A stretch of DNA of 64,000 nt from contig NC_071395.1 in the NCBI RefSeq assembly GCF_022682495.2, positions 57,055,242 through 57,119,241 on the forward strand. Direction: 5' to 3'. The DNA comes from Desmodus rotundus (taxonomy: Eukaryota; Chordata; Mammalia; Chiroptera; Phyllostomidae). Position numbers and translations under genes: made by a program. Positions 1 through 64,000 of this stretch are shown in pieces. The notes under the pieces are model-generated. The model was given only the letters and a program-made list of their open reading frames with translations, made no database searches and was not told the DNA's origin. Numbering within the stretch: position 1 is the stretch's first letter; the number at the start of each line of letters is the position of its first letter.

Positions 1-588
1 GCGGGGTGCTGCAGGTGAGGACTCTAGAAAGGGGACCCCACTGCCATCCTATAAGTGAACTTTAGAGACAGGCATTTGAAATCGAATTTGAATGATGATC
101 AAAAAAGATGAGGAGGTAGGTACAAGTCCTTGCAGGCCTATTCACTCCCAGAGCAGCCAGGAACTTGTCCCAGTTGTTCCACCGGGAGGAGGGCCTTGGT
201 GCCAGGAGAAACTTGTTCCTGGTCACCCAGAGCTCTCCACAGGGTCCAGGGTCAGGAACTCCATGCACGGTTGTGCAAGGTGTGCCCCAAACTAGGACAC
301 CGGAATAAGCAGCCAAGTGGGGTCTAAAGTCCAGTGCACCCTGCTCGTTCCATCGGCTGTCAGCCCAGGAGGTCGGCTTCTCATTCACACAGAGGGCTGT
401 GTGCGGTTCTGGGGTGGGTCTGACTCAGGGTGGACCTGGCTCAGGCTGGCATCTGGCCCGACCCACAGGATTTCTTTGCAACAGCTGTTTGTGAATTGGA
501 GGGATTTCTGCAAGACTAGACCCCAGTCACTTCAAGGGCGAGGACAGGACAGAGGGGCTGGACACTGAACTCGGTCCGCAGCCCTCAC
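1..588 (-). other. GRM6: GRM6 intron 1, proximal part
   Basis: The sequence immediately 3' (in gene sense) of the GRM6 first coding exon begins with a good donor, GTGAGG read on the minus strand from 588. No further coding similarity is visible down to position 1, so this is read as the first part of intron 1. I see no recognisable repeat in it. Confidence 0.7.
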
Positions 589-1101
589 CGCAAATAGGCG
601 CAGCACGTTGGCGACCATGATGGAAACGGAGCTGGCCGAGGCGCCCACGACAGCTACCACACGCTCGGGGGGCGCGGCGTGCAGCGGGGGGACGCCACCA
701 GGGCAGCGCAAGGCTGCCTCGTCGCCGTCCCCGCGGCCTCGGATCAGCGCCTGTACGAAGCTCAGTGCCTGCTCCAGTGCATACGTGTCCCGTGAGCAGG
801 TGTCCAGCAGCCGGGCGCCCAGGCGCACGCCGGGCAGCAGTGTGGGGTCAGCATTGACGCGGTCTAGCGCGTACAGCATGGCCTCCAGCCGGTGCACTCC
901 CTGTTCCTTCTTCAGCAGCCCGCACGGCCTGCCGGCCGCCCCCCGCGCATGCACTGGGAACAGGCCGCCCAGCGTGAGGCTGCCCGCCAGGCGCACGGAA
1001 CCCGCGGCGCCCACTGCGTCTGCCCACGCCAGCAGCAGCACCAGCACCGGCGCCAGTAGCGCCAGCAGTGCTGGCTCCAAGATGCTCCGCGGCCCGGCCA
1101 T
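589..1101 (-). CDS. GRM6: GRM6 first coding exon (metabotropic glutamate receptor 6)
   Basis: First coding exon of the class C GPCR mGluR6, the postsynaptic glutamate receptor of retinal ON-bipolar cells, which signals through Go to close TRPM1. The 171 visible codons start at the minus-strand ATG 1101-1099. A signal peptide of about 34 residues with a long Leu/Ala/Val core comes first, then the start of the extracellular Venus-flytrap domain. Readable blocks include [50 protein letters not shown] and [20 protein letters not shown], all characteristic of mGluR6. The exon ends in LRLFA with a phase-0 donor (GCG then GTGAGG). The open frame runs 66 codons further upstream, but that part does not look like any mGluR leader and the chosen ATG is directly followed by the signal peptide. 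The exon is very GC- and CpG-rich. The other exons lie to the left of the window. Family and exon identity are firm; the ortholog name rests on remembered human sequence and synteny. Confidence 0.95.
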
Positions 1102-1999
1102 GCGCTCGCCGGTCTGCGGAAGGAGAGGGAACGGAGAGTACAGAACCGAAGAACGCTCTGAGCGCCTGGCAGGGAGAACTGGGGAAATGCGAGCCCCGGG
1201 GCCTAGGGAGAAAGAAATGGCGCAATAAATGTTGGCTGAGCCTATTCGGACACCCTTCCTCCCCTTCCTCCACTCCCCTCTCCGGCTCTCAACACCCACT
1301 GAATCTTATCACTCAGGTCCCAGCCCTTCCCCTTCCCGACCATCCTGGTCTGCTTTGCCTGGGGCCCATCCCTAGGACACACCCAGACGCCCCTCTGTCC
1401 CATGCTCACCTGTCCCAGCCGGTGTGTCGGGTCAGGACGCAGCTGTGACAGACGCAAAGCAGGAGAGGATTTAAGGATTGTGGGGAGGGCTGAGAGGCTG
1501 CCCTGAGAGCAGAGACCCGCCCCAGCCCCTCAGGCTGGAGCTGGGGTATGCGCAGAACTGGCTCCACATCTTTCCCTCTCTCTCTATACTCCCTGGGTCT
1601 GCTCCTGTTCTGTCTTTGGATGTGTGTCTGATCTCGGGTTGTCTCTTACACACCACTGCTCTTCTCTCTCTCGGTCTGTTTCTCTCCCCATCTCTGTCTC
1701 TACTTTTCTCTCTCTCCCTTCTCTTTCTTCTTTCTGTGTCTCTCTGACAATTTTTCTTTATTTCTTTGTCTCTCATTTATCCTTTTCTCTCTCTCTTCCC
1801 GTCTTTCCTGGCCCCCCGTTTCCTGGCTCCAGCTGCCTAAGGCACTTCCCAACTTTCTCCTTGCAAAACCTTGCAGTAAACCCATGAGTTGAAGGAGAAA
1901 GGAGCCCAGGCTGAGTGAGCTGCGTGGACCTGAACAGGAAGAGGGAGAACAGGGCTGGGCAGGAAGCGACCAAGGGGAGGCTGACCTTTAATATTAGCA
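1102..1999 (-). promoter_or_regulatory. GRM6: GRM6 5' flank: 5' UTR and proximal promoter region
   Basis: About 900 bp directly upstream of the GRM6 start codon. CpG density falls off after about 1240. A pyrimidine-rich (TCTCTC-like) stretch lies at 1560-1830. No repeat is recognisable. The transcription start cannot be placed from sequence alone, and calling this the core promoter is inference from position. Confidence 0.5.
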
Positions 2000-2165
2000 A
2001 GGACTCTGCTTAACCACCCACAACGACCTTGCATAGAAGAGACTCTTACCATTTTGCAGATGAGGAAATAGACACTTCAAGTACTTAAGTGATCCACCCA
2101 AGGTCACATGGTTGGGGTGTGTCAGCATCAGGATTTGCTCCCAGGTCAGTGTGAAACCACCAGCC
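2000..2165 (+). repeat. MIR SINE fragment
   Basis: The core 'cattttgcagatgaggaaat' followed by 'ccaaggtcacatgg' and a decayed B-box-like tail is the typical MIR core. Old, ubiquitous mammalian tRNA-derived SINE. Confidence 0.75.
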
Positions 2166-2728
2166 CACATACCTCCAATGGAAGGAGGGGACAGGCCAGC
2201 TTGCCCTATTGATCAGTCCTCCTCCTGCAGCTCTTGAGGGAGCCCTAAGGACTTGCTCTTCTGGTCCTTTAATAGCCATCCTGGGCTCCGGAGTCTGAAG
2301 CAGTGGGTCACACTGTATGAGGCTCTCTGTACCTGACTTTCCCTATCTCATTGTTTTGGGCTAAAGGTGAAAGGGACTTGGTCTAAAGATACTTTTACCG
2401 TTTTACCTGAGGCCCTGGATTTGGCTTTCTGAGGCCCTGAGAGCGAAGGGCATGCTGGAGCCAGGTGGTGAGCTCCCAGCCCCAGGGATTAGCAGGCTTG
2501 TCCTTTGGGGCCTGAGCTGGCTTGGGCTCCATTAGACAGGGTGGATTAGGGTGACACAGGGATTTGGTCAAAGCTGGCAGTGGGAGTAAGTAAAAGCCAC
2601 ATCACCCTTCTCTCTTCTACCAATACTTACAGTCCCTGCTCCCAAAGCTGTCCAGGCACCTCTCCCTGGCAGAGGCCTGGGTCTAGCATGGCTGTACCCA
2701 TTTTACAAGTTGGGAAGAATGGGGCACT
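2166..2728. other. unique-looking intergenic sequence
   Basis: No gene, repeat or structured element recognised in this stretch upstream of GRM6. Confidence 0.4.
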
Positions 2729-3046
2729 TACTGTATTTTGCTGAGTATAAAGCACACCCACGTTTTTGGCCCAAACTCTCAGGAAAAAATCTTTTAATTT
2801 TTAAATTCAATTTGTATTTATTTATATTTAGAAACAAAACCAATTATCATATTCCAGGGCATTATTTTGCATATGGATATTGTTATTGCTCTCTAGAGTT
2901 ACCCTTTTAAAGCATACACATAAATAAAATAATTAAAAGGTTTATATAGATACAGAATTAGTGCTGCTCATGTATAATGCACATCCTTATTTTCCCCTCA
3001 AAAATTTGAGCAAAAAAGTGCACATTATACATGGCAAAATATAGTA
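2729..3046. mobile_element. non-autonomous DNA transposon (MITE-like) with 22-bp terminal inverted repeats
   Basis: The left end 2729-2750 and the reverse complement of the right end 3025-3046 match at 18 of 22 positions (pattern TACTRTATTTTGC...GTATAA). The interior is AT-rich and non-coding, and the element is 318 bp long. The outermost TA on each side would fit a TA target duplication of the Tc1/mariner type, but the superfamily is inferred. No transposase is present. Confidence 0.65.
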
Positions 3047-4689
3047 ACTGCAAACCTGGCATTTGAGGTGGGTGGGCTGGCAGCTGGGCTCACACAGCCC
3101 CTTACAGCCCTTCGCGGCTCAGGACTGGTCAGACAGGGCCACAGCTGACATCACAAAGCAGGTTCTAACTCATAAGATCAGAGCATCCCTGTGACTCTGG
3201 AGTGAGGATGGACCATCAGTGAGCTGGGGCAAAAGCCTTCACCAAGGTGCAAGAGGCAGGTGAGAGGGTCTGACCCAAATGCTGGAGGTGAAAGCGAGAG
3301 AAGTGGGTGGTCCCCTGATGTGGGAAGAACTAGCTGTGAGTTGAGGGAGAACAAGGCACGGTAGCACAGACACCTGGGAGGAGGGGCAGCATCCCTGAGA
3401 ATGTGAGGGCCAGGACCTAGATAGAGCAGAACCATGAAGAACAGAAGCCAAGAGTTTGATTTGGGACACAGGAAAGACAAGAATCCTATTTGAGATTTGA
3501 AGGCATATGTCAAACTTAGGGTTGGATTCGTGAGTGTGGAATTGAGGGAAGAGGCCAGGCCTGGAGATGAAGCTGAGGCAGCAACAGCAGGTGTGTGGGA
3601 TGGATAGTCTCAGGCAAATGAACTCACCTGTGCACAGGGTGTGGCCAGAGGGTGAGGACGGAGCCCTTGATGTCCCTAAGCCTCAGCCAGGAGGTTGAGC
3701 AAAGAGAGGCTGCTGGGTGGGGGTGGCCAAGGAAGTAGAGGAAGGGTGGGAGAGCAGGCAGAACAGAGGCCAAGAAACAAGGCTTGAGGAAGGAAGAAAA
3801 ATTATCACAATTAATTCATCCCCATGCTGTAGCAAATGCTCATTGTTCACCTGGCACTGATGAGACAACTGAGGCAGAGAGGGATGGCCACTTCTCAGAG
3901 GCCACACAGCACAAGGGATGTGGGGCTGCTCAGACAATCTGAGGTCAAAAACTCAATGACCTTTACTGCTGAGTCCAGGATTTCAGCTCTATTTCAGTGG
4001 ACAAGGTTCGATTAAATTGTAAGTACGCTTTCTACATTTCTAATCAGAGCTGGATGTTAAATATATTTTTACACTTGCCCCCCTAACTTAACAATTACGT
4101 GATATTTATTACACAATTAATTGAAAACTGTATGATCTTGTGTTTATTTAATGGTGAGCTTATAAGCGCCTGTAAATGCATTCCATCTGGGGCAGTTTGC
4201 TGAGAGAAATGGTGCACATGTCATGGTGTCTGGCCTGGTGATGTTCAAAAGCATGGCATCTGTGCCTGAGAATGTTCCTCTCACCCCTCCCTGAACATCC
4301 TGCATGGAGGACAAATACAAGGCATGTGCGCCTTAAGGAGCCTGCCACTCTGCTGCTTCCCTGACACGCCAGCCCCTCACCAGGCCCTTCATTCTCCACT
4401 GAAAAGGAGCCTCCACTGATCCCAAAGGCAGCAGTCTGTCTCTATAGCAACAGGGTGCACCACAGGGAGCAGATATCGCTAAGCCCCAGCATCACCTTCC
4501 TCCACGCTTCCTGTTGGCTACTGGCCCCCAAGGGCCAGCTCATCACATCCATGGGCCAGCATGCCCCACCCACCAGTCACTGGAAGCCTGCAACTTATTT
4601 ATTTTGAACATGTAGGTTTTTGGTTCCTAAGGATACCAACTTTGGAAGCAAGTGTCTCCCAGCACATGTCTGAATCAGTGTGAGCCCCT
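3047..4689. other. intergenic sequence with a probable MIR remnant
   Basis: Mostly unique-looking. Around 3815-3925 a decayed MIR-like core is visible ('gagacaactgaggcagagag', then 'ggccacacagcacaag'). Nothing else is recognised. Confidence 0.4.
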
Positions 4690-5040
4690 GACTGGGAGGC
4701 TGAGACAGAGATGCTCACTATTTCATAGCGCTGGAGCCTAGAAGTCAAAAATCAAAGTGTTGGCAGATGTGACTCCTTCTGGAGACAACTTCTGTGAGGG
4801 AAGAATTTCTTCCAGGTCTCTCTTCTTAACTTGTGGATGGCTGTCTTCTCCCTGTGTCTCCACATGGTCTTCCCTGTCTCCACATGTCTGCATCCAAGTC
4901 TCCTCTTCTTACAAGGCCACCACTCATATTGGACTTTGGACCACCCTAGTGACCTCATTTGACATTGATTATCTCTGGAAAGACCCTGTCTCCAAATAAA
5001 GTAACATTCTGAGGCTTTGGGGGTTGCACTTCAGCACACA
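4690..5040. repeat. MaLR/ERVL-type LTR remnant
   Basis: The block from 'gaagtcaaaaatcaaagtgt' through 'tctccaaataaagtaacatt' is a familiar mammalian LTR-type repeat of the MaLR/ERVL kind. It is decayed and has no clear TSD. The subfamily is not assigned. Confidence 0.5.
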
Positions 5041-6064
5041 AACCAGCCTATAACACCAGGTAAAGACTTTGCAAATGAGCTTTTGCCCAGGGCTGCGCGG
5101 CCTTTGCTTTCAGACAATAATAACTGATCACATTGGTTATGAAGTGACTGGTGGTCAAGAGCAGATGCTGAGCATAGACTTGGTCTGTTCCTGTCCAGCT
5201 GAGCAGAGAGTTTGATCCTGGGCACTCTGGCACCCCCAGAACAACCTGGATAGGTAGGGCCTGCTCCTCTCCACTGACCACCAAATACAGAGCATTGTAG
5301 CTACTGAAATATGAAGTTTAATTGAAAACAGCTGTTGCAACACCCTGACACTCATTTGGTTATGCAAGCTTAGATGAGAGTGACACACAGAAACCCTTGG
5401 AACTTGTATTAAAATATGTCTCTCTCCCTAAGTTACACAGGGCACAGTTTTGCCTCCTTATGACATTATATAAGTGGAGAGGGGGTGTTTTCAAAAGGAA
5501 AAACTTAAAGTAATTTGATCAAATCTGAATCTTGCTCTAAGTAAAAATGCACAGGCCACTAGACAAATAAGCCAAATGTGTGATACTGTATAAAATTGTC
5601 AGTTTTTATTATGTCACTCTGTATGATCTTTATTGATTTGAAGATCAATATGAACATAAACATTTGGGTTCATAGTTTTGATAAAGGAAGAATTTTGAAA
5701 CATGTTTAAATGCACCAAAGATTCATTTATAAGGTGGTGGTTTAGTCTGCCTTCCAGGTGTCAGATATACTTAAAAAACTCTTCATTTAAAATTTTTATT
5801 TACTTAATATCAGAGAATTCCTAGTTCAGGGTTACTGCCCAATTGTATTTTTAATGGCAAAGTCTTTAACCAGAATACACATTTTCTTCAAACTTAGAGA
5901 AATCAAAGCAGATAGGGCCATAGAATGAATCTTAGAGAAGTTTTCCCAGACAGGGGTTAGAAAACTTTTTTAAATTCAGAAAACTTCGATATCATGGAAA
6001 TTTCTCCATAATACACACAGTGTCAAGGTACTGTCACAGCAGAAAACATTTTCTTAAAGGGCAA
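5041..6064. other. AT-rich intergenic sequence
   Basis: No gene or confidently recognisable repeat. The AT-rich part 5500-6060 may hold very old repeat debris. Confidence 0.35.
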
Positions 6065-6508
6065 TGTGGTAGGCTGGATAATGCCCCTTCCCAACATCTG
6101 TTCAAGTTCTAACCCCCAGGACCTGTGGCAAATGGGACTTTGCAGATGTAATTAAATTAAGGCTTTTGAGATGGACAGATGGTCCTGGATTATCCTGGTG
6201 GGCCCTGTGTAATCATAGGGTCCTTATAAGAGAGAAGGTGATGTGAAGATGGACGCAGGGAGAGACTTGAAGATGCTAAATTCTTGCTTTGCAGATGCAG
6301 AAATGAGCCACAAGTTGAAGACACAGCTCTGAAACCTGGAATAGGCAGGGAAATGGCTTGTCCTCTAGCACCCCCAAAGGGGACTCAGTCCTGCCGGCAT
6401 CTTGACATCCACCAGTGAATTTCAGAACTTTGTAAGAAAATAATGTTTTTTGTCCTAAATAACTAAGTTTGTGGCAATTTGTTATACCAGCAGTAGAAAA
6501 CTAATACA
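6065..6508 (+). mobile_element. MLT1A-like MaLR solo LTR
   Basis: Starts 'tgtggtaggctggataatg', contains 'gggactttgcagatgtaatt' and 'gggtccttataagagag', and ends 'gaaaactaatacaa'. These are the start, body and end of the MLT1A-type LTR familiar from many mammals. The element is full length or nearly so. Confidence 0.75.
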
Positions 6509-6949
6509 AGCCAGAAAGTAAATATTTTGGGCTTTGCAGACCATACAGTGTTGGCCATAACTCTTCAGCTTTGCTGATGTGGCATGAAAACAGTCACAGG
6601 CAACCCCCAGAGCCAAGCTCAGGGTCATGGCAGGCATGGAAACAAGCCACAGGGGGCTGAAAGAGTGGAATCTCCACTCGTCATATCAACTTAGGTCAGG
6701 AACCTCAACTAGTAGGTCTAAGTTGAGGTCTGGAGGGCCTGCCAAAGGCTGCTGGAAAATTGAGGGGTAGGGGAGCAAACAGCAGTGCTGCTGAGCTGTC
6801 CGCACATAAACGAATGGAACCTGAATCCTACCTCACTCCACATGCCGAGACCAATTCCACATGCAGCAGTGAATGGGAAACGCAAACCAATAAAGCAGGT
6901 AAAGGATTGTACATGATAGCATTTCATGACCTTAGAGAAAGATGTGTTA
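6509..6949. other. unassigned intergenic sequence
   Basis: No recognisable coding sequence. Part of 6530-6700 resembles the 'gtctttgcagaccatacagt...cactgctgt' class of old mammalian repeats, but I cannot assign it. Confidence 0.3.
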
Positions 6950-7900
6950 AAATGAACACAAAAATACTAACAATAAAAGAAGAAAACTATGATTTAACAA
7001 CTTTAAAATGAGGAGCTTTATCTATCACAAGATAAGAAGAATAAAATGTTGATGATTGTTGAAGCTACATGATAGGTTTATGTGGGTTCATTACATTATT
7101 TTCTCCAGAAAATAAAACTAGGGGAAAAGACTACAAAAAGAGAGTGAAAAGGTAAGCCACAGAGTAAGATATAACCTACAAAGAACTAGTATCTAGAATG
7201 TAGACAGAACTTCTATTCATCAGTTATAAAAAGACAAATTACACATTAAAAATGGGCAAAAAATTTGATAGTCATTTCACAAAAGAGGATATCAAAATAT
7301 TAATCATATGAAAAGATACTCAATCTCATTGAAAATTAGAGAAATTTAAATTAAAACCATAATGAGCAGAGAAGTTCCACTGGTAACTGAAAATTGCACG
7401 TGTTAATGCAGATGGGGAATAATAGGAATTCTCATACACTACTAGTAAAAGAATAAGCTAGTATAATCGCCAGGAACACAGTTTTGCATAACTAAAACTT
7501 TCATTACGACTAAAGTTGAAGATACACATGCAGTATTTCTCAGCAATTTTACTCCTAGATATATTCCCTGGAGAAATAAATGCATAGGTGTATGAACAAG
7601 AATATTCAAAGTATCATAATTCATTAGAAAGAAAAAATTAAATCAAAAGTACATTAACAGTAGAATGAATAAATAACTTTTGTTATACTCATGCAATTGA
7701 ATGTAATATTATATGGAAAGGTAAGTGAACCCAAACTATACATAATGACAGAATAATCTTACATATTGTTGACTACATACACTGTGATTTTATTTTATAT
7801 AGTGTTCACAAACATGCAAAGTAAATCCCAGTGTTTAGAAATGCATACTCAGTAGTAAAACCACAAAGAAATGCAGGAAAGAATTGTACTAGGTAAGTGG
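6950..7900 (+). repeat. old L1 ORF2 3'-end fragment
   Basis: Contains decayed but ordered L1 landmarks: 'aaaaatgggcaaaaaatttg', 'caatctcattgaaaattaga', 'ttactcctagatatattccc' and 'gcaattgaatgtaatattat'. These correspond to the C-terminal part of ORF2. Many stops; not coding. Confidence 0.8.
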
Positions 7901-7945
7901 TTAGTGAGGATACTTATGGGTTGTTGGGGATTATACCAGTGTTTA

Positions 7946-8153
7946 ATTTTTTTAAAGATTTTATTCATTTATTTTTAGAAGGGAAGGGAAGGAGAAAGAG
8001 AGGGAGAGAAACATCAATGCGTGGTTGCCTCTTGCGTGCCCCCTATCGGGGACCTGGCCTGCAACCCAGGCACGTGCCCTGATTGGGAATTGATTTGGTG
8101 ACCCTTTGTTTCACAGTCTGGCACTCAATCCACTGAGCCACACCAGTCAGAGC
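7946..8153 (-). mobile_element. Ves SINE (bat tRNA-derived)
   Basis: Reads antisense: a poly(T)/'aaagattttattcatttatt' tail on the left, a GA-rich middle ('gagagggagagaaacatc'), then 'gcaacccaggcacgtgccct' and 'cactgagccacaccagtcag', which is the complement of the tRNA-like head with A and B boxes. Flanks 'ttatac-ca-tg' are imperfectly repeated as a possible TSD. Diagnostic for bats. Confidence 0.85.
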
Positions 8154-8318
8154 AAATTTATACTAATGCATTACACTTCACATTTACAATATTGTATTTA
8201 AAAAATTTATGTGTTGTTTTCACAATTAAAAGATTTTAAAACACGGAAAAGGTAGGACAATTAGCAAAAGTAAGATGTGAGAACTAAATTAGAATGTGTC
8301 AGTAATTAAAATAAATGT

Positions 8319-10320
8319 GGAGAGCCAGGGTGGCGGCGTGGGTGGACACACTGCGCCTCCTCGCATAACCAGAACTGACAGAAAATTGAACGGCAAGGAA
8401 GTCCGACACCAAGGGAATAAAAAATAAACATTGATCCAGACAGGTAGGAGGGGCGGAGACGGGCAGCCGGAACGGAGAGGACTCGCGTTGCCCTGGTGGG
8501 ACCGAGACTGGCGGAGTGTGGGACCAACAGGGCAGGCAGTCTGACCACTAGCAGACCCTGCGGCCCCACATTCGCGCACAGATAAACTGAGAGGGCCAGA
8601 CTCAGAGTGGTGGAGAACGGGGCAGGCAGAGCAGAGGGTAGCACCACACGGCCCCACATTCCCGCACAGATGAACTGGACAACCGGCGGGGAGCAAAGCA
8701 GATCTCAAAACCCAGCGCTCCAGCGGTGGGGAAATAAAGCCCCAAACCTCTGATTGAAAGAGCCTGTGGGGGTTGGGGCAGCAGCAGGAGAGACTCCCAG
8801 CCTCACAGGAGAGAGCGTTGGAGAGACCCACAGGGGCCTAGAGCATGCACAGGCCCACCCACTTGGGAACGAGCACCAGAGGAGCCCAGTTCGATTGTAG
8901 GTAGCGGAGTGGGGGACTGAGGTCCCGTGGAGAGGGGAGCGGGCGCCATTGCTCCCTCTCGGCCCCTCCCCCACATACAGCGTCACAGCTCAGCGACCAG
9001 CGTTACCCCGCCCCGTGAACACCTAAGGCTCCGCCCCTTAAAGTAACAGACGCGCCAAGTCAAAAAAAAAAAAAAAATGGCCCAAATGAAAGAACACTTC
9101 AAAGCTCCAGAAAAAATACAACTTAGCAACAAAGAGATAGCCAACCTATCGATGCACAGTTCAAAACACTGGTTATCAAGATGCTCACAGAATTGGTTGA
9201 ATCTGTTCGAAAACCAGACGAAAAAATGAAGCCTATGCTAAGAGAAACAAAGGAAAATGTACAAGGAACCAACAGTGATGCGAAGGAAACTGGGACTCAA
9301 ATCAACGGTGTGGACCAGAAGGAAGAAAGCAACATCCAACCAGAAAAGAACGAAGAAACAAGAATTCAGAAAAATGAGGAGAGGCTTAGGAACCTCCAGG
9401 ACATTTTGAAACGTTCCAACATCCGAATTACAGGGGTGCCAGAAGGAGAAGAGGAAGAACAAAAAATGGAAAACTTATTTGAACAAATAATGAAGGAGAA
9501 TTTCCCCAGTCTGGCAAAGGAAATGCAATTCCAGGAAGTCCAGGAAGCTCAGAGTCCGAAACAAGTTCGACCTAAGGAAATACACACCAAGGCACATCAT
9601 CATTACACTACCCAAGGTGAAACAGAAGGAGAGAATCTTAGAAGCAGCAAGAGAAAAGGACACAGTTACCTACAAAGGAGTTCCCATAAGACTGTCAGCT
9701 GATTTCTCCAAAGAGACCTTACAGGCAAGAAGGGGCTGGCAAGAAGTATTCCAAGTCATGAAAGGCAAGGACCTACATCCAAGATTGCTCTATCCAGCAA
9801 AGCTATCATTTCGAATGGAAGGGAAGATAAAGTACTTCCCAGATAAGGTCAAGTTCAAGGAGTTCATCACCAATCCCTTATTATATGAAATGTTAAAGGG
9901 AGTTACCTAAGAAAAAGAAGATCAAAAATAGGAACAGTAAAAATGACAGCAAACTCACAGTTATTAACGACCACACCTAAAACAAAAACAAGAGCAAACT
10001 AGGCAAACAACTAGAACAGGAACAGAACCATAGAGATGGAGATCACATGGAGGGTTGTCAATAAGGGAGTGGGACGGGGAGAGGGGGGAAAGGTACAGAG
10101 AATAAGTAGCATAGATGATAGGTGGAAAATAGACAGGGGGAGGGTAAGAATAGTGTAGGAAATGTAGAAGCCAAAGAACTTATAAGTATGACCCATGGAC
10201 ATGAACTATAGGGGGGGAATGTGGGAGGGAGGAGGTGGGCAGGATGGAGTGGAGTGAGGGGGGGAAATGGGACAACTGTAATAGCATAATCAATAAATAT
10301 ATTTAAAAAATAAAAATAAG
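8319..10320 (+). mobile_element. HAL1-A: full-length half-L1 retroposon (ORF1 only)
   Basis: A 2.0 kb non-LTR element flanked by a perfect 12-bp TSD, taaaataaatgt, at 8307-8318 and 10321-10332. Order: a 5' end 'ggagagccagggtggcgg', a CpG-rich 5' UTR of about 750 bp, one L1-like ORF1 (9077-9910), a 410-bp G-rich 3' UTR, then 'caataaatat' and an A-rich tail. There is no ORF2. The same ORF1-to-3'UTR junction recurs in several other copies here, so the missing ORF2 is a family trait and not a deletion. HAL1 is a known mammalian family presumed to use L1 ORF2p in trans. This copy is young-looking and nearly identical to HAL1-D. Confidence 0.9.
9077..9910 (+). pseudogene. HAL1-A ORF1 (L1 ORF1p-like), frameshifted
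   Basis: Nominal 278-codon frame starting MAQMKEHFKAPE at 9077. A 1-nt deletion near 9150 (tatcgatg, where other copies have tatcagatg) throws the N-terminus out of frame. Translation re-enters at the Met at 9181. A second small deletion near 9555 separates the middle from the C-terminal part (9617-9910). Readable blocks: an acidic/lysine-rich helical N-terminus, the RRM start NIRITGVPEGEEEEQ, and the C-terminal domain GVPIRLSADFSKETLQARRG. These are L1 ORF1p landmarks (RNA-binding chaperone). Not functional as it stands. Confidence 0.85.
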
Positions 10321-10559
10321 TAAAATAAATGTAATGGGAATAAGTGCTTCAGTTAAAAGCAAATTTTGAGTTTGAGTTTTAAGTTGCTTATAAGAGACAC
10401 ACTTAAATATGAGGGTACAAAGCTATCATTATTTGATCTATTTTGTGCTTTCTTGGAAGAACCCCACTTGAAAGAATTGTCTTTATTTTACCTGATACAG
10501 TGCTTAACTAGTGCTAAAAGTCTCTCCCTGGAGAACATTTGTCAAAAATTTATAAGCAA

Positions 10560-11392
10560 TGTGGGAACCGCCCTGCCTGCTTTCGGAAGCTGTAACCTCC
10601 CATGGCTAAGGCTGAGTAAAGGACCTTGGGACCATAAGCCACTAAGGAGACAAAGCTTATCTTCCTGGTAAGGGTGCCACCTATGCCCCTTTTTACTTCA
10701 CCTTGCTTGGCCTTGGGCGAATGACTGGTTAGGCAATGAGGGTAAGATTCCTCAAAGGAGGGATGACCTAAGACAGGCATGGTTGTGAAGGGGCCCTCAG
10801 GGAAGGACTTGGGGGGCTATAGAAAAAGGGGGTGATGGACCCTTGCCCCTCAGCTTTGACATGGCCTGAGTCCTCATTCTGTCTGCAAGAAGTCTCCTAA
10901 TCTCTCGGCTACCTTACTTCCCCTGCCTGACTTAAGCCTGAAACAATGCCAGAGGGTGGTGCAGCCCTGTGCTGGAAAGGGTGGGTTCCCTGGGGTGATC
11001 AGGCCTAAGAAAGAATGCATAAAATCCTGTGAAACCTGTTTTCCTAAGAATGTCCTCAATTTTCTAATAAGGGTCCAAGCATAAAATGAGTTTGTTTCCC
11101 AAAGTTTTATGGCCCTTTGGCTAACTGACCCTGACTCAGAATAAGCCCTCAGAGTTCTTCGAATGTTATCTATTGTTTGATCATTACTGCCTAACAATGA
11201 TGAATGAAGACTTTCCTTGATGTAATGCTCCCAGAAAAGCAATAAAAGCCTGTCCAGGCAAGGGTTGGGGCACTCTGTCACTCAGAGAGTGTCCACGCTG
11301 TCTCTTTTTTCTCCACAGGACTTCTGCAGTTCGTATGAATTTTTTCGTTGCATACACAACACCGTGGACATCGCTGGTCAGAGTCTGCATCA
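10560..11392 (+). mobile_element. solo LTR of an endogenous retrovirus (family 1, long form)
   Basis: Begins TGTGGG at 10560 and ends ...TGCATCA at 11392. The flanking 5-mers agcaa/agtaa form an imperfect TSD. Near the 3' end it has the polyadenylation signal AATAAA in 'caataaaagcctgtcc' (about 11231), followed by 'tctccacagg'. The same 3' block recurs in the LTRs at 44277-44884 and 47358-47906. No internal genes are attached. Confidence 0.7.
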
Positions 11393-11809
11393 AGTAAATG
11401 TCACAATATTGAGTTGACTAAGGTGATGGATAACAGCTGGTACAAAAAATAGACAACCACAACAGTTTGAAGGGAAAAGCTAACAAATGAGATATCCACT
11501 GGGGCTTTGAAAGGCTCTGACACCTTCCCTGGACTCTAGAACGCTACACACATGCATAGTTTGTGCTCATACTCAGGAAAGACACAAGGAAGCCCTAAGC
11601 GTTCATGCTGGCTGACCTTGAGGCTCTGTGGCAGCAGGAAGCAAAGGCTAAGGCAGAGTTGTCAGCTGCCTAATTGAGTATTGAAAACATGCCCCTTGCC
11701 AAGGGCTGGAAGATTTGTTAGTCCCAAGCCTTTAAGGAAATCCCTGTGCAATCATTAGTTGACCACTGTACTCACCAACATGCCATAAAGAATACAGACT
11801 TTACAGAAT
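11393..11809. other. unassigned intergenic sequence
   Basis: No gene or clear repeat. It leads into an old L1-type ORF1 relic and may be that element's 5' UTR. Confidence 0.35.
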
Positions 11810-12460
11810 TAGTTCAAAATAGTTAACAAACAAAAGAACAACATTTGGAAAGGGGAAGAATCTAATTTCAAAAGTTATCACATTGTAATATTCTAAATAT
11901 CCAATTTTTAACAAAAAATCATGAGACATGCAAAGAAACAGGAAAGAATAGCCCAGTTGCATGAGGAAAATAAAAGCAATTTACTGATAAGCACATGCAC
12001 TGAAATTTCTAGACAAAAACTTTAAGTCAGCTATTTTACATATATTCAAAGAGATAAAAGAAACCATATCTAAAAACTGAAGAAAGCATGAGAATGGCTG
12101 TCTCATCAAACAGGGGATGTCAACAAAGAAATCAAAATTATGAAAAGGAAACATACAAAATCTGGACCTGAAATGTACAATAATGAAAATGAAAAATTCA
12201 CTAGAGGAGTGCAACAGCAGATTTGAGCAAGTAGAAGAAAGATCGAATGACCTTTCATATAGAATTATTGAGATTACCCAGTCTGAATAAAAAGAGAAAA
12301 AATGAAGAAAAATGAGCAGAGCCCCAGAGACTTGTGGGATATCATCAAGTATACCATGTGAGATAAATGAAAATGAAAATACAACATACTAAATTTATGT
12401 GGTGCAGTAAAGGCAGTGTTCAGAGTGAATTTATTGTATAAATGCCTATGTTAAAAAAGA
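11810..12460 (+). repeat. old L1/HAL1-lineage ORF1 relic plus a short ORF2 piece
   Basis: Decayed ORF1 landmarks in order: 'gtcagctattttacatatat', 'caaagagataaaagaaacca', 'atgaaaaattcactagagga', 'gcagatttgagcaagtagaa' and 'attgagattacccagtctga'. At 12395-12460, 'gcagtaaaggcagtgttcag' and 'aaatgcctatgttaaaaaag' come from L1 ORF2, so the element is internally deleted. L1-H begins directly after it. Confidence 0.7.
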
Positions 12461-15400
12461 AGACTTCTGGCCAAAATGGCAAAGTAGGTATATTCTGTTC
12501 TTGCCTCCTCCTGTGACCACATCAAAATTACAACTGTTATAGCATAACCACCCTTGAGAACCCCCTGAAGACCAGCTGTACAGAAATCTTATAACTAAGA
12601 TATGAAGAAGTCACAATGAGACTAGAAGGAGGGGTGGAGACACAGAACATGCTGGTCCCACATCCACATGTGGCAGTTAAGAATTGGGAGGAACATCTCA
12701 GCTGCGGAGATCCCTCCTGAAGACTGAGGGGTCCCAGCCCTACACTAGGCTCCCTCGCCTGGACACTAGTGCTGGGGAGAGGAATCCCCCAACATTTGGC
12801 TGTGAAAATCAGTGAGGATTCCATCTGGGTAAGAGGAAAGACTGCTGGAGTCCCAAGCATTCCTTTTAAAGGGCCCCATGCGTGGACTCACTCACTGAAA
12901 GACTTACTGACTCTGAGCTCCAGCACTAGGATAGTAGCTCAAAAGCAACATATGGGGAAGATATTAATTGTCTGGCTTTAGGGCAAGGACTGGAGGGGCA
13001 GCACTGGCCAGGGCGGAAGTGCTGCTAGGAAGTGATCATGTTCCTTGTTGATCACTCCCCTCACCCAGCCTGCAGGCACAGACAAGCACCCAATGACTGT
13101 CTCCACCAAACCTGCCCCACCCTGGTAATTCCCTGGGAACCCACCTCACCAAACTTCTGCACAGGCCAGAACCTCTTTCGATGGCTATTCCTCACAAACA
13201 GCCAGCCTTAGCTCACCCTGTGAACCTTCCTAAAGTCTCTAAAAGCTCCATAAACCCCAAAGAAGTCATGGATGGCTTACTCATGTTCTGTACCTCTTGC
13301 TAGTGGCCCCCAGCCCAGCATTATGGCAACCAGGCTCATTACACAGTGTAGCCTCTCCCAGGCACCTCTGAGATCAGCACAGGTAGCTACGATATCAAGT
13401 GCAACCTTTGTAACTCTTATGTGATGGCCCAGGGCTGAGCACAGACAGCAGAGGACACCAGAGGCCCTCTCAAAAGGTCCCAGAACTAACATACCAAAAG
13501 GATGGAATCAGCAAGCACCAGAGACCCACTAGGATGAATCCCACTCTTTAGAGCCAGACTCCAAACAACAGCTCGTCCACTGTAGTCATGGCCAGTCCTC
13601 ACAGTCAGTCAGCTTGAGGGTCAACCCCACCCACTGTTGTATCAACAGCAATTAAGTAGGGCTCACAGAACACATATTAGGGACACCCCTCAAGTACCCA
13701 TCTCAGGTGACCAGGGAGGCTGAGCTACTGGTCCCCACAGGAAATATAATATGTAAGACCATCCTGCTAAGACTGGGAGATACAGCATATTAGTTTAATG
13801 TGTAGAAGCAAACACGGAGGCAGCAAAAATGAAGAGACAAAGACACTTGTCTCAAATGAAAGAACAGGATAAAGTTAAAAAAATTAAGTAAATAAAAACA
13901 AAATAGATTTCTAAGCAAGAAATCTACCAGATAAAGAATTCAAAATACTGGTTATGCACTTCTGGCCAAGATGGAGGCATAGGTAGATATGCTTTTCTTC
14001 CTTACACAACCAAAAGAAGGATAACAACCAATTTAAAAACAAGATTCAAACTGTATGGAAATCTGACAACCAAGAAGTGAAAGAAGAAACATTCATCCAG
14101 ACTGGTAGGAGGGGTGGAGATGGGCATCTGGGGTGGAGAGGATGTGTGGCCAGGCGGTGGCTGGCCGACCAGACAGTCACATATTCACTTGTACATGAGC
14201 TGAAAGGAACAATGCGGGAGAAAGACACACTGCACAACTCAGGGTTGCAGCACAGGAAGAGAAAGCTTCAAAACCTCTAGCTATAAAAATCTGTGGGGGC
14301 TGCAGCGGTGGAATAAACTGCCAGAATTACAGGAGAGTCTGTTGGAGGGGCCCACAAGGTCCTACAATGTACACAAGCCCACCCACCCAGGAATCAGAAC
14401 AAGGGCAGCATTTCAAAGGGCTTAATTCATTTGTGGGTAGCAGGGGGAAGTGACTGAAAGTGGGGTGAGAGTCAAGCAAGTGGCATTGTGCCCTGTTTGA
14501 CCCCTCCCCCACATATAGCACTACAACTCAGTAAAGTGTGTTGCCCTGCCCTGGTGAATACCTAAGGCTCCACTGCTCACAACGTGACAGGTACACTGAG
14601 ACAAAGAAATGTGGCCCAAATGAAAGAACAGATCAAAACCCCCAGAGAAAGAACTAAGCGATGAAGAAATAGCCAACCTATCAGATGCACAGTTCAAAAC
14701 ACTGGTAATCAGGCTGCTCACGGAAATGGTTGAATATGGTCACAAGATAAAGGAAGATGTGAAGACTATTCAAAGTGAAATAAAGAAAAGTCCACAGGGA
14801 ACCAATAGTGAAAGGAAGACAGCTGGGGTTCAAATCAATGAATTAGAACAGAAGAAGAAATAAACATTCAACCAGAACAAAACGAAGAAATAAGATTTCA
14901 AAAAAAATGAGGAGAGGCTTAGGAACCTCTGGGACAACTTTAAGCATTCCAACATCCTAATCATAGGGGTACCAGAAGGAGAAGAGGAAGAGCAAGAACT
15001 GAAAAACTTATTGGAAAACATAATGAAAGAGAACTCCCCCAATCTGGTAAAGGAAGTAGGCAAGTCCAAGAAGCTCAGAGAGTCCCCAAGAAGTTGGACC
15101 CAAGGAAGCACACACCAAGACACATCATAATTAAATTACCCAAGATGAAAGATAAGGAAAGAATCTTAAAAGCAGCAAGACAAAAGGAGACAGTTACCTA
15201 CAAAGGAGTTCCCATTAGACTATCAGCTGACTTCTGAAAAGAAACCTTGCAGGCAAGAAGGGGCTGGCAAGAAGTATTCCAAGTCATGAAAGGCAAGGAC
15301 CTACATCCAGGATTACTCTATCCAGAAAAGCTATCATTTTGAATAGAAGGGCAGATGAAGTGCTTCCCAGATAAGGTCAAATTAAAGGAGTTCATCATTA

Positions 15401-15701
15401 CCAAGCCCTTATTGTATGAAATGTTAAAGGGACTTATCTAAGAAAAAGAAGATGATCAAAACTATGAACAGCAAAATGACAACAAACTCAACTATCAACA
15501 TCTGAACCTGAAAAAGAAAGAGAAAAACTAAGCAAACAACTAAAACAGAATCACAGAAATGGAGATCCCACATGGAGAGTTATCAGTGGGGAGGGGGAGG
15601 AGTGAATGGGGGAAAAGGTACAGGGAAGAAGAAGCATAAATGATAGGTACAAAACAGACAGAGGGAGGTTAAGAATAGTGTAGGAAATGAAGAAGCCAAA
15701 G

Positions 15702-16583
15702 TGTAAGAGGGTGCAGCCAAGGGGGGCCCCAAATAGGGATTTGTAATGGGGTCCAGAACTCAGGGTATCTAGGAAATATTAGAAAAAAATATATATAGGA
15801 TGTCCTTGCCCCCATTAGGCTGAGCTAAGGGATGGGACACATGGTACAGGGCCATTGACAGCTGTTTTGCATAGCAACAGTTTTGCAGATAACCTCTAGA
15901 ACGGTCATTTAACATATCTATAACCTTTAACTGGCTTCATGGATATGTTAAATAGCTGTGGCCATGCTTTGAACCAGGGAGATGGGAGTGACTTCAACCG
16001 ACGATGTAACTGGGAGGCAACTCCCCCTGGTTACAGAACCTGCAAAAGCTTGTTGATGATTGTCTCCACACCACAGGGCCACACCTGCCTGGACTTACTA
16101 TGGCAGCCCAGTGAAGCTGGAAAAATACGGAATGCTGGCAGCTGTGGCCAATTGTGGGCAGAGTTAGAAATGGTGTGGCAAAGGAAGATTGGTGGTGGGG
16201 TTTAAACCCAGGTGCGGCAGCCATGTGGGGTCTTTTTGGGACCACGTGGCTTGGGCAGAGAAGAACCACAGACTTCTATTTCTTTTTCTGAGATACGGTA
16301 CCCTGGACTGGGCAGAGGGGGAAGGAAGGACCGTGCATTTGTGGGTATTCTAAAAGACTTTGGGATTTCAATGAAGACATTAAGTTATTACAATTAAGTT
16401 TGTATAACTCTTTAAATAAATTTTTTTTTCCTTTCCTTTTCACCAATCTCTGGCATTGAGATGTCTTTCCCTGGCAGTGGGCAAGGTGAATCTAGTACAG
16501 GGTGGGGGACCCCCAGAGCATAAGGGTGGGTCCTTTCGGTAATAGTATATCATTTTCCCCCACCCTGGGTCTGTTCTGCAACA
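15702..16583 (+). mobile_element. solo LTR of an endogenous retrovirus (family 2)
   Basis: 882 bp bounded by TG...CA, with a perfect 4-bp TSD aaag (15698-15701 and 16584-16587) and HAL1-B sequence continuing exactly across the insertion. A 4-bp TSD fits a gammaretrovirus-like (class I) integrase, which is inference. A longer relative lies antisense at 45508-46806. No viral genes are present. Confidence 0.85.
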
Positions 16584-16704
16584 AAAGAACTTATATGTAC
16601 AACCCATGGAGGGGGGATGCTGGAGGGAGCTGGGGTACAGGGAGATAAAGGGAAGAAAAAAATGAGACAACTGTGACAGCATAATTCATTAAAATATACT
16701 TAAA

Positions 16705-16897
16705 AAGTCAATATTTAGAAGAGGAGGGAAGTGGGTACTATTTGAAAGAAGGTGAAGGTATTAGGCAAAGAGCACACATGAAGAACCTATAGATATGGAC
16801 AATGGTGTGGAGATGGACTATGGAAGGGGGGGCTGAAGGGAGGGAGACAAAGGGGTAAAATTGGGACAACTGTAACACATTAAACAATAGAACATAA
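16705..16897 (+). repeat. 5'-truncated HAL1/L1 3' tail
   Basis: A second copy of the 'gaacctatagatatggacaa ... gggacaactgtaac' tail sits directly behind the tail of HAL1-B. It is bracketed by near-identical 'gtcaatattta' / 'gccaatattta' words, which look like a short TSD, so it is probably a severely truncated retroposition. Confidence 0.6.
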
Positions 16898-17874
16898 AAA
16901 AGGCCAATATTTAAAAAAACACTGGTTATAAGAATGCTCAATGGTGGCAGAAGAAACTGCTGGATTTTTAGGAGACTCCACTGAAAGGGCCCACAGGGAC
17001 TTAAAACGTATGCAGACACACACCCTCTGAGATTCAGCTCTAGGGAAACTGGGTGAGTGTTGGGCAAACCTCTAGAAGCCAGGCAGTGGCACTGCCCCCT
17101 TTCCCAGCCCTCTTCCTACACAGATTTACAAAGTGGTGAAATAGGCTGCTCTGCCCTGGCGATTACCTAAGGCTCTGCTCCACACAATTCACAGGTGCCT
17201 TTTCTAAAATAGGCCATGCTACTGAGACAGGGAGTCAAAGTAGCTCTACCTAATACATAGAAACAAACACAGGGTGGCTGTCAAATTGAGGAGACAAAGA
17301 AATACGGCCCAAGTGAAAGAACAGAACAAAACACTGGAAAAAGAACTAAACAAAATGGAGATAAGTAACCTATCAGAATAGAATTCAAAACACTGGTGAT
17401 CAGGATCAAAGAACTCATTGGGTACAGAAACAAAATAAAAAAGACCCAGGAAGAAATGTAGGTTACACTAAGCAAAATTAAAAAAAATCTTCAGGGAACC
17501 AACAATGGAGGGATGAAGCCAGGATTCAAATCAATGATCCGGAATACAAGGAAGAAATAAGCATTTAACCAGAACAGCAAGAAGAAAAAAGAATCCTCCC
17601 CAAACAAGGATAGTATAAGGTGCCTCTGGGACATCTCCAAACATACTAACATCCAAATTATAGGGGTGCCAGAAGTAAAAGAGGAGGAGCAAAAAATTGA
17701 AAACTTATTTGAAAAAATAATGAAGCAAAACTTCCCCAATCTGTTGAACGAACTAGACATGCAAGTCAAGGAAGCACAGAGAGTCCCAAAGAAGACCATA
17801 CAAAGACACATCATAATTAAAATGCCAACAGCTAAAGATAAAGAGAGAATCTTAAAAGCAGCAAGAGAAAAGCG

Positions 17875-19602
17875 ACGGAGGAAGATGGCGGCAACATAGG
17901 TGGGAGCGGAATCCACTTCCCCGCAACGCCAGGGAAATACCTAGCTGATCTGAGGAGCAGAGCGAACAGCCAACAGTATTCCAGCATATACGAAGATCAG
18001 AGACCAAAGATAGAGGACATTGAAAGATCTGACGGTAAGAAGAGTGCTCAAGGACAATAAGGTCCCCGGGAACCGGGACCGTGCGGTACAAGGGCGGCAG
18101 AGGCGCCAGCCCTGGCGCAGGGGCTGCTGCAGGAGTCTTGGGAGAGGGCCAGGCTGCGCTGTGAGCAGCCAGGTGCTTGATTGGACCAGGGGGGCTTGAA
18201 AAGGAGGAATTTCTCAAAAAGAAAAAGAAAATAGAGACACTCAGGGGCTAGTTAGAGAACTCTCGGTGGTGGCAGAGGCCCCTGGCGCCCCTCCCCCCTC
18301 CGCCCCTGGACTGCGAACGCGGAACGCGGGATAAACAGCACTGGCGCTCAACTGAGGTCCGGTTGCGCACGGTTGCGTGAGCGCAGATTAGCGAACGGGG
18401 CCCATACATGAAACCCCGGAGGGGCGCCCACACCTGAAACCTCCGAGATCATTTGGAGCAGAGGCTAGCTGCTCCACCCACAGACCCAAAACCTCGGAAC
18501 CGAGTACCGCGTGATTCGGTCCCAGGGCGGCCCCGCCCACCCGAGAGTCTCAAGCCCAGGGCGACTGGATCGGGCCCCCAAGCATGGAGCCTCTGGCTCG
18601 GCGGCGGGCTGCGCGCTCACCAAGCGTAGGGCCGGCTGGATGCGCGTTTCCCAAGCACAAAGAGGCTGGCGAGTGTCGTAACACCAAGGCGGCTGAACCA
18701 GCAGCTTGTGGCGCGCCAGCCTCCCTAGCCTGGGCGGCTCGATCGGTCGGTCGGCTGCGCGCTCAGAGCCCAAATAACGTCACAAACCCAAAGTGGCTGG
18801 ATTCCCCTGCTGCGCGTGCACGCATCCCGAGCCAAAGCGGCTAGAGCAGCCGCTCGCGGGTCCCAAGAACAAAGCTGCTGGATTGGCTGATCAACGGCCT
18901 GATTGCCTGACAGGGACCACACCTACAAAACAGTGAAGAGTGTGACCCGGGAAGGAAGAAAAGTGAAACCAATCCTTCCAACCACCCCCTCCCATTGCAC
19001 AGACAGGACAACAGCAGAAATAACCTGAATGGTTTAAAGCCAACAGAAGATTTTTTTTTTCCTTTTTTTTTTCCTTTTTTTTCCCTTTTTTTTTTCCTTT
19101 TCCTTTCCCCCTGAACTCCTTCTTCCTCTCTCTCTCTTTTTTTTCTTTCATTCCTTCTTCCTCCCATCCTTTACCATTTTTATGTCTTCTTCCTGCCTTC
19201 TTTTATCTATTTCTATGTTTTAATTTTTGTTAAAATTCCTTCTTATCTTGCCTCCGATCTTTCTTTAATCCTTCTTCCCTCCTTCCTTCCTTTCCTCCTT
19301 TCCTATTTCCTTTTTCCCTCCTTCCCATCTTTGGTTTTTTTTTTTTTTTTCCCTTTTCTTTCCCCCCCGCCTTTCTATTTTTCCCACAGGTGCGACAACA
19401 AAACCTGGAGTGCTGAAAAGACTAGAGTTAGACCGTGTTAAACACATAAACGTCAGCTCAAGACCAGTGAGCACAGGAGAGTAAGGAGACAGCACCACCG
19501 AATCCCATTGGCATTCTACCATAGAAGTTCATATCATAAACCCAGGGATTCAGAACAAAGCAATTTAAGAAGCAGAGGCCAACAAGAAGAGCCTCACAAA
19601 CA
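17875..19602 (+). promoter_or_regulatory. L1 5' UTR/internal promoter with YY1-like site
   Basis: Begins 'acggaggaagatggcggcaa'. The AAGATGGCGGC word at +8 matches the YY1 site that positions initiation in L1 promoters. CpG-rich from about 18050 to 18860, followed by a long pyrimidine tract (19050-19390), then the ORF1 leader. Promoter activity is inferred from structure. Confidence 0.75.
19050..19390. repeat. (TTTCC)n-like polypyrimidine tract in the L1 5' UTR
   Basis: About 340 bp, almost entirely T and C on the plus strand (runs such as 'ttttttttcctttttttttt' and 'cccttcctttcctccttt'). It lies between the CpG-rich promoter and ORF1 and belongs to the L1, not to a later insertion. Confidence 0.85.
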
Positions 19603-20535
19603 ATGGGAAGACAAAGAAACAATTCCCAAATGAAAGGAAAGGAGGAAGTCTCAGAAAGAATACTAACCGAAAAAGAGGCAAGTCAACTATCAGATACTGA
19701 GTTCAAAGCAATGGTCATCAGGAAGCTCACTGAGCTCTCTGAGCTCAAAGAGAACTACCAGAAACTACAAGGAAACTACAATGAACTCACTGCAAACTAT
19801 ATCAACATGAAAAAGGAAATAGAAAATATCAACAAGAGCCAAGAGGAAATGAAGAATACAATTTCTGAATTGAAGAACACAGTAGAAGGAATTAAAAGCA
19901 GACTTGATGAAGCAGAGGATCGGATCAGCGAGCTGGAGGATAAAGTAGAAAAAAACACCCAGAAGGAGCAAGAAAAGGAAAAGAGGCTCAGAAAGAATGA
20001 AGAGGCAATAAGGGAAATGCAGGACAACATGAAACGTAACAATATCCGTATAATAGGAATACCAGAAGGAGAAGAAGAAGAGCAAGGGATAGAAAACCTG
20101 TTTGAAAAAGTAATGATGGAAAATTTCCCTAATCAGAGGAGAGAAAAAGTCACCCAAATCCAGGAATCACAGAGAGTCCCAAACAAGAGGAACCCAAAGA
20201 GACCCACTGCAAGACACATCATAATTAAAATGGCAAATTTCCAAGACAAAGAGAGGATCTTCAAGGCAGCAAGGGAGAAAAAGGAAGTAACATACAAGGG
20301 AGCCCCAATAAGGTTAGCAACTGACTTCTCAATGGAAACGCTCCAAGCCAGAAGAGAATGGCAAAAAATATTCCAAGTAATGAGAACCAGAGGCCTCCAA
20401 CCAAGACTACTTTACCCAGCAAGGCTCTCAATCAAGATAGAAGACCAAATAAAGAGCTTCCCAGACAAAAGAAGTCTAAAAGAGTACACCTCCACCAAAC
20501 CAGCTCTGCAAGAGATGCTAAAGGGACTGCTTTAA
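19603..20535 (+). CDS. L1 ORF1p, intact (310 aa)
   Basis: RNA-binding nucleic-acid chaperone of LINE-1, which coats L1 RNA as a trimer in cytoplasmic RNPs. Start MGRQRNNSQMKG. Residues about 30-140 form a heptad-rich coiled coil (ELKENYQKLQ ... EDRISELEDKVEK). The RRM begins near 145 with NNIRIIGIPEGEEEEQ. The C-terminal domain carries ARHIIIKMANFQDKERI, GAPIRLATDFSMETLQARRE and PRLLYPARLSIK. The frame is uninterrupted to the TAA at 20533-20535. Length is slightly under human ORF1p (338 aa), in the normal mammalian range. It sits about 46 bp upstream of ORF2 in the standard bicistronic layout. An intact ORF1 next to a broken ORF2 means any product could act only with ORF2p from another copy. 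Confidence 0.93.
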   Translation: MGRQRNNSQMKGKEEVSERILTEKEASQLSDTEFKAMVIRKLTELSELKENYQKLQGNYNELTANYINMKKEIENINKSQEEMKNTISELKNTVEGIKSRLDEAEDRISELEDKVEKNTQKEQEKEKRLRKNEEAIREMQDNMKRNNIRIIGIPEGEEEEQGIENLFEKVMMENFPNQRREKVTQIQESQRVPNKRNPKRPTARHIIIKMANFQDKERIFKAAREKKEVTYKGAPIRLATDFSMETLQARREWQKIFQVMRTRGLQPRLLYPARLSIKIEDQIKSFPDKRSLKEYTSTKPALQEMLKGLL

Positions 20536-20581
20536 GGAAAGGAAGGAAAAGAGAAAGACAGAGGAACACAGGTAGGAAATA

Positions 20582-23500
20582 ATGGCAATGAATAACTACC
20601 TATCGATAATAACCTTAAATGTAAATGGATTAACTGCTCCAATCAAAAGACATAGAACAGCTGAATAGATAAGAAAACATTACCCACACATATGCTGCCT
20701 ACAAGAGACCCATCTCAGGACAAAAGACTTACACGGACTGAAAGTGAAGGGCTGGAAACAAATTTTCCAAGCAAACGGACAGGAAAAAAAAGCAGGGGTA
20801 GCAATACTCATATCAGACAAAATAGACTTCCAAAGAAGGGCCATAAACAGAGACCCAGAAGGTCACTTCATAATACTCAAAGGAAGAATCCACCAAGAAG
20901 ACATAAACATTATAAATATATATGCACCCAACATAGGAGCACCCAAATACATAAAGAAAATCTTGGAGGATTTCAAAAAAGATATTGACAGCAACACAAT
21001 TATAGTAGGGGATTTTAACACCCCACTATCAAAAATGGACAGGTCTTCCAAACAAAAGATTAACAAAGATATTGTGTCACTTAACAATACCCTAGAGGAA
21101 ATGGACTTAACTGATATATACAGAGCTTTTCATCCCAAAGAAGCAAAATACACATTCTTTTCAAGTGTCCATGGAACTTTTTCAAAGATAGACCACATGA
21201 TAGGACACAAAGCAAGCCTCAACAAATTCAAGAAAATTGAAATCATATCAAGCATCTTCTCTGACCACAAGGGTCTGAAACTAGAAACCAACCCCAAGGG
21301 TAAAAACCCAAAACACTCAAAATCATGGAGACTGAATAGCATGCTATTAAACAATGAATGGGTCAAGAACGAGATTAGGGAAGAAATCAAAAACTTCCTG
21401 GAAACAAATGAAAACGAACTCACAACAACCCAAAACCTATGGGACACAGCAAAGGCAGTCCTGAGAGGGAAGTTCATAGCAATACAGGCCTACCTTAAGA
21501 AGTTAGAAACAGTTCACACAAACAACCTAACCCTACGCCTACAAGAACTGGAGGAACAACAACAAAGACAGCCCAGAGCAAGCAGAAGGAAGGAAATAAC
21601 CAAGATCAGAGCAGAACTAAATGACATAGAGACTAAAAGCACAATTGTAAGGATCAATGAATCCAGAAGCTGGTTCTTTGAAAAGATAAACAAAATCGAC
21701 AAGCCTTTAAGTAGGCTTATCAAGAAGAAAAGAGAGAGGATCCAAATAAACAGAATTAGAAATGAAAGTGGAGAGATTACAACTGATACCACAGAAATAC
21801 AAAGGATCGTAAGAAAGTACTATGAAGACCTATATGCTAAGAAATTTGAAAACCTAGATGAAATGGACACATTTCTAGAAAAAATATAATTTTCCAAAAC
21901 TGACTGAAGAAGTAGCAGAAAACCTGAACAGACCAATATCAGCAAAGGAAATTGAAGCAGTCATCAAGAAACTCCCATCACACAAAAGCCCTGGACCAGA
22001 TGGTTTCACAGGAGATTTCTACAAAGCATTTAAGGAAGAACTAACCCCTATCCTTCACAGACTATTCGAAAAAATCCAAACTGATGGAAGACTCCCAAAC
22101 TCTTTTTATGAAGCCAACATCATCCTAATCCCAAAACCAGATAAAGACACAACGAAGAAAGAAAACTTCAGGCCAATATCGCTGATGAACATAGACGCTA
22201 AAATTCTCAACAAAATATTAGCAAACCGCATCCAGCAATATATTAAAAAGATCATCCACCATGACCAAGTGGGATTCATCCCAGGGATGCAAGGATGGTA
22301 CAATATTCGCAAATCAATAAACATAATACATCACATCAACAACAGCAAAGACAAAAATCACATGATCATATCAATAGATTCAGAAAAAGCATTCGATAAG
22401 ATACAGCATCCATTTCTGATAAAAACACTCAGCAAAGTGGGAATAAAGGGAGCAGTCCTCAACATAATTAAGGCCATATATGAGAGACCTACAGCCAACA
22501 TCACATTCAATGGACAAAAACTTAGAGCTTTCCCACTAAGATCAGGAACAAGACAAGGATGCCCTCTCTCACCGCTCCTATTCAACATAGTATTGGAAGT
22601 CCTAGCCACAGCAATCAGACAAGAAAAAGCAATAAAAGGCATCCAAATTGGAAAGGAGGAAATGAAACTGTCACTGTTTGCAGACGACATGATAGTGTAC
22701 ATGGAAAACCCTATAGACTCCACTCAAAAACTACTCGACCTAATAAATGAATTTGGCAAAATAGCTGGATACAGAGTCAATACCCAGAAATCAAAGGCAT
22801 TCCTGTACACTGCAACGAAACTGCAGAAACACAAATCAGGAAAAAAATCCCATTCGATATAGCAACAAGAAAAATAAAGTACCTAGGAATCAACCTAACC
22901 AAGGAGGTAAAAGACCTGTACTCAGAAAACTACACAACACTGAAGAAAGAAATTAAGGAAGATACAAACAAATGGAAGCATATACCATGTTCATGGATTG
23001 GAAGAATTAACATCATCAAAATGGCCATACTACCCAAAGCAATTTATAGATTCAATGCAATCCCTATTAGAGTACCCATGACATATTTCACAGATATAGA
23101 ACAAACATTGCAGAAATTCATATGGAACCATAAACGACCTCGAATAGCAGCAGCAATTTTGAGAAAGAAGGACAAAGCAGGAGGTATCACAATACCTGAT
23201 ATCAAACTGTATTACAAGGCCACGGTAATCAAAACAGCCTGGTACTGGCATAAAAACAGGCACATAGACCAATGGAACAGAATAGAGAGCCCAGAAATAA
23301 ACTCAAATCTATACGATCAATTAATATTTGACAAAGGAGGCAGGAGCATAAAATGGAGCAAAAACAGTCTCTTCAACAGATGGTGTTGGGAGATCTGGAC
23401 AGCTACGTGCAAAAAAATGAAACTCGATCACCAACTTACGCCATACACGAAAATAAACTCAAGATGGATAAAAGACTTAAATATAAGCCGTAACACCATA

Positions 23501-24403
23501 AAAGTCCTTGAGGAAAACATTGGCAGGAAAATCTCAGACATTCCACGCAGCAACATCCTCACAGACACATCCCCTAAAGCAAGGGACATAAAGGAAAGAA
23601 TAAACAAATGGGACCTCATCAAAATAAAAAGCTTCTGCATGGCTAAAGAAAACAGCACCAAATTATAAAGAGAACCAACAGTATGGGAAAACATATTTGC
23701 CAATGATACCTCAGACAAGGGCCTGATCTCCAAAATATATAAAGAACTCACACGACTCCACTCCAGGAAGACAAAGAACCCAATTAAAAAATGGGCAAAG
23801 GACTTGAACAGACACTTCTCCAAGGAAGACATACAGAAGGCCCAGAGACATATGAAAAGATGCTCAGCATCACTAGCCATCAGAGGGATGCAAATTAAAA
23901 CCACAATGAGGTATCATCTCACACCAGTCAGAATGGCCAACATAAACAAATCCACAAACAAATGTTGGAGAGGATGTGGAGAAAAGGGAACCCTCGTGCA
24001 CTGTTGGTGGGAATGCAGACTGGTGAGGCCACTGTGGAAAACAATATGGAATTTCCTCAGAAAACTAAAAATGGAACTGCCCTTTGACCCAGCAATTCCG
24101 CTGCTGGGATTATACCCTAAGAACACTGAAACACCAATCCAAAAGAACCTGTGCACCCCAATGTTCATAGCAGCACAATTTACAATAGCCAAGTACTGGA
24201 AGCAACCGAAGTGCCCATCAGCAAACGAGTGGATCCAAAAACTATGGTATATTTACACAATGGAATTCTACACAGCAGAGAGAAAGAAGGAGCTTATACC
24301 CTTTGCAACAGCATGGATGAAACTGGAGAGCATTATGCTAAGTGAAATAAGCCAGGAAGTGAGGGACAAATACCATATGATCTCACGTTTAACTGGAACA
24401 TAA
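20582..24403 (+). pseudogene. L1 ORF2p (endonuclease/reverse transcriptase), disabled
   Basis: Starts MAMNNYLSIITLNVNGL (20582). The APE-type endonuclease, with CCLQETHL and later SDHKGL, spans about 20.6-21.3 kb. The RT domain covers roughly 21.9-22.8 kb, with [35 protein letters not shown] and the catalytic FADDM (about 22677-22691). The C-terminal domain follows to the TAA at 24401-24403. Four lesions are visible: a TAG at codon 29 (20666-20668, where a Trp codon is expected), a frameshift near 21885, a frameshift near 22815 and an in-frame TAA near 23666. The C-terminal 200 codons (23804-24403) are open. The element is complete in extent but cannot make ORF2p. Confidence 0.92.
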
Positions 24404-24661
24404 GCAATGGAAGGAAAAAGCAAACAAAATATAACCAGAGACATTGAAGTTAAGAACAATGTAACAATAGCAAGGGCGGGGGTGGGGGTGGGGCGGGGAC
24501 AGTGGGTAGAGGGGATTACAGGAACTACTATAAAGGACACATGAACAAATCCAAGGGGGAGGGTGGAGATGGGGGAGGGAAGTGGGTTCACCTGGGGTGG
24601 GGTGAAGGGATGGGGAGAAAAGGCATACAACTGTAATTAAATAACAATAAAAAAAAAAAAG
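24404..24661 (+). other. L1 3' UTR with G-run cluster and poly(A)
   Basis: At 24475-24498 several G runs of 3-5 occur back to back, a canonical four-tract G-quadruplex pattern. Another G-rich block follows at 24556-24605. It ends 'ctgtaattaaataacaataa' plus A(n). G-rich 3' UTRs are a known feature of mammalian L1s. Confidence 0.75.
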
Positions 24662-25335
24662 AGAGAAAAGCGGAGAGTTACCTACAAAGGTGTTCACCTA
24701 AGACTATCAGTTGATTTCTCAAAAGAAACTGTAGGCAAGAAGGTACTGGCAAGAAGTATTCAAAGTGATGAAAAGCAAGGACCTACAACCTAGATTGCTC
24801 TATCCAGCAAAGCTATCATTTAGAATGAAGGGCAGATATAGTGCTTCCCAGACAAGGTAAAGCTAAAAGTGGTTCATGGTCACCAAGGCATTATTATATG
24901 AAATATTAAAGGGACTTATTTAAGAAAAAGAAGAAAATCAAAACTATGAACATTAAAATGGCAAGAAATTCACACCTATCAACAGGTGAGTCTAAAAAAA
25001 AGCTAAGCAAACAGGCAGAACAGGAACAGAATCATAGATATGGAGATAGATTTGGAAGATTATCTGCTGGGAGAAGGAAGGGGGAGAATGGGGGAAAAGG
25101 TGCAGGGAATGAGAAGCATAATTGTTAGATACAAAATAGACAGGGAGATGTTAAGAATAGTACAGGAAAAGGAGAAGCCAAGGAACTGATATGCATGACC
25201 CATTGACATAAACTGGTTGGGGGAGGGTGTTGCTAGAGCTAATGAGGGTACTGGGCAGAGGCGGGCAAAGGGGGAAAAACTGGGACAACTCTAGTAGTAA
25301 TAACCAAAAATATATATTTTTAAAAAGAATGCTCA

Positions 25336-26601
25336 GTGAACTTAGGGGAAGAATAGATGAACTCAGTGACAATTTATACAAAGATATACAAACCATAAAA
25401 GAGACCAGTCAGATATAAAAAAATATAATAATTGAAATGAATAATAAATACAGAAAATCAACAGCAGATTAGATAAAGCAGAGTATTGAATCAGCAACTT
25501 GGAAAACAAGGCAGTAGAAAATAGCTAATCAGAACACACACACACACACAAAAAAAAGAATTTAAAAAAATGGAAATAGTTTAAGAAACCTCCTGTACAC
25601 TGTAAAGCATCACAACATCCACATCATAGGGGTACCAGAAGGAGAAGAGAGAGAACAAAGGAGTGAAAACCTATTTGAAGAAATAATGACTCAAAACTTC
25701 CCTAATCCGACAAAGGAAATAGATGTACAAGTCCAAGAAATGCAGAGTCCCAGACAAGATGAATCCAAAGAGTTCTACATCAAGATACATCCTAATTAAA
25801 ATGCCAAAAGTTAAAGACAAAGAGAGACTCTTAAAAGAAGCAAGGGAAAAGCAGCTGGTTGCCTACAACAGAGCTCCCATAGAACTGTCGGCTGATTTCT
25901 CAACAGAAACTTTATAGACCAGAAGGGATTGGCATGAACTATTCAATGTGATGAAAATCACAGGGCTACAACCAAGATCCCTCTATCCAGCAGGCTATTT
26001 ATTGTATAAAATACCAAAGGACAGATAAAGAGCACCCCAGACACCCCCAGAAAGCTAAAGGAGTTCATAATGACCAAGCCAGTGTTATAAGAAATGTTAA
26101 AAGTATTCTTTAAGAAGAAAACAAAGAAGATAAAAATATAGATAATAAAATGGCAGTAACTACATACATATCAATAATTACTTTACATATAAATGGGTTA
26201 AATGCTCCAATCAAAAGACATAGGGTAGCTGAATGAATAATAAAACAAGACCCATACATATGCTCTCTACAAGAGACTCACTTCAATCAAGACACATACA
26301 GACTGAAAGTAAAAGGATGAACAAAGGTACTTCATTCAAATGAAAATGAAGAAAAAAGCAAGAGACAAAGATGAACATAATGATAAAGGGATCAATTCAA
26401 CAAGATGATGTTGAATTGATCCCTTTACATTTACATATCCAATATAGGAGCACCCAAATATACAGAGCAAATACTAATGAACATGAAGGGAGATCGACAG
26501 TTATGTAATCATTACAGAGGGCTTTAACATCTCATTGACATCAATGCATAGATCATTCACATAGAATATCAACAAGGAGACAGCAGTCTTAAGTGACACA
26601 T
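25336..26601 (+). pseudogene. L1-H ORF1 remainder and start of ORF2
   Basis: Decayed ORF1 resumes at 25336 (readable RGRIDELSDNLYKDIQTIKE). The RRM start (HNIHIIGVPEGEEREQ-like, about 25605) and C-terminal domain (about 25780-25920) follow. ORF2 starts near 26150 (SIITLHINGLNAPIKRHR-like). Multiple stops. It contains a (CA)n stretch near 25540 and the hairpin at 26385-26426. Confidence 0.75.
26385..26426. repeat. perfect 18-bp inverted repeat with 6-nt loop
   Basis: The arm 26385-26402 is the exact reverse complement of 26409-26426, separated by agatga. The left arm is ordinary L1 ORF2 sequence. The right arm replaces the expected L1 continuation, so the palindrome is secondary. Confidence 0.9.
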
Positions 26602-26617
26602 TGGACTACAATAATTT

Positions 26618-28522
26618 TTTAAAATATATTTATTGATTATGCTATTACAGTTGTCCCATTTCCCCCCCACACACTCCACTCCATCCTGCCCACCCCCTCC
26701 CTCCCACATTCCCCCCCTATAGTTCATGTCCATGGGTCATACTTATAAGTTCTTTGGCTTCTACATTTCCTACACTATTCTTACCCTCCCCCTGTCTATT
26801 TTCCACCTACCATCTATGCTACTTATTCTCTGTACCTTTCCCCCCTCTCCCCCTCCCACTCCCTTATTGACAACCCTCCATGTGATCTCCATCTCTATGG
26901 TTCTGTTCCTGTTCTAGTCGTTTGCCTAGTTTGCTCTTGTTTTTGTTTTAGGTGTGGTCGTTAATAACTGTGAGTTTGCTGTCATTTTTACTGTTCCTAT
27001 TTTTGATCTTCTTTTTCTTAGGTAACTCCCTTTAACATTTCATATAATAAGGGATTGGTGATGAACTCCTTGAACTTGACCTTATCTGGGAAGTACTTTA
27101 TCTTCCCTTCCATTCAAAATGATAGCTTTGCTGGATAGAGCAATCTTGGATGTAGGTCCTTGCCTTTCATGCCTTGGAATACTTCTTGCCAGCCCCTTCT
27201 TGCCTGTAAGGTCTCCTTTGAGAAATCAGCTGACAGTCTTATGGGAACTCCTTTGTAGGTAACTGTGTCCTTTTCTCTTGCTGCTTCTAAGATTCTCTCC
27301 TTCTGTTTCACCTTGGGTAGTGTAATGATGATGTGCCTTGGTGTGTTCCTGCTTGGGTCCAGCTTCTTTGGGACTCTCTGAGCTTCCTGGACTTCCTGGA
27401 AGTGCATTTCCTTTGCCAGACTGGGGAAATTCTCCTTCATTATTTGTTCAAATAAGTTTTCCATTTTTTGTTCTTCCTCTTCTCCTTCTGGCACCCCTGT
27501 AATTCGGATGTTGGAACGTTTCAAAATGTCCTGGAGGTTCCTAAGCCTCTCCTCATTTTTCTGAATTCTTGTTTCTTCGTTCTTTTCTGGTTGGATGTTG
27601 CTTTCTTCCTTCTGGTCCACACCGTTGATTTGAGTCCCAGTTTCCTTCGCATCACTGTTGGTTCCTTGTACATTTTCCTTTGTTTCTCTTAGCATAGGCT
27701 TCATTTTTTCGTCTGGTTTTCGAACAGATTCAACCAATTCTGTGAGCATCTTGATAACCAGTGTTTTGAACTGTGCATCGATAGGTTGGCTATCTCTTTG
27801 TTGCTTAGTTGTATTTTTTCTGGAGCTTTGAAGTGTTCTTTCATTTGGGCCATTTTTTTTTTTTTTTGACTTGGCGAGTCTGTTACTTTAAGGGGCGGAG
27901 CCTTAGGTGTTCACGGGGCGGGGTAACGCTGGTCGCTGAGCTGTGACGCTGTATGTGGGGGAGGGGCCGAGAGGGAGCAATGGCGCCCGCTCCCCTCTCC
28001 ACGGGACCTCAGTCCCCCACTCCGCTACCTACAATCAAACTGGGCTCCTCTGGTGCTCGTTCCCAAGTGGGTGGGCCTGTGCATGCCCTAGGCCCCTGTG
28101 GGTCTCTCCAACGCCCTCTCCTGTGAGGCTGGGAGTCTCTCCTGCTGCTGCCCCAACCCCCACAGGCTCTTTCAATCAGAGGTTTGAGGCTTTATTTCCC
28201 CACCGCTGGAGCGCTGGGTTTTGAGATCTGCTTTGCTCCCCGCCGGTTGTCCGGTTTATCTGTGCACGAATGTGGGGTCGCAGGGGCCGCCAGTGGTCAG
28301 ACCACCCGCCCCGTTCGTCCTACACTCCACCAGTCTCCGTCCTGCCATGGCAACTCGAGTCCTTTCCGCCCCGGCTGCCCGTCTCTACCCCTCCTACCGG
28401 TCTGGATGAATGTTTATTTTTTATTTCCTTGGTGTCGGACTTCCTTGACGTTCGATTTTCTGTCAGTTCTGGTTGTGCTAGGAGGCGCAGTGTGTCTACC
28501 TATGCCACCATCTTGGTTCTCC
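26618..28522 (-). mobile_element. HAL1-D: full-length half-L1 retroposon
   Basis: 1905 bp with a perfect 16-bp TSD (tggactacaataattt at 26602-26617 and 28523-28538), inserted in ORF2 of L1-H. Read on the minus strand, the 5' end is 'ggagaaccaagatggtggca' at 28522, followed by a CpG-rich 5' UTR, ORF1 (27853 to 27018) and a 3' UTR ending in 'caataaatatattttaaaa'. Nearly identical to HAL1-A and sharing its diagnostic indels. Among the youngest insertions here. Confidence 0.92.
27018..27853 (-). pseudogene. HAL1-D ORF1, frameshifted
   Basis: Same architecture as HAL1-A ORF1. The ATG at 27853 is followed by the same 1-nt deletion near 27776. From the Met at 27749 a 211-codon frame runs through the RRM and most of the C-terminal domain to a TGA at about 27114. 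HAL1-A has CGA at that position, so this looks like CpG decay. The middle region (QRVPKKLDP) that is damaged in HAL1-A is intact here. Confidence 0.85.
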
Positions 28523-28548
28523 TGGACTACAATAATTTAATTGGGTTT

Positions 28549-30660
28549 TAAAAATATTGTATTTTATTGATTATGCTATTACAGTTGTTCTGATTTTCCC
28601 CCCTTTCCTCCTTCCACCCAGCACCCCCTCACTCCCTCAGGCAATCCCCCTCCATTTTTCATGTCCTTGGGTCATTTGGATAAGTTCTTTGGCTACTCCA
28701 TTTCCTATACTGTACTTTACATCCCCATGGCTATTCTGTAACTACCTATTTGTACTTCTTAATCCCCTCACCTCTTCACACATTCTCCTACATCCCCCTC
28801 TCCCCTCTGGCAACCTTCTGGTAAGCAACTTCTTTTCTCTTGCTTTTAAGAGTCTCTTTTTATCCTTAACCTTTGGCCTTTTAATGATGATGTGCCTTGG
28901 AGTGGGACTCTTTTCATCCACCATAATTAGGACTCTGCACTTCCTGGACTTGCTTGTCTGTTTCCTTCACCAAATTAGAGAAGTTGTCTTTTACTATTTT
29001 TTCAGATAGATTTCCAATTTCTTTCTCTTCTCCTTCTGGCACCCCTATGAGGTGAATGTTGGAGCTCTTGAAGTTGTCCTGGAGGTTATACTATTCTCAT
29101 TTTTTTGGATTCTTTTCTCTTCTTATTGTTCTGATTGGTTATTTTCTGCTTCCTTATGTTCCAAATCATTGATTTGATTCTCAGGTTCATCCATTCTACT
29201 GTTGTTTCCTTGTAAGTTGTTCTTTATTTCAATTAGTGTATCCTTTGTTTCTGACTGGGTCTTTTTTATGCTGCTGAGGTCCTCACTGAGTTCCTTGAGC
29301 ATCCTTATAACCAGTGTTTTGAACTCTGCATCTGATAGATTGCTTATCTCCATTTTGTTTAGCTCTTTTTCTGGAGTTTTGATCTGTTCTTTCATTTGGG
29401 CCATGTTTCTTTGTCTCTTCATTTTGGTAGCCTGCCTGTGTTTGTTTCTATGTATTATGTAGAGCTGCTTTGACTCCATGTCTTGGTAGCGTGTCCTAAT
29501 GTAGTAGTGTCCTATAGGGTCCAGTGGCACAGCCTCCCCTAGTACCGAAGCTAGGTACTCGAGGTGCGCCCTTTGTGTGGGCTGAGTACACACTCCTCTT
29601 GTAGTTGAACCTTGGTTGCTGTTGGCAGATCAATGGGAGGGATTTACTCAGGCCAGTCAGGTGCAAGGATTGGCTGTGACCACTCACCACCAACCTGTCC
29701 TCTGTGAAAGATCAGCTGTGCAGGGGTAGGGTGGTGGTGCTCCATCGTGCTCTGTAGCTGTCCACTGGGTGCGTTGGCCCTGGGGTTTCCTTGATGGTGC
29801 AGACCAATGTCAGCCCCCACCTGTGTTTTGCCTGGGGCACCCTGCCTGAGCTATAAAACGATCTGAGATGGCTGCTACTTTTGCTGGGCTTGGAGATTCC
29901 CAGGTGAAGCCAAGCTGTGACTCTAATCTGGCTGCTGCTTGGGCTCACTGAAGCCAGCTGTTGCTTGTTTGATAGGATTTAGGAGCCAAGACCAGCCATT
30001 CCTATGGAAAAGCAGCTTAGGTGAGCCCATAAATTGGGTGGGGTAGAGCCTCTGTAGATCTCCAAGGTGGTTTACAGAGTGTTAGACAGGTTGATGGGTT
30101 CTCAGATATGGCACCAGCCTACCAGCTCTGTAGGGAAAGGGCTCTGCAAAGGGACCATGGCCTCTGCTCACCTTGATGCCAGACACTTCAGTCTCTCCCT
30201 GTATACCACTAGTGCCCTTCAAGCTGCCACCCTGGTGCTAGAGGTCAGAGAGAACGAGCCTGCATGGGTGAGTTCATGTGTGGGTTTCCCAAGGGGAACT
30301 GCTTAGGGCTTGAGCAGCCTCCTCCACTGACTCAATCCCCGCTGGTTTTCACAGCCAGAAGTTGTGGGGACTTATTCTCCTGGCTCTGGAATCCTGGGCT
30401 GGGGCTCCTCACTCCCAAAATATGCCTCCTGAATTTTTATCCATGTGGGTGTGGGGCCAGCCCATTCTGTATCCACGCCCCTCCTATCTGTCTGGATGGA
30501 TGTGGTTTCTTCAACAACTGTAGTTGTCAGATTTCCATTCAACTAGGTTTCTGATGTTCCTGAGTGATGGTTGTTCTATATTTCAGTTGTAATTTTGATG
30601 TGGTTGTGCGAAGAGGCACTCCATGTCTGCCTATGTCACCGTCTTGACCAGAAGCCAGTT
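28549..30660 (-). mobile_element. HAL1-F: older half-L1 copy
   Basis: The minus-strand 5' end lies at about 30660 ('ctggcttctggtcaagacgg') and the 3' A-rich tail at about 28549. ORF1 is recognisable at 29423-28820 (MAQMKEQIKTPEKELNKMEI at the start; PRHIIIKRPKVKDKKRLL near the end), with stops and a deletion of the last part of ORF1. Inserted in L1-H ORF2 next to HAL1-D. No clean TSD can be read. Confidence 0.7.
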
Positions 30661-31259
30661 TTTTTTTTTTGAAGGTATTACTCTATATCAGAAGAATATA
30701 CATTCTTTTAAAGCACACATGTTAGGACACAAAACAATCTCAATAAATTTAAGAGGACTGAAATCATATCAAGCATCTTCCATGATCACAATAGTATGAA
30801 ACAAGAAATCAAACACAAGAAGAAAGGTAAAAAAACACATAAACATATGGAGCTCAAATAATATGCTACTAAGCAATGAATAGATTAACAGTGAGATAAA
30901 GGAGGAATCAAAAAATACATTGAGACAAATGACAATGAAAACACACAATGACTCAAAATCTATGGGACATAGTAAAAGTTGTTCTGAGGGAAGTTTATAG
31001 TAATACAGGCCTATTTGGAGAAACAAGAAAAATCTCAAATAAATAATCTAATCTTAAATGAAAGGAACTAAAAAAGGAACAAACAAATCCCAAAGTGAGA
31101 AGATGAAAGAAAATAATAAAGATTATTATTTAGAACGCATATTTTTCTGATATAGAGTAATGTGTTCTAAAAAAAGAAACCAAAACAACTGGCTTCCAGT
31201 GATGGTGGCATAGGCAGACATGGTGTGCCTCTTCTCACAACCACATCAAAATTATAACT
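30582..31259. repeat. junction-spanning inverted duplication
   Basis: 30582-30697 (5' end of HAL1-F plus flanking L1-H ORF2) reappears as its reverse complement at 31139-31259. The order and the poly-A/T spacer are the same and divergence is modest. Shared words include 'ctgatatagagtaa' and 'cataggcagacatgg'. The spacer of about 440 bp is ordinary L1-H. Confidence 0.75.
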
Positions 31260-34000
31260 AAAATTAATTAATAAAGATTTTAGAAAAAGTACAAAAGCTC
31301 AATGAAACCAAGATTGGTTCTTTGAAAAGATAAGCAAAACTTACAAGCTTTTAACTAGATTCATCAAGAAAAAATGAGGTCCTAAATAACTAAAGTCAGA
31401 AATGAAAGAGAAGTGGCAACCAACACCAAAGAAATACAAAGGATTGTAAGAAAATACTACAAGCAATTATATGCTAACAAATTGGACAACCTAAAATAAA
31501 ATGCATAAATTCCTAAAAACATAAAATCTTTCAAGACTAAATAAAGAAGAAACAGAAAATTTGGACAGAGTATACTTACTACTGAAATTAAATCAGTAAT
31601 CAAAAATTTCCCCACAAGCAAAGAAAGCACTGGTTGGCTTCATGGTGAATTTCACCAAACATTCAAAGAAGAATTAACACCTATGCTTCCCAAACTCCTC
31701 CAAAAATTGAAGAGAGAGGAAGCCTCACAAATTTATTTCATAAGGCCAGTATTACCCTCATTCCAAAGCTAGACAAAGACATCACAAAAAGAAAATGATA
31801 GAACAATATCCCAGATGAACATAGATGCAAAAATTTTCAACAAGGTAATTAGCACACTGATTTCATCAATACATTAAAAAGATTATAGACCATGATCAAG
31901 TGGGATTTATTCCTGGGATGCAAGTTTGGCTCAATATCTGCAAGTCAATTAATATGGTGCATCGCATAAACAAAATAAAGGATAAATTTCAGATAAAAAT
32001 AATTTAATAAATGCTGAAAAGGAATATGACAAAATTAAGCATCCATTTATGATAAAAGCTCTCAGCAAAGTGGGAATAAAAAGCACATACCTCCACATAA
32101 TAAGGCCATATATGACAAACTTATTGCCCATATCACACTCAGTGGTGAAAAGCTGAAACTTTTTCTTAAGATCAGGAACAAGATAGGAATGTTCACTGTC
32201 ACCACTCTTATTCAACATAGTATTGGAATTCCCAGCCACAGGAATCAGACAAGAAAAAGAAAGAAAAGGAATCCAAATTGAAAAAGAAAAACTGCTATTA
32301 TTTGCGGATGATATGATACTATCTAGAGAGAACCCAAAGAGTCCCCCAAAATACTATAAGAACTGCTAAATGAGTTCAATAATGTAGCAGGACACAAAAT
32401 TAAAGTACAGAAATTGGTTGCATTTTTATACACCAATAATGAACTCTCAGAAAGAGAAATTAAGAAAACAATCTCATGTATAATTTCATCATAAAAATAC
32501 CTAAAAATAAATTTAACCAAGGAGGTGAAAGACCTGTACTTGGAAAATTGTAAGACATTAAAGAAAGAGATTGAAGAAGACACTAATAAATGGAAGCATA
32601 GACCATACTCATGAATAGAAAAGATTAACATCATTCAAATGTCCATACTTCCCAAAGCAATCTATAGATTCAATGCAATCCCTATCAAAATACCAACAGT
32701 ATTTTTCACTGAACTAGAACAAATAATTCTAAAATTTATATGGAACCACAAAAGACCCCCAAAATGCCACAGAAATCTTGAGAAAGTAGAACGAAGTTCG
32801 ATGTGTCATGCTCCCTGAAACAAACTACACTATAAGGCCATAGTAATAAAAACAGCATGGTACTTGCATAAAGATAGACCAATGGAACAGAACAGAGATC
32901 CCAGAAACAAGACCACACCTACATAATCAATTAATTGATGATAAAGGAGGCAAGACTGTACAATAGGCTAAAGACAGTCAATATAGTAAATGCTGTTGGG
33001 AAAACTGGACAGACACAAGCAAAAAAAAAAAAAAAAAGCAACTAGACCATTTTCTTACACCACATACAAAAATAAACACAAAAATGGGTTAAAGACTTAA
33101 ATGTAAAACCTGAACCCATAAAGCTCCTAGAAAAAAAAAAAACAAGCAGTAAACTCTCTGACATTGTTCTTAGTAGTATTTTTTTGACACATCTCCTTGG
33201 GGGAGGGAAACAAAATAAACAATAAGCAAATTGGATTACATCAAACTAAAAATGTTTTGCACAGCAAAGGAAACCATCAACAAAATGAAAAAGACAGCCC
33301 TGGCCAGGTTGCTCAGTTGGTTGGAGCATCATTGTGTACACCAAAACTTGCAAGCTTGATTCCCAGTTAGGGCACATACCCAGGTTGTATGTTTGATTCC
33401 TGGTTGGGTGCACATAGGAGGCAACAGCTCAACATTTCTACCTCACATGGATGTTTCTGTCCCTTACTCTCTCTCCCCCTTCCTCTCTCTCTAAAATCAG
33501 TAAACATCCTGAGGTGAGGATTAAAAAAATTATATAAAAAAACAAAATGAAAAGACAACCCACTGAGAGAAGAGAGTCACCAATGATACATCAGATTAGG
33601 GATAAATATTCAAAATATATAAGAACTCATACAACTGTACCCCCCAAAAGACAATCTAATTAAAAAATGGGCAGAGGACTTAAATAGACACTTCTCCAAA
33701 GAGGACATACAGATGGCCAAGGTCATATGAAAAAATGCTCAATGTCACTAATCATCAGAGATATGAAAATTAAAACCACAGTGAGATAGCATCTCACGCC
33801 TGCCAGAACTTTCTATCATCAATAAATTAACAAGTGCTGGCAAGGATTGGAGAAAAGGGAACCCTAGTGGGAATGCAGATTGGTGCAGCCACTGGAAAGC
33901 TGTATGGAGTTCAAGAGGGATCAAAAAATTATAAATAGAACTACCTCATTTCTGGTATTTATTTGAAGAAATCCAAAACACTAATTCAAAAAGATATATC
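30672..34000 (+). pseudogene. L1-H ORF2 remainder (endonuclease end, RT, C-terminus)
   Basis: Follows the L1 order: 'agaatatacattctttt' (endonuclease), 'accaagattggttctttgaa', RT block 'catgatcaagtgggatttat' (about 31890), 'tcaggaacaagataggaatg' (about 32172), a FADD-like 'tttgcggatgatatgatact' (about 32301), then C-terminal blocks to about 34000. Dense with stops and indels. It is the in-window comparator showing what an old L1 RT domain looks like. Confidence 0.85.
33297..33541 (+). mobile_element. Ves SINE
   Basis: The tRNA-like head 'gccctggccaggttgctcag', a B-box-like 'gcttgattcccagttagg', a CT-rich middle and an A-rich end. The TSD acaaaatgaaa(a)agaca lies at 33280-33296 and 33542-33557. 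Inserted in L1-H ORF2. Confidence 0.88.
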
Positions 34001-34014
34001 TTAGATCATGAAGA

Positions 34015-34160
34015 CTTACATTTAGATTTTATTGTAAGGTTTTAACAGTTTTAGCTTTCACATCTAGGCCTTTGATCCATGTTGAGTTAATTCTTATATG
34101 TAACGTGTGGTAGAGGTCCAAATTCACATTTTTGTACATGGATACCAAGTTGGATATACA
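34015..34160 (-). repeat. L1 ORF2 fragment, antisense
   Basis: The words 'aggcctttgatccatgttga' and 'gtggtagaggtccaaattca' are the reverse complement of a conserved L1 ORF2 C-terminal segment. Short, truncated and abutting the end of L1-H. Confidence 0.7.
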
Positions 34161-34959
34161 GAAGACCTTTATGGTAGGTGATATTCGGGCAGAGACCTGA
34201 ATGAAAACTGTGATAAAGCAATATTGGTATCTACCAGGCACAAGAGTAAGCAATTGGAGTCTCTGGGTACAGAGGAGCTGCACAAATTAATCAAGGAGTG
34301 AATACAGGTGTTTCTCCTGGGCTGCTGTATATGTATCCCTGAAAACTTTTGTGTTGAGTAAAAATGCCAATGAAAAATAGCTGATGTTGTGGGAAGAATA
34401 GTATTTGAACAAGCCACTAACAGAAACCACATCTTATTAAAAAAATAATAGCATAGTTAAAAAGATGTGGTAACTTTTCAGGTACATCAATACACATGAG
34501 AGAGAGACAGAGACACAGAGAGAGAACCAAAATGAGCTCTTCCCTTGTGAAGGAAGGTGGAAGTGTCTTGGAGAAAGAGGCCTGGTGAAGGGTTGCTGGC
34601 ACTGAGTGTTGAAGACCACCCGGAAGAGCTCCTGAGCAATAGCAGGGAGCCACTCTGAGCTGAGAGAGAGGCTGTGAGAGTTTGAAGGGGTGTCAGGAAC
34701 AATCCTATTTTCTTTAGCTGTAATGCTATCAGCTGTGAGGGGTTATCTGCATTTAGACCTTTTTATCTGGAGTGTAAAATATTAATGTGCTGGGGAAAAT
34801 CTTATAAAAACCAGGAAACCTCTCACATCAAATGGAATTAATCCACCATACAGAAGTATGTGTTGCAGCAGAACTCGTTTTTTTACAAAACAATTTCAGA
34901 ATAGAAAAAAGATTACATTTAGTGTTTTATGAGACTAAATACACAGGGCAAGAAATAAA
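34161..34959. other. unassigned intergenic sequence
   Basis: No coding sequence or confidently named repeat. Contains a GA-rich microsatellite-like patch near 34498-34525. Confidence 0.4.
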
Positions 34960-35285
34960 ATTTATAACCTAACAAAGAAGCATAGATCCAAAAATTATAA
35001 TAAAACATTTGCAATCAGAAATACAAAAAAACATTATAATCAAGTCTGGTTTGTTCCAGAAATGCACTTTAGTAGATTAATGACTTAGAAAATTTATTCA
35101 TGTAATTCACTGCATTAACAGATTAAAGGAAAAAACATGATTACCTAAATGGATGCAGAAAAAAACGTTTGATAACATCCAATATCCATTCATCATTTAA
35201 AAAATATAGCAATCTGGAGATCTTTAATCTGATAAAGTAAACTACCAAAGCCTACCAAAAATATTATACTCAGTGATGAGTGATT
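34960..35285 (+). repeat. ancient L1 ORF2 RT-domain fragment (overlaps the GRM6 enhancer)
   Basis: Collinear with the RT domains of the two other plus-strand L1s here (about 22185-22510 and 31810-32150). The order is 'gcatagatccaaaaattata', 'ttgttccagaaatgcac', then codons reading VIHCINRLKEK at 35103-35135 (the young L1 has [11 protein letters not shown] at the same point). Next come 'ggatgcagaaaaaaacgttt', 'atccaatatccattcatcat', and finally 'aaaatattatactcagtgat'. Frameshifts and stops abound, but the order and spacing are those of L1. This is far older than the other L1s yet has kept long similar stretches. Confidence 0.85.
35037..35222 (-). promoter_or_regulatory. GRM6: putative GRM6 ON-bipolar-cell enhancer (ortholog of the mouse Grm6 ~200-bp element)
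   Basis: Read on the minus strand (GRM6 sense), this stretch starts 'gatctccagattgctatatt' and ends near 'ggaacaaaccagactt'. It matches, from memory, the ~200-bp enhancer upstream of mouse Grm6 that is widely used to direct ON-bipolar expression. Shared words include atccatttaggtaatcatgt (one difference), ctttaatctgttaatg and agtgaattaca, in the same order and spacing. Orientation and synteny agree. Visible K50-homeodomain (OTX2/CRX-type) words: AGATTA at 35074-35079 and 35120-35125, GATTA at 35139-35143. It lies about 34 kb from the GRM6 ATG here, versus roughly 10 kb in mouse. Activity in this species is inference. Confidence 0.8.
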
Positions 35286-35689
35286 TCAAGTGTTTATTTC
35301 CTTTAAAATCAGAACATGACAGTCATTGCAAACAGCATCCGTGTCTGTCACTGGCACTGGAAGCACACAGCACCTGATGGGTCACATGGTCCAGGAAGTG
35401 GAGCAGCCTGCACACAGTCTGGGTTGTTGCAGAGCCTCCGCCTGCTCTGGGCCTCACTCAGCACCAGCCACTTTTCTGGGCACTTGGTAAATGGGCCAGA
35501 GTAACACACTGAAATGAGGAACAAAATCCAGAGAGGACCACAGGACCTTGTGCATCCTTTTATTTGGGGGGTGCGTATGGAAAGGCTGGATGCAACAATT
35601 TATTCTCACCATAGAAGAGATGGAGATCTATCTATCTATCTACATCTGTATGCGGATATCCCATACCACCGAACTTCTAGAAAGTAGAA
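35286..35689. other. unassigned sequence with a (CTAT)n microsatellite
   Basis: A short tetranucleotide run lies at 35624-35642. The part 35310-35560 looks like decayed retroviral or LTR debris adjoining the ERVL relic, but no clear boundary can be given. Confidence 0.35.
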
Positions 35690-36455
35690 GTTCCCTGAAT
35701 TCTTGTCAGATTTATTTTCCATTCTCTGGCACACAATTGCCTCACTAACAAGTCTAGAATAGTTGCTATTTCTTGCTCACGAGGTCCAGATAGCATAATG
35801 TTGTCATTGCAGTGGGCAGTGTGCTACTTTGTGGAAGGGAATGGGGGTCAAGAGCCCTGTGACCTCAATGTCGACATGAGCTGGAGAGCTGACGGTCCCC
35901 TGGGACAGGACAGTGGAGGTGTACTGCTGGCCTCACCAGCCTGAAGCAAACTGCTTCTGGCAGTCTTTATGGACAGGGATGCAGAAACTGGCATTTGCCA
36001 AATCAGTAGCTGCATATGAGGCACCAGGGGATGGGTCGGTCGCTCCAGCAATGGATCCACACCTTGTACAGAAGCTGAAATTAGAGCCACCACCGGGATA
36101 AGCCCAAAATAACCCACTGTCATTCTCCAAGGTCCACCTGTCTCCTGCCGAGGCCATACAGGAGAGGTAAGTGGGGTGTGGTGGGAATTACCACCCCTCC
36201 ATCCTTTCTGTTCTTTCTTTTCTTTTTGTTAAATTTATTGAGGTGTCATTGGTTAATAAAATCATACAGGTTTCCAGTATACATTTCAGTGGTACATATC
36301 TTCACATCGCATTCTGTGCCCACCCCAAAGGCAAATCATCTTCTGTCATCATATATTTGGTCCCTTTTACCCCATATCCTTCAGGTTCTTGATGGTGGCA
36401 CTTATCTCTGCAATGCCTCCAGGAATGTGGTATTTCTTTTTTCCCAAATAATTAC
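35690..36455 (-). pseudogene. ERVL pol relic, antisense, interrupted by an L1 end
   Basis: Antisense remains of the reverse-transcriptase region of an old endogenous retrovirus L. Landmarks are 'aagtctagaatagttgctat', 'tagcataatgttgtcattgc' (the decayed catalytic region), 'ctgaagcaaactgcttctgg', 'cccactgtcattctccaagg' and 'tgatggtggcacttatctct'. An unrelated LINE 3'-end fragment splits it at about 36205-36380 ('tttattgaggtgtcattggt'). Many stops; an old, non-functional viral fossil. Confidence 0.75.
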
Positions 36456-37744
36456 TATAACTTTGATCAACATAAGTTAATGGTACAAGTTCTTCTCAAG
36501 AGGGATCTTACTGATTTTAGTTTCGACAATGCGTAGCACTCTCTACAAAAGAACATTTTCCCCAATGTATAAACCATATAAAAGCTATTGAGAGAACATG
36601 GTGAGGCAACTGCTCAAAAATGAATGTCAAATACCTAAAATATATTTCACAAATTTTAAAAGAATTTTGCTCATAACCAAACACAATGTGCTGTGATAAC
36701 AGCTTCATTTGGGTTTTGAGATGAAGATTCAAGGTGCTCATATTTACTCATTCAAGAAGAACCTTATGCAGTTACTACAATGATCCAGACCCACGAGCCA
36801 ATATGGAATAGTAACTTAAACAGACATCGCCCTCATGTAACTTCCAGTTCAATGGAGGGACAGAAATGAAAAACAGGTTAACTAACAATTGCATAATTAT
36901 AACTTGTGAAATGAACTAGGTGAAGACAATATAATCAATAAATTAAGTAATAGAAAATGTTTAGGGGAGTTCCTGGCAATTATAAAATGTTCAATAAAAG
37001 TTATCTATAATTATCTATTACTCAAGGAATTGTTATAATTTGTTGGGCTTATCACATGTAAAAACAAAATCCATCACCTTAAAGTTTCCTGTCCTCTGGT
37101 GGAACACACACAAACACACAACCTAGAAAGAGTGTTTTGTTTTGCTTTTTTTTTCAACATCCCGTGTGCATTTTCTTTATTAATATTTTTAATTGGATGG
37201 ACCTGGGTGAGTGTTTTTGATGTTTCAGCTGCTGTTTCATCAACTCCTGCTGGTTGGGACACCCAGAGCTGTACTAAACATGCCACACAAAACTCTTGCC
37301 TGCTAGGAAGCCCCATGTGTCCAATACTCCCTTCAGAGGGCTTCTTTATGCATGCTTGGTGACATGTGACCTCTCCCTCTCCCTGGACACCACTGATGGC
37401 TAGTCAGTGGCCCATGAAGTGTCCTAGAGTGGAAACTCTACTAATTAGGGCTCCTCATATAAGAGGATGATAGGCCCAGCTAGTCAGCCTTCAAAATACA
37501 GCAAGACAGAGTCAATTACTCCACAGTCCAAGAAAAGAGATGGGAAGTATCTGAACCATGGTGGCAGGGCCTCCAAGTGAGGAATGCCTGCTGCTGATTG
37601 GTCATTCACTGTGGCCTCCTATGGAACAGGTGTTGCAGTAGCACCAGGAAAGTCCAGGTGGGGCTTGTGTCCATTGCCTCTGAACATCTTTACTGTAACC
37701 CCAAGTTACCCCAGACAGTTTCAGTGTCAAAGAACCTAACAAAG
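36456..37744. other. intergenic sequence, nothing recognised
   Basis: AT-rich and unique-looking. No coding potential, repeat or structure that I can name. Confidence 0.4.
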
Positions 37745-37920
37745 ATGCTTTGAATATACCATCGCATTTTATCCTTGCAAGACTCTTGAGAAACAGATAT
37801 CACTATCTCCATTTTAGGATCTCTCGGAGGTAGTTACCTATCCAAGGTCTTAAGGCTAATAAGTGGTAGTGCAGAATTCGCACCCACTTCTTTCTGCTGT
37901 CAGACCTTGTGATATCAAAC
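37745..37920 (+). repeat. MIR SINE
   Basis: Order typical of MIR: 'cattttatccttgcaagact', 'tatctccattttaggatctc', 'taccta-tccaaggtcttaag', 'agaattcgcacccac'. Confidence 0.75.
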
Positions 37921-38496
37921 CATCCATTACCCCATCACCCATATCTGTGGTATAGAAACCTAAGTTCAAGTGGAAATGTGAGATTATATGTTGTCCCACT
38001 TTTTATTATAACAGAACCCTCTTTTAGAAATAATGAGGTTAAGCAACTTTCATTTGGTTATCAGATAAAGTTTTCTACGAGCTTTTATTTTTTACTTTTT
38101 AAATATATTTATTGATTATGCTATTACAGTTGTCCCATTTCCCCCCCTCACTCCACTCCATCCTGCCCACCCCCTCCCTCCTACATTCCCCCCTATAATT
38201 CATGTACATGGGTCATACTTATAAGTTCTTTGGCTTCTACATTTCCTATACTATTCTTACCCTCCTCTTGTCTATTCTCTACCTATCATTTATGCTACTT
38301 ATTCTCTGTATCTTTCCCCCCCTCTCTCCCCTTCCCACTCCCCTATTGATAACCCTTCACGTGACCTCCATTTCTATGGTTCTGTTCCTGTTCTAGTTGT
38401 TTGCTTAGTTTGCTTTTGTTTTTGTTTTAGGTGTGGTCATTAATAACTGTGAGTTTGCTGTCATTTTTACTGTTCATATTTTTTATCTTCTTTTTC

Positions 38497-39334
38497 TTAG
38501 GTAACTCCCTTTAACATTTCATATAATAAGGGCTTGGTGATGATGAACTCCTTGAACTTGACCTTATCTGAGAAACACTTTATCTGCCCTTCCATTCTAA
38601 ATGATAGCTTTGCTGGATACAGTAATCTTGGATGTAGGTCCTTGCCTTTCATGCCTTGGAATACTTCTTGCCAGCCCCTTCTTGCCTGTAAGGTCTCTTT
38701 GGAGAAATCAGCTGACAGTCTTATGGGAACTCCTTTGTAGGTAACTGTGTCCTTTTCTCTTGCTGCTTCTCTGACTCTCTCCTTCTGCTTAATCTTGGGT
38801 AACGTAATTATGATGTGCCTTGGTGTGTTCCTCCTTGGGTCCAGCTTCTTTGGGACTCTCTGAGCTTCCTGGACTTCCTCGAAGTCTATTTCCTTTGCCA
38901 GAGTAGGGAAGTTCTCCTTCATTATTTGTTCAAATAAGTTTTCAATTTTTTGTTCTTCCTCTTCTCCTTCTGGCACCCCTATAATTCGGATGTTGGAACA
39001 TTTCGAGATGTCCTGGAAGTTCCTAAGCCTCTCCTCATTTTTCTGAATTCTTGTTTCTTCATTCTTTTCTGGTTGGATGTTTCTTTCTTCCTTCTGGTCC
39101 ACACCGTTGACTTGAGTCCGTTTCCTTCGCGTCACTATTGGTTCCCTGTACATTTTCCTTTGTTTCTCTTAACATAGCCTTCATTTTTTCATCTAGTTTG
39201 TGACCAAATTCAACCAATTCTGTGAGCATATTGATTACCAGTGTTTTGAACTGTGCATCTGATAGGTTGGCTATCTCTTCGTTGCTTAGTTGTATTATTT
39301 CTGGAGCTTTGATCTGTTCTTTCATTTGGGCCAT
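38497..39334 (-). pseudogene. HAL1-E ORF1, single visible frameshift
   Basis: The ATG at 39334 opens MAQMKEQIKAPEIIQLSNEE and keeps the tatcagatg word that is shortened in HAL1-A/D. One small deletion near 39118 shifts the frame. The rest (39153 to 38497) is open through the RRM (NIRIIGVPEGEEEEQ), QRVPKKLDP and the C-terminal domain to MLKGVT at the stop. It is the most complete HAL1 ORF1 in the window, about 279 codons. Confidence 0.88.
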
Positions 39335-39850
39335 TTTTTTTTTGTCTTTGAGCGCCTATTATGTAAAGGGGCTGAGCCTTAGGTGTTCACCGGGGTGGGG
39401 TAATGCTGGTCTCTGCACTGTGATGCTGTATGTGAGGGAGGGGTTGAGAGGGAGCAATGGTGCTTGCTCCACTCTCTGCTGGATTTCAGTCACTCCCTCT
39501 GCTACCCACAATCAAACTGGGCCCCTCTAGTGCTGATTGCCAAGTGGGTGGGCTTGTGCATGGTCTAGGACCCTGTGGGTCTCTCCAACGACCTCTCCTG
39601 TGAGGCTGGGAGTTTCTCCTGCTGCTGCTTCAACCCCCACAGGTGTTTTCAATCAGAGGTTTGAGGCTTTATGTCCCCGAGCTGGAGCCCTGGGTTGTGT
39701 TGTCTGCTTTGCTCTCCCACTGTTCCTCCCAGTTTATCTATGGGCGAATGTGGGACTGGGGGGCCTGCTAGTGGTCGTGCTGCCTGCCCCATTTGTTCCA
39801 CAATCCGCCACGTCTCTGGGTCCGGCTGTGTTGACACGAGTCCCCTCCTT

Positions 39851-39868
39851 CCCCCCCCCCCCCCCCCC
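39851..39868. repeat. poly(C) run of 18
   Basis: Uninterrupted C run in the HAL1-E 5' UTR (poly-G in element sense). Other copies lack it at this point, so it is a local expansion or a possible sequencing-length artefact. Confidence 0.9.
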
Positions 39869-40239
39869 GACTACCCATCTCCGCCCCTCCTACCGGTCTG
39901 GATGAATGTTTCTTCTTTATCTCCTTGGCTGTTGGATTTACGTGCGGTTCGATTTTCTGTCAGTTCTGGTAGTTTTTTTGTTCTTAAATTGTTGTCCTTT
40001 TGGTTGTGTGAGGAGGCACACTGTGTCTACCTACGCCTCCATCTTGGCCGGAAGTCTTGTACTAGCTTTTAAAATCAGTTAATATCTAGGAGCAATTTGA
40101 TCCCTTGCTGTGTATGCTTAAGTTTTCCTTTAATGAACTCATGCTGAATCTGATCATTGATTGAAACACCGGCCTGTGGTTCTGGCTGCATTCTCAGGGA
40201 CTGTTTTCTGGTTTAGCCAAGGTCAGATCACTGTAAGTC

Positions 40240-40395
40240 CTGCGGTGTGTGAACCACTTCAGGAGCTCTCAGTCCTGAGTGCACTTTAAATCCTTGAGTA
40301 ACTTTGTAAAGTTACTTATGCTGGGGCTTCATGCCACACCAACTGCATCCAAATCTTGGAAGGTGGGCCTGGGCATTGGTACTTTGACACTCGGC
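40240..40395 (+). repeat. MER5/Charlie-like hAT DNA transposon fragment
   Basis: The pattern 'tgtgtgaaccacttcaggag' ... 'tgctggggcttcatgccaca' ... 'ggtgggcctgggcattggta' follows the MER5-type consensus order. Old and degraded; no TSD read. Confidence 0.5.
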
Positions 40396-40897
40396 AGACT
40401 ACAGCTGGTTTACTCTTTTCCCAGGTGGAAGCAGGCCCATGGCTTTTGCATGGACTTTCCCACTATAATAACTCTCATTGCACAAGCTGAACAACTAATG
40501 CGGGGATTATGTCAGCTGCTCAGTATGTATATTCCAACCATGCATCTTAGAACTTGGAAAATACAAGATGAATTGAGGTGAGGCAAGAAAGTTAGAACAG
40601 GGAACAAAAGCCTCGGCCTCTGCCCCTCCCCTCTTCTCTCTTGGCTGGAACATCCCAGACATGACCACCTGTGTTCCTGCTCCCCCGGCTCCCTGCCCCC
40701 CCCTCCAGTTTCCTGTAATTGAGAGGGCCAAAAAAGGAGAGGAAAGAAAAGAAGAGAAGAGAAATCACTATCTGGAGAGGAGTCCTGGTAAAGGGGTGTC
40801 AGCAGTCATCCCACCAGCGTCAGAAGCTCAGTACTACCAGATCTGACCCCCACCTGCCCCCAATCCCTGCTCATGTTTATAGAAACCTTCCACCCAG

Positions 40898-42318
40898 AAA
40901 CTTCCAGCCAAGATGGAGGCATAGGTAGATACACCTTGCTTCTTTGTACAACCAAAAGAAGGACAACAAATTTGAAAACAAAAAATAACCAGAACTGCTA
41001 GAAAATCAAACTGTATGGAAGTCTGACAACCAAGGAGTTAAAGAAGAAACATTGATTCAGACTGGTAGGAGGGGCAGAGATGAGCAGCCGAGGTGGAGAG
41101 GATGCATGCAAGGCAGTGGCTGGTGGAGAGGGTGGCCCTACATTTGCGTGCAGATAAATCAGGAGGAACAATTAGGGAGCGAGACAGAGCGAGCCACCCA
41201 GGGTTCCAGCACAGGGAAATAAAGCCATAAAACTTCTGGCTGTAAAAATCTGTGGGGGTTGCAGTGGCGGGAGAAACTCCTAGCCTCGCAGGAGTGTTCA
41301 CTGGAGAGACCCACAAGGTCCTAGAATGTACATAAGCCCACCCACCCCGGAATCAGCACCAGAAGGGCCCCATTTGCTTGTGGGTAGTGGGGGAAGTGAT
41401 TGAAAGCCAGCCAAGAGCCAAGCAAGTGGTATTGTTCCCTCTCAGACCCCTCTCCCACATACAGCGCCACAACACAGAGACATAGGCTGCCCCACCCTGG
41501 TGAATACATAAGGCTCTGCTCTTTACAATGTTACAGCTGCACCAAGACAAAAAAAATAAAATGGCCCAAATGAAAGAACAGATCAAATCTCCAAAAGTAG
41601 AACTAAGCAATGAAGAGATAGCCAACCTATCAGATGCAGAGTTCAAAACTCTGGTAATCAAGATGCTCACAGAAATGGTTGAGTATGGTTGCAAAATAGA
41701 GGAAGAGTTGAAGGTTATGCAAAGTGAAATAAAGAAAAATATACAGGGAACCACCAGTGAAGGGAAGGAAACCAGGACCCAGATCAATGATTTGGAGCAA
41801 AAGGAAGAAATAAACATTCAACCTGGAAGGGCAGATAAAGTGCTTCCCAGATAAGGTCAAGTTAAAGGAGTTCATCACCAAACCCTTATTATGTGAAATG
41901 TTAAAGGTACTTATCTGAAAAAAGAAGAAGATCAAAAACTATGAACAGTAAAGTGACAACAAACTTACAACTATCAACAACTGAACCTAAAAAACAAAAA
42001 CAAACTAAGCAAACAACTAGAACAGGAACAGAATCACAGAAATTGAGATCACACAGAGGATTGTCAGTGGGGAAGGAAAAGAGGGAGAATGGGAGAAAAA
42101 GGTACAGGGAATAAGAAGCATACATGGTAGGTACAAATAGACAGGGGGAGGTTAAGAATAGTATAGGAAATGGAGAAGCCAAAGAACTTATATGTATGAC
42201 CCATGGACATGAACTAACGGGAGGAATGATGGTGGGGAGGTGCAGGGTGGAGGGGAATAAAGGGGAGGAGAAACATGAGACAACTGTAATAGCATAATCA
42301 ATGAAATATATTAAGAAA
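40898..42318 (+). mobile_element. HAL1-G, internally deleted
   Basis: The perfect TSD agaaaccttccacccag lies at 40881-40897 and 42319-42335. 5' end 'aaacttccagccaagatgga'. ORF1 starts at the ATG 41561 (MAQMKEQIKSPKVELSNEEI) and is open to about 41821. There a deletion of roughly 0.5 kb joins N-terminal coding sequence to the end of ORF1, which closes near 41918. A normal HAL1 3' UTR follows. The flanks (about 40560-40880 and 42336-42550) look like one disrupted ERV LTR, with 'ctttaataagtttactgtgc' as a possible polyadenylation region. Confidence 0.85.
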
Positions 42319-42335
42319 AGAAACCTTCCACCCAG

Positions 42336-44276
42336 AGCTCATTGGGGCAACCTGCTCTCACTTCTCCAGCGTGTACTATCGCTTTAATAAGTTTACTGTG
42401 CTTTGCTAAATCTTTCTGTCATGCACTGGAATTCCTTTTTCTGTGACAAGGACCTGGGCATGCTGAGGCCTCCCTCTGCCTCCCTGTGTGCTGCCTGGCA
42501 TCAGAGGGACCTCCTGGACCCACTGGGAGGTAGACCTGAGCTAAAAATCCACTGATGGTCTGAACTCCATAGCCCTCTTCCCTGACTCAGGGGCCACAGA
42601 CATGCTTTGAGTCCTGGGATTAGTAGTCCCCACAATGGTTGTTTTTTCTTCAATGCACAAGTGGCGATGTAAAACACTGCAGGCCAGGGAAAGATTAACA
42701 GTCTGCATTTCTGGTAGTGTACTGGGGTTTTTCCTTAAGGGGACTCAGCCTTTCCTGCATTCTAGGGGTTCTGTGTCTGTAAACTAGCTTAAGTCTGGGA
42801 ATTGGCTGAGGGGTCACGACTCTCTGTTTTTGTGATTCAGGTTAGCCTTTGGTCCACCTGACATAGAACTTTTCTGCTTATACAGATCAAGTGTGAATTT
42901 AGTCAGTTTCTTGTCTATTTCACTTCTAGGACAGCATGACCAAATAGCCACAGCCTCAGACTACTCCCATTGCTGCTTTGACTCCACTGTGTGTCATGTT
43001 AACCTTGCCTTTGGTGGTTGAGTGCCACCGTCTGGCTCGGCCAACCCAGGATCCAGGTACTACCACTGCATTTAGGTTTTCCAGTTCAGTGACCACAGTT
43101 CCCACGGTAAGTTCTGGCTTACAGGAAGAGTGAGCACAAGGCTCTTCAAGGAAGCTGGGGGTCCCCTCAAAAATTTATTTCTCACGGTCTTGGTGGATGA
43201 TATATCTTCTAGACCCTCCCAGAGTGAATGAGTAGGTCTTAAAAAACAAGCCCACTTAACATTCCAATCTCTCTAAGCCTTCGAGTCCCTTCCTCTACAT
43301 CGAACCAAGGCAGGTCCAGCATTTTAAATTTTCTCACTGTGGACCACCTTTCAGTTCATAATTTAGCCAAACAAACAGTTAGAGCCCTTTCTAAGCCTGA
43401 GCTGTAACATTAATGGCACAATCTCTGCTTACTGAGCCCAAATCAATAAATTCAGTCTGATTCAACTTTAAGTTCCTTCCACCATTGTCCCACATCCTTC
43501 ATATCCATCCCACTTATGTCCCTGTGTCTGTAAGTTAGAAAACACAATAGTTCTGTGGGAAGGTTAATACTTTGTACCTCACCTTCAGGGGTCAGCTGGA
43601 TTCAGATCTAGTTATATGTCTATGTGGAGAGAAGGACTAAATGAAGATGTATCAGTCCTGTCAACTAAGAATCCATGTTTAGAGCATACTCAGTAGAGCG
43701 ATGACTCCTAGATGATGCAACTCCTCGAGCAGTCGCAGTACAGTGTGGTAAACAATAGGTGCTGATCTGAAGGGTAACACTGCCCTCTCAGAGCTCTTGC
43801 AGTAGAGTGACATAATCAACATGGGCTTATCGAGATGGTGCGAAACATGTGTTAATCAGAGGATGATGCAACATTTCATCACATAAGAGTATGAAAGCCA
43901 AGGCCTTTGAACAGATAGCCAACACGTGCTGAGAGGAGCTGCTATGGCTGAGAATTGCTCTGCTGCTCCCATTGACTCTAGCTATCTTTGTGAAGTGTCT
44001 TGATAGACTTGTGTCTTATCCTCAAAGAGGAACTTGACTACCCTTAGTCCTTTGTCCACATAAATTGGACCCATGTGTTGAAGTCCATGTAAATCCCTTT
44101 GTGGTACTGAGATTACAGTGATTCTGGACATCAGTGAGAGGAGCATTGGAATAAAGAGTCCTTAAAATGTTACACATACATGGAAAATTCACATAAGGAA
44201 ATCCACACATATTCCCATTATGTGGAAAAACTGGCATTGCTAATCACAAGGGAAAGGATAAATAGTGAATAAGTGA
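42336..44276. other. intergenic sequence, probably retroviral debris
   Basis: 42336-42550 probably continues the LTR split by HAL1-G. Parts of 43080-43660 resemble antisense ERVL/MaLR internal sequence ('tactgagcccaaatcaataa'), but I cannot define ends. No coding sequence. Confidence 0.35.
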
Positions 44277-44884
44277 TGTAGGAAAACTGGGTGACAGCAA
44301 CGAGACAGAATGACCTTACCTCACACCACGTGGGGAACCATTCCAAGAGTGGGAAATGTGGCTCAGCCCCCACTTGGAAAAGCCAGGGGGGAGCAAGGTT
44401 GGCAGGCAGGACCCACGTCCATGGATAGGTTCTCCAGTGGGAAATCAGGCCTGCATTGTACCTAGACTGCTATGAGACTTGCTCTTGCGAAAACTCCCTC
44501 ACTCTGAATTGAGGCGGCAAATGTTTACTGAGTATCTTCATCTTCCTAAAGTCTGTGCTAAACCAGCCAAGTATGGAGTGCGAGCAGCTTCCCCCTTGAG
44601 CTGTAACATCCTTCTCTTTAACGTAATTAGCAGTGTTCTGTCCTTTGTTGTCCTTAAAAGGTAATCACCTGTGGTGAACCTGTGCATGGTAAATGAGGAT
44701 CACCCTCGATGTCATGTGCCTAGAAAAACAATAAAAGCCTGTCCAGGCAGGGGTCAGGGGCCCTCTCTCTAACTTGGAGAGCGGCCACGCAGCCCCTTTT
44801 TCTCCACAGGATTTCTGTAGTCCGTGTGTATTTGAATATTGCAACCACAATGGATCCTGCTGGCCGGGATCCATGTCAACATCA
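44277..44884 (+). mobile_element. solo LTR, family 1
   Basis: Shares with 47358-47906 'gggaaatcaggcctgcattg' and 'actccctcactctgaattga', and with 10560-11392 the 3' block 'caataaaagcctgtccaggc' and 'tctccacagga'. AATAAA near 44730. Starts TGTAGG; the TSD is not clear. Confidence 0.7.
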
Positions 44885-45507
44885 AATGCAAAATTAACTC
44901 TACATAGATAAAGACAATCATTAAAATTTTAAAGATGTTTGAATGTAATTTATGAGAACAGATTCTTGACCTAAGGATAGTGAAGAATTTTGTTAAATAT
45001 GATTAAAACAATAAAAACCCTGATAGTTCTTATTCTATTTCCAATGTGTGGGTTCTTTGCCCACACCAAGAAATTCTCCTACAGCAGCTGTGTGTTCCAC
45101 AATTCAACTCAATCTGACCTACCTACCAGAAGATAGCATCAGATCCTATAAATGAAGAATTCAGTCCTACAAGACTCCCCCCACCTCTACTTCAAATGCC
45201 AATTATAAGTCCATGTTGTTACCTGCGCTTCTAACTATAGATTGGAGGTTCAAATGACCCTCTCTTTAGGTTCAGTTAATTTGCTTCAGCAGCTCACAGA
45301 ACTCAGAGAAACATTTTTTCTTATTAGATTACTAGTTTATTTTGAAAGGGTATATCTCAGGAACAGTGAGATAGAAAAGGTGGATAGGTCAAGGTTTGGG
45401 GAACAGGCACGGAGTTTCCATACTCTGTGTGCCATTCTCCCCAAATCTCCACTGGATCGCCAACTCGAAAGCTGGAACCCCATAGTTTTGGGATTTTATG
45501 GAGGTAT
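44885..45507. other. unassigned intergenic sequence
   Basis: No gene or named repeat seen. It may belong to older sequence around the LTR insertions. Part of 45240-45430 resembles the antisense region next to retroviral LTRs, without a firm assignment. Confidence 0.3.
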
Positions 45508-46806
45508 TGTTACAGAGCAGGCAGGGGGGTGGTTCACGATAAATTATTACAGAAAGGATCCCCCCTTTCTGTCTCTGGAGGTTCCTCCCCCCCATGCCCA
45601 CCTGCTAGGTTCGAAATGCCCGCCGCCAGAGGAAAGACGTCTCTCGATGCCAGAGACTGGTGAAAAGGAAAGGAATTGTTTATTTAAAAGTTATACAAAC
45701 TTAGAGTAATGACTTAATGTCTTCAATAAGATACTAAAGTCCTCTAGAATACCCACAGATGCACAGTCCTTCCCTCTCCCTGTGCCCAGTCCAGGGTACC
45801 GTGTCTCAGGAAAAGAAGTAGAAGTCCGTGGTTCAGGCTCCTGTCACCATCAGCTGTGTGGCTGCTGCAATCTCCAGTTAATCCAAAACCATGTGGCACC
45901 TTCTCATGGCCCACCAGCAAGAGTCCTTTCTCCCTTTTTCTTCTTGGCAAAGTCTCTCCTGCTGCCTAAGCTGTGTGGCAAAAAGAAGCACTCCAAAACC
46001 ACATGGTCCTCTCTACTCTCCTTCAGAACCTCGTGGTCCTCTTCCTTTCCTTCAGAACTGCATGGTCCTTCCTATTCACTCCAGAACCGTGTGGCCCCCC
46101 TATTTACTTCAGAACCTCGTGGTCCTCTCTCTTTCTCCTCAGAACCACATGGTCTTCTATTCACTCCAGAACCGTGTGGACCCCTATTTACTTCAGAACC
46201 TCATGGCCCTCTTCTTTTCCACTTCAGAACCGCGTGTCCTCTTCCTTTCCCTCAGAACCGCATGGTCCTCTCTCTCCTATGGCTGCCGCACCTAGGTTTA
46301 AATCCTAGTGCCCATCTTCCTTTGCAGCCCCATTTCTGACTCCTCCTACAGTCAGTTACACCTGCCAGCATCTCCCTATTCTTCCAACTTTACTGGGCTG
46401 CCATAGTAAGTCTGGGCAGGTGTGGCCCCATGGCATGGAGCCAATCATCTCCAAGCTCTCACACAGGCTCTGTAATCAGGGGGAGTTGCTTCCTAGTCCC
46501 ATCTTGGGTGGAATTCGCTCCCATCCCCCTGGCTCAAAGCAGGGGCACAGCTATTTAACATATCTATGAAACCAGTTAAATGTTATAGATATGTTAAATG
46601 ACCGTGCCAGGGGTTAGCTGCAAAGCTGTTGCTACCCAAAACAGCTCTGAATGTCCCTGTTCCATGTGTCCCATCCCCCCTGGCTCAGGCTTGTGGGGGT
46701 GAGGACATCCTATATATATTTTTCTAATATTTCCTGAACACCTTGAGCTCTGGACCCCATTACAAATCCCTTCTTGGGGCCCTCCTCTTGGCTGCACCCT
46801 GCTTCA
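45508..46806 (-). mobile_element. solo LTR, family 2, expanded form
   Basis: Antisense relative of the LTR at 15702-16583. The minus-strand 3' end matches at 45508 (tgttacagagc, versus tgttgcagaac in complement), and the 5' end near 46806 matches 'cttggctgcaccct'. It is 1.3 kb against 0.88 kb because of a tandem array (45990-46275). Possible 4-bp TSD gtat/atat, imperfect. Confidence 0.75.
45990..46275 (-). repeat. minisatellite of ~30-35-bp units inside the LTR
   Basis: About nine imperfect units, each with an 'agaacc-r-y-rtgg' core followed by a CT-rich linker ('ctcttcctttccttc', 'ctatttacttc'). On the plus strand it yields open frames rich in the same repeated peptide, which is a by-product of the repeat and not a gene. 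Confidence 0.85.
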
Positions 46807-47295
46807 ATATCATTACATAGATATAATTGATTAAATCATTGGCCATTGGCTTTAAACTCAATCTCAAGCTCATCTCCCCTTTCCCCTCCCTAGATTTTGG
46901 AAGGTGAGGCTGAAAGTTCTTACCCTCTACCCTCAGGACACCTGGGGTCCTTCATTAACATAACAAAGGTCACCTTTATGACTATCATTTCTTGGGAAAT
47001 TTCAAAAGTTTTAGGAGCTCTGTGCCAGGAACAAGAACTAAAGCCAAGTATATATTTGTTAATATAAATCACAATACCACAAGCTCTAATCCAAAAGGAA
47101 AACAATTTTTAAGTTACCTGTTAAAAGTTACAAACCTTTGTTCATCAAAATACGCCATGAAGTAAGTGAAAATTGTCACAAACTGTGAACAGCTATTTAT
47201 CAATACAATGTAGGCAACAGACAAAGAATCAACATACAGAATAGATATAGACCTGAATTAGTAAGAAAGAAACAAGCAACACAATTGTTAAAGAG

Positions 47296-48330
47296 TAAAA
47301 ATTCAATTGAGTAAATTTGAAGATCCAATTGGTTTTATTGAACAATTAATGAGTCACTATAGGAGACCATTTTGCGTGGCATGGGCCCAGCTCCCACTCA
47401 GAAAGGCCAGTGGAAAGTGAGGTCCCGTACACAGGACCCACGCCCACAGATAGGATCTCCCATGGGAAATCAGGCCTGCATTGTACCTAGGCTGCTTTGA
47501 GACTTGCTTTTTGCTAAAACTCCCCCACCCTGAATTGAGGCAGGAACTTTTACTGCATATCTTTAAAGTAACTTCCTAAAATCGATTCTAAACCTTCCAA
47601 GGACAAGTGTAACCAGTTCAACCACTTTTCCCTTTACATTTGTAAATATCCTTCCTTTTTGATGTAATTAGCAACAATCTCTCCTTTGTTTTCTGTAACC
47701 ACCTAAAGTAAACCTGTGCATAGTAAATGAGGACCGTCCTCAATGTAATGTGCCCAGAAGAGCAATAAAAGCCTGTCAACGTAAGGGTCAAGGGTCAAGG
47801 GTCGGGGTGCCATCCCTTTTCTTCCACAGGGCTCAGTAGTTGGTGTGAATTTGTCTCATCTCAGTCACAACGCGCCACGGACACTGCAGACCGGTGTCTG
47901 CATCCAATCACTAGATGGGATCATGAATCAGCATCCCATCTAGTGAGCAGAGAGGAGCCCCAAGAAGCTGTACAATGCGGACAATATGGAAGGTTTTATA
48001 GGCAGGATAAAAAAGTTATTAGCAGAACAGAGGACTGTTTCAGGCAAAGTTACCTTCCTCTAGGGAAAGGCAAGGATTTTATCAGGCAGGTTGCCTCAAC
48101 TTCTTTTGGGGGATAGAGAGAGTGCCCAAGTGACAGAATTTCAGACTGTATTGCTGGAGAAGGCTGAAACTGCATTGGTCAAATATTATATATCTAGGTT
48201 TGGTGTCATGGACTTTGCACAAGTGATGTCATTTTGGGCCTGTGATTCCCCTTTAACACAGCTTAATATGCTTACTGGTTCAAGTTCTTAATGCTTTTGT
48301 TTCCCCTCAACTACTTCCATAATTGTCAAA
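47296..48330. repeat. older LTR-like element interrupted by a younger LTR
   Basis: The left piece, 'gatccaattggttttattga' to 47357, and the right piece, from 47907 ('gatcatgaatcagcatccca', 'gagcagagaggagccccaag', 'ggttttataggcaggataaa'), read as one old LTR (antisense), with the family 1 LTR 47358-47906 inserted. Confidence 0.5.
47358..47906 (+). mobile_element. solo LTR, family 1
   Basis: 549 bp, close relative of 44277-44884. AATAAA at about 47762. Flanked by gtcac/atcac (one mismatch) as a 5-bp TSD. A short local triplication, (gggtcaa)n, lies near 47786-47803. Confidence 0.72.
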
Positions 48331-48976
48331 TATATTTTTTTCTGTCAGCATCTCTTGGAGTAGTATCCCTGCCTGCACACTTACCTGCTGCTATCAACAA
48401 GGAGACTTAGATCTGAGATTTAGAAATACAATTTACTATATTTTATTTTTTATCATCATGTCTGTGTGTGGGGACCAGTACTTCCATGACATGGGAAAGT
48501 GAGATTGCCAAGGAGAGACACTTGCCACGTCTCTTCAAAGCTCTACATAGGACTGTGCAAAGCTGCAGGGTAAGTGTGCTGAAGACTCCCCTGCAGAAGT
48601 CCAACACAAATGTGCATGTTAATTGTAAATTTAAACTCCCTCTTGCAGGGTAAGGGAGACATATCATAGATCACTTTGCTTTTTTCTTTAAGGAGCTGAT
48701 ATTACACTTACACACTCCAATGCTTACAACTCAAACAGCACAGGTAATTTTCATTTTGAAATTTTAAAATATTTATAATGTAATTTGCATGGCAAAAGGC
48801 TATGTGACAAACAAAATCTTGTATTTTAAGACAAACATTCTTTTAGTTCTGTTAAACTGCACATACAATTATGTTCCCCAGGCAACCAACTTTTGCTTAT
48901 AACTACAATTTAATTTCACATTAACAAAACAGTGAAAAGACAACTTTTATGAAGATCTAATTACAATAATAAATCA
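48331..48976. other. unassigned AT-rich sequence
   Basis: No gene or clear repeat recognised. Confidence 0.4.
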
Positions 48977-48982
48977 AATACT

Positions 48983-49552
48983 TGTGGGATGCCCCATCCC
49001 TTGGAGCTCTCCTGGCTGCCTCGGATGAAAATGAGTTGTCCTGAACACAATCTGTTGTTATGGCAGGAAAGGGGGTGGCCATTCCCTCTAGTGGAGAATG
49101 CCCCAGCCCTTCTCATAAATGGCTTTTATTGGGATAGTTATGCACAGGGGTATACAGTATGCATGCAAAGCTCATCAATCAATGTCTAAAGGCCATAGTT
49201 ACAGAAAACAGATATTATCTATAGATAACATTGAGGAAACACAGAGATCTGCCTTAGGTCAGGGTCTGTGAGATATGCTGATGCCAGAGGGTCATTAGGG
49301 CGTGGTTCATGAGATTAGGAGTTCACTCCCTTATGCTTTGAATTTAAACATCTGGTTTATATCAACAGGGCTATGCAGAGCAAAGCAAGCCTCAAGGGGT
49401 ATAATGCATTCTTTAGGCCTGATTTCCCACAGGAACCCTCAGTACTAGTATTGGGTCATGCCTACCTCCAGCATTCCAGGCCTGAAGACTTACAGGCAAG
49501 GCCTTGCTCACTCGGGGCTAGTTTCCAATACCATGCAAAGTGGTCCCCAACA
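48983..49552 (-). mobile_element. solo LTR, family 3
   Basis: 570 bp bounded by TGTGGG...CCAACA, with a perfect 6-bp TSD aatact (48977-48982 and 49553-49558). A 6-bp TSD fits betaretrovirus-like (class II) integration, which is inference. The minus-strand orientation is suggested by the polyadenylation-like 'ataaaagcc' on that strand near 49127. Confidence 0.75.
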
Positions 49553-49558
49553 AATACT

Positions 49559-50935
49559 TAATTAAAAAGAGATGTTTAATGTAATTTAAGATTACTCAGA
49601 GGTTGATTAGAAAGTCATATATTGTATTTATATTTGGGTGGAGGTTTCTATGAAATATTTAACATGCATACTTAAACATTAAAAAAAATTTATATTTGAA
49701 GTTACCTTGTATCTATGCTATTCCCCTGAATAAGACAAGAACCTCAGCTTGCTTTCATATCTTCTTCGCCTCTCTGTTTTGCCATCATCTGGGTTTTTAG
49801 TCCTATTGTTAAATTACACTCACAATCTGCTTCAAGAATCATTTTTACTCAGATTTTTACTTACTACATATTTTATAACCCGTACAAGTTTTACTTTCTT
49901 TGATTTTTTAAAATAAATTGCATTCATGACTATTTCCATCAGAGATATTCTAGAGATCAGAATCTATGTATATTTGTATTTTCATCTTCCAAGTGCCTTT
50001 GCTCCACTCACAGGTAAGTGCTAGATTAAAAGGTTATAGAATTCCAAATTCTAAATGATTTTACTTTAGAAATTTGAGAATATTGCTCCACATAGTCAAT
50101 CTAGGATCCATAACTGCTGATTAGAGTCTGAGGCTAGCCTCACCCTCTTTGCTTTGCCTGGAAGAGTGGAATTCTTAGTTACTCAGCACACATTCCCTCT
50201 CCTCTTTTATTTCCCACCAGAAACTTGATTTTGTGGCCCTATCTACATCTCACTCCACTCCTGAGGAGCAGAGAGGAGAGAAGGAAGAATCCTGTGTTTT
50301 GAACAGCTTCAACGAATCACTCATTCTGCTGTAGCATCTTCTATTACTTGTGGCAAGTAATAAATATATAAGTAATCTTTATTTCCTTCTTATATCCTGG
50401 TAGTTTTTAGGGTTTCCTGTTTTCCTTAGAGTTCTTAAGTTTCATCCAGGTTGTATTTTTTGTAGACACCCTCTTTCCACCCCCACACCCCAGTTATTAT
50501 GCTGAACACCTTATATTCTATTTAACCTGAAGACCCAGATCTTTTTCAGCCTGAATATGTTTTCTGCTGTATCTCTGTCCATATCTTGATATAATCCATT
50601 TGTAATTCTTTCCCCCTCTTCATTTTCTCTGTTTTTCTTTTTTCCACTGAGTCTTTACATACGATGGATTTTGGATCTTAGGGACGATGGATTTTGGATC
50701 TTAGGGAACATTACTGCATGCCTTCCAAGATTTTCACTCAATTTCTGATATTTTGATGACTTTTTCTACATATTTTCAATGTATTCCTTTGAAAATTATA
50801 TGTTTTATTGTTACTTTAAGGAATATTAAGAGATAAAGGGAGGTAATCATGTACTTAGTCTGCCATGTTATTTTTACTTCATAAATGTTAGTGCTATGTT
50901 GTTTTGCCAATATGGTTCATGATTTTCATATTTTT
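49559..50935. other. AT-rich intergenic sequence with a 23-bp tandem duplication
   Basis: 50662-50684 is repeated exactly at 50685-50707. Otherwise unique-looking, with possible old repeat debris and no coding sequence. Confidence 0.45.
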
Positions 50936-51693
50936 ATTTTGTATTGTTATTTTGATTGTGATAAAATTTATATAACATAAAATTTACCATTTTAAGTATA
51001 CAGTTCAGTTGCATTAACTATATTCACATCGTGCAACCATCACCATCTCTCTCCAGAAATTTTTCATTATTTCAAACTGAAACTCTGTACCCATTAAACA
51101 ATAAATCCTCATTTCCTTCTCCCTCCAAGTCCCTGCTAACCATTATTCTACTATTTGCGTATAAATCTGACTATTCTAAATACCTTATATAAGTGGAATT
51201 ATACAATATTTGTCTCTTGAGTCTCCTTAGTTTACTTATCATGCCTTCAAGATTCATCCATATTGTAGCATGTGTCAGAACTTCTTTCTATGGCTGAATA
51301 ATAACCCATTGTATGTAGAGACTACATTTTGTTTATCCACCAAGCCCTTCATTGATGCTTGGGTTATTTCTATATTTTGGCTACTGTGAGTAATGCCATT
51401 GTGTACACTGGTATACAAATACCTGTTTAAGAGCCTGCTTTTAATTCTTTTGGGTATATACCCAGAAGTGGAATTGCTGGATCATACAGTAATTCTATTT
51501 TTAATTGTCTCAGAAACCACCACACTATTTTCCACTGTGGTTGCATCATTTTACATTCCCACCAGCAAAGCACAAGGATTCCACTGTCTCCAGGTCTTCA
51601 TCAGCACTTGTTTTCTGTATGGCATTGTTTTGTTTCCACAGCAGCCACACTAATAGATGTGAACTGATATGCCATTATGATTTGTATTTTTAT

Positions 51694-51864
51694 TGTTATT
51701 TTTTAAAATCCTCACCTGAGGGAGAGAGGGAGAGAGGAAGAGGGAGGGAGGGGGAGAGAGATTGGTTGCTGCTTCCCATACATTCCAGGACCAGAATGAA
51801 CCTCGCAACATTTTTTTGGTGCATGAGAGGAAGCTCCAACCAACTGAGCCACCCAGCCAGAGCT
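51694..51864 (-). mobile_element. Ves-type SINE (variant head)
   Basis: Antisense: a GA-rich tract, 'attggttgctgcttcccata', then 'ccaaccaactgagccaccca' and 'gccagagc', the complement of a tRNA-like head. Inserted in the antisense L1. Confidence 0.8.
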
Positions 51865-51882
51865 TCCATTGAGACCTTAAGA

Positions 51883-52105
51883 AAAAAGATTTTATTTTTA
51901 TTTATTTTTATAGAGGGGGAAGGGAGGGAGAAAGAAAGGGAGAGAAACATAGCTGTCCAAGAGAAACGTTAATCCATTGCCTCTCTCAAGCCCCCAACCT
52001 AGGACCTGGTGGGCAACCCAGGCATGTGCCCTGACCCAGAATCAAACAGGTGACCTCAGTTTTGCAGGATGAGGACCAACCTAGTGAGCCACACCAGCCA
52101 GGGCT
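51883..52105 (-). mobile_element. Ves SINE
   Basis: Antisense: 'aaaaaagattttatttttat', a GA-rich middle, 'gcaacccaggcatgtgccct' and 'gtgagccacaccagccaggg'. It lies only about 18 bp from the preceding SINE in the same orientation. Confidence 0.88.
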
Positions 52106-52170
52106 CTCATTATGGTTTTGATTTGCATTTCTCTAATGGTTAGTGATGTGTATCTTTTATCAACACAAAA

Positions 52171-52826
52171 CAACTCATGTGTCCAATTTTAATCATTTTT
52201 TACTTTGAAATGATCTTATTGCAACATTGTAATCCCAGATTTCTTTTTCATATTTTCCAGGCATATTTAATCTCTTTATTTTCTACCTTCAAGTGCCCTT
52301 TAGAATTAGCTTTGCCTTTGTAAGCTGTAATGTTGAGTATTTTAAAAATCATTTATTTAACATATTGAGCTCATGTTATTTGGTATATGCGGTGGCAGTC
52401 ACGGGAATGCAGTTTCAAGAAGGGGATTGTAGTCGAAGCTGAAGACGAGCTTTACGATTACAATGAACCGTTTTAAAAGAATGAGTGTCACGAAAAGGGA
52501 CGTACCAGGTTTCTGTTATTGCTTTTACTTAATGTGAATGCCAGTTAAAAATATATCTTTTATAGGCCTCAAAATTTAGACATAATTTAGACAAAATTGT
52601 AACAGATTTGAACACTTCTCTTACCAAGAATAAGCACAAGAGAATGCGTAATGTTCCACATTTTAAAATACATTATCATTTTTTCCTCTTATCATCATTG
52701 TCATTATAATCGCGGATAAAAAGGGTGCATGAGAGGATAAGCGGTTAGAGCTGATGCGGCAAGATGTAGGTGAACCTTCCCGGGCTTCTGGCAGGGAGCA
52801 TTCCCCAGCCCTTATGCTATTGGCAC
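52171..52826. other. region upstream of the KRAB-ZNF promoter, with a CpG-bearing unassigned patch
   Basis: 52390-52515 stands out from AT-rich flanks with seven or more CpGs and no similarity I can name. The rest is AT-rich with no gene. Confidence 0.4.
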
Positions 52827-53250
52827 CTTGGTCACCCAGATGCCGCGACTGCATCTGGGAAATACAGTTCGAAAAGAAAAGCGCTGTGCTTCCAGCTGGG
52901 GACCCCGCGGCTCTCCGGCTCTCCGGTGCGCAGGCGCATTGACGCGCGGCGGCCCAGCGGTGAGAAATGTTCCTACTCTTCCGCTGGCCTCCAGTGAGGT
53001 TGGTAGCTTCGCGACCCGTCGCAGCGGCGCAGGGTACATATTGCCGGTGAGAGAGGGCCCAGGGTGTGCACTCCCTGCGGCCGGGCCAGAACCCGGAGTC
53101 CCAGGTCGGTGCGCTCTAGCTGCGGCGGCCTCAGCTGGCGAATGCGGCCCGGAGGCCGGAAGTTGGAGCTGCTGCCGCTTGCACCCTGGGCCGGGATCCC
53201 GGAGGAATGGCTGCAGGAAGGGATTGCAGCGAGCAGTGTCTTGTTTCGGG
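52827..53250 (+). promoter_or_regulatory. ZNF879: CpG-rich promoter and likely exon 1 of the KRAB-ZNF gene (ZNF879)
   Basis: A CpG island of about 400 bp. It holds a near-palindromic NRF1-type site, tgcgcaggcgca, at 52927-52938. A ZNF143/SBS-like word lies at 52851-52869 (minus-strand aactgtatttcccagatgc). No TATA box is evident. A strong donor, GCCG then GTGAGA at 53047, could end non-coding exon 1. Position, 1.5 kb before the start-codon exon, and orientation fit the ZNF879 promoter; the exact transcription start is inferred. Confidence 0.65.
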
Positions 53251-54529
53251 GTTCGTGAACCCTGTGGTAGTCTTCGGCTTGTAGTGTTTGTTGGTTCCCC
53301 CTATCCACCAGAGCATACATGTTATTTTAGATTTATCCGTTTTTGCAAACCTTGCTTGTTTGGCATCGTTTTCCTAGAATGATTTAACTAAACTATTTTG
53401 TTGTTGTTGTTATGTCCTTTTGCTCTATCTTTAAAGTTCATTTCTAGCCAGCGACGCTATTCCTTCTGAGTCTTGTATTTCAGGAGGTGGGAAAGGGAAG
53501 GTGGGTCGGTAATGGTTTATTTCACACAGGGAGCTATGATAACTCTTCTTCACAAGGGAAGCGCAGCTTCCAAGAGGAAGAGAACAGAGGAATTTTTGGT
53601 TAGCTATTTCTGAACAGGACATCAAGCTCTTCAGATGACACTTTAAGAATTATAATTGTTAGTGAAATAAGCCTTCAAACCCATAAGGATTTATTTGAGG
53701 ACATGCCTGGAAGCAAGACTCAGTGGATTGAGAAATGCTCCAAGAATAGCAGGCGTACAGTTCCTTGTATATTTTCGGAATCAAAGGAGAAAATGTAAGG
53801 CAGGTCACTAGGTTAAGCAGTCAGGAGAAGCAGAGCCGGGGAAATCTCGGGGACTGGATGAAAAGCAAGATGGAAAGATACCTGCGGAGCTCACGCTGGT
53901 GGACGTAGCCTGGTGACTTAGGACAGTCTCTGGAGGAGAGAAGATGGGGGCAGCAGGGTGACAACAGGGAGGTCCGAATTGAGCTCTGGGCTCAGGGCTC
54001 TTTTTGAAGGAGTTGGAAGCTCGAGTTCCTTTGACTGGGCAGAGAGGAGTCTTAGCTGCAGGAGGACAATGGGCAGGGTTCACCTACTGCGAAGGTTGAT
54101 GGGCCAGTTAGGAGTCACTGTGCAGACCGTCCTCAGGTTACTTGTGGTCCCTGGGCTTGTCAGGCCTGTGTAGCCCTCTTTTTGTTGTCATAATCACAGT
54201 TGTTATAGCTTGTAGTATCAAAGTGCAGATGTATGAAATATCTGTGTCATTTTTCATTGCTTTAACCCTTTGAGCCTGGGCTGACTGCCCTGTACTCTAT
54301 TAATGCATATTCAAATGATTCTCATCCCTTAGTTGGATTCGACTTTATTCACAAACCACTGGCTGGAAGGTAGCAGGCCTGTGACGGGGAGTTTGGGGCC
54401 ATGCTGAGGGCCTCTCTCTCTGGAGGTCCCCTCTGCAGGGGCTCCCTGTGTGGTGGTGGCAGTGGCCTGGCCTGAAGTGTGGGAGTGCTGACAGCGTGGA
54501 CAGCGTCACAGCTTCCTTCTTCCTTTCAG
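53251..54529 (+). other. ZNF879: KRAB-ZNF intron 1
   Basis: No coding exon visible. It ends in a good polypyrimidine tract and acceptor, 'tccttcttcctttcag', at 54529. Confidence 0.55.
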
Positions 54530-54564
54530 GTGCCTCCTGCAGCCGGGGCAGCGGGCAGGTGGAA

Positions 54565-54597
54565 ATGGCCACAGAGTTGCTTCCAGCCCAGGCTCAG
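54565..54597 (+). CDS. ZNF879: ZNF879 start-codon exon (11 codons)
   Basis: The exon runs 54530-54597 between a strong acceptor (tttcag) and donor (CAG then GTGAGT). The coding part starts at the ATG 54565 and reads MATELLPAQAQ, phase 0 at the donor. Short leader exons like this are usual in KRAB zinc-finger genes. The residues fit the N-terminus I recall for human ZNF879 (M-A-x-x-LLPA-x-x-Q) and splice directly to ESVTF of the KRAB-A exon. The ATG lies 35 nt inside the exon with no upstream ATG in it. Confidence 0.82.
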
Positions 54598-56670
54598 GTG
54601 AGTGAGGTTTCCTTCCTTGAACTGCCTTCTGGGTTCAGGGGTTCATGAACAAGCTCCACTTGTTGCTGAGCTTGTCTAGGCGGGAAGTCCCAGTCGGATC
54701 AGAGGGCCACAGGTGAGGGACTCAAGTAGGGAAGGTGTTTTTCTCACCTCACTGCCAGACTTACTGTCAGTTCTGTACTTAACAGTTAAGTCCTTGCTGA
54801 CTAGGAATTGAATGGGCCGCAGGTCCCATCCACGGTCACACCCAGAGCTCTGTGAGGGATCCAGGGTGTCTGTGCTTTGTGGAGAGTGAAGACATGGAAG
54901 AGTCAAATGATCCCCTCACAACATGAGGGATTTATGGAGGAAAGGCAGCGTCTTTGCCTTCCCAGTTAACCACAGCAGTAGCTGGTAAGGGTCCAGGTGA
55001 TTTTTCTAGGAGGATCCAGGAAAGAAGACCTCTATGAGTCAGCAGGTGTGGTCAGGGACACATGCCTCAGTGTTGGGCAGTTTCAGATTGACAAGCAGTA
55101 CTGGGCTCACGCAGGTGGAGAAAGGAGAGGAAAGAGGTGGCAGGTTGGAGGAAGTGAGCGAGCCTTCTCGGAGCAGGGAAGCATCCAGTCTGCAGCGATG
55201 TCTTCCCTTCTTTGCCCTTTCATGGCCCATGGGAAGTACTATACTTAAAAACATAATCTTTTTCCAACCCAGAAAACCTTTCAACAAAAGTAGAAGACAA
55301 AAAAAAAAACCTCACGGAGTGAGTGTTCGGCCAGAGTGTGATGTGCATCCCAGGTGATCTGCTAAAGAGATTGCAAGGATGGAAAGCTCCTTGAATGTAG
55401 ATGAGCGGGATTATCCAACCCAGGTTTGCGGTTTGGCACATTTGTCAGGTAACAAGTTAGGCCCATGTCCTCCAGGAAGCTGGAGCTTGGCACATTCCAA
55501 GAGATGGTTACCAGTCCTTGAGGACCCTTTCTTGAGTGGTGAGGCTTTTTTAGCCATTATTAAAAAGATTTACACACATTGGAAAGGACTGAGACAGCCC
55601 CTCATTTTTGTGTTTGCCCTTACAGGCCAGGGAACATTCCTGGCCTTGTGACCTCCTTCCTGGCTTTGGAGGACAGTAAAGAGAAAGCATGCTGTGACTT
55701 AACACTGACACCTTTAGAAATGTGTCCTAAGGAAGCAAGCTTTGTGCACTTTCCCGGTGACCTGCAGGGGTGCTCAAGCCGGCATTTTTAAACTAAAGTG
55801 GAAATAACCCAGTAGATTAGTTACGTGAACTGATTGATCTGTACAGTGAAATGAAGGACAGCGAATAAAATGTGCAGTGGAATAGTTACCTGTACGATCT
55901 TATGTCTTTGTTTAAATATAAAGCTGTTTTAGCATGTAAAAAGTCGGAAAGGACACACAGGAAGAAACTCGTTTCTGTGGTAGAAAGTTAACATTTCTTT
56001 ATTTTTTACCTATTGATCTTTGCTAAGTTGCTTTTAAAGAAAAAGATTCTTAGTAAGAAAAGAAAGGGGCCACTAGTTTAAAAGAGGTGAGTGGTCCAGG
56101 GAAGCTGGGGAGAGGTGGGCAAGAGCCTCCGGGTGGATGGGAGGGCTCCATCTATAGCCTTTGCACCGGGATCTGTTGGAGCATTTGTGCAGCCCATCGC
56201 CTGGGCCCTGTCCTGACAAAGCCATGCTTGGGTTTGTGGGTCGCCCATTTTCAGGGCCTCCCCTCACCCAGGACACAAAGATGGCCCAAGGTGGGGACAG
56301 TCCAGCACGCCTGTACTTCCTTGAGTGAGTCTGCTGAAGCCTCCTCCTAAAACCTGATGCTGACACCTCACCTGTAGAAGGAGAGTTTGGTCTCGATGAT
56401 TGTCCATTTCCACATCTGAAGGCCTGTGTCTCGGTCATTTTGGTTTGTTTAATGACTTCAAGTACTTGTCTTGTTTGGCGGCTATTCAGATTCTGAGGGC
56501 ACAGGGCTTCACACACAGAAGGTGCGTGATGGATACATGCTCAGGAACTGAGGGGGTCAGGAAGGGTTTGGCTTGACATGCTCAGGGCTCTGAGTGGTAG
56601 CAGGGTTACTGTTCAGTCATCCCCTTGTGGGGATGGTCCTGGGCGAGCAGAAGTGGCTTTGCTGTTATAG
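54598..56670 (+). other. ZNF879: KRAB-ZNF intron 2
   Basis: About 2.1 kb with no recognisable repeat or exon. It ends in acceptor 'tttgctgttatag'. The opposite-strand open frames here show no domain signature. Confidence 0.55.
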
Positions 56671-56990
<320 letters not shown>

Positions 56991-57398
56991 ACCTTGGTGT
57001 TCTCTCCAAGGAGGATGTTGAGGGCTCACCCAGGTTCAGTCTACCACTGTAGTACGTGGGCTTCGAGGGTGGCAGTTGCTATGCCTCTCAGCTCCTGCGA
57101 AGGTTTCAACATGATAGAGTTGGTGATGTTCCTCCTTTCTGTGCTTTTCCCGTCTCCTGTCCCCGACCTCTGTTCCCCATGACTCACAGGAGGTTCCAGC
57201 TTAGAGGAGTACACAGACAGAGCTCTTGCCTTTTTCCTGATTTCCCTGGGAGCCCAGGTTTAAGCCCCTCTCAGAACAAACCTCTCTCTTTCTTTGGATT
57301 GTCCTTTTGGCCCAAGACACTGGGGCTGGATCTACGGGCCAGGATGGCTGCTCTTGCCTATGCCATGGACTCACTGTCTTTTTCTTGCTCACACACAG

Positions 57399-57494
57399 GG
57401 ATTATGTTTTCCAAACCAAGGGTTATCTTCCAGTTACAGCAAGGGGAAGACCCCTGGATGGTGGGAAATGGACTTTCCTACGGTGCACGTCTAG
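57399..57494 (+). CDS. ZNF879: ZNF879 KRAB-B exon
   Basis: 96 bp, the usual KRAB-B exon length, between acceptor 'gctcacacacag' and donor GTGAGT. With the split Gly codon it reads GIMFSKPRVIFQLQQGEDPW, then MVGNGLSYGARLG. The PxxxxQLQQGEDPW core is canonical KRAB-B, and the order and tail (ARLG; TRLG in the human protein as I recall it) favour ZNF879 over the neighbouring ZNF354 family. Phase 1 at both ends. The next exon (linker plus C2H2 array) is not in the remaining 6.5 kb. Confidence 0.9.
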   Translation, partial: GLCFPNQGLSSSYSKGKTPGWWEMDFPTVHV

Positions 57495-58261
57495 GTGAGT
57501 GACAGTCCCTGGGGAACGGGCCTACCTGGTCCAACTGCAGGACGCTGCTGGTCAGCCAGGAGGCCGCTCTCAGCTGACACTGACCAGGGCACTTGCTGAT
57601 GGGCCTGGCCAGGTGGGAAATGCTGGGAAGGATGTAGCTTCACAGTCTTACCTTTTGAGTACTTGATGCAGGAGGTTCAGAGGGAGAGGTGGATTCTTCC
57701 AATTTGGGTTGCTCTTTTTAAAAAATACGCCCCTTATAATTTGAGTGCAGAATATATAATATAATATATAGTGTGTGAAGATTTGTTTCCCTCTTTTTTT
57801 GTGCCTTTACAGGATTATTTTCTTAAATTATTTTCCTTTTGTGGTTTTCACATACCTTTTAACACTAAATACAATTTCATTGTTCCACATTGGGTTTTTG
57901 CTTTGACTTTCTGGTTTGCAACTTATATATAATTCAGCTGGAAAGAAGCTGTGCTTGTAATTACATACAACATGGGGGAGAGAGAGCAGGGGTAGCAAAA
58001 TGGTAACATTTATGAAATGTAGGCAGAAGGTTCGCAAATATTCATCATGCCTTTCTCCTACATCTTTTATGTGAAAATTTTCAAGATAATATGTTCCAGA
58101 CCCCAGCTACCAGGACTTAGGTCTCAGTTGCCAGAACTCCCTGGGTTGCTGGGTCATGAGCTCTCACTCTCTGTTCTACTTTGAATTTTATCTTTGTTTC
58201 TGGTACCAGATGATGGCTCTCTCCTTTGAGTTTTGCTGCTTATCCAGCATTTATTTATCTT

Positions 58262-58457
58262 TAAAAAAAAAACCCATTTATTTATTTTTAGACATTGGGG
58301 GGGAGAGGAAGAGAGAAACATCTATTGGCTACCTCTTGCATGCCTCCAACCGGGGACTTGGCCCACAACCCAGCCATGTGCGCTGACCAAGAATCGAACC
58401 AGTGACCCTTTGGTTTATAGGCTGGCACTCAAGCCACTGAGCCACACCAGCTAGGGC
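58262..58457 (-). mobile_element. Ves SINE
   Basis: Antisense: 'cccatttatttatttttaga', 'gggggagaggaagagagaaa', 'cacaacccagccatgtgcgc', then 'cactgagccacaccagctag'. Approximate TSD gcattta-ttatct / gcattatttctct. Confidence 0.85.
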
Positions 58458-59639
58458 CCGCATTATTTCTCTTGATGGCAGGAGGCAGGCTTTCTGTGTC
58501 CACTCAGTCTTGTGTTTCCTTTCAGGAACTCTGTCTTCACATCTTTCCCTTTGGTTTGACTAGAATGTGTTCTTAAACAATGTTTTCAGAAAGGTTCACG
58601 TGTACTGTGTTTGTGCTTGTCTGAAGTCAGTTTTTTTTTACCTCTCCTGGGGGATTATGTTTGGATCTAGAATTTTGGCATCAGGTTTTCCCTCAGAATT
58701 GCTCAAATTGTGCTCCACTGTATTTGCAGTGCTACAGAATCTCCTGTTGCTAAAATATCTGTTAGTGTGATCCTGCTTCCTCCATTTCCTGTATAGAAAG
58801 CCTTTTTTTTTTTTTTTTTTTGTACTGTCTTCTCTCTCAAATTATAGGATATCCTCTTTATCTTTGGAATTCAGAGTTCATTAGGTTGTATCAGGGTGTT
58901 TATTTATATTTCTTACTATTGTTGTCTGGCACTCACTGGGCCCTTTGCTTTGAAGAACCAAGTCTTTTTCATTTCAGGGATCTTTTTTCCTGCTACATAT
59001 TTAACGTATACTCTGCCACATTCTACTAATAACTCAGGGAAGCTGACTGTAAGAATAATGATAAAATAAAATAGAAATTCAGTCAGAGCTCTAGAAAGTA
59101 AATATAACTGTAGAAAGTACCAGAATGGGTAGCCAGGATGAGTTTCCGATTTGACTCTGAGTTTTCTGGTTGTAAGAAAAATCATTAGTGTCAAATAGAC
59201 TCTAATTCTTTAATATGCATTTATTTGTACAAGGTATACATAGTACTGTGAAAAAGAGGAGCTGGAAAAGGAGATTCTCTTGAAATTTTACCAACCATGA
59301 TGCACCTTTGCTGGTATTTTACTGTTAATCCTTTCAGACTGTGAGTATTGTTTGTGTCTGTGTATGAGAGAGACAGATGCACACAGACGGAGAGAAACAG
59401 AGAGATGGATTATACATGTTGTTCTTGAGCCTGTTTTTAGTTGGGAATGTCCTTCAGTTATTCAGCCCTCATGAAGTAGAGGCTTACCTCCTTGAAAGGA
59501 CTGTTGTATTATTAAGCCATGTGTTATTGAACAGTTTTTTAGAAATTTTAGTTTTTAGTTTTTCCCTGTTGATATTACTGCTATGGCTGTAGATACAAAG
59601 GTATGATATAAAGATAAAAAGTCCAGAGAGTAAGTACAG

Positions 59640-60215
59640 CACAAAGGCAAGAGTATTGTGATTAAAAAGTCAAGGAATGGGGATTGAAAATTCACAAAGG
59701 ATTTTCTTCAAAACTACTCAACCTCATTATAATTAATGAAATTCAAAGTAAACTAATGATACTATTTTTTTCTTATTAAATTACCAGAAATTAAGAAATA
59801 CATATCCAGTGTTTTGCTACTCTCCGAGTGACATGGCGTATCTTTAGAATCTTCTGATTGCGCCTCTGGCCCCTTATTGTCATGCAGTATCTTTAGTGGG
59901 ATTTTGATAGGTACAGTCTGTCTGGCTTCATTGAAATCAATTCCAGGTTTGGAAATTTGTCTTAAGAAAAGAATTCTATAATTGTGCAGAGTTGCAAAGA
60001 ATGTGTAAAAGAATGTGCTGGTGCTCAATCCACTGAGTCACACCAGCCAGGGCACAACATGAGGGATTACTGGGGAAGAAGAAATCTAAATGACTTTCAG
60101 AGGGGATTTAGTAAATTATGATGTGTTCATGCACTGGAATATTACATAACCCTTAAAAGGATGGTGTCATCCTATATTTATCTACATGCAGAGAAGCCCA
60201 CAGTTTTTTTTTTTT
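59640..60215 (+). repeat. old L1 ORF2 C-terminal fragments
   Basis: 'aatgaaattcaaagtaaact' and, further on, 'gttcatgcactggaatatta' are decayed L1 ORF2 3' landmarks, in order but interrupted by unrelated sequence. Confidence 0.6.
60018..60055 (-). repeat. truncated Ves SINE head
   Basis: 'gtgctcaatccactgagtca' followed by 'caccagccagggca' is only the tRNA-like end of an antisense Ves copy. Confidence 0.75.
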
Positions 60216-60819
60216 AAGTGAAGAGGGGAGAGGGAGAAATTTAGTTTCAATCTGTTTTTATTTCTTAAGTAAAAGATTTTTAAAATATATATAAAAAAAT
60301 CTGATGGACTAAATTTCACATGTAATAGAGATTACATTGCATGATGTGTTTATGAGTGAACTGCATTTTCATTTTTATAGTTTTCTGTGTTTTCTTAATT
60401 TTTCTCATGATTCTATATTTCCTTTCTCTTTAAGGAAGTAAAAGCTCTTTCATAAAATACATTTATTCCTTTTGAATCACTGATTCTATTTCTTGCACTG
60501 TATCCTAAGTAATCAAAAAAGTGGACAAAATTATCCTTGGAAAGTACTCTTCTCTTAATTTTCCCATATCATCGCATGGCCCTGTCTCCGTTGAGCTGTC
60601 CAGGCCAGAAGCTAGGTGTTACCTTTGCATCCTCACTTCCCCTTACTCTGCACACACTGTTAGTAGGTGAAGATGCTGGTCACCTCTACCTCCAGAGCAG
60701 CCCAAATGTGCCTGCCTCCACTGCCATGCCAGTGTAAACTGCCATCTCCTCCATCCAGAAGGGTTTTGTCAGCCTCCTGACTGGCTGCTCCCCATCTGCC
60801 CTTGTTTACTTTGCCCTCA

Positions 60820-61130
60820 CCCCCATTGACAGTCCATTTGTCACAACACCGTAGTTATTCTTCTTCAACAAAATTGTGTCCCTCCTAACCCCCACTGATC
60901 CTTATAAGAAATTCCAAATGCCATTTTAGATCTTAGAAGGCCCCACATGACAGGGCCCTTGCCCATCTCTTCACCTTGCAGCACTCCTACCTTGTTCCCT
61001 CTTGCTTATACACACTGGACTTCTTTATGTTTCTCAAACACACACAGTTTTTTTTCTGACTGGAGTTATTTTTGTACCCACATGTTTGCATGGCCAGCTC
61101 TTGCTAGTTATATCTCATGTTTAATTTAAT
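60820..61130 (-). repeat. ancient mammalian repeat (L2-like)
   Basis: The words 'ggccccacatgacagggccc' and 'cttgcccatctcttcacctt' belong to a widespread old mammalian repeat class. Subfamily and ends are not resolved. Confidence 0.4.
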
Positions 61131-61244
61131 TTTTTCATCATGCTGTTTAAAATACCAGCTTGGTCACCCTTATGCATCACTTTGTTTTTGTTTTCGTAGA
61201 GTTCTCATTACTTCTTAGTACTTCTATATTTGTTTAGATTCATT

Positions 61245-64000
61245 TTTTAAAAAATTATTTTATTGTTGCTCAATTACAGTTGTCTGCATTTTCTCCCCAC
61301 CTCTCCTGCCCACCCCATCCAAACCCACCTCCCTCCCCTGCCTCCACCCTCCCCCTTGGTTTTGTCCATGTGTCCTTTATAGTAGTTCCTGAAAACCTGT
61401 TACCCACTGTCCCCTCCTCTCTCCCCCCTGTCTGTTGTTAGATTGTTCTTAACTTCAATGTCTGTGGTTATATTTTGTTTGCTTTTTTCTTCTGTTGATT
61501 ATGTTCCAGTTAAAGGTGAGATCATATGGTATTTGTCCCTAACCACCTGGCTTGTTTCACTTAGCATAATGCTCTCCAGTTCCATCCATGCTGTTGCAAA
61601 GGGTATGAGCTCCTTCTTTCTCTCTGCTGTGTAGAATTCCATTCTGTAAATGTACTATAGTTTTTTTAGCCACTCATTTGCTGAAGGGCACTTAGGATGC
61701 TTCCAGCACTTGGCTCTTGTAAATTGTGCTGCTGTGAACATTGGGGTGCATAGGTTCTTTTGGACTGTTGTTTCAGGGCTCTTAGGGTATAATCCCAGCA
61801 GCGGAGTTGCTGGGTCAAAAGGCAGTTCCATTTTTAGTTTTCTGAGGAAATTCCATACTGTTTTCCACAGTGGCCTCACCAGTCTGCATTCCCACCAACA
61901 GTGCACTAGGGATCTCTTTTCTCCACATCCTCTCCAACATTTGTTTGTTGATTTGTTTATGATGGCCATTCTCAGCAGTGTGAAGTGGTATCATTGTGGT
62001 TTTAATTTGCATCTCTCTGATGGCTAGTGATGTTGAGCATCTTTTCATATATCTTTGGGCCCTCTATATGTCCTCCTTGGAGAAGTGTCTATTCAAGTCT
62101 TTTGCCCATTTTTTAATTGGGTTGTTTGCCCTTGTGCAGGGGAGTTGTGTGAGTTCCTTATATATTTTGGAGATCAGACCCTTGTCTAATGTATCATTGG
62201 CAAATATGTTTTCCCATACTGTTGGTTCTCTTTTCATTTTAATGCTGTTTTCTTTGGCCATGCAGAAGCTTTTTAATTTGAGGAGGTCCCATTTGTTTAT
62301 TCTTTCCTTTATGTCCCTTGCTTTAGGGGACATACCAGTGGAATGTCCCTACAGAATGTTGCTACGTGGAATGTCTGAGATTTTCCTGCCAGTGTTTTCC
62401 TCTAGGACTTTTGTGGTGATATGACATATATTTAAGTCTTTTTTCCACCTTGAATTTATTTTTGTGTATGGTGTAAGTTGGTGATCGAGTTTCATTTTTT
62501 TGCACATAGCTGTCCAGATCTCCCAACACCATTAGTTGAAGAGGCTATTTTTGCTCCATTTTATGCTTCTGCCTCCTTTATCAAATATTAATTGACCATA
62601 GAGACTTAGGTGTATTTCTGGGCTCTCTGTTCTGTTCCATTGGTCTATGTGCCTGTTTTTATGCCAGTACCAGGCTATTTTGATTACAGTGGCCTTGTAA
62701 TACAGTTTGATAGCAGGTGTTGTGATCCCTCCTGCTTTGTTCTTTGTTCTCAAATTGCTGCAGCTATTCAGGGTCATTTATGGTGCCATATAAATTTCTG
62801 AAAAGTTTATTCTATATTTGTGAAATATGTCATGGGTACTTTAATAGGGATTGCATTGAATCTATAAATTGCTTTGGGTAGTATGGCCATTTTGATGATG
62901 TAAATTCTTCCAATCCATAAGCATGGTACATGCTTCCATTTTTTTGTGTCTTCCTTAATTTCTTTCTTCAGTGTTGTGTAGTTTTCTGAGTACAGGTCTT
63001 TTACCTCCTTGGTTAGGTTTATTCCTAGGTACTTTATTCATCTTCTTGTTATATCAAATGGAATTTTTTTCCTGATTTCTGTTTCTGCAGTTTCATTGTT
63101 GGTGTACAAGAATGCCTTTGATTTCTGAATATTGACTTTGTATCCAGCTGTTTTGCCCAATTCATTTATTAGGTCGAGTAGTTTTTTGGTGGAGTCTATA
63201 GGATTTTCGTTGTACACTGTCATGTCATCTACAAGCAGTGACAGTTTTGTTTCCTTCTTTCCAATTTGAATGCCTTTTATTTCTTTTTCTTGTCTGATTG
63301 CTGTGGCTAGGACTTCCAGTACTATGTTGAATAGGAGTGGTAAGAGAGGGCATCCTTGTCTTGTTCCTGATCTTAGTGGGAAAGCTCTAAGTTTTTGTCC
63401 ATTGAGTATGATGTTGGCTGTTGGTCTCTCATATATGGCCTTTATGATGTTGAGGAATGCTCCTTCTGTTCCCACTTTGCTGAGTAATTTTATCATCAAT
63501 GGGAGCTGTACCTTATTAAATGTTTTCTCCCCATCGGTTGATATGATCATGTGATTTTTGTCTTTCGTTTTGTTTATATCATTGATGTATTATATTTATT
63601 GATATGTGAATATTGTACCATCCTTGCATCCCTGGGATGAATCGCACTTGATCGTGGTGTATGATCTTTTTAATGTATTGCTGGATGCGGTTTGCCAGTA
63701 TTTTGTTGAGGATTTTAGCATGTATGTTCATCAGCGATATTGGCCTGAAGTTTTCCTTCTTTGTTATGTCTTTATCTGGTTTTGGGATTAGGATGATGTT
63801 GGCTTCATAAAAAGAGTTTGGGAGTCTTCCATCTTCTTGGATTTGTTGAAATAATCTGTGGAGGATGGGGGTTAGCTCATCTTTAAATGCTTTGCAAAAT
63901 TCTCCCCTGAAACCACCTGGCCCAAGGCTTTTGTGTGTCGGAAAGTTTTTTGATTACTGTTTCAATTTCATCAGGTGTTATTGGTCTGTTCAGACTTTCT
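61245..64000 (-). mobile_element. L1 element, antisense, 3' end to RT domain (runs off the window)
   Basis: The 3' end (A-rich tail in complement) is near 61245. The G-rich 3' UTR (C-rich on the plus strand, 61290-61430) is of the same type as in the 17875-24661 L1. ORF2 C-terminal blocks follow on the minus strand: [20 protein letters not shown] at 61.9 kb, [16 protein letters not shown] at 63.35 kb, and the catalytic region, where FADD is replaced by LVDD at 63.23 kb. Several frameshifts and stops, so a pseudogenised copy of the same or a close L1 subfamily, older than 17875-24661. Confidence 0.9.

Follow-up and report, generated by a model that had tools for sequence, protein, structure and literature searches.

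A LINE-1 reverse-transcriptase fragment as the probable source of the distal ON-bipolar enhancer of GRM6 in Desmodus rotundus

In a 64,000-nucleotide stretch of the Desmodus rotundus genome (hereafter, the window), positions 35043-35222 very probably represent the ortholog of the distal ON-bipolar enhancer of GRM6, made from an antisense LINE-1 (L1) ORF2 reverse-transcriptase (RT) fragment that would have been inserted before the split between bat and mouse. This reading is based on alignments of the bat element with the mouse enhancer, on an L1 profile and pairwise comparisons with the L1s of the same window, and on a tree of L1 copies. The features concerned are listed in Table 1.

Table 1. 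Positions of GRM6, the probable enhancer ortholog and L1 sequences in the window
Feature	Position	Strand	Basis or remark
GRM6 first coding exon	586..1101	-	start codon at 1101; tblastn match ends at 586; translation
L1 ORF1-like open frames	9127-9702, 27114-27887, 29123-29629, 38497-39168		judged by eye
Younger L1	19540-24403	+	long open ORF1 19540-20535; ORF2 in several frames; between GRM6 and enhancer
Older L1, in pieces	30676-33945	+	ends ~1 kb short of the enhancer fragment
Short L1 piece, antisense	34048-34139		0.8 kb left of the enhancer fragment; neighbour-piece profile search
Decayed L1 ORF2 (RT) fragment holding the probable enhancer, antisense to GRM6	34980..35322	+	L1 profile, 74.0 bits
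Probable enhancer ortholog, aligned to bases 1-195 of the 200-bp ON-bipolar element of mouse Grm6	35043..35222	-	blastn
TAATCT, K50-type word	35074..35079	-	mouse has the word; 0/81 L1 copies (motif scan)
TAATCT, K50-type word on INRLKEK codons	35120..35125	-	mouse has the word (motif scan)
TAATCA word	35138..35143	-	mouse has the word; commonest L1 form GATCA, one change away
L1	61502-64000	-	~90% identical to the 20669-24400 L1; reaches the right end of the window

Correspondence to the mouse enhancer

In mouse, a 200-bp enhancer located at -8126 to -7927 from the cDNA start drives ON-bipolar expression, as stated in a passage of PMC4197864 citing Kim et al., and in PMC12935429 a reporter assay gave a peak at this element, in open chromatin. 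One 200-base copy from the 4xGRM6 cassette printed in PMC5372788 served as the query. A blastn comparison with the window revealed 75.8% identity over 198 columns (E 6.8e-35; 35222-35043, minus strand), a match that falls inside the L1-similar segment 34980-35322 and agrees with the preliminary description, which had placed the words of the mouse enhancer, in the same order, on the minus strand of 35037-35222. The next-best window match for the mouse enhancer is the RT region of the young L1 (22440-22293), in the same register and with an E value of 1.6e-9. In a search of the whole 2.12-Gb genome, for which the best 40 of 78 candidates were scored, the window site ranked first (142 bits, E 7.6e-32), followed by a runner-up of 73 bits (E 3.4e-11), and the other 39 of these 40 places were confined to bases 13-145 of the mouse enhancer.

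Regarding the gene itself, a human GRM6 protein sequence matches the window with 92.9% identity over 141 residues at 586-1008, which is the sole tblastn match of GRM6 in the window at E 0.001 or better. Translation revealed an open exon 1 frame, and tblastn found no further GRM6 exons in the 64-kb window, outside which the remaining gene lies. As the start codon is situated at 1101 on the minus strand, the stretch at 35 kb is located ~34 kb upstream of GRM6, and the bat enhancer has the orientation to GRM6 that is seen in mouse, both gene and enhancer being on the minus strand of the window with the enhancer upstream. The spacing between 1101 and 35043 is about four times that of mouse (~34 kb and 8 kb, respectively), and intervening L1 insertions may explain part of the larger bat distance. 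The plus-strand L1s described earlier near 22.3 and 31.9 kb are both present (blastn, L1 profile), and the enhancer fragment is an RT-region piece separate from the older of the two. Among the ORF1-like frames, those starting at 9127 (+) and 27114 (-) are partly near-identical and lie in opposite orientation.

The bat element carries three TAATC words, which we take to be K50 homeodomain (OTX2/CRX)-type motifs. They were found on the minus strand where the preliminary description had placed them (near 35074, 35120 and 35139), and mouse has all three in the same order. Passages of PMC6802965 on Gnb3, the gene on which the motifs were tested, report that photoreceptors and bipolar cells require K50 homeodomain motifs and that Q50 motifs are repressive in the latter; a motif scan found no TAATTA-type Q50 word in the bat or the mouse element. 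The sole CANNTG E-box of the mouse enhancer (bases 7-12, CAGATG) reads CAGATT in bat, at 35211-35216.

The bat and mouse elements share orthologous sequence, equal orientation and three TAATC words in identical order, whereas the bat element differs in a 17-base gap beside the 35074 word, in the E-box that is not kept and in its distance from the gene. By analogy with mouse, the element would act as an enhancer in bat as well. A sequence that is L1-derived and orthologous, yet no longer an active enhancer in bat, is unlikely; the missing E-box, the gap and the larger spacing could be taken in this sense, but the three TAATC words are kept, exon 1 of GRM6 is open and the bat lineage has accumulated little change since the split (branch 0.046, vs 0.151 in mouse).

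LINE-1 origin and age of the insertion

The preliminary description had assigned 34960-35285 to the RT region of L1 ORF2, which blastn and an L1 profile confirmed, the similarity continuing to ~35322, past the end given there. In blastn, the younger L1 of the window matches 34936-35217 in the + orientation (E 2.5e-13). The L1 profile comprised 30 copies, of which 29 were fetched with the 31.9-kb L1 and one was the young L1, none being chosen by the enhancer. This profile gave 74.0 bits on the bat stretch at 34980-35322, where the best of 2000 dinucleotide shuffles gave 6.4 bits, and 33.4 bits on bases 70-182 of the 200-base mouse enhancer, where the best of 2000 shuffles gave 3.5 bits; it finds the two independently and in one register. 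Pairwise comparison of the bat stretch with the two internal L1s yielded z values of 8.0 and 7.3, with 0/1000 shuffles as good in each case, and its reverse complement yielded 0.1 and -0.2. The mouse enhancer matched the young L1 with a z value of 8.7 (0/1000 shuffles as good) and the 31.9-kb L1 weakly (z 2.8; 13/1000 shuffles as good). The four wrong-strand comparisons of bat and mouse with the L1s ranged from -0.2 to 1.2. At the nucleotide level, the L1 match is therefore strand-specific, and it is collinear across ~340 bases. Other genome places resembling the enhancer also belong to L1: with the bat query, 27 of 39 further places were fetched, all 27 with an L1 profile match and 26 with an ORF2 protein match, and with the mouse query 9 of 39 were fetched, of which all nine match the profile and eight the ORF2 protein.

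At the site itself, pieces of the young L1's ORF2 gave no tblastn match in 34.9-35.3 kb at E 0.01 or better, probably because the fragment is too broken by stops and frame changes; this result bears on the readable frame and not on the L1 origin. The frame from 34961 includes VIHCINRLKEKT, a stop, LPKWMQKKTFDNIQYPFII and another stop, keeping the order of ORF2. In this frame VIHCINRLKEK is indeed legible, as had been noticed earlier, with stops on both sides, and the DAEK word lies in a different frame. Profiles of the four neighbouring 500-base pieces of L1 (21-28 copies each, mostly of younger L1, so that older neighbours could have been missed) revealed no match adjoining the fragment, which leaves ~340 recognisable bases. 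The bat piece resembles the RT region of an old mammalian L1 ORF2 in its collinearity over ~340 bases and in the words that can still be read in frame, and differs from it in being a lone decayed fragment.

Orthology and dating were addressed with two species, bat and mouse. The comparison covered 173 columns in which bat, mouse and L1 are all represented, after removal of those where either panel of L1 had fewer than 15 letters. In 45 of these columns, bat and mouse both depart from a 36-copy L1 consensus, and in 39 of the 45 they agree on the base, where about one third would be expected by estimate if the differences were independent; with a stricter L1 consensus, the base is shared in 28/32 double differences. 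Some of the shared bases are present in up to 16/36 L1 copies and others in 0-3 of ~30, and those common among L1 copies may mark a subfamily. In a FastTree analysis of 87 rows of L1 copies, from which rows of less than 120 bases and L120 (not L1-like beside the pattern) were left out, bat and mouse form a pair with a support of 0.933, on a stem of 0.146. The tree and the shared differences together imply that much of the change from L1 predates the split, or else reflects an old L1 subfamily outside the sample.

Bat and mouse are identical in 150/173 aligned columns. Neutral divergence between bat and mouse would be far larger, and the element appears to have changed slowly after the split, the short bat branch showing constraint more plainly than does the decay from L1. 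The proposal that the L1 was inserted antisense before the split is upheld by these comparisons, and the two elements are most simply regarded as a single insertion older than the split. Two separate insertions of the same L1 subfamily upstream of GRM6, giving elements that are not orthologous, are very improbable. Such insertions would account for the different distances from GRM6 and for the many shared differences that a minority of L1 copies have as well; against them stand the 39 common bases, several of them rare among L1 copies, a match that spans bases 1-195 of the 200-base mouse enhancer, the support for the bat-mouse clade, and a single genome place far above the others among the best 40 of 78 candidates scored.

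It is equally hard to maintain that the GRM6 enhancer predates the L1, which would have fallen apart around or onto an existing regulatory site. The comparison was confined to the 200 bp, outside which regulatory sites may exist, and the mouse profile match is limited to part of the element, but the bat L1 match covers the entire orthologous stretch and overruns both of its ends, which places the functional sequence inside the L1 and not beside it. Finally, chance similarity through shared AT-richness is almost certainly wrong and was rejected, since an AT-rich region, the weak match of mouse to the 31.9-kb L1 and the missing ORF2 protein match are outweighed by the shuffles, the wrong-strand controls, the profile scores and the collinear match.

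Homeodomain words and decay of the fragment

The preliminary description had derived the OTX2/CRX-like words from L1 codons. The words are located on L1 codons, as claimed, but GATTA is rare or absent at these sites in L1 copies. Counting only L1 rows with letters at the given word, GATTA occurs at 35073-35080 in 0/81 rows (31 picked by enhancer similarity and 50 not), at 35118-35126 in 4/36 enhancer-picked copies and 0/50 others, and at 35137-35145 in 5/36 and 4/50, respectively. The commonest aligned L1 word at 35120-35125 is ACAAAATGA, three changes from the TAATCT site; in the order 35074, 35120 and 35138, the distances from the commonest L1 words are four bases (three from another form), three bases and one base. 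A closer starting point is offered by the column consensus of an apparently older set at 35120-35125, ACAGACTAA, one change away, although this set consists of 20 copies hand-chosen from 58 matches to a neighbouring pattern so as to favour the ACTAGG form. The column consensus of these 20 copies includes AACAGACTAAA and, further along, ATGATCA, each one base from the 35120 and 35138 words, and the change at the 35120 word is synonymous (CTA to TTA, leucine). Individually, intact AGACTAAA is found in 1/20 of these copies, ATGATCA in 6/20, AGATTA in 2/20 and ATGATTA also in 2/20.

L062, L050 and L007, three old copies chosen for their similarity, carry AACAGATTAA, and an L1 subfamily outside the sample could therefore have had the word. 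Further older loci were sought through flanks. The flank of L005 led to six short loci; all of them have profile matches with E values of 1 or lower, and only the match of L100 extends across the core. The flank of L064 led to 29 further loci, 22 of them matching the profile, whose 84-86% identity to the query indicates that they are probably young. In the sampled copies, which mostly lack the intact words, L1 thus supplied near-miss words, and most of these copies do not support the idea that the K50 words are inherited L1 words.

Regarding the claim that the enhancer core escaped the decay of L1, identity to the L1 consensus is 78% (49/63) at 34980-35042, outside the enhancer, and within the enhancer 62% (31/50) at 35043-35096, 80% (74/93) at 35097-35190 and 61% (19/31) at 35191-35222; on the right, 35223-35322 has 61% (59/96). 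The enhancer core does not clearly differ from the left flank. As for path lengths in the tree, bat has the shortest one in the nested clades with three, four, five and six tips and the second shortest in that with seven (supports 0.36-0.79), but it ranks 16th of 29 tips in the next larger clade (0.36 vs a median of 0.35; support 0.80). Because the rank shifts with clade size, any conclusion hinges on which parent node is taken, and that node is uncertain. The observations on this claim are mixed.

A possible course of events and its meaning

The observations would fit the following course. An old L1 inserted antisense upstream of GRM6 before the bat-mouse split may have provided an AT-rich backbone with words that, judging from the sampled copies, were one to four bases short of homeodomain sites. 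The words would have been completed before the split, either by substitutions that followed the insertion or through variants belonging to an old L1 subfamily outside the sample, giving a distal enhancer in which three conserved TAATC words are presumably bound by OTX2/CRX-type K50 factors. TAATC words without a TAATTA-type Q50 word would fit the K50/Q50 grammar reported in PMC6802965, and the element would then have changed slowly in the bat lineage.

Exaptation of this kind has parallels. The apolipoprotein(a) LINE enhancer is another exapted transposon-derived enhancer. It shares with the LF-SINE enhancer of ISL1 and the GRM6 element the conversion of a mobile-element fragment into a distal enhancer kept by selection, whereas the GRM6 element differs from both in being antisense L1 coding DNA and in serving one retinal cell class. 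Transposon-derived enhancers are thus already known, LF-SINE being an example in the passages concerned of a review (PMC7786948). No link between the Grm6 enhancer and a transposable element was found in the open-licence literature, and the passages on the mouse enhancer cited above do not mention an L1 origin; public RepeatMasker tracks may well label the fragment as L1 already.

More tentatively, one antisense L1 insertion on the placental (or therian) stem could have created the GRM6 enhancer, so that RT codons would partly control the master ON-bipolar receptor gene of mammals, and this ORF2 segment, only a few bases removed from three homeodomain sites, might constitute a latent retinal enhancer present in many copies across mammalian genomes; this wider proposal is possible and rather doubtful. 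The Grm6 enhancer is a short switch in standard use for directing optogenetic vectors to ON-bipolar cells (PMC5372788, PMC4197864). It is both a widely used targeting tool for gene therapy and a model of retinal cell-type specificity, and an L1 origin would show where this switch came from. If true, such an origin would give the enhancer a datable birth and predict vertebrates without it, and it would provide a concrete ancestor for testing each gained site in the retina. The four-copy vector cassette would then carry four L1-related pieces.
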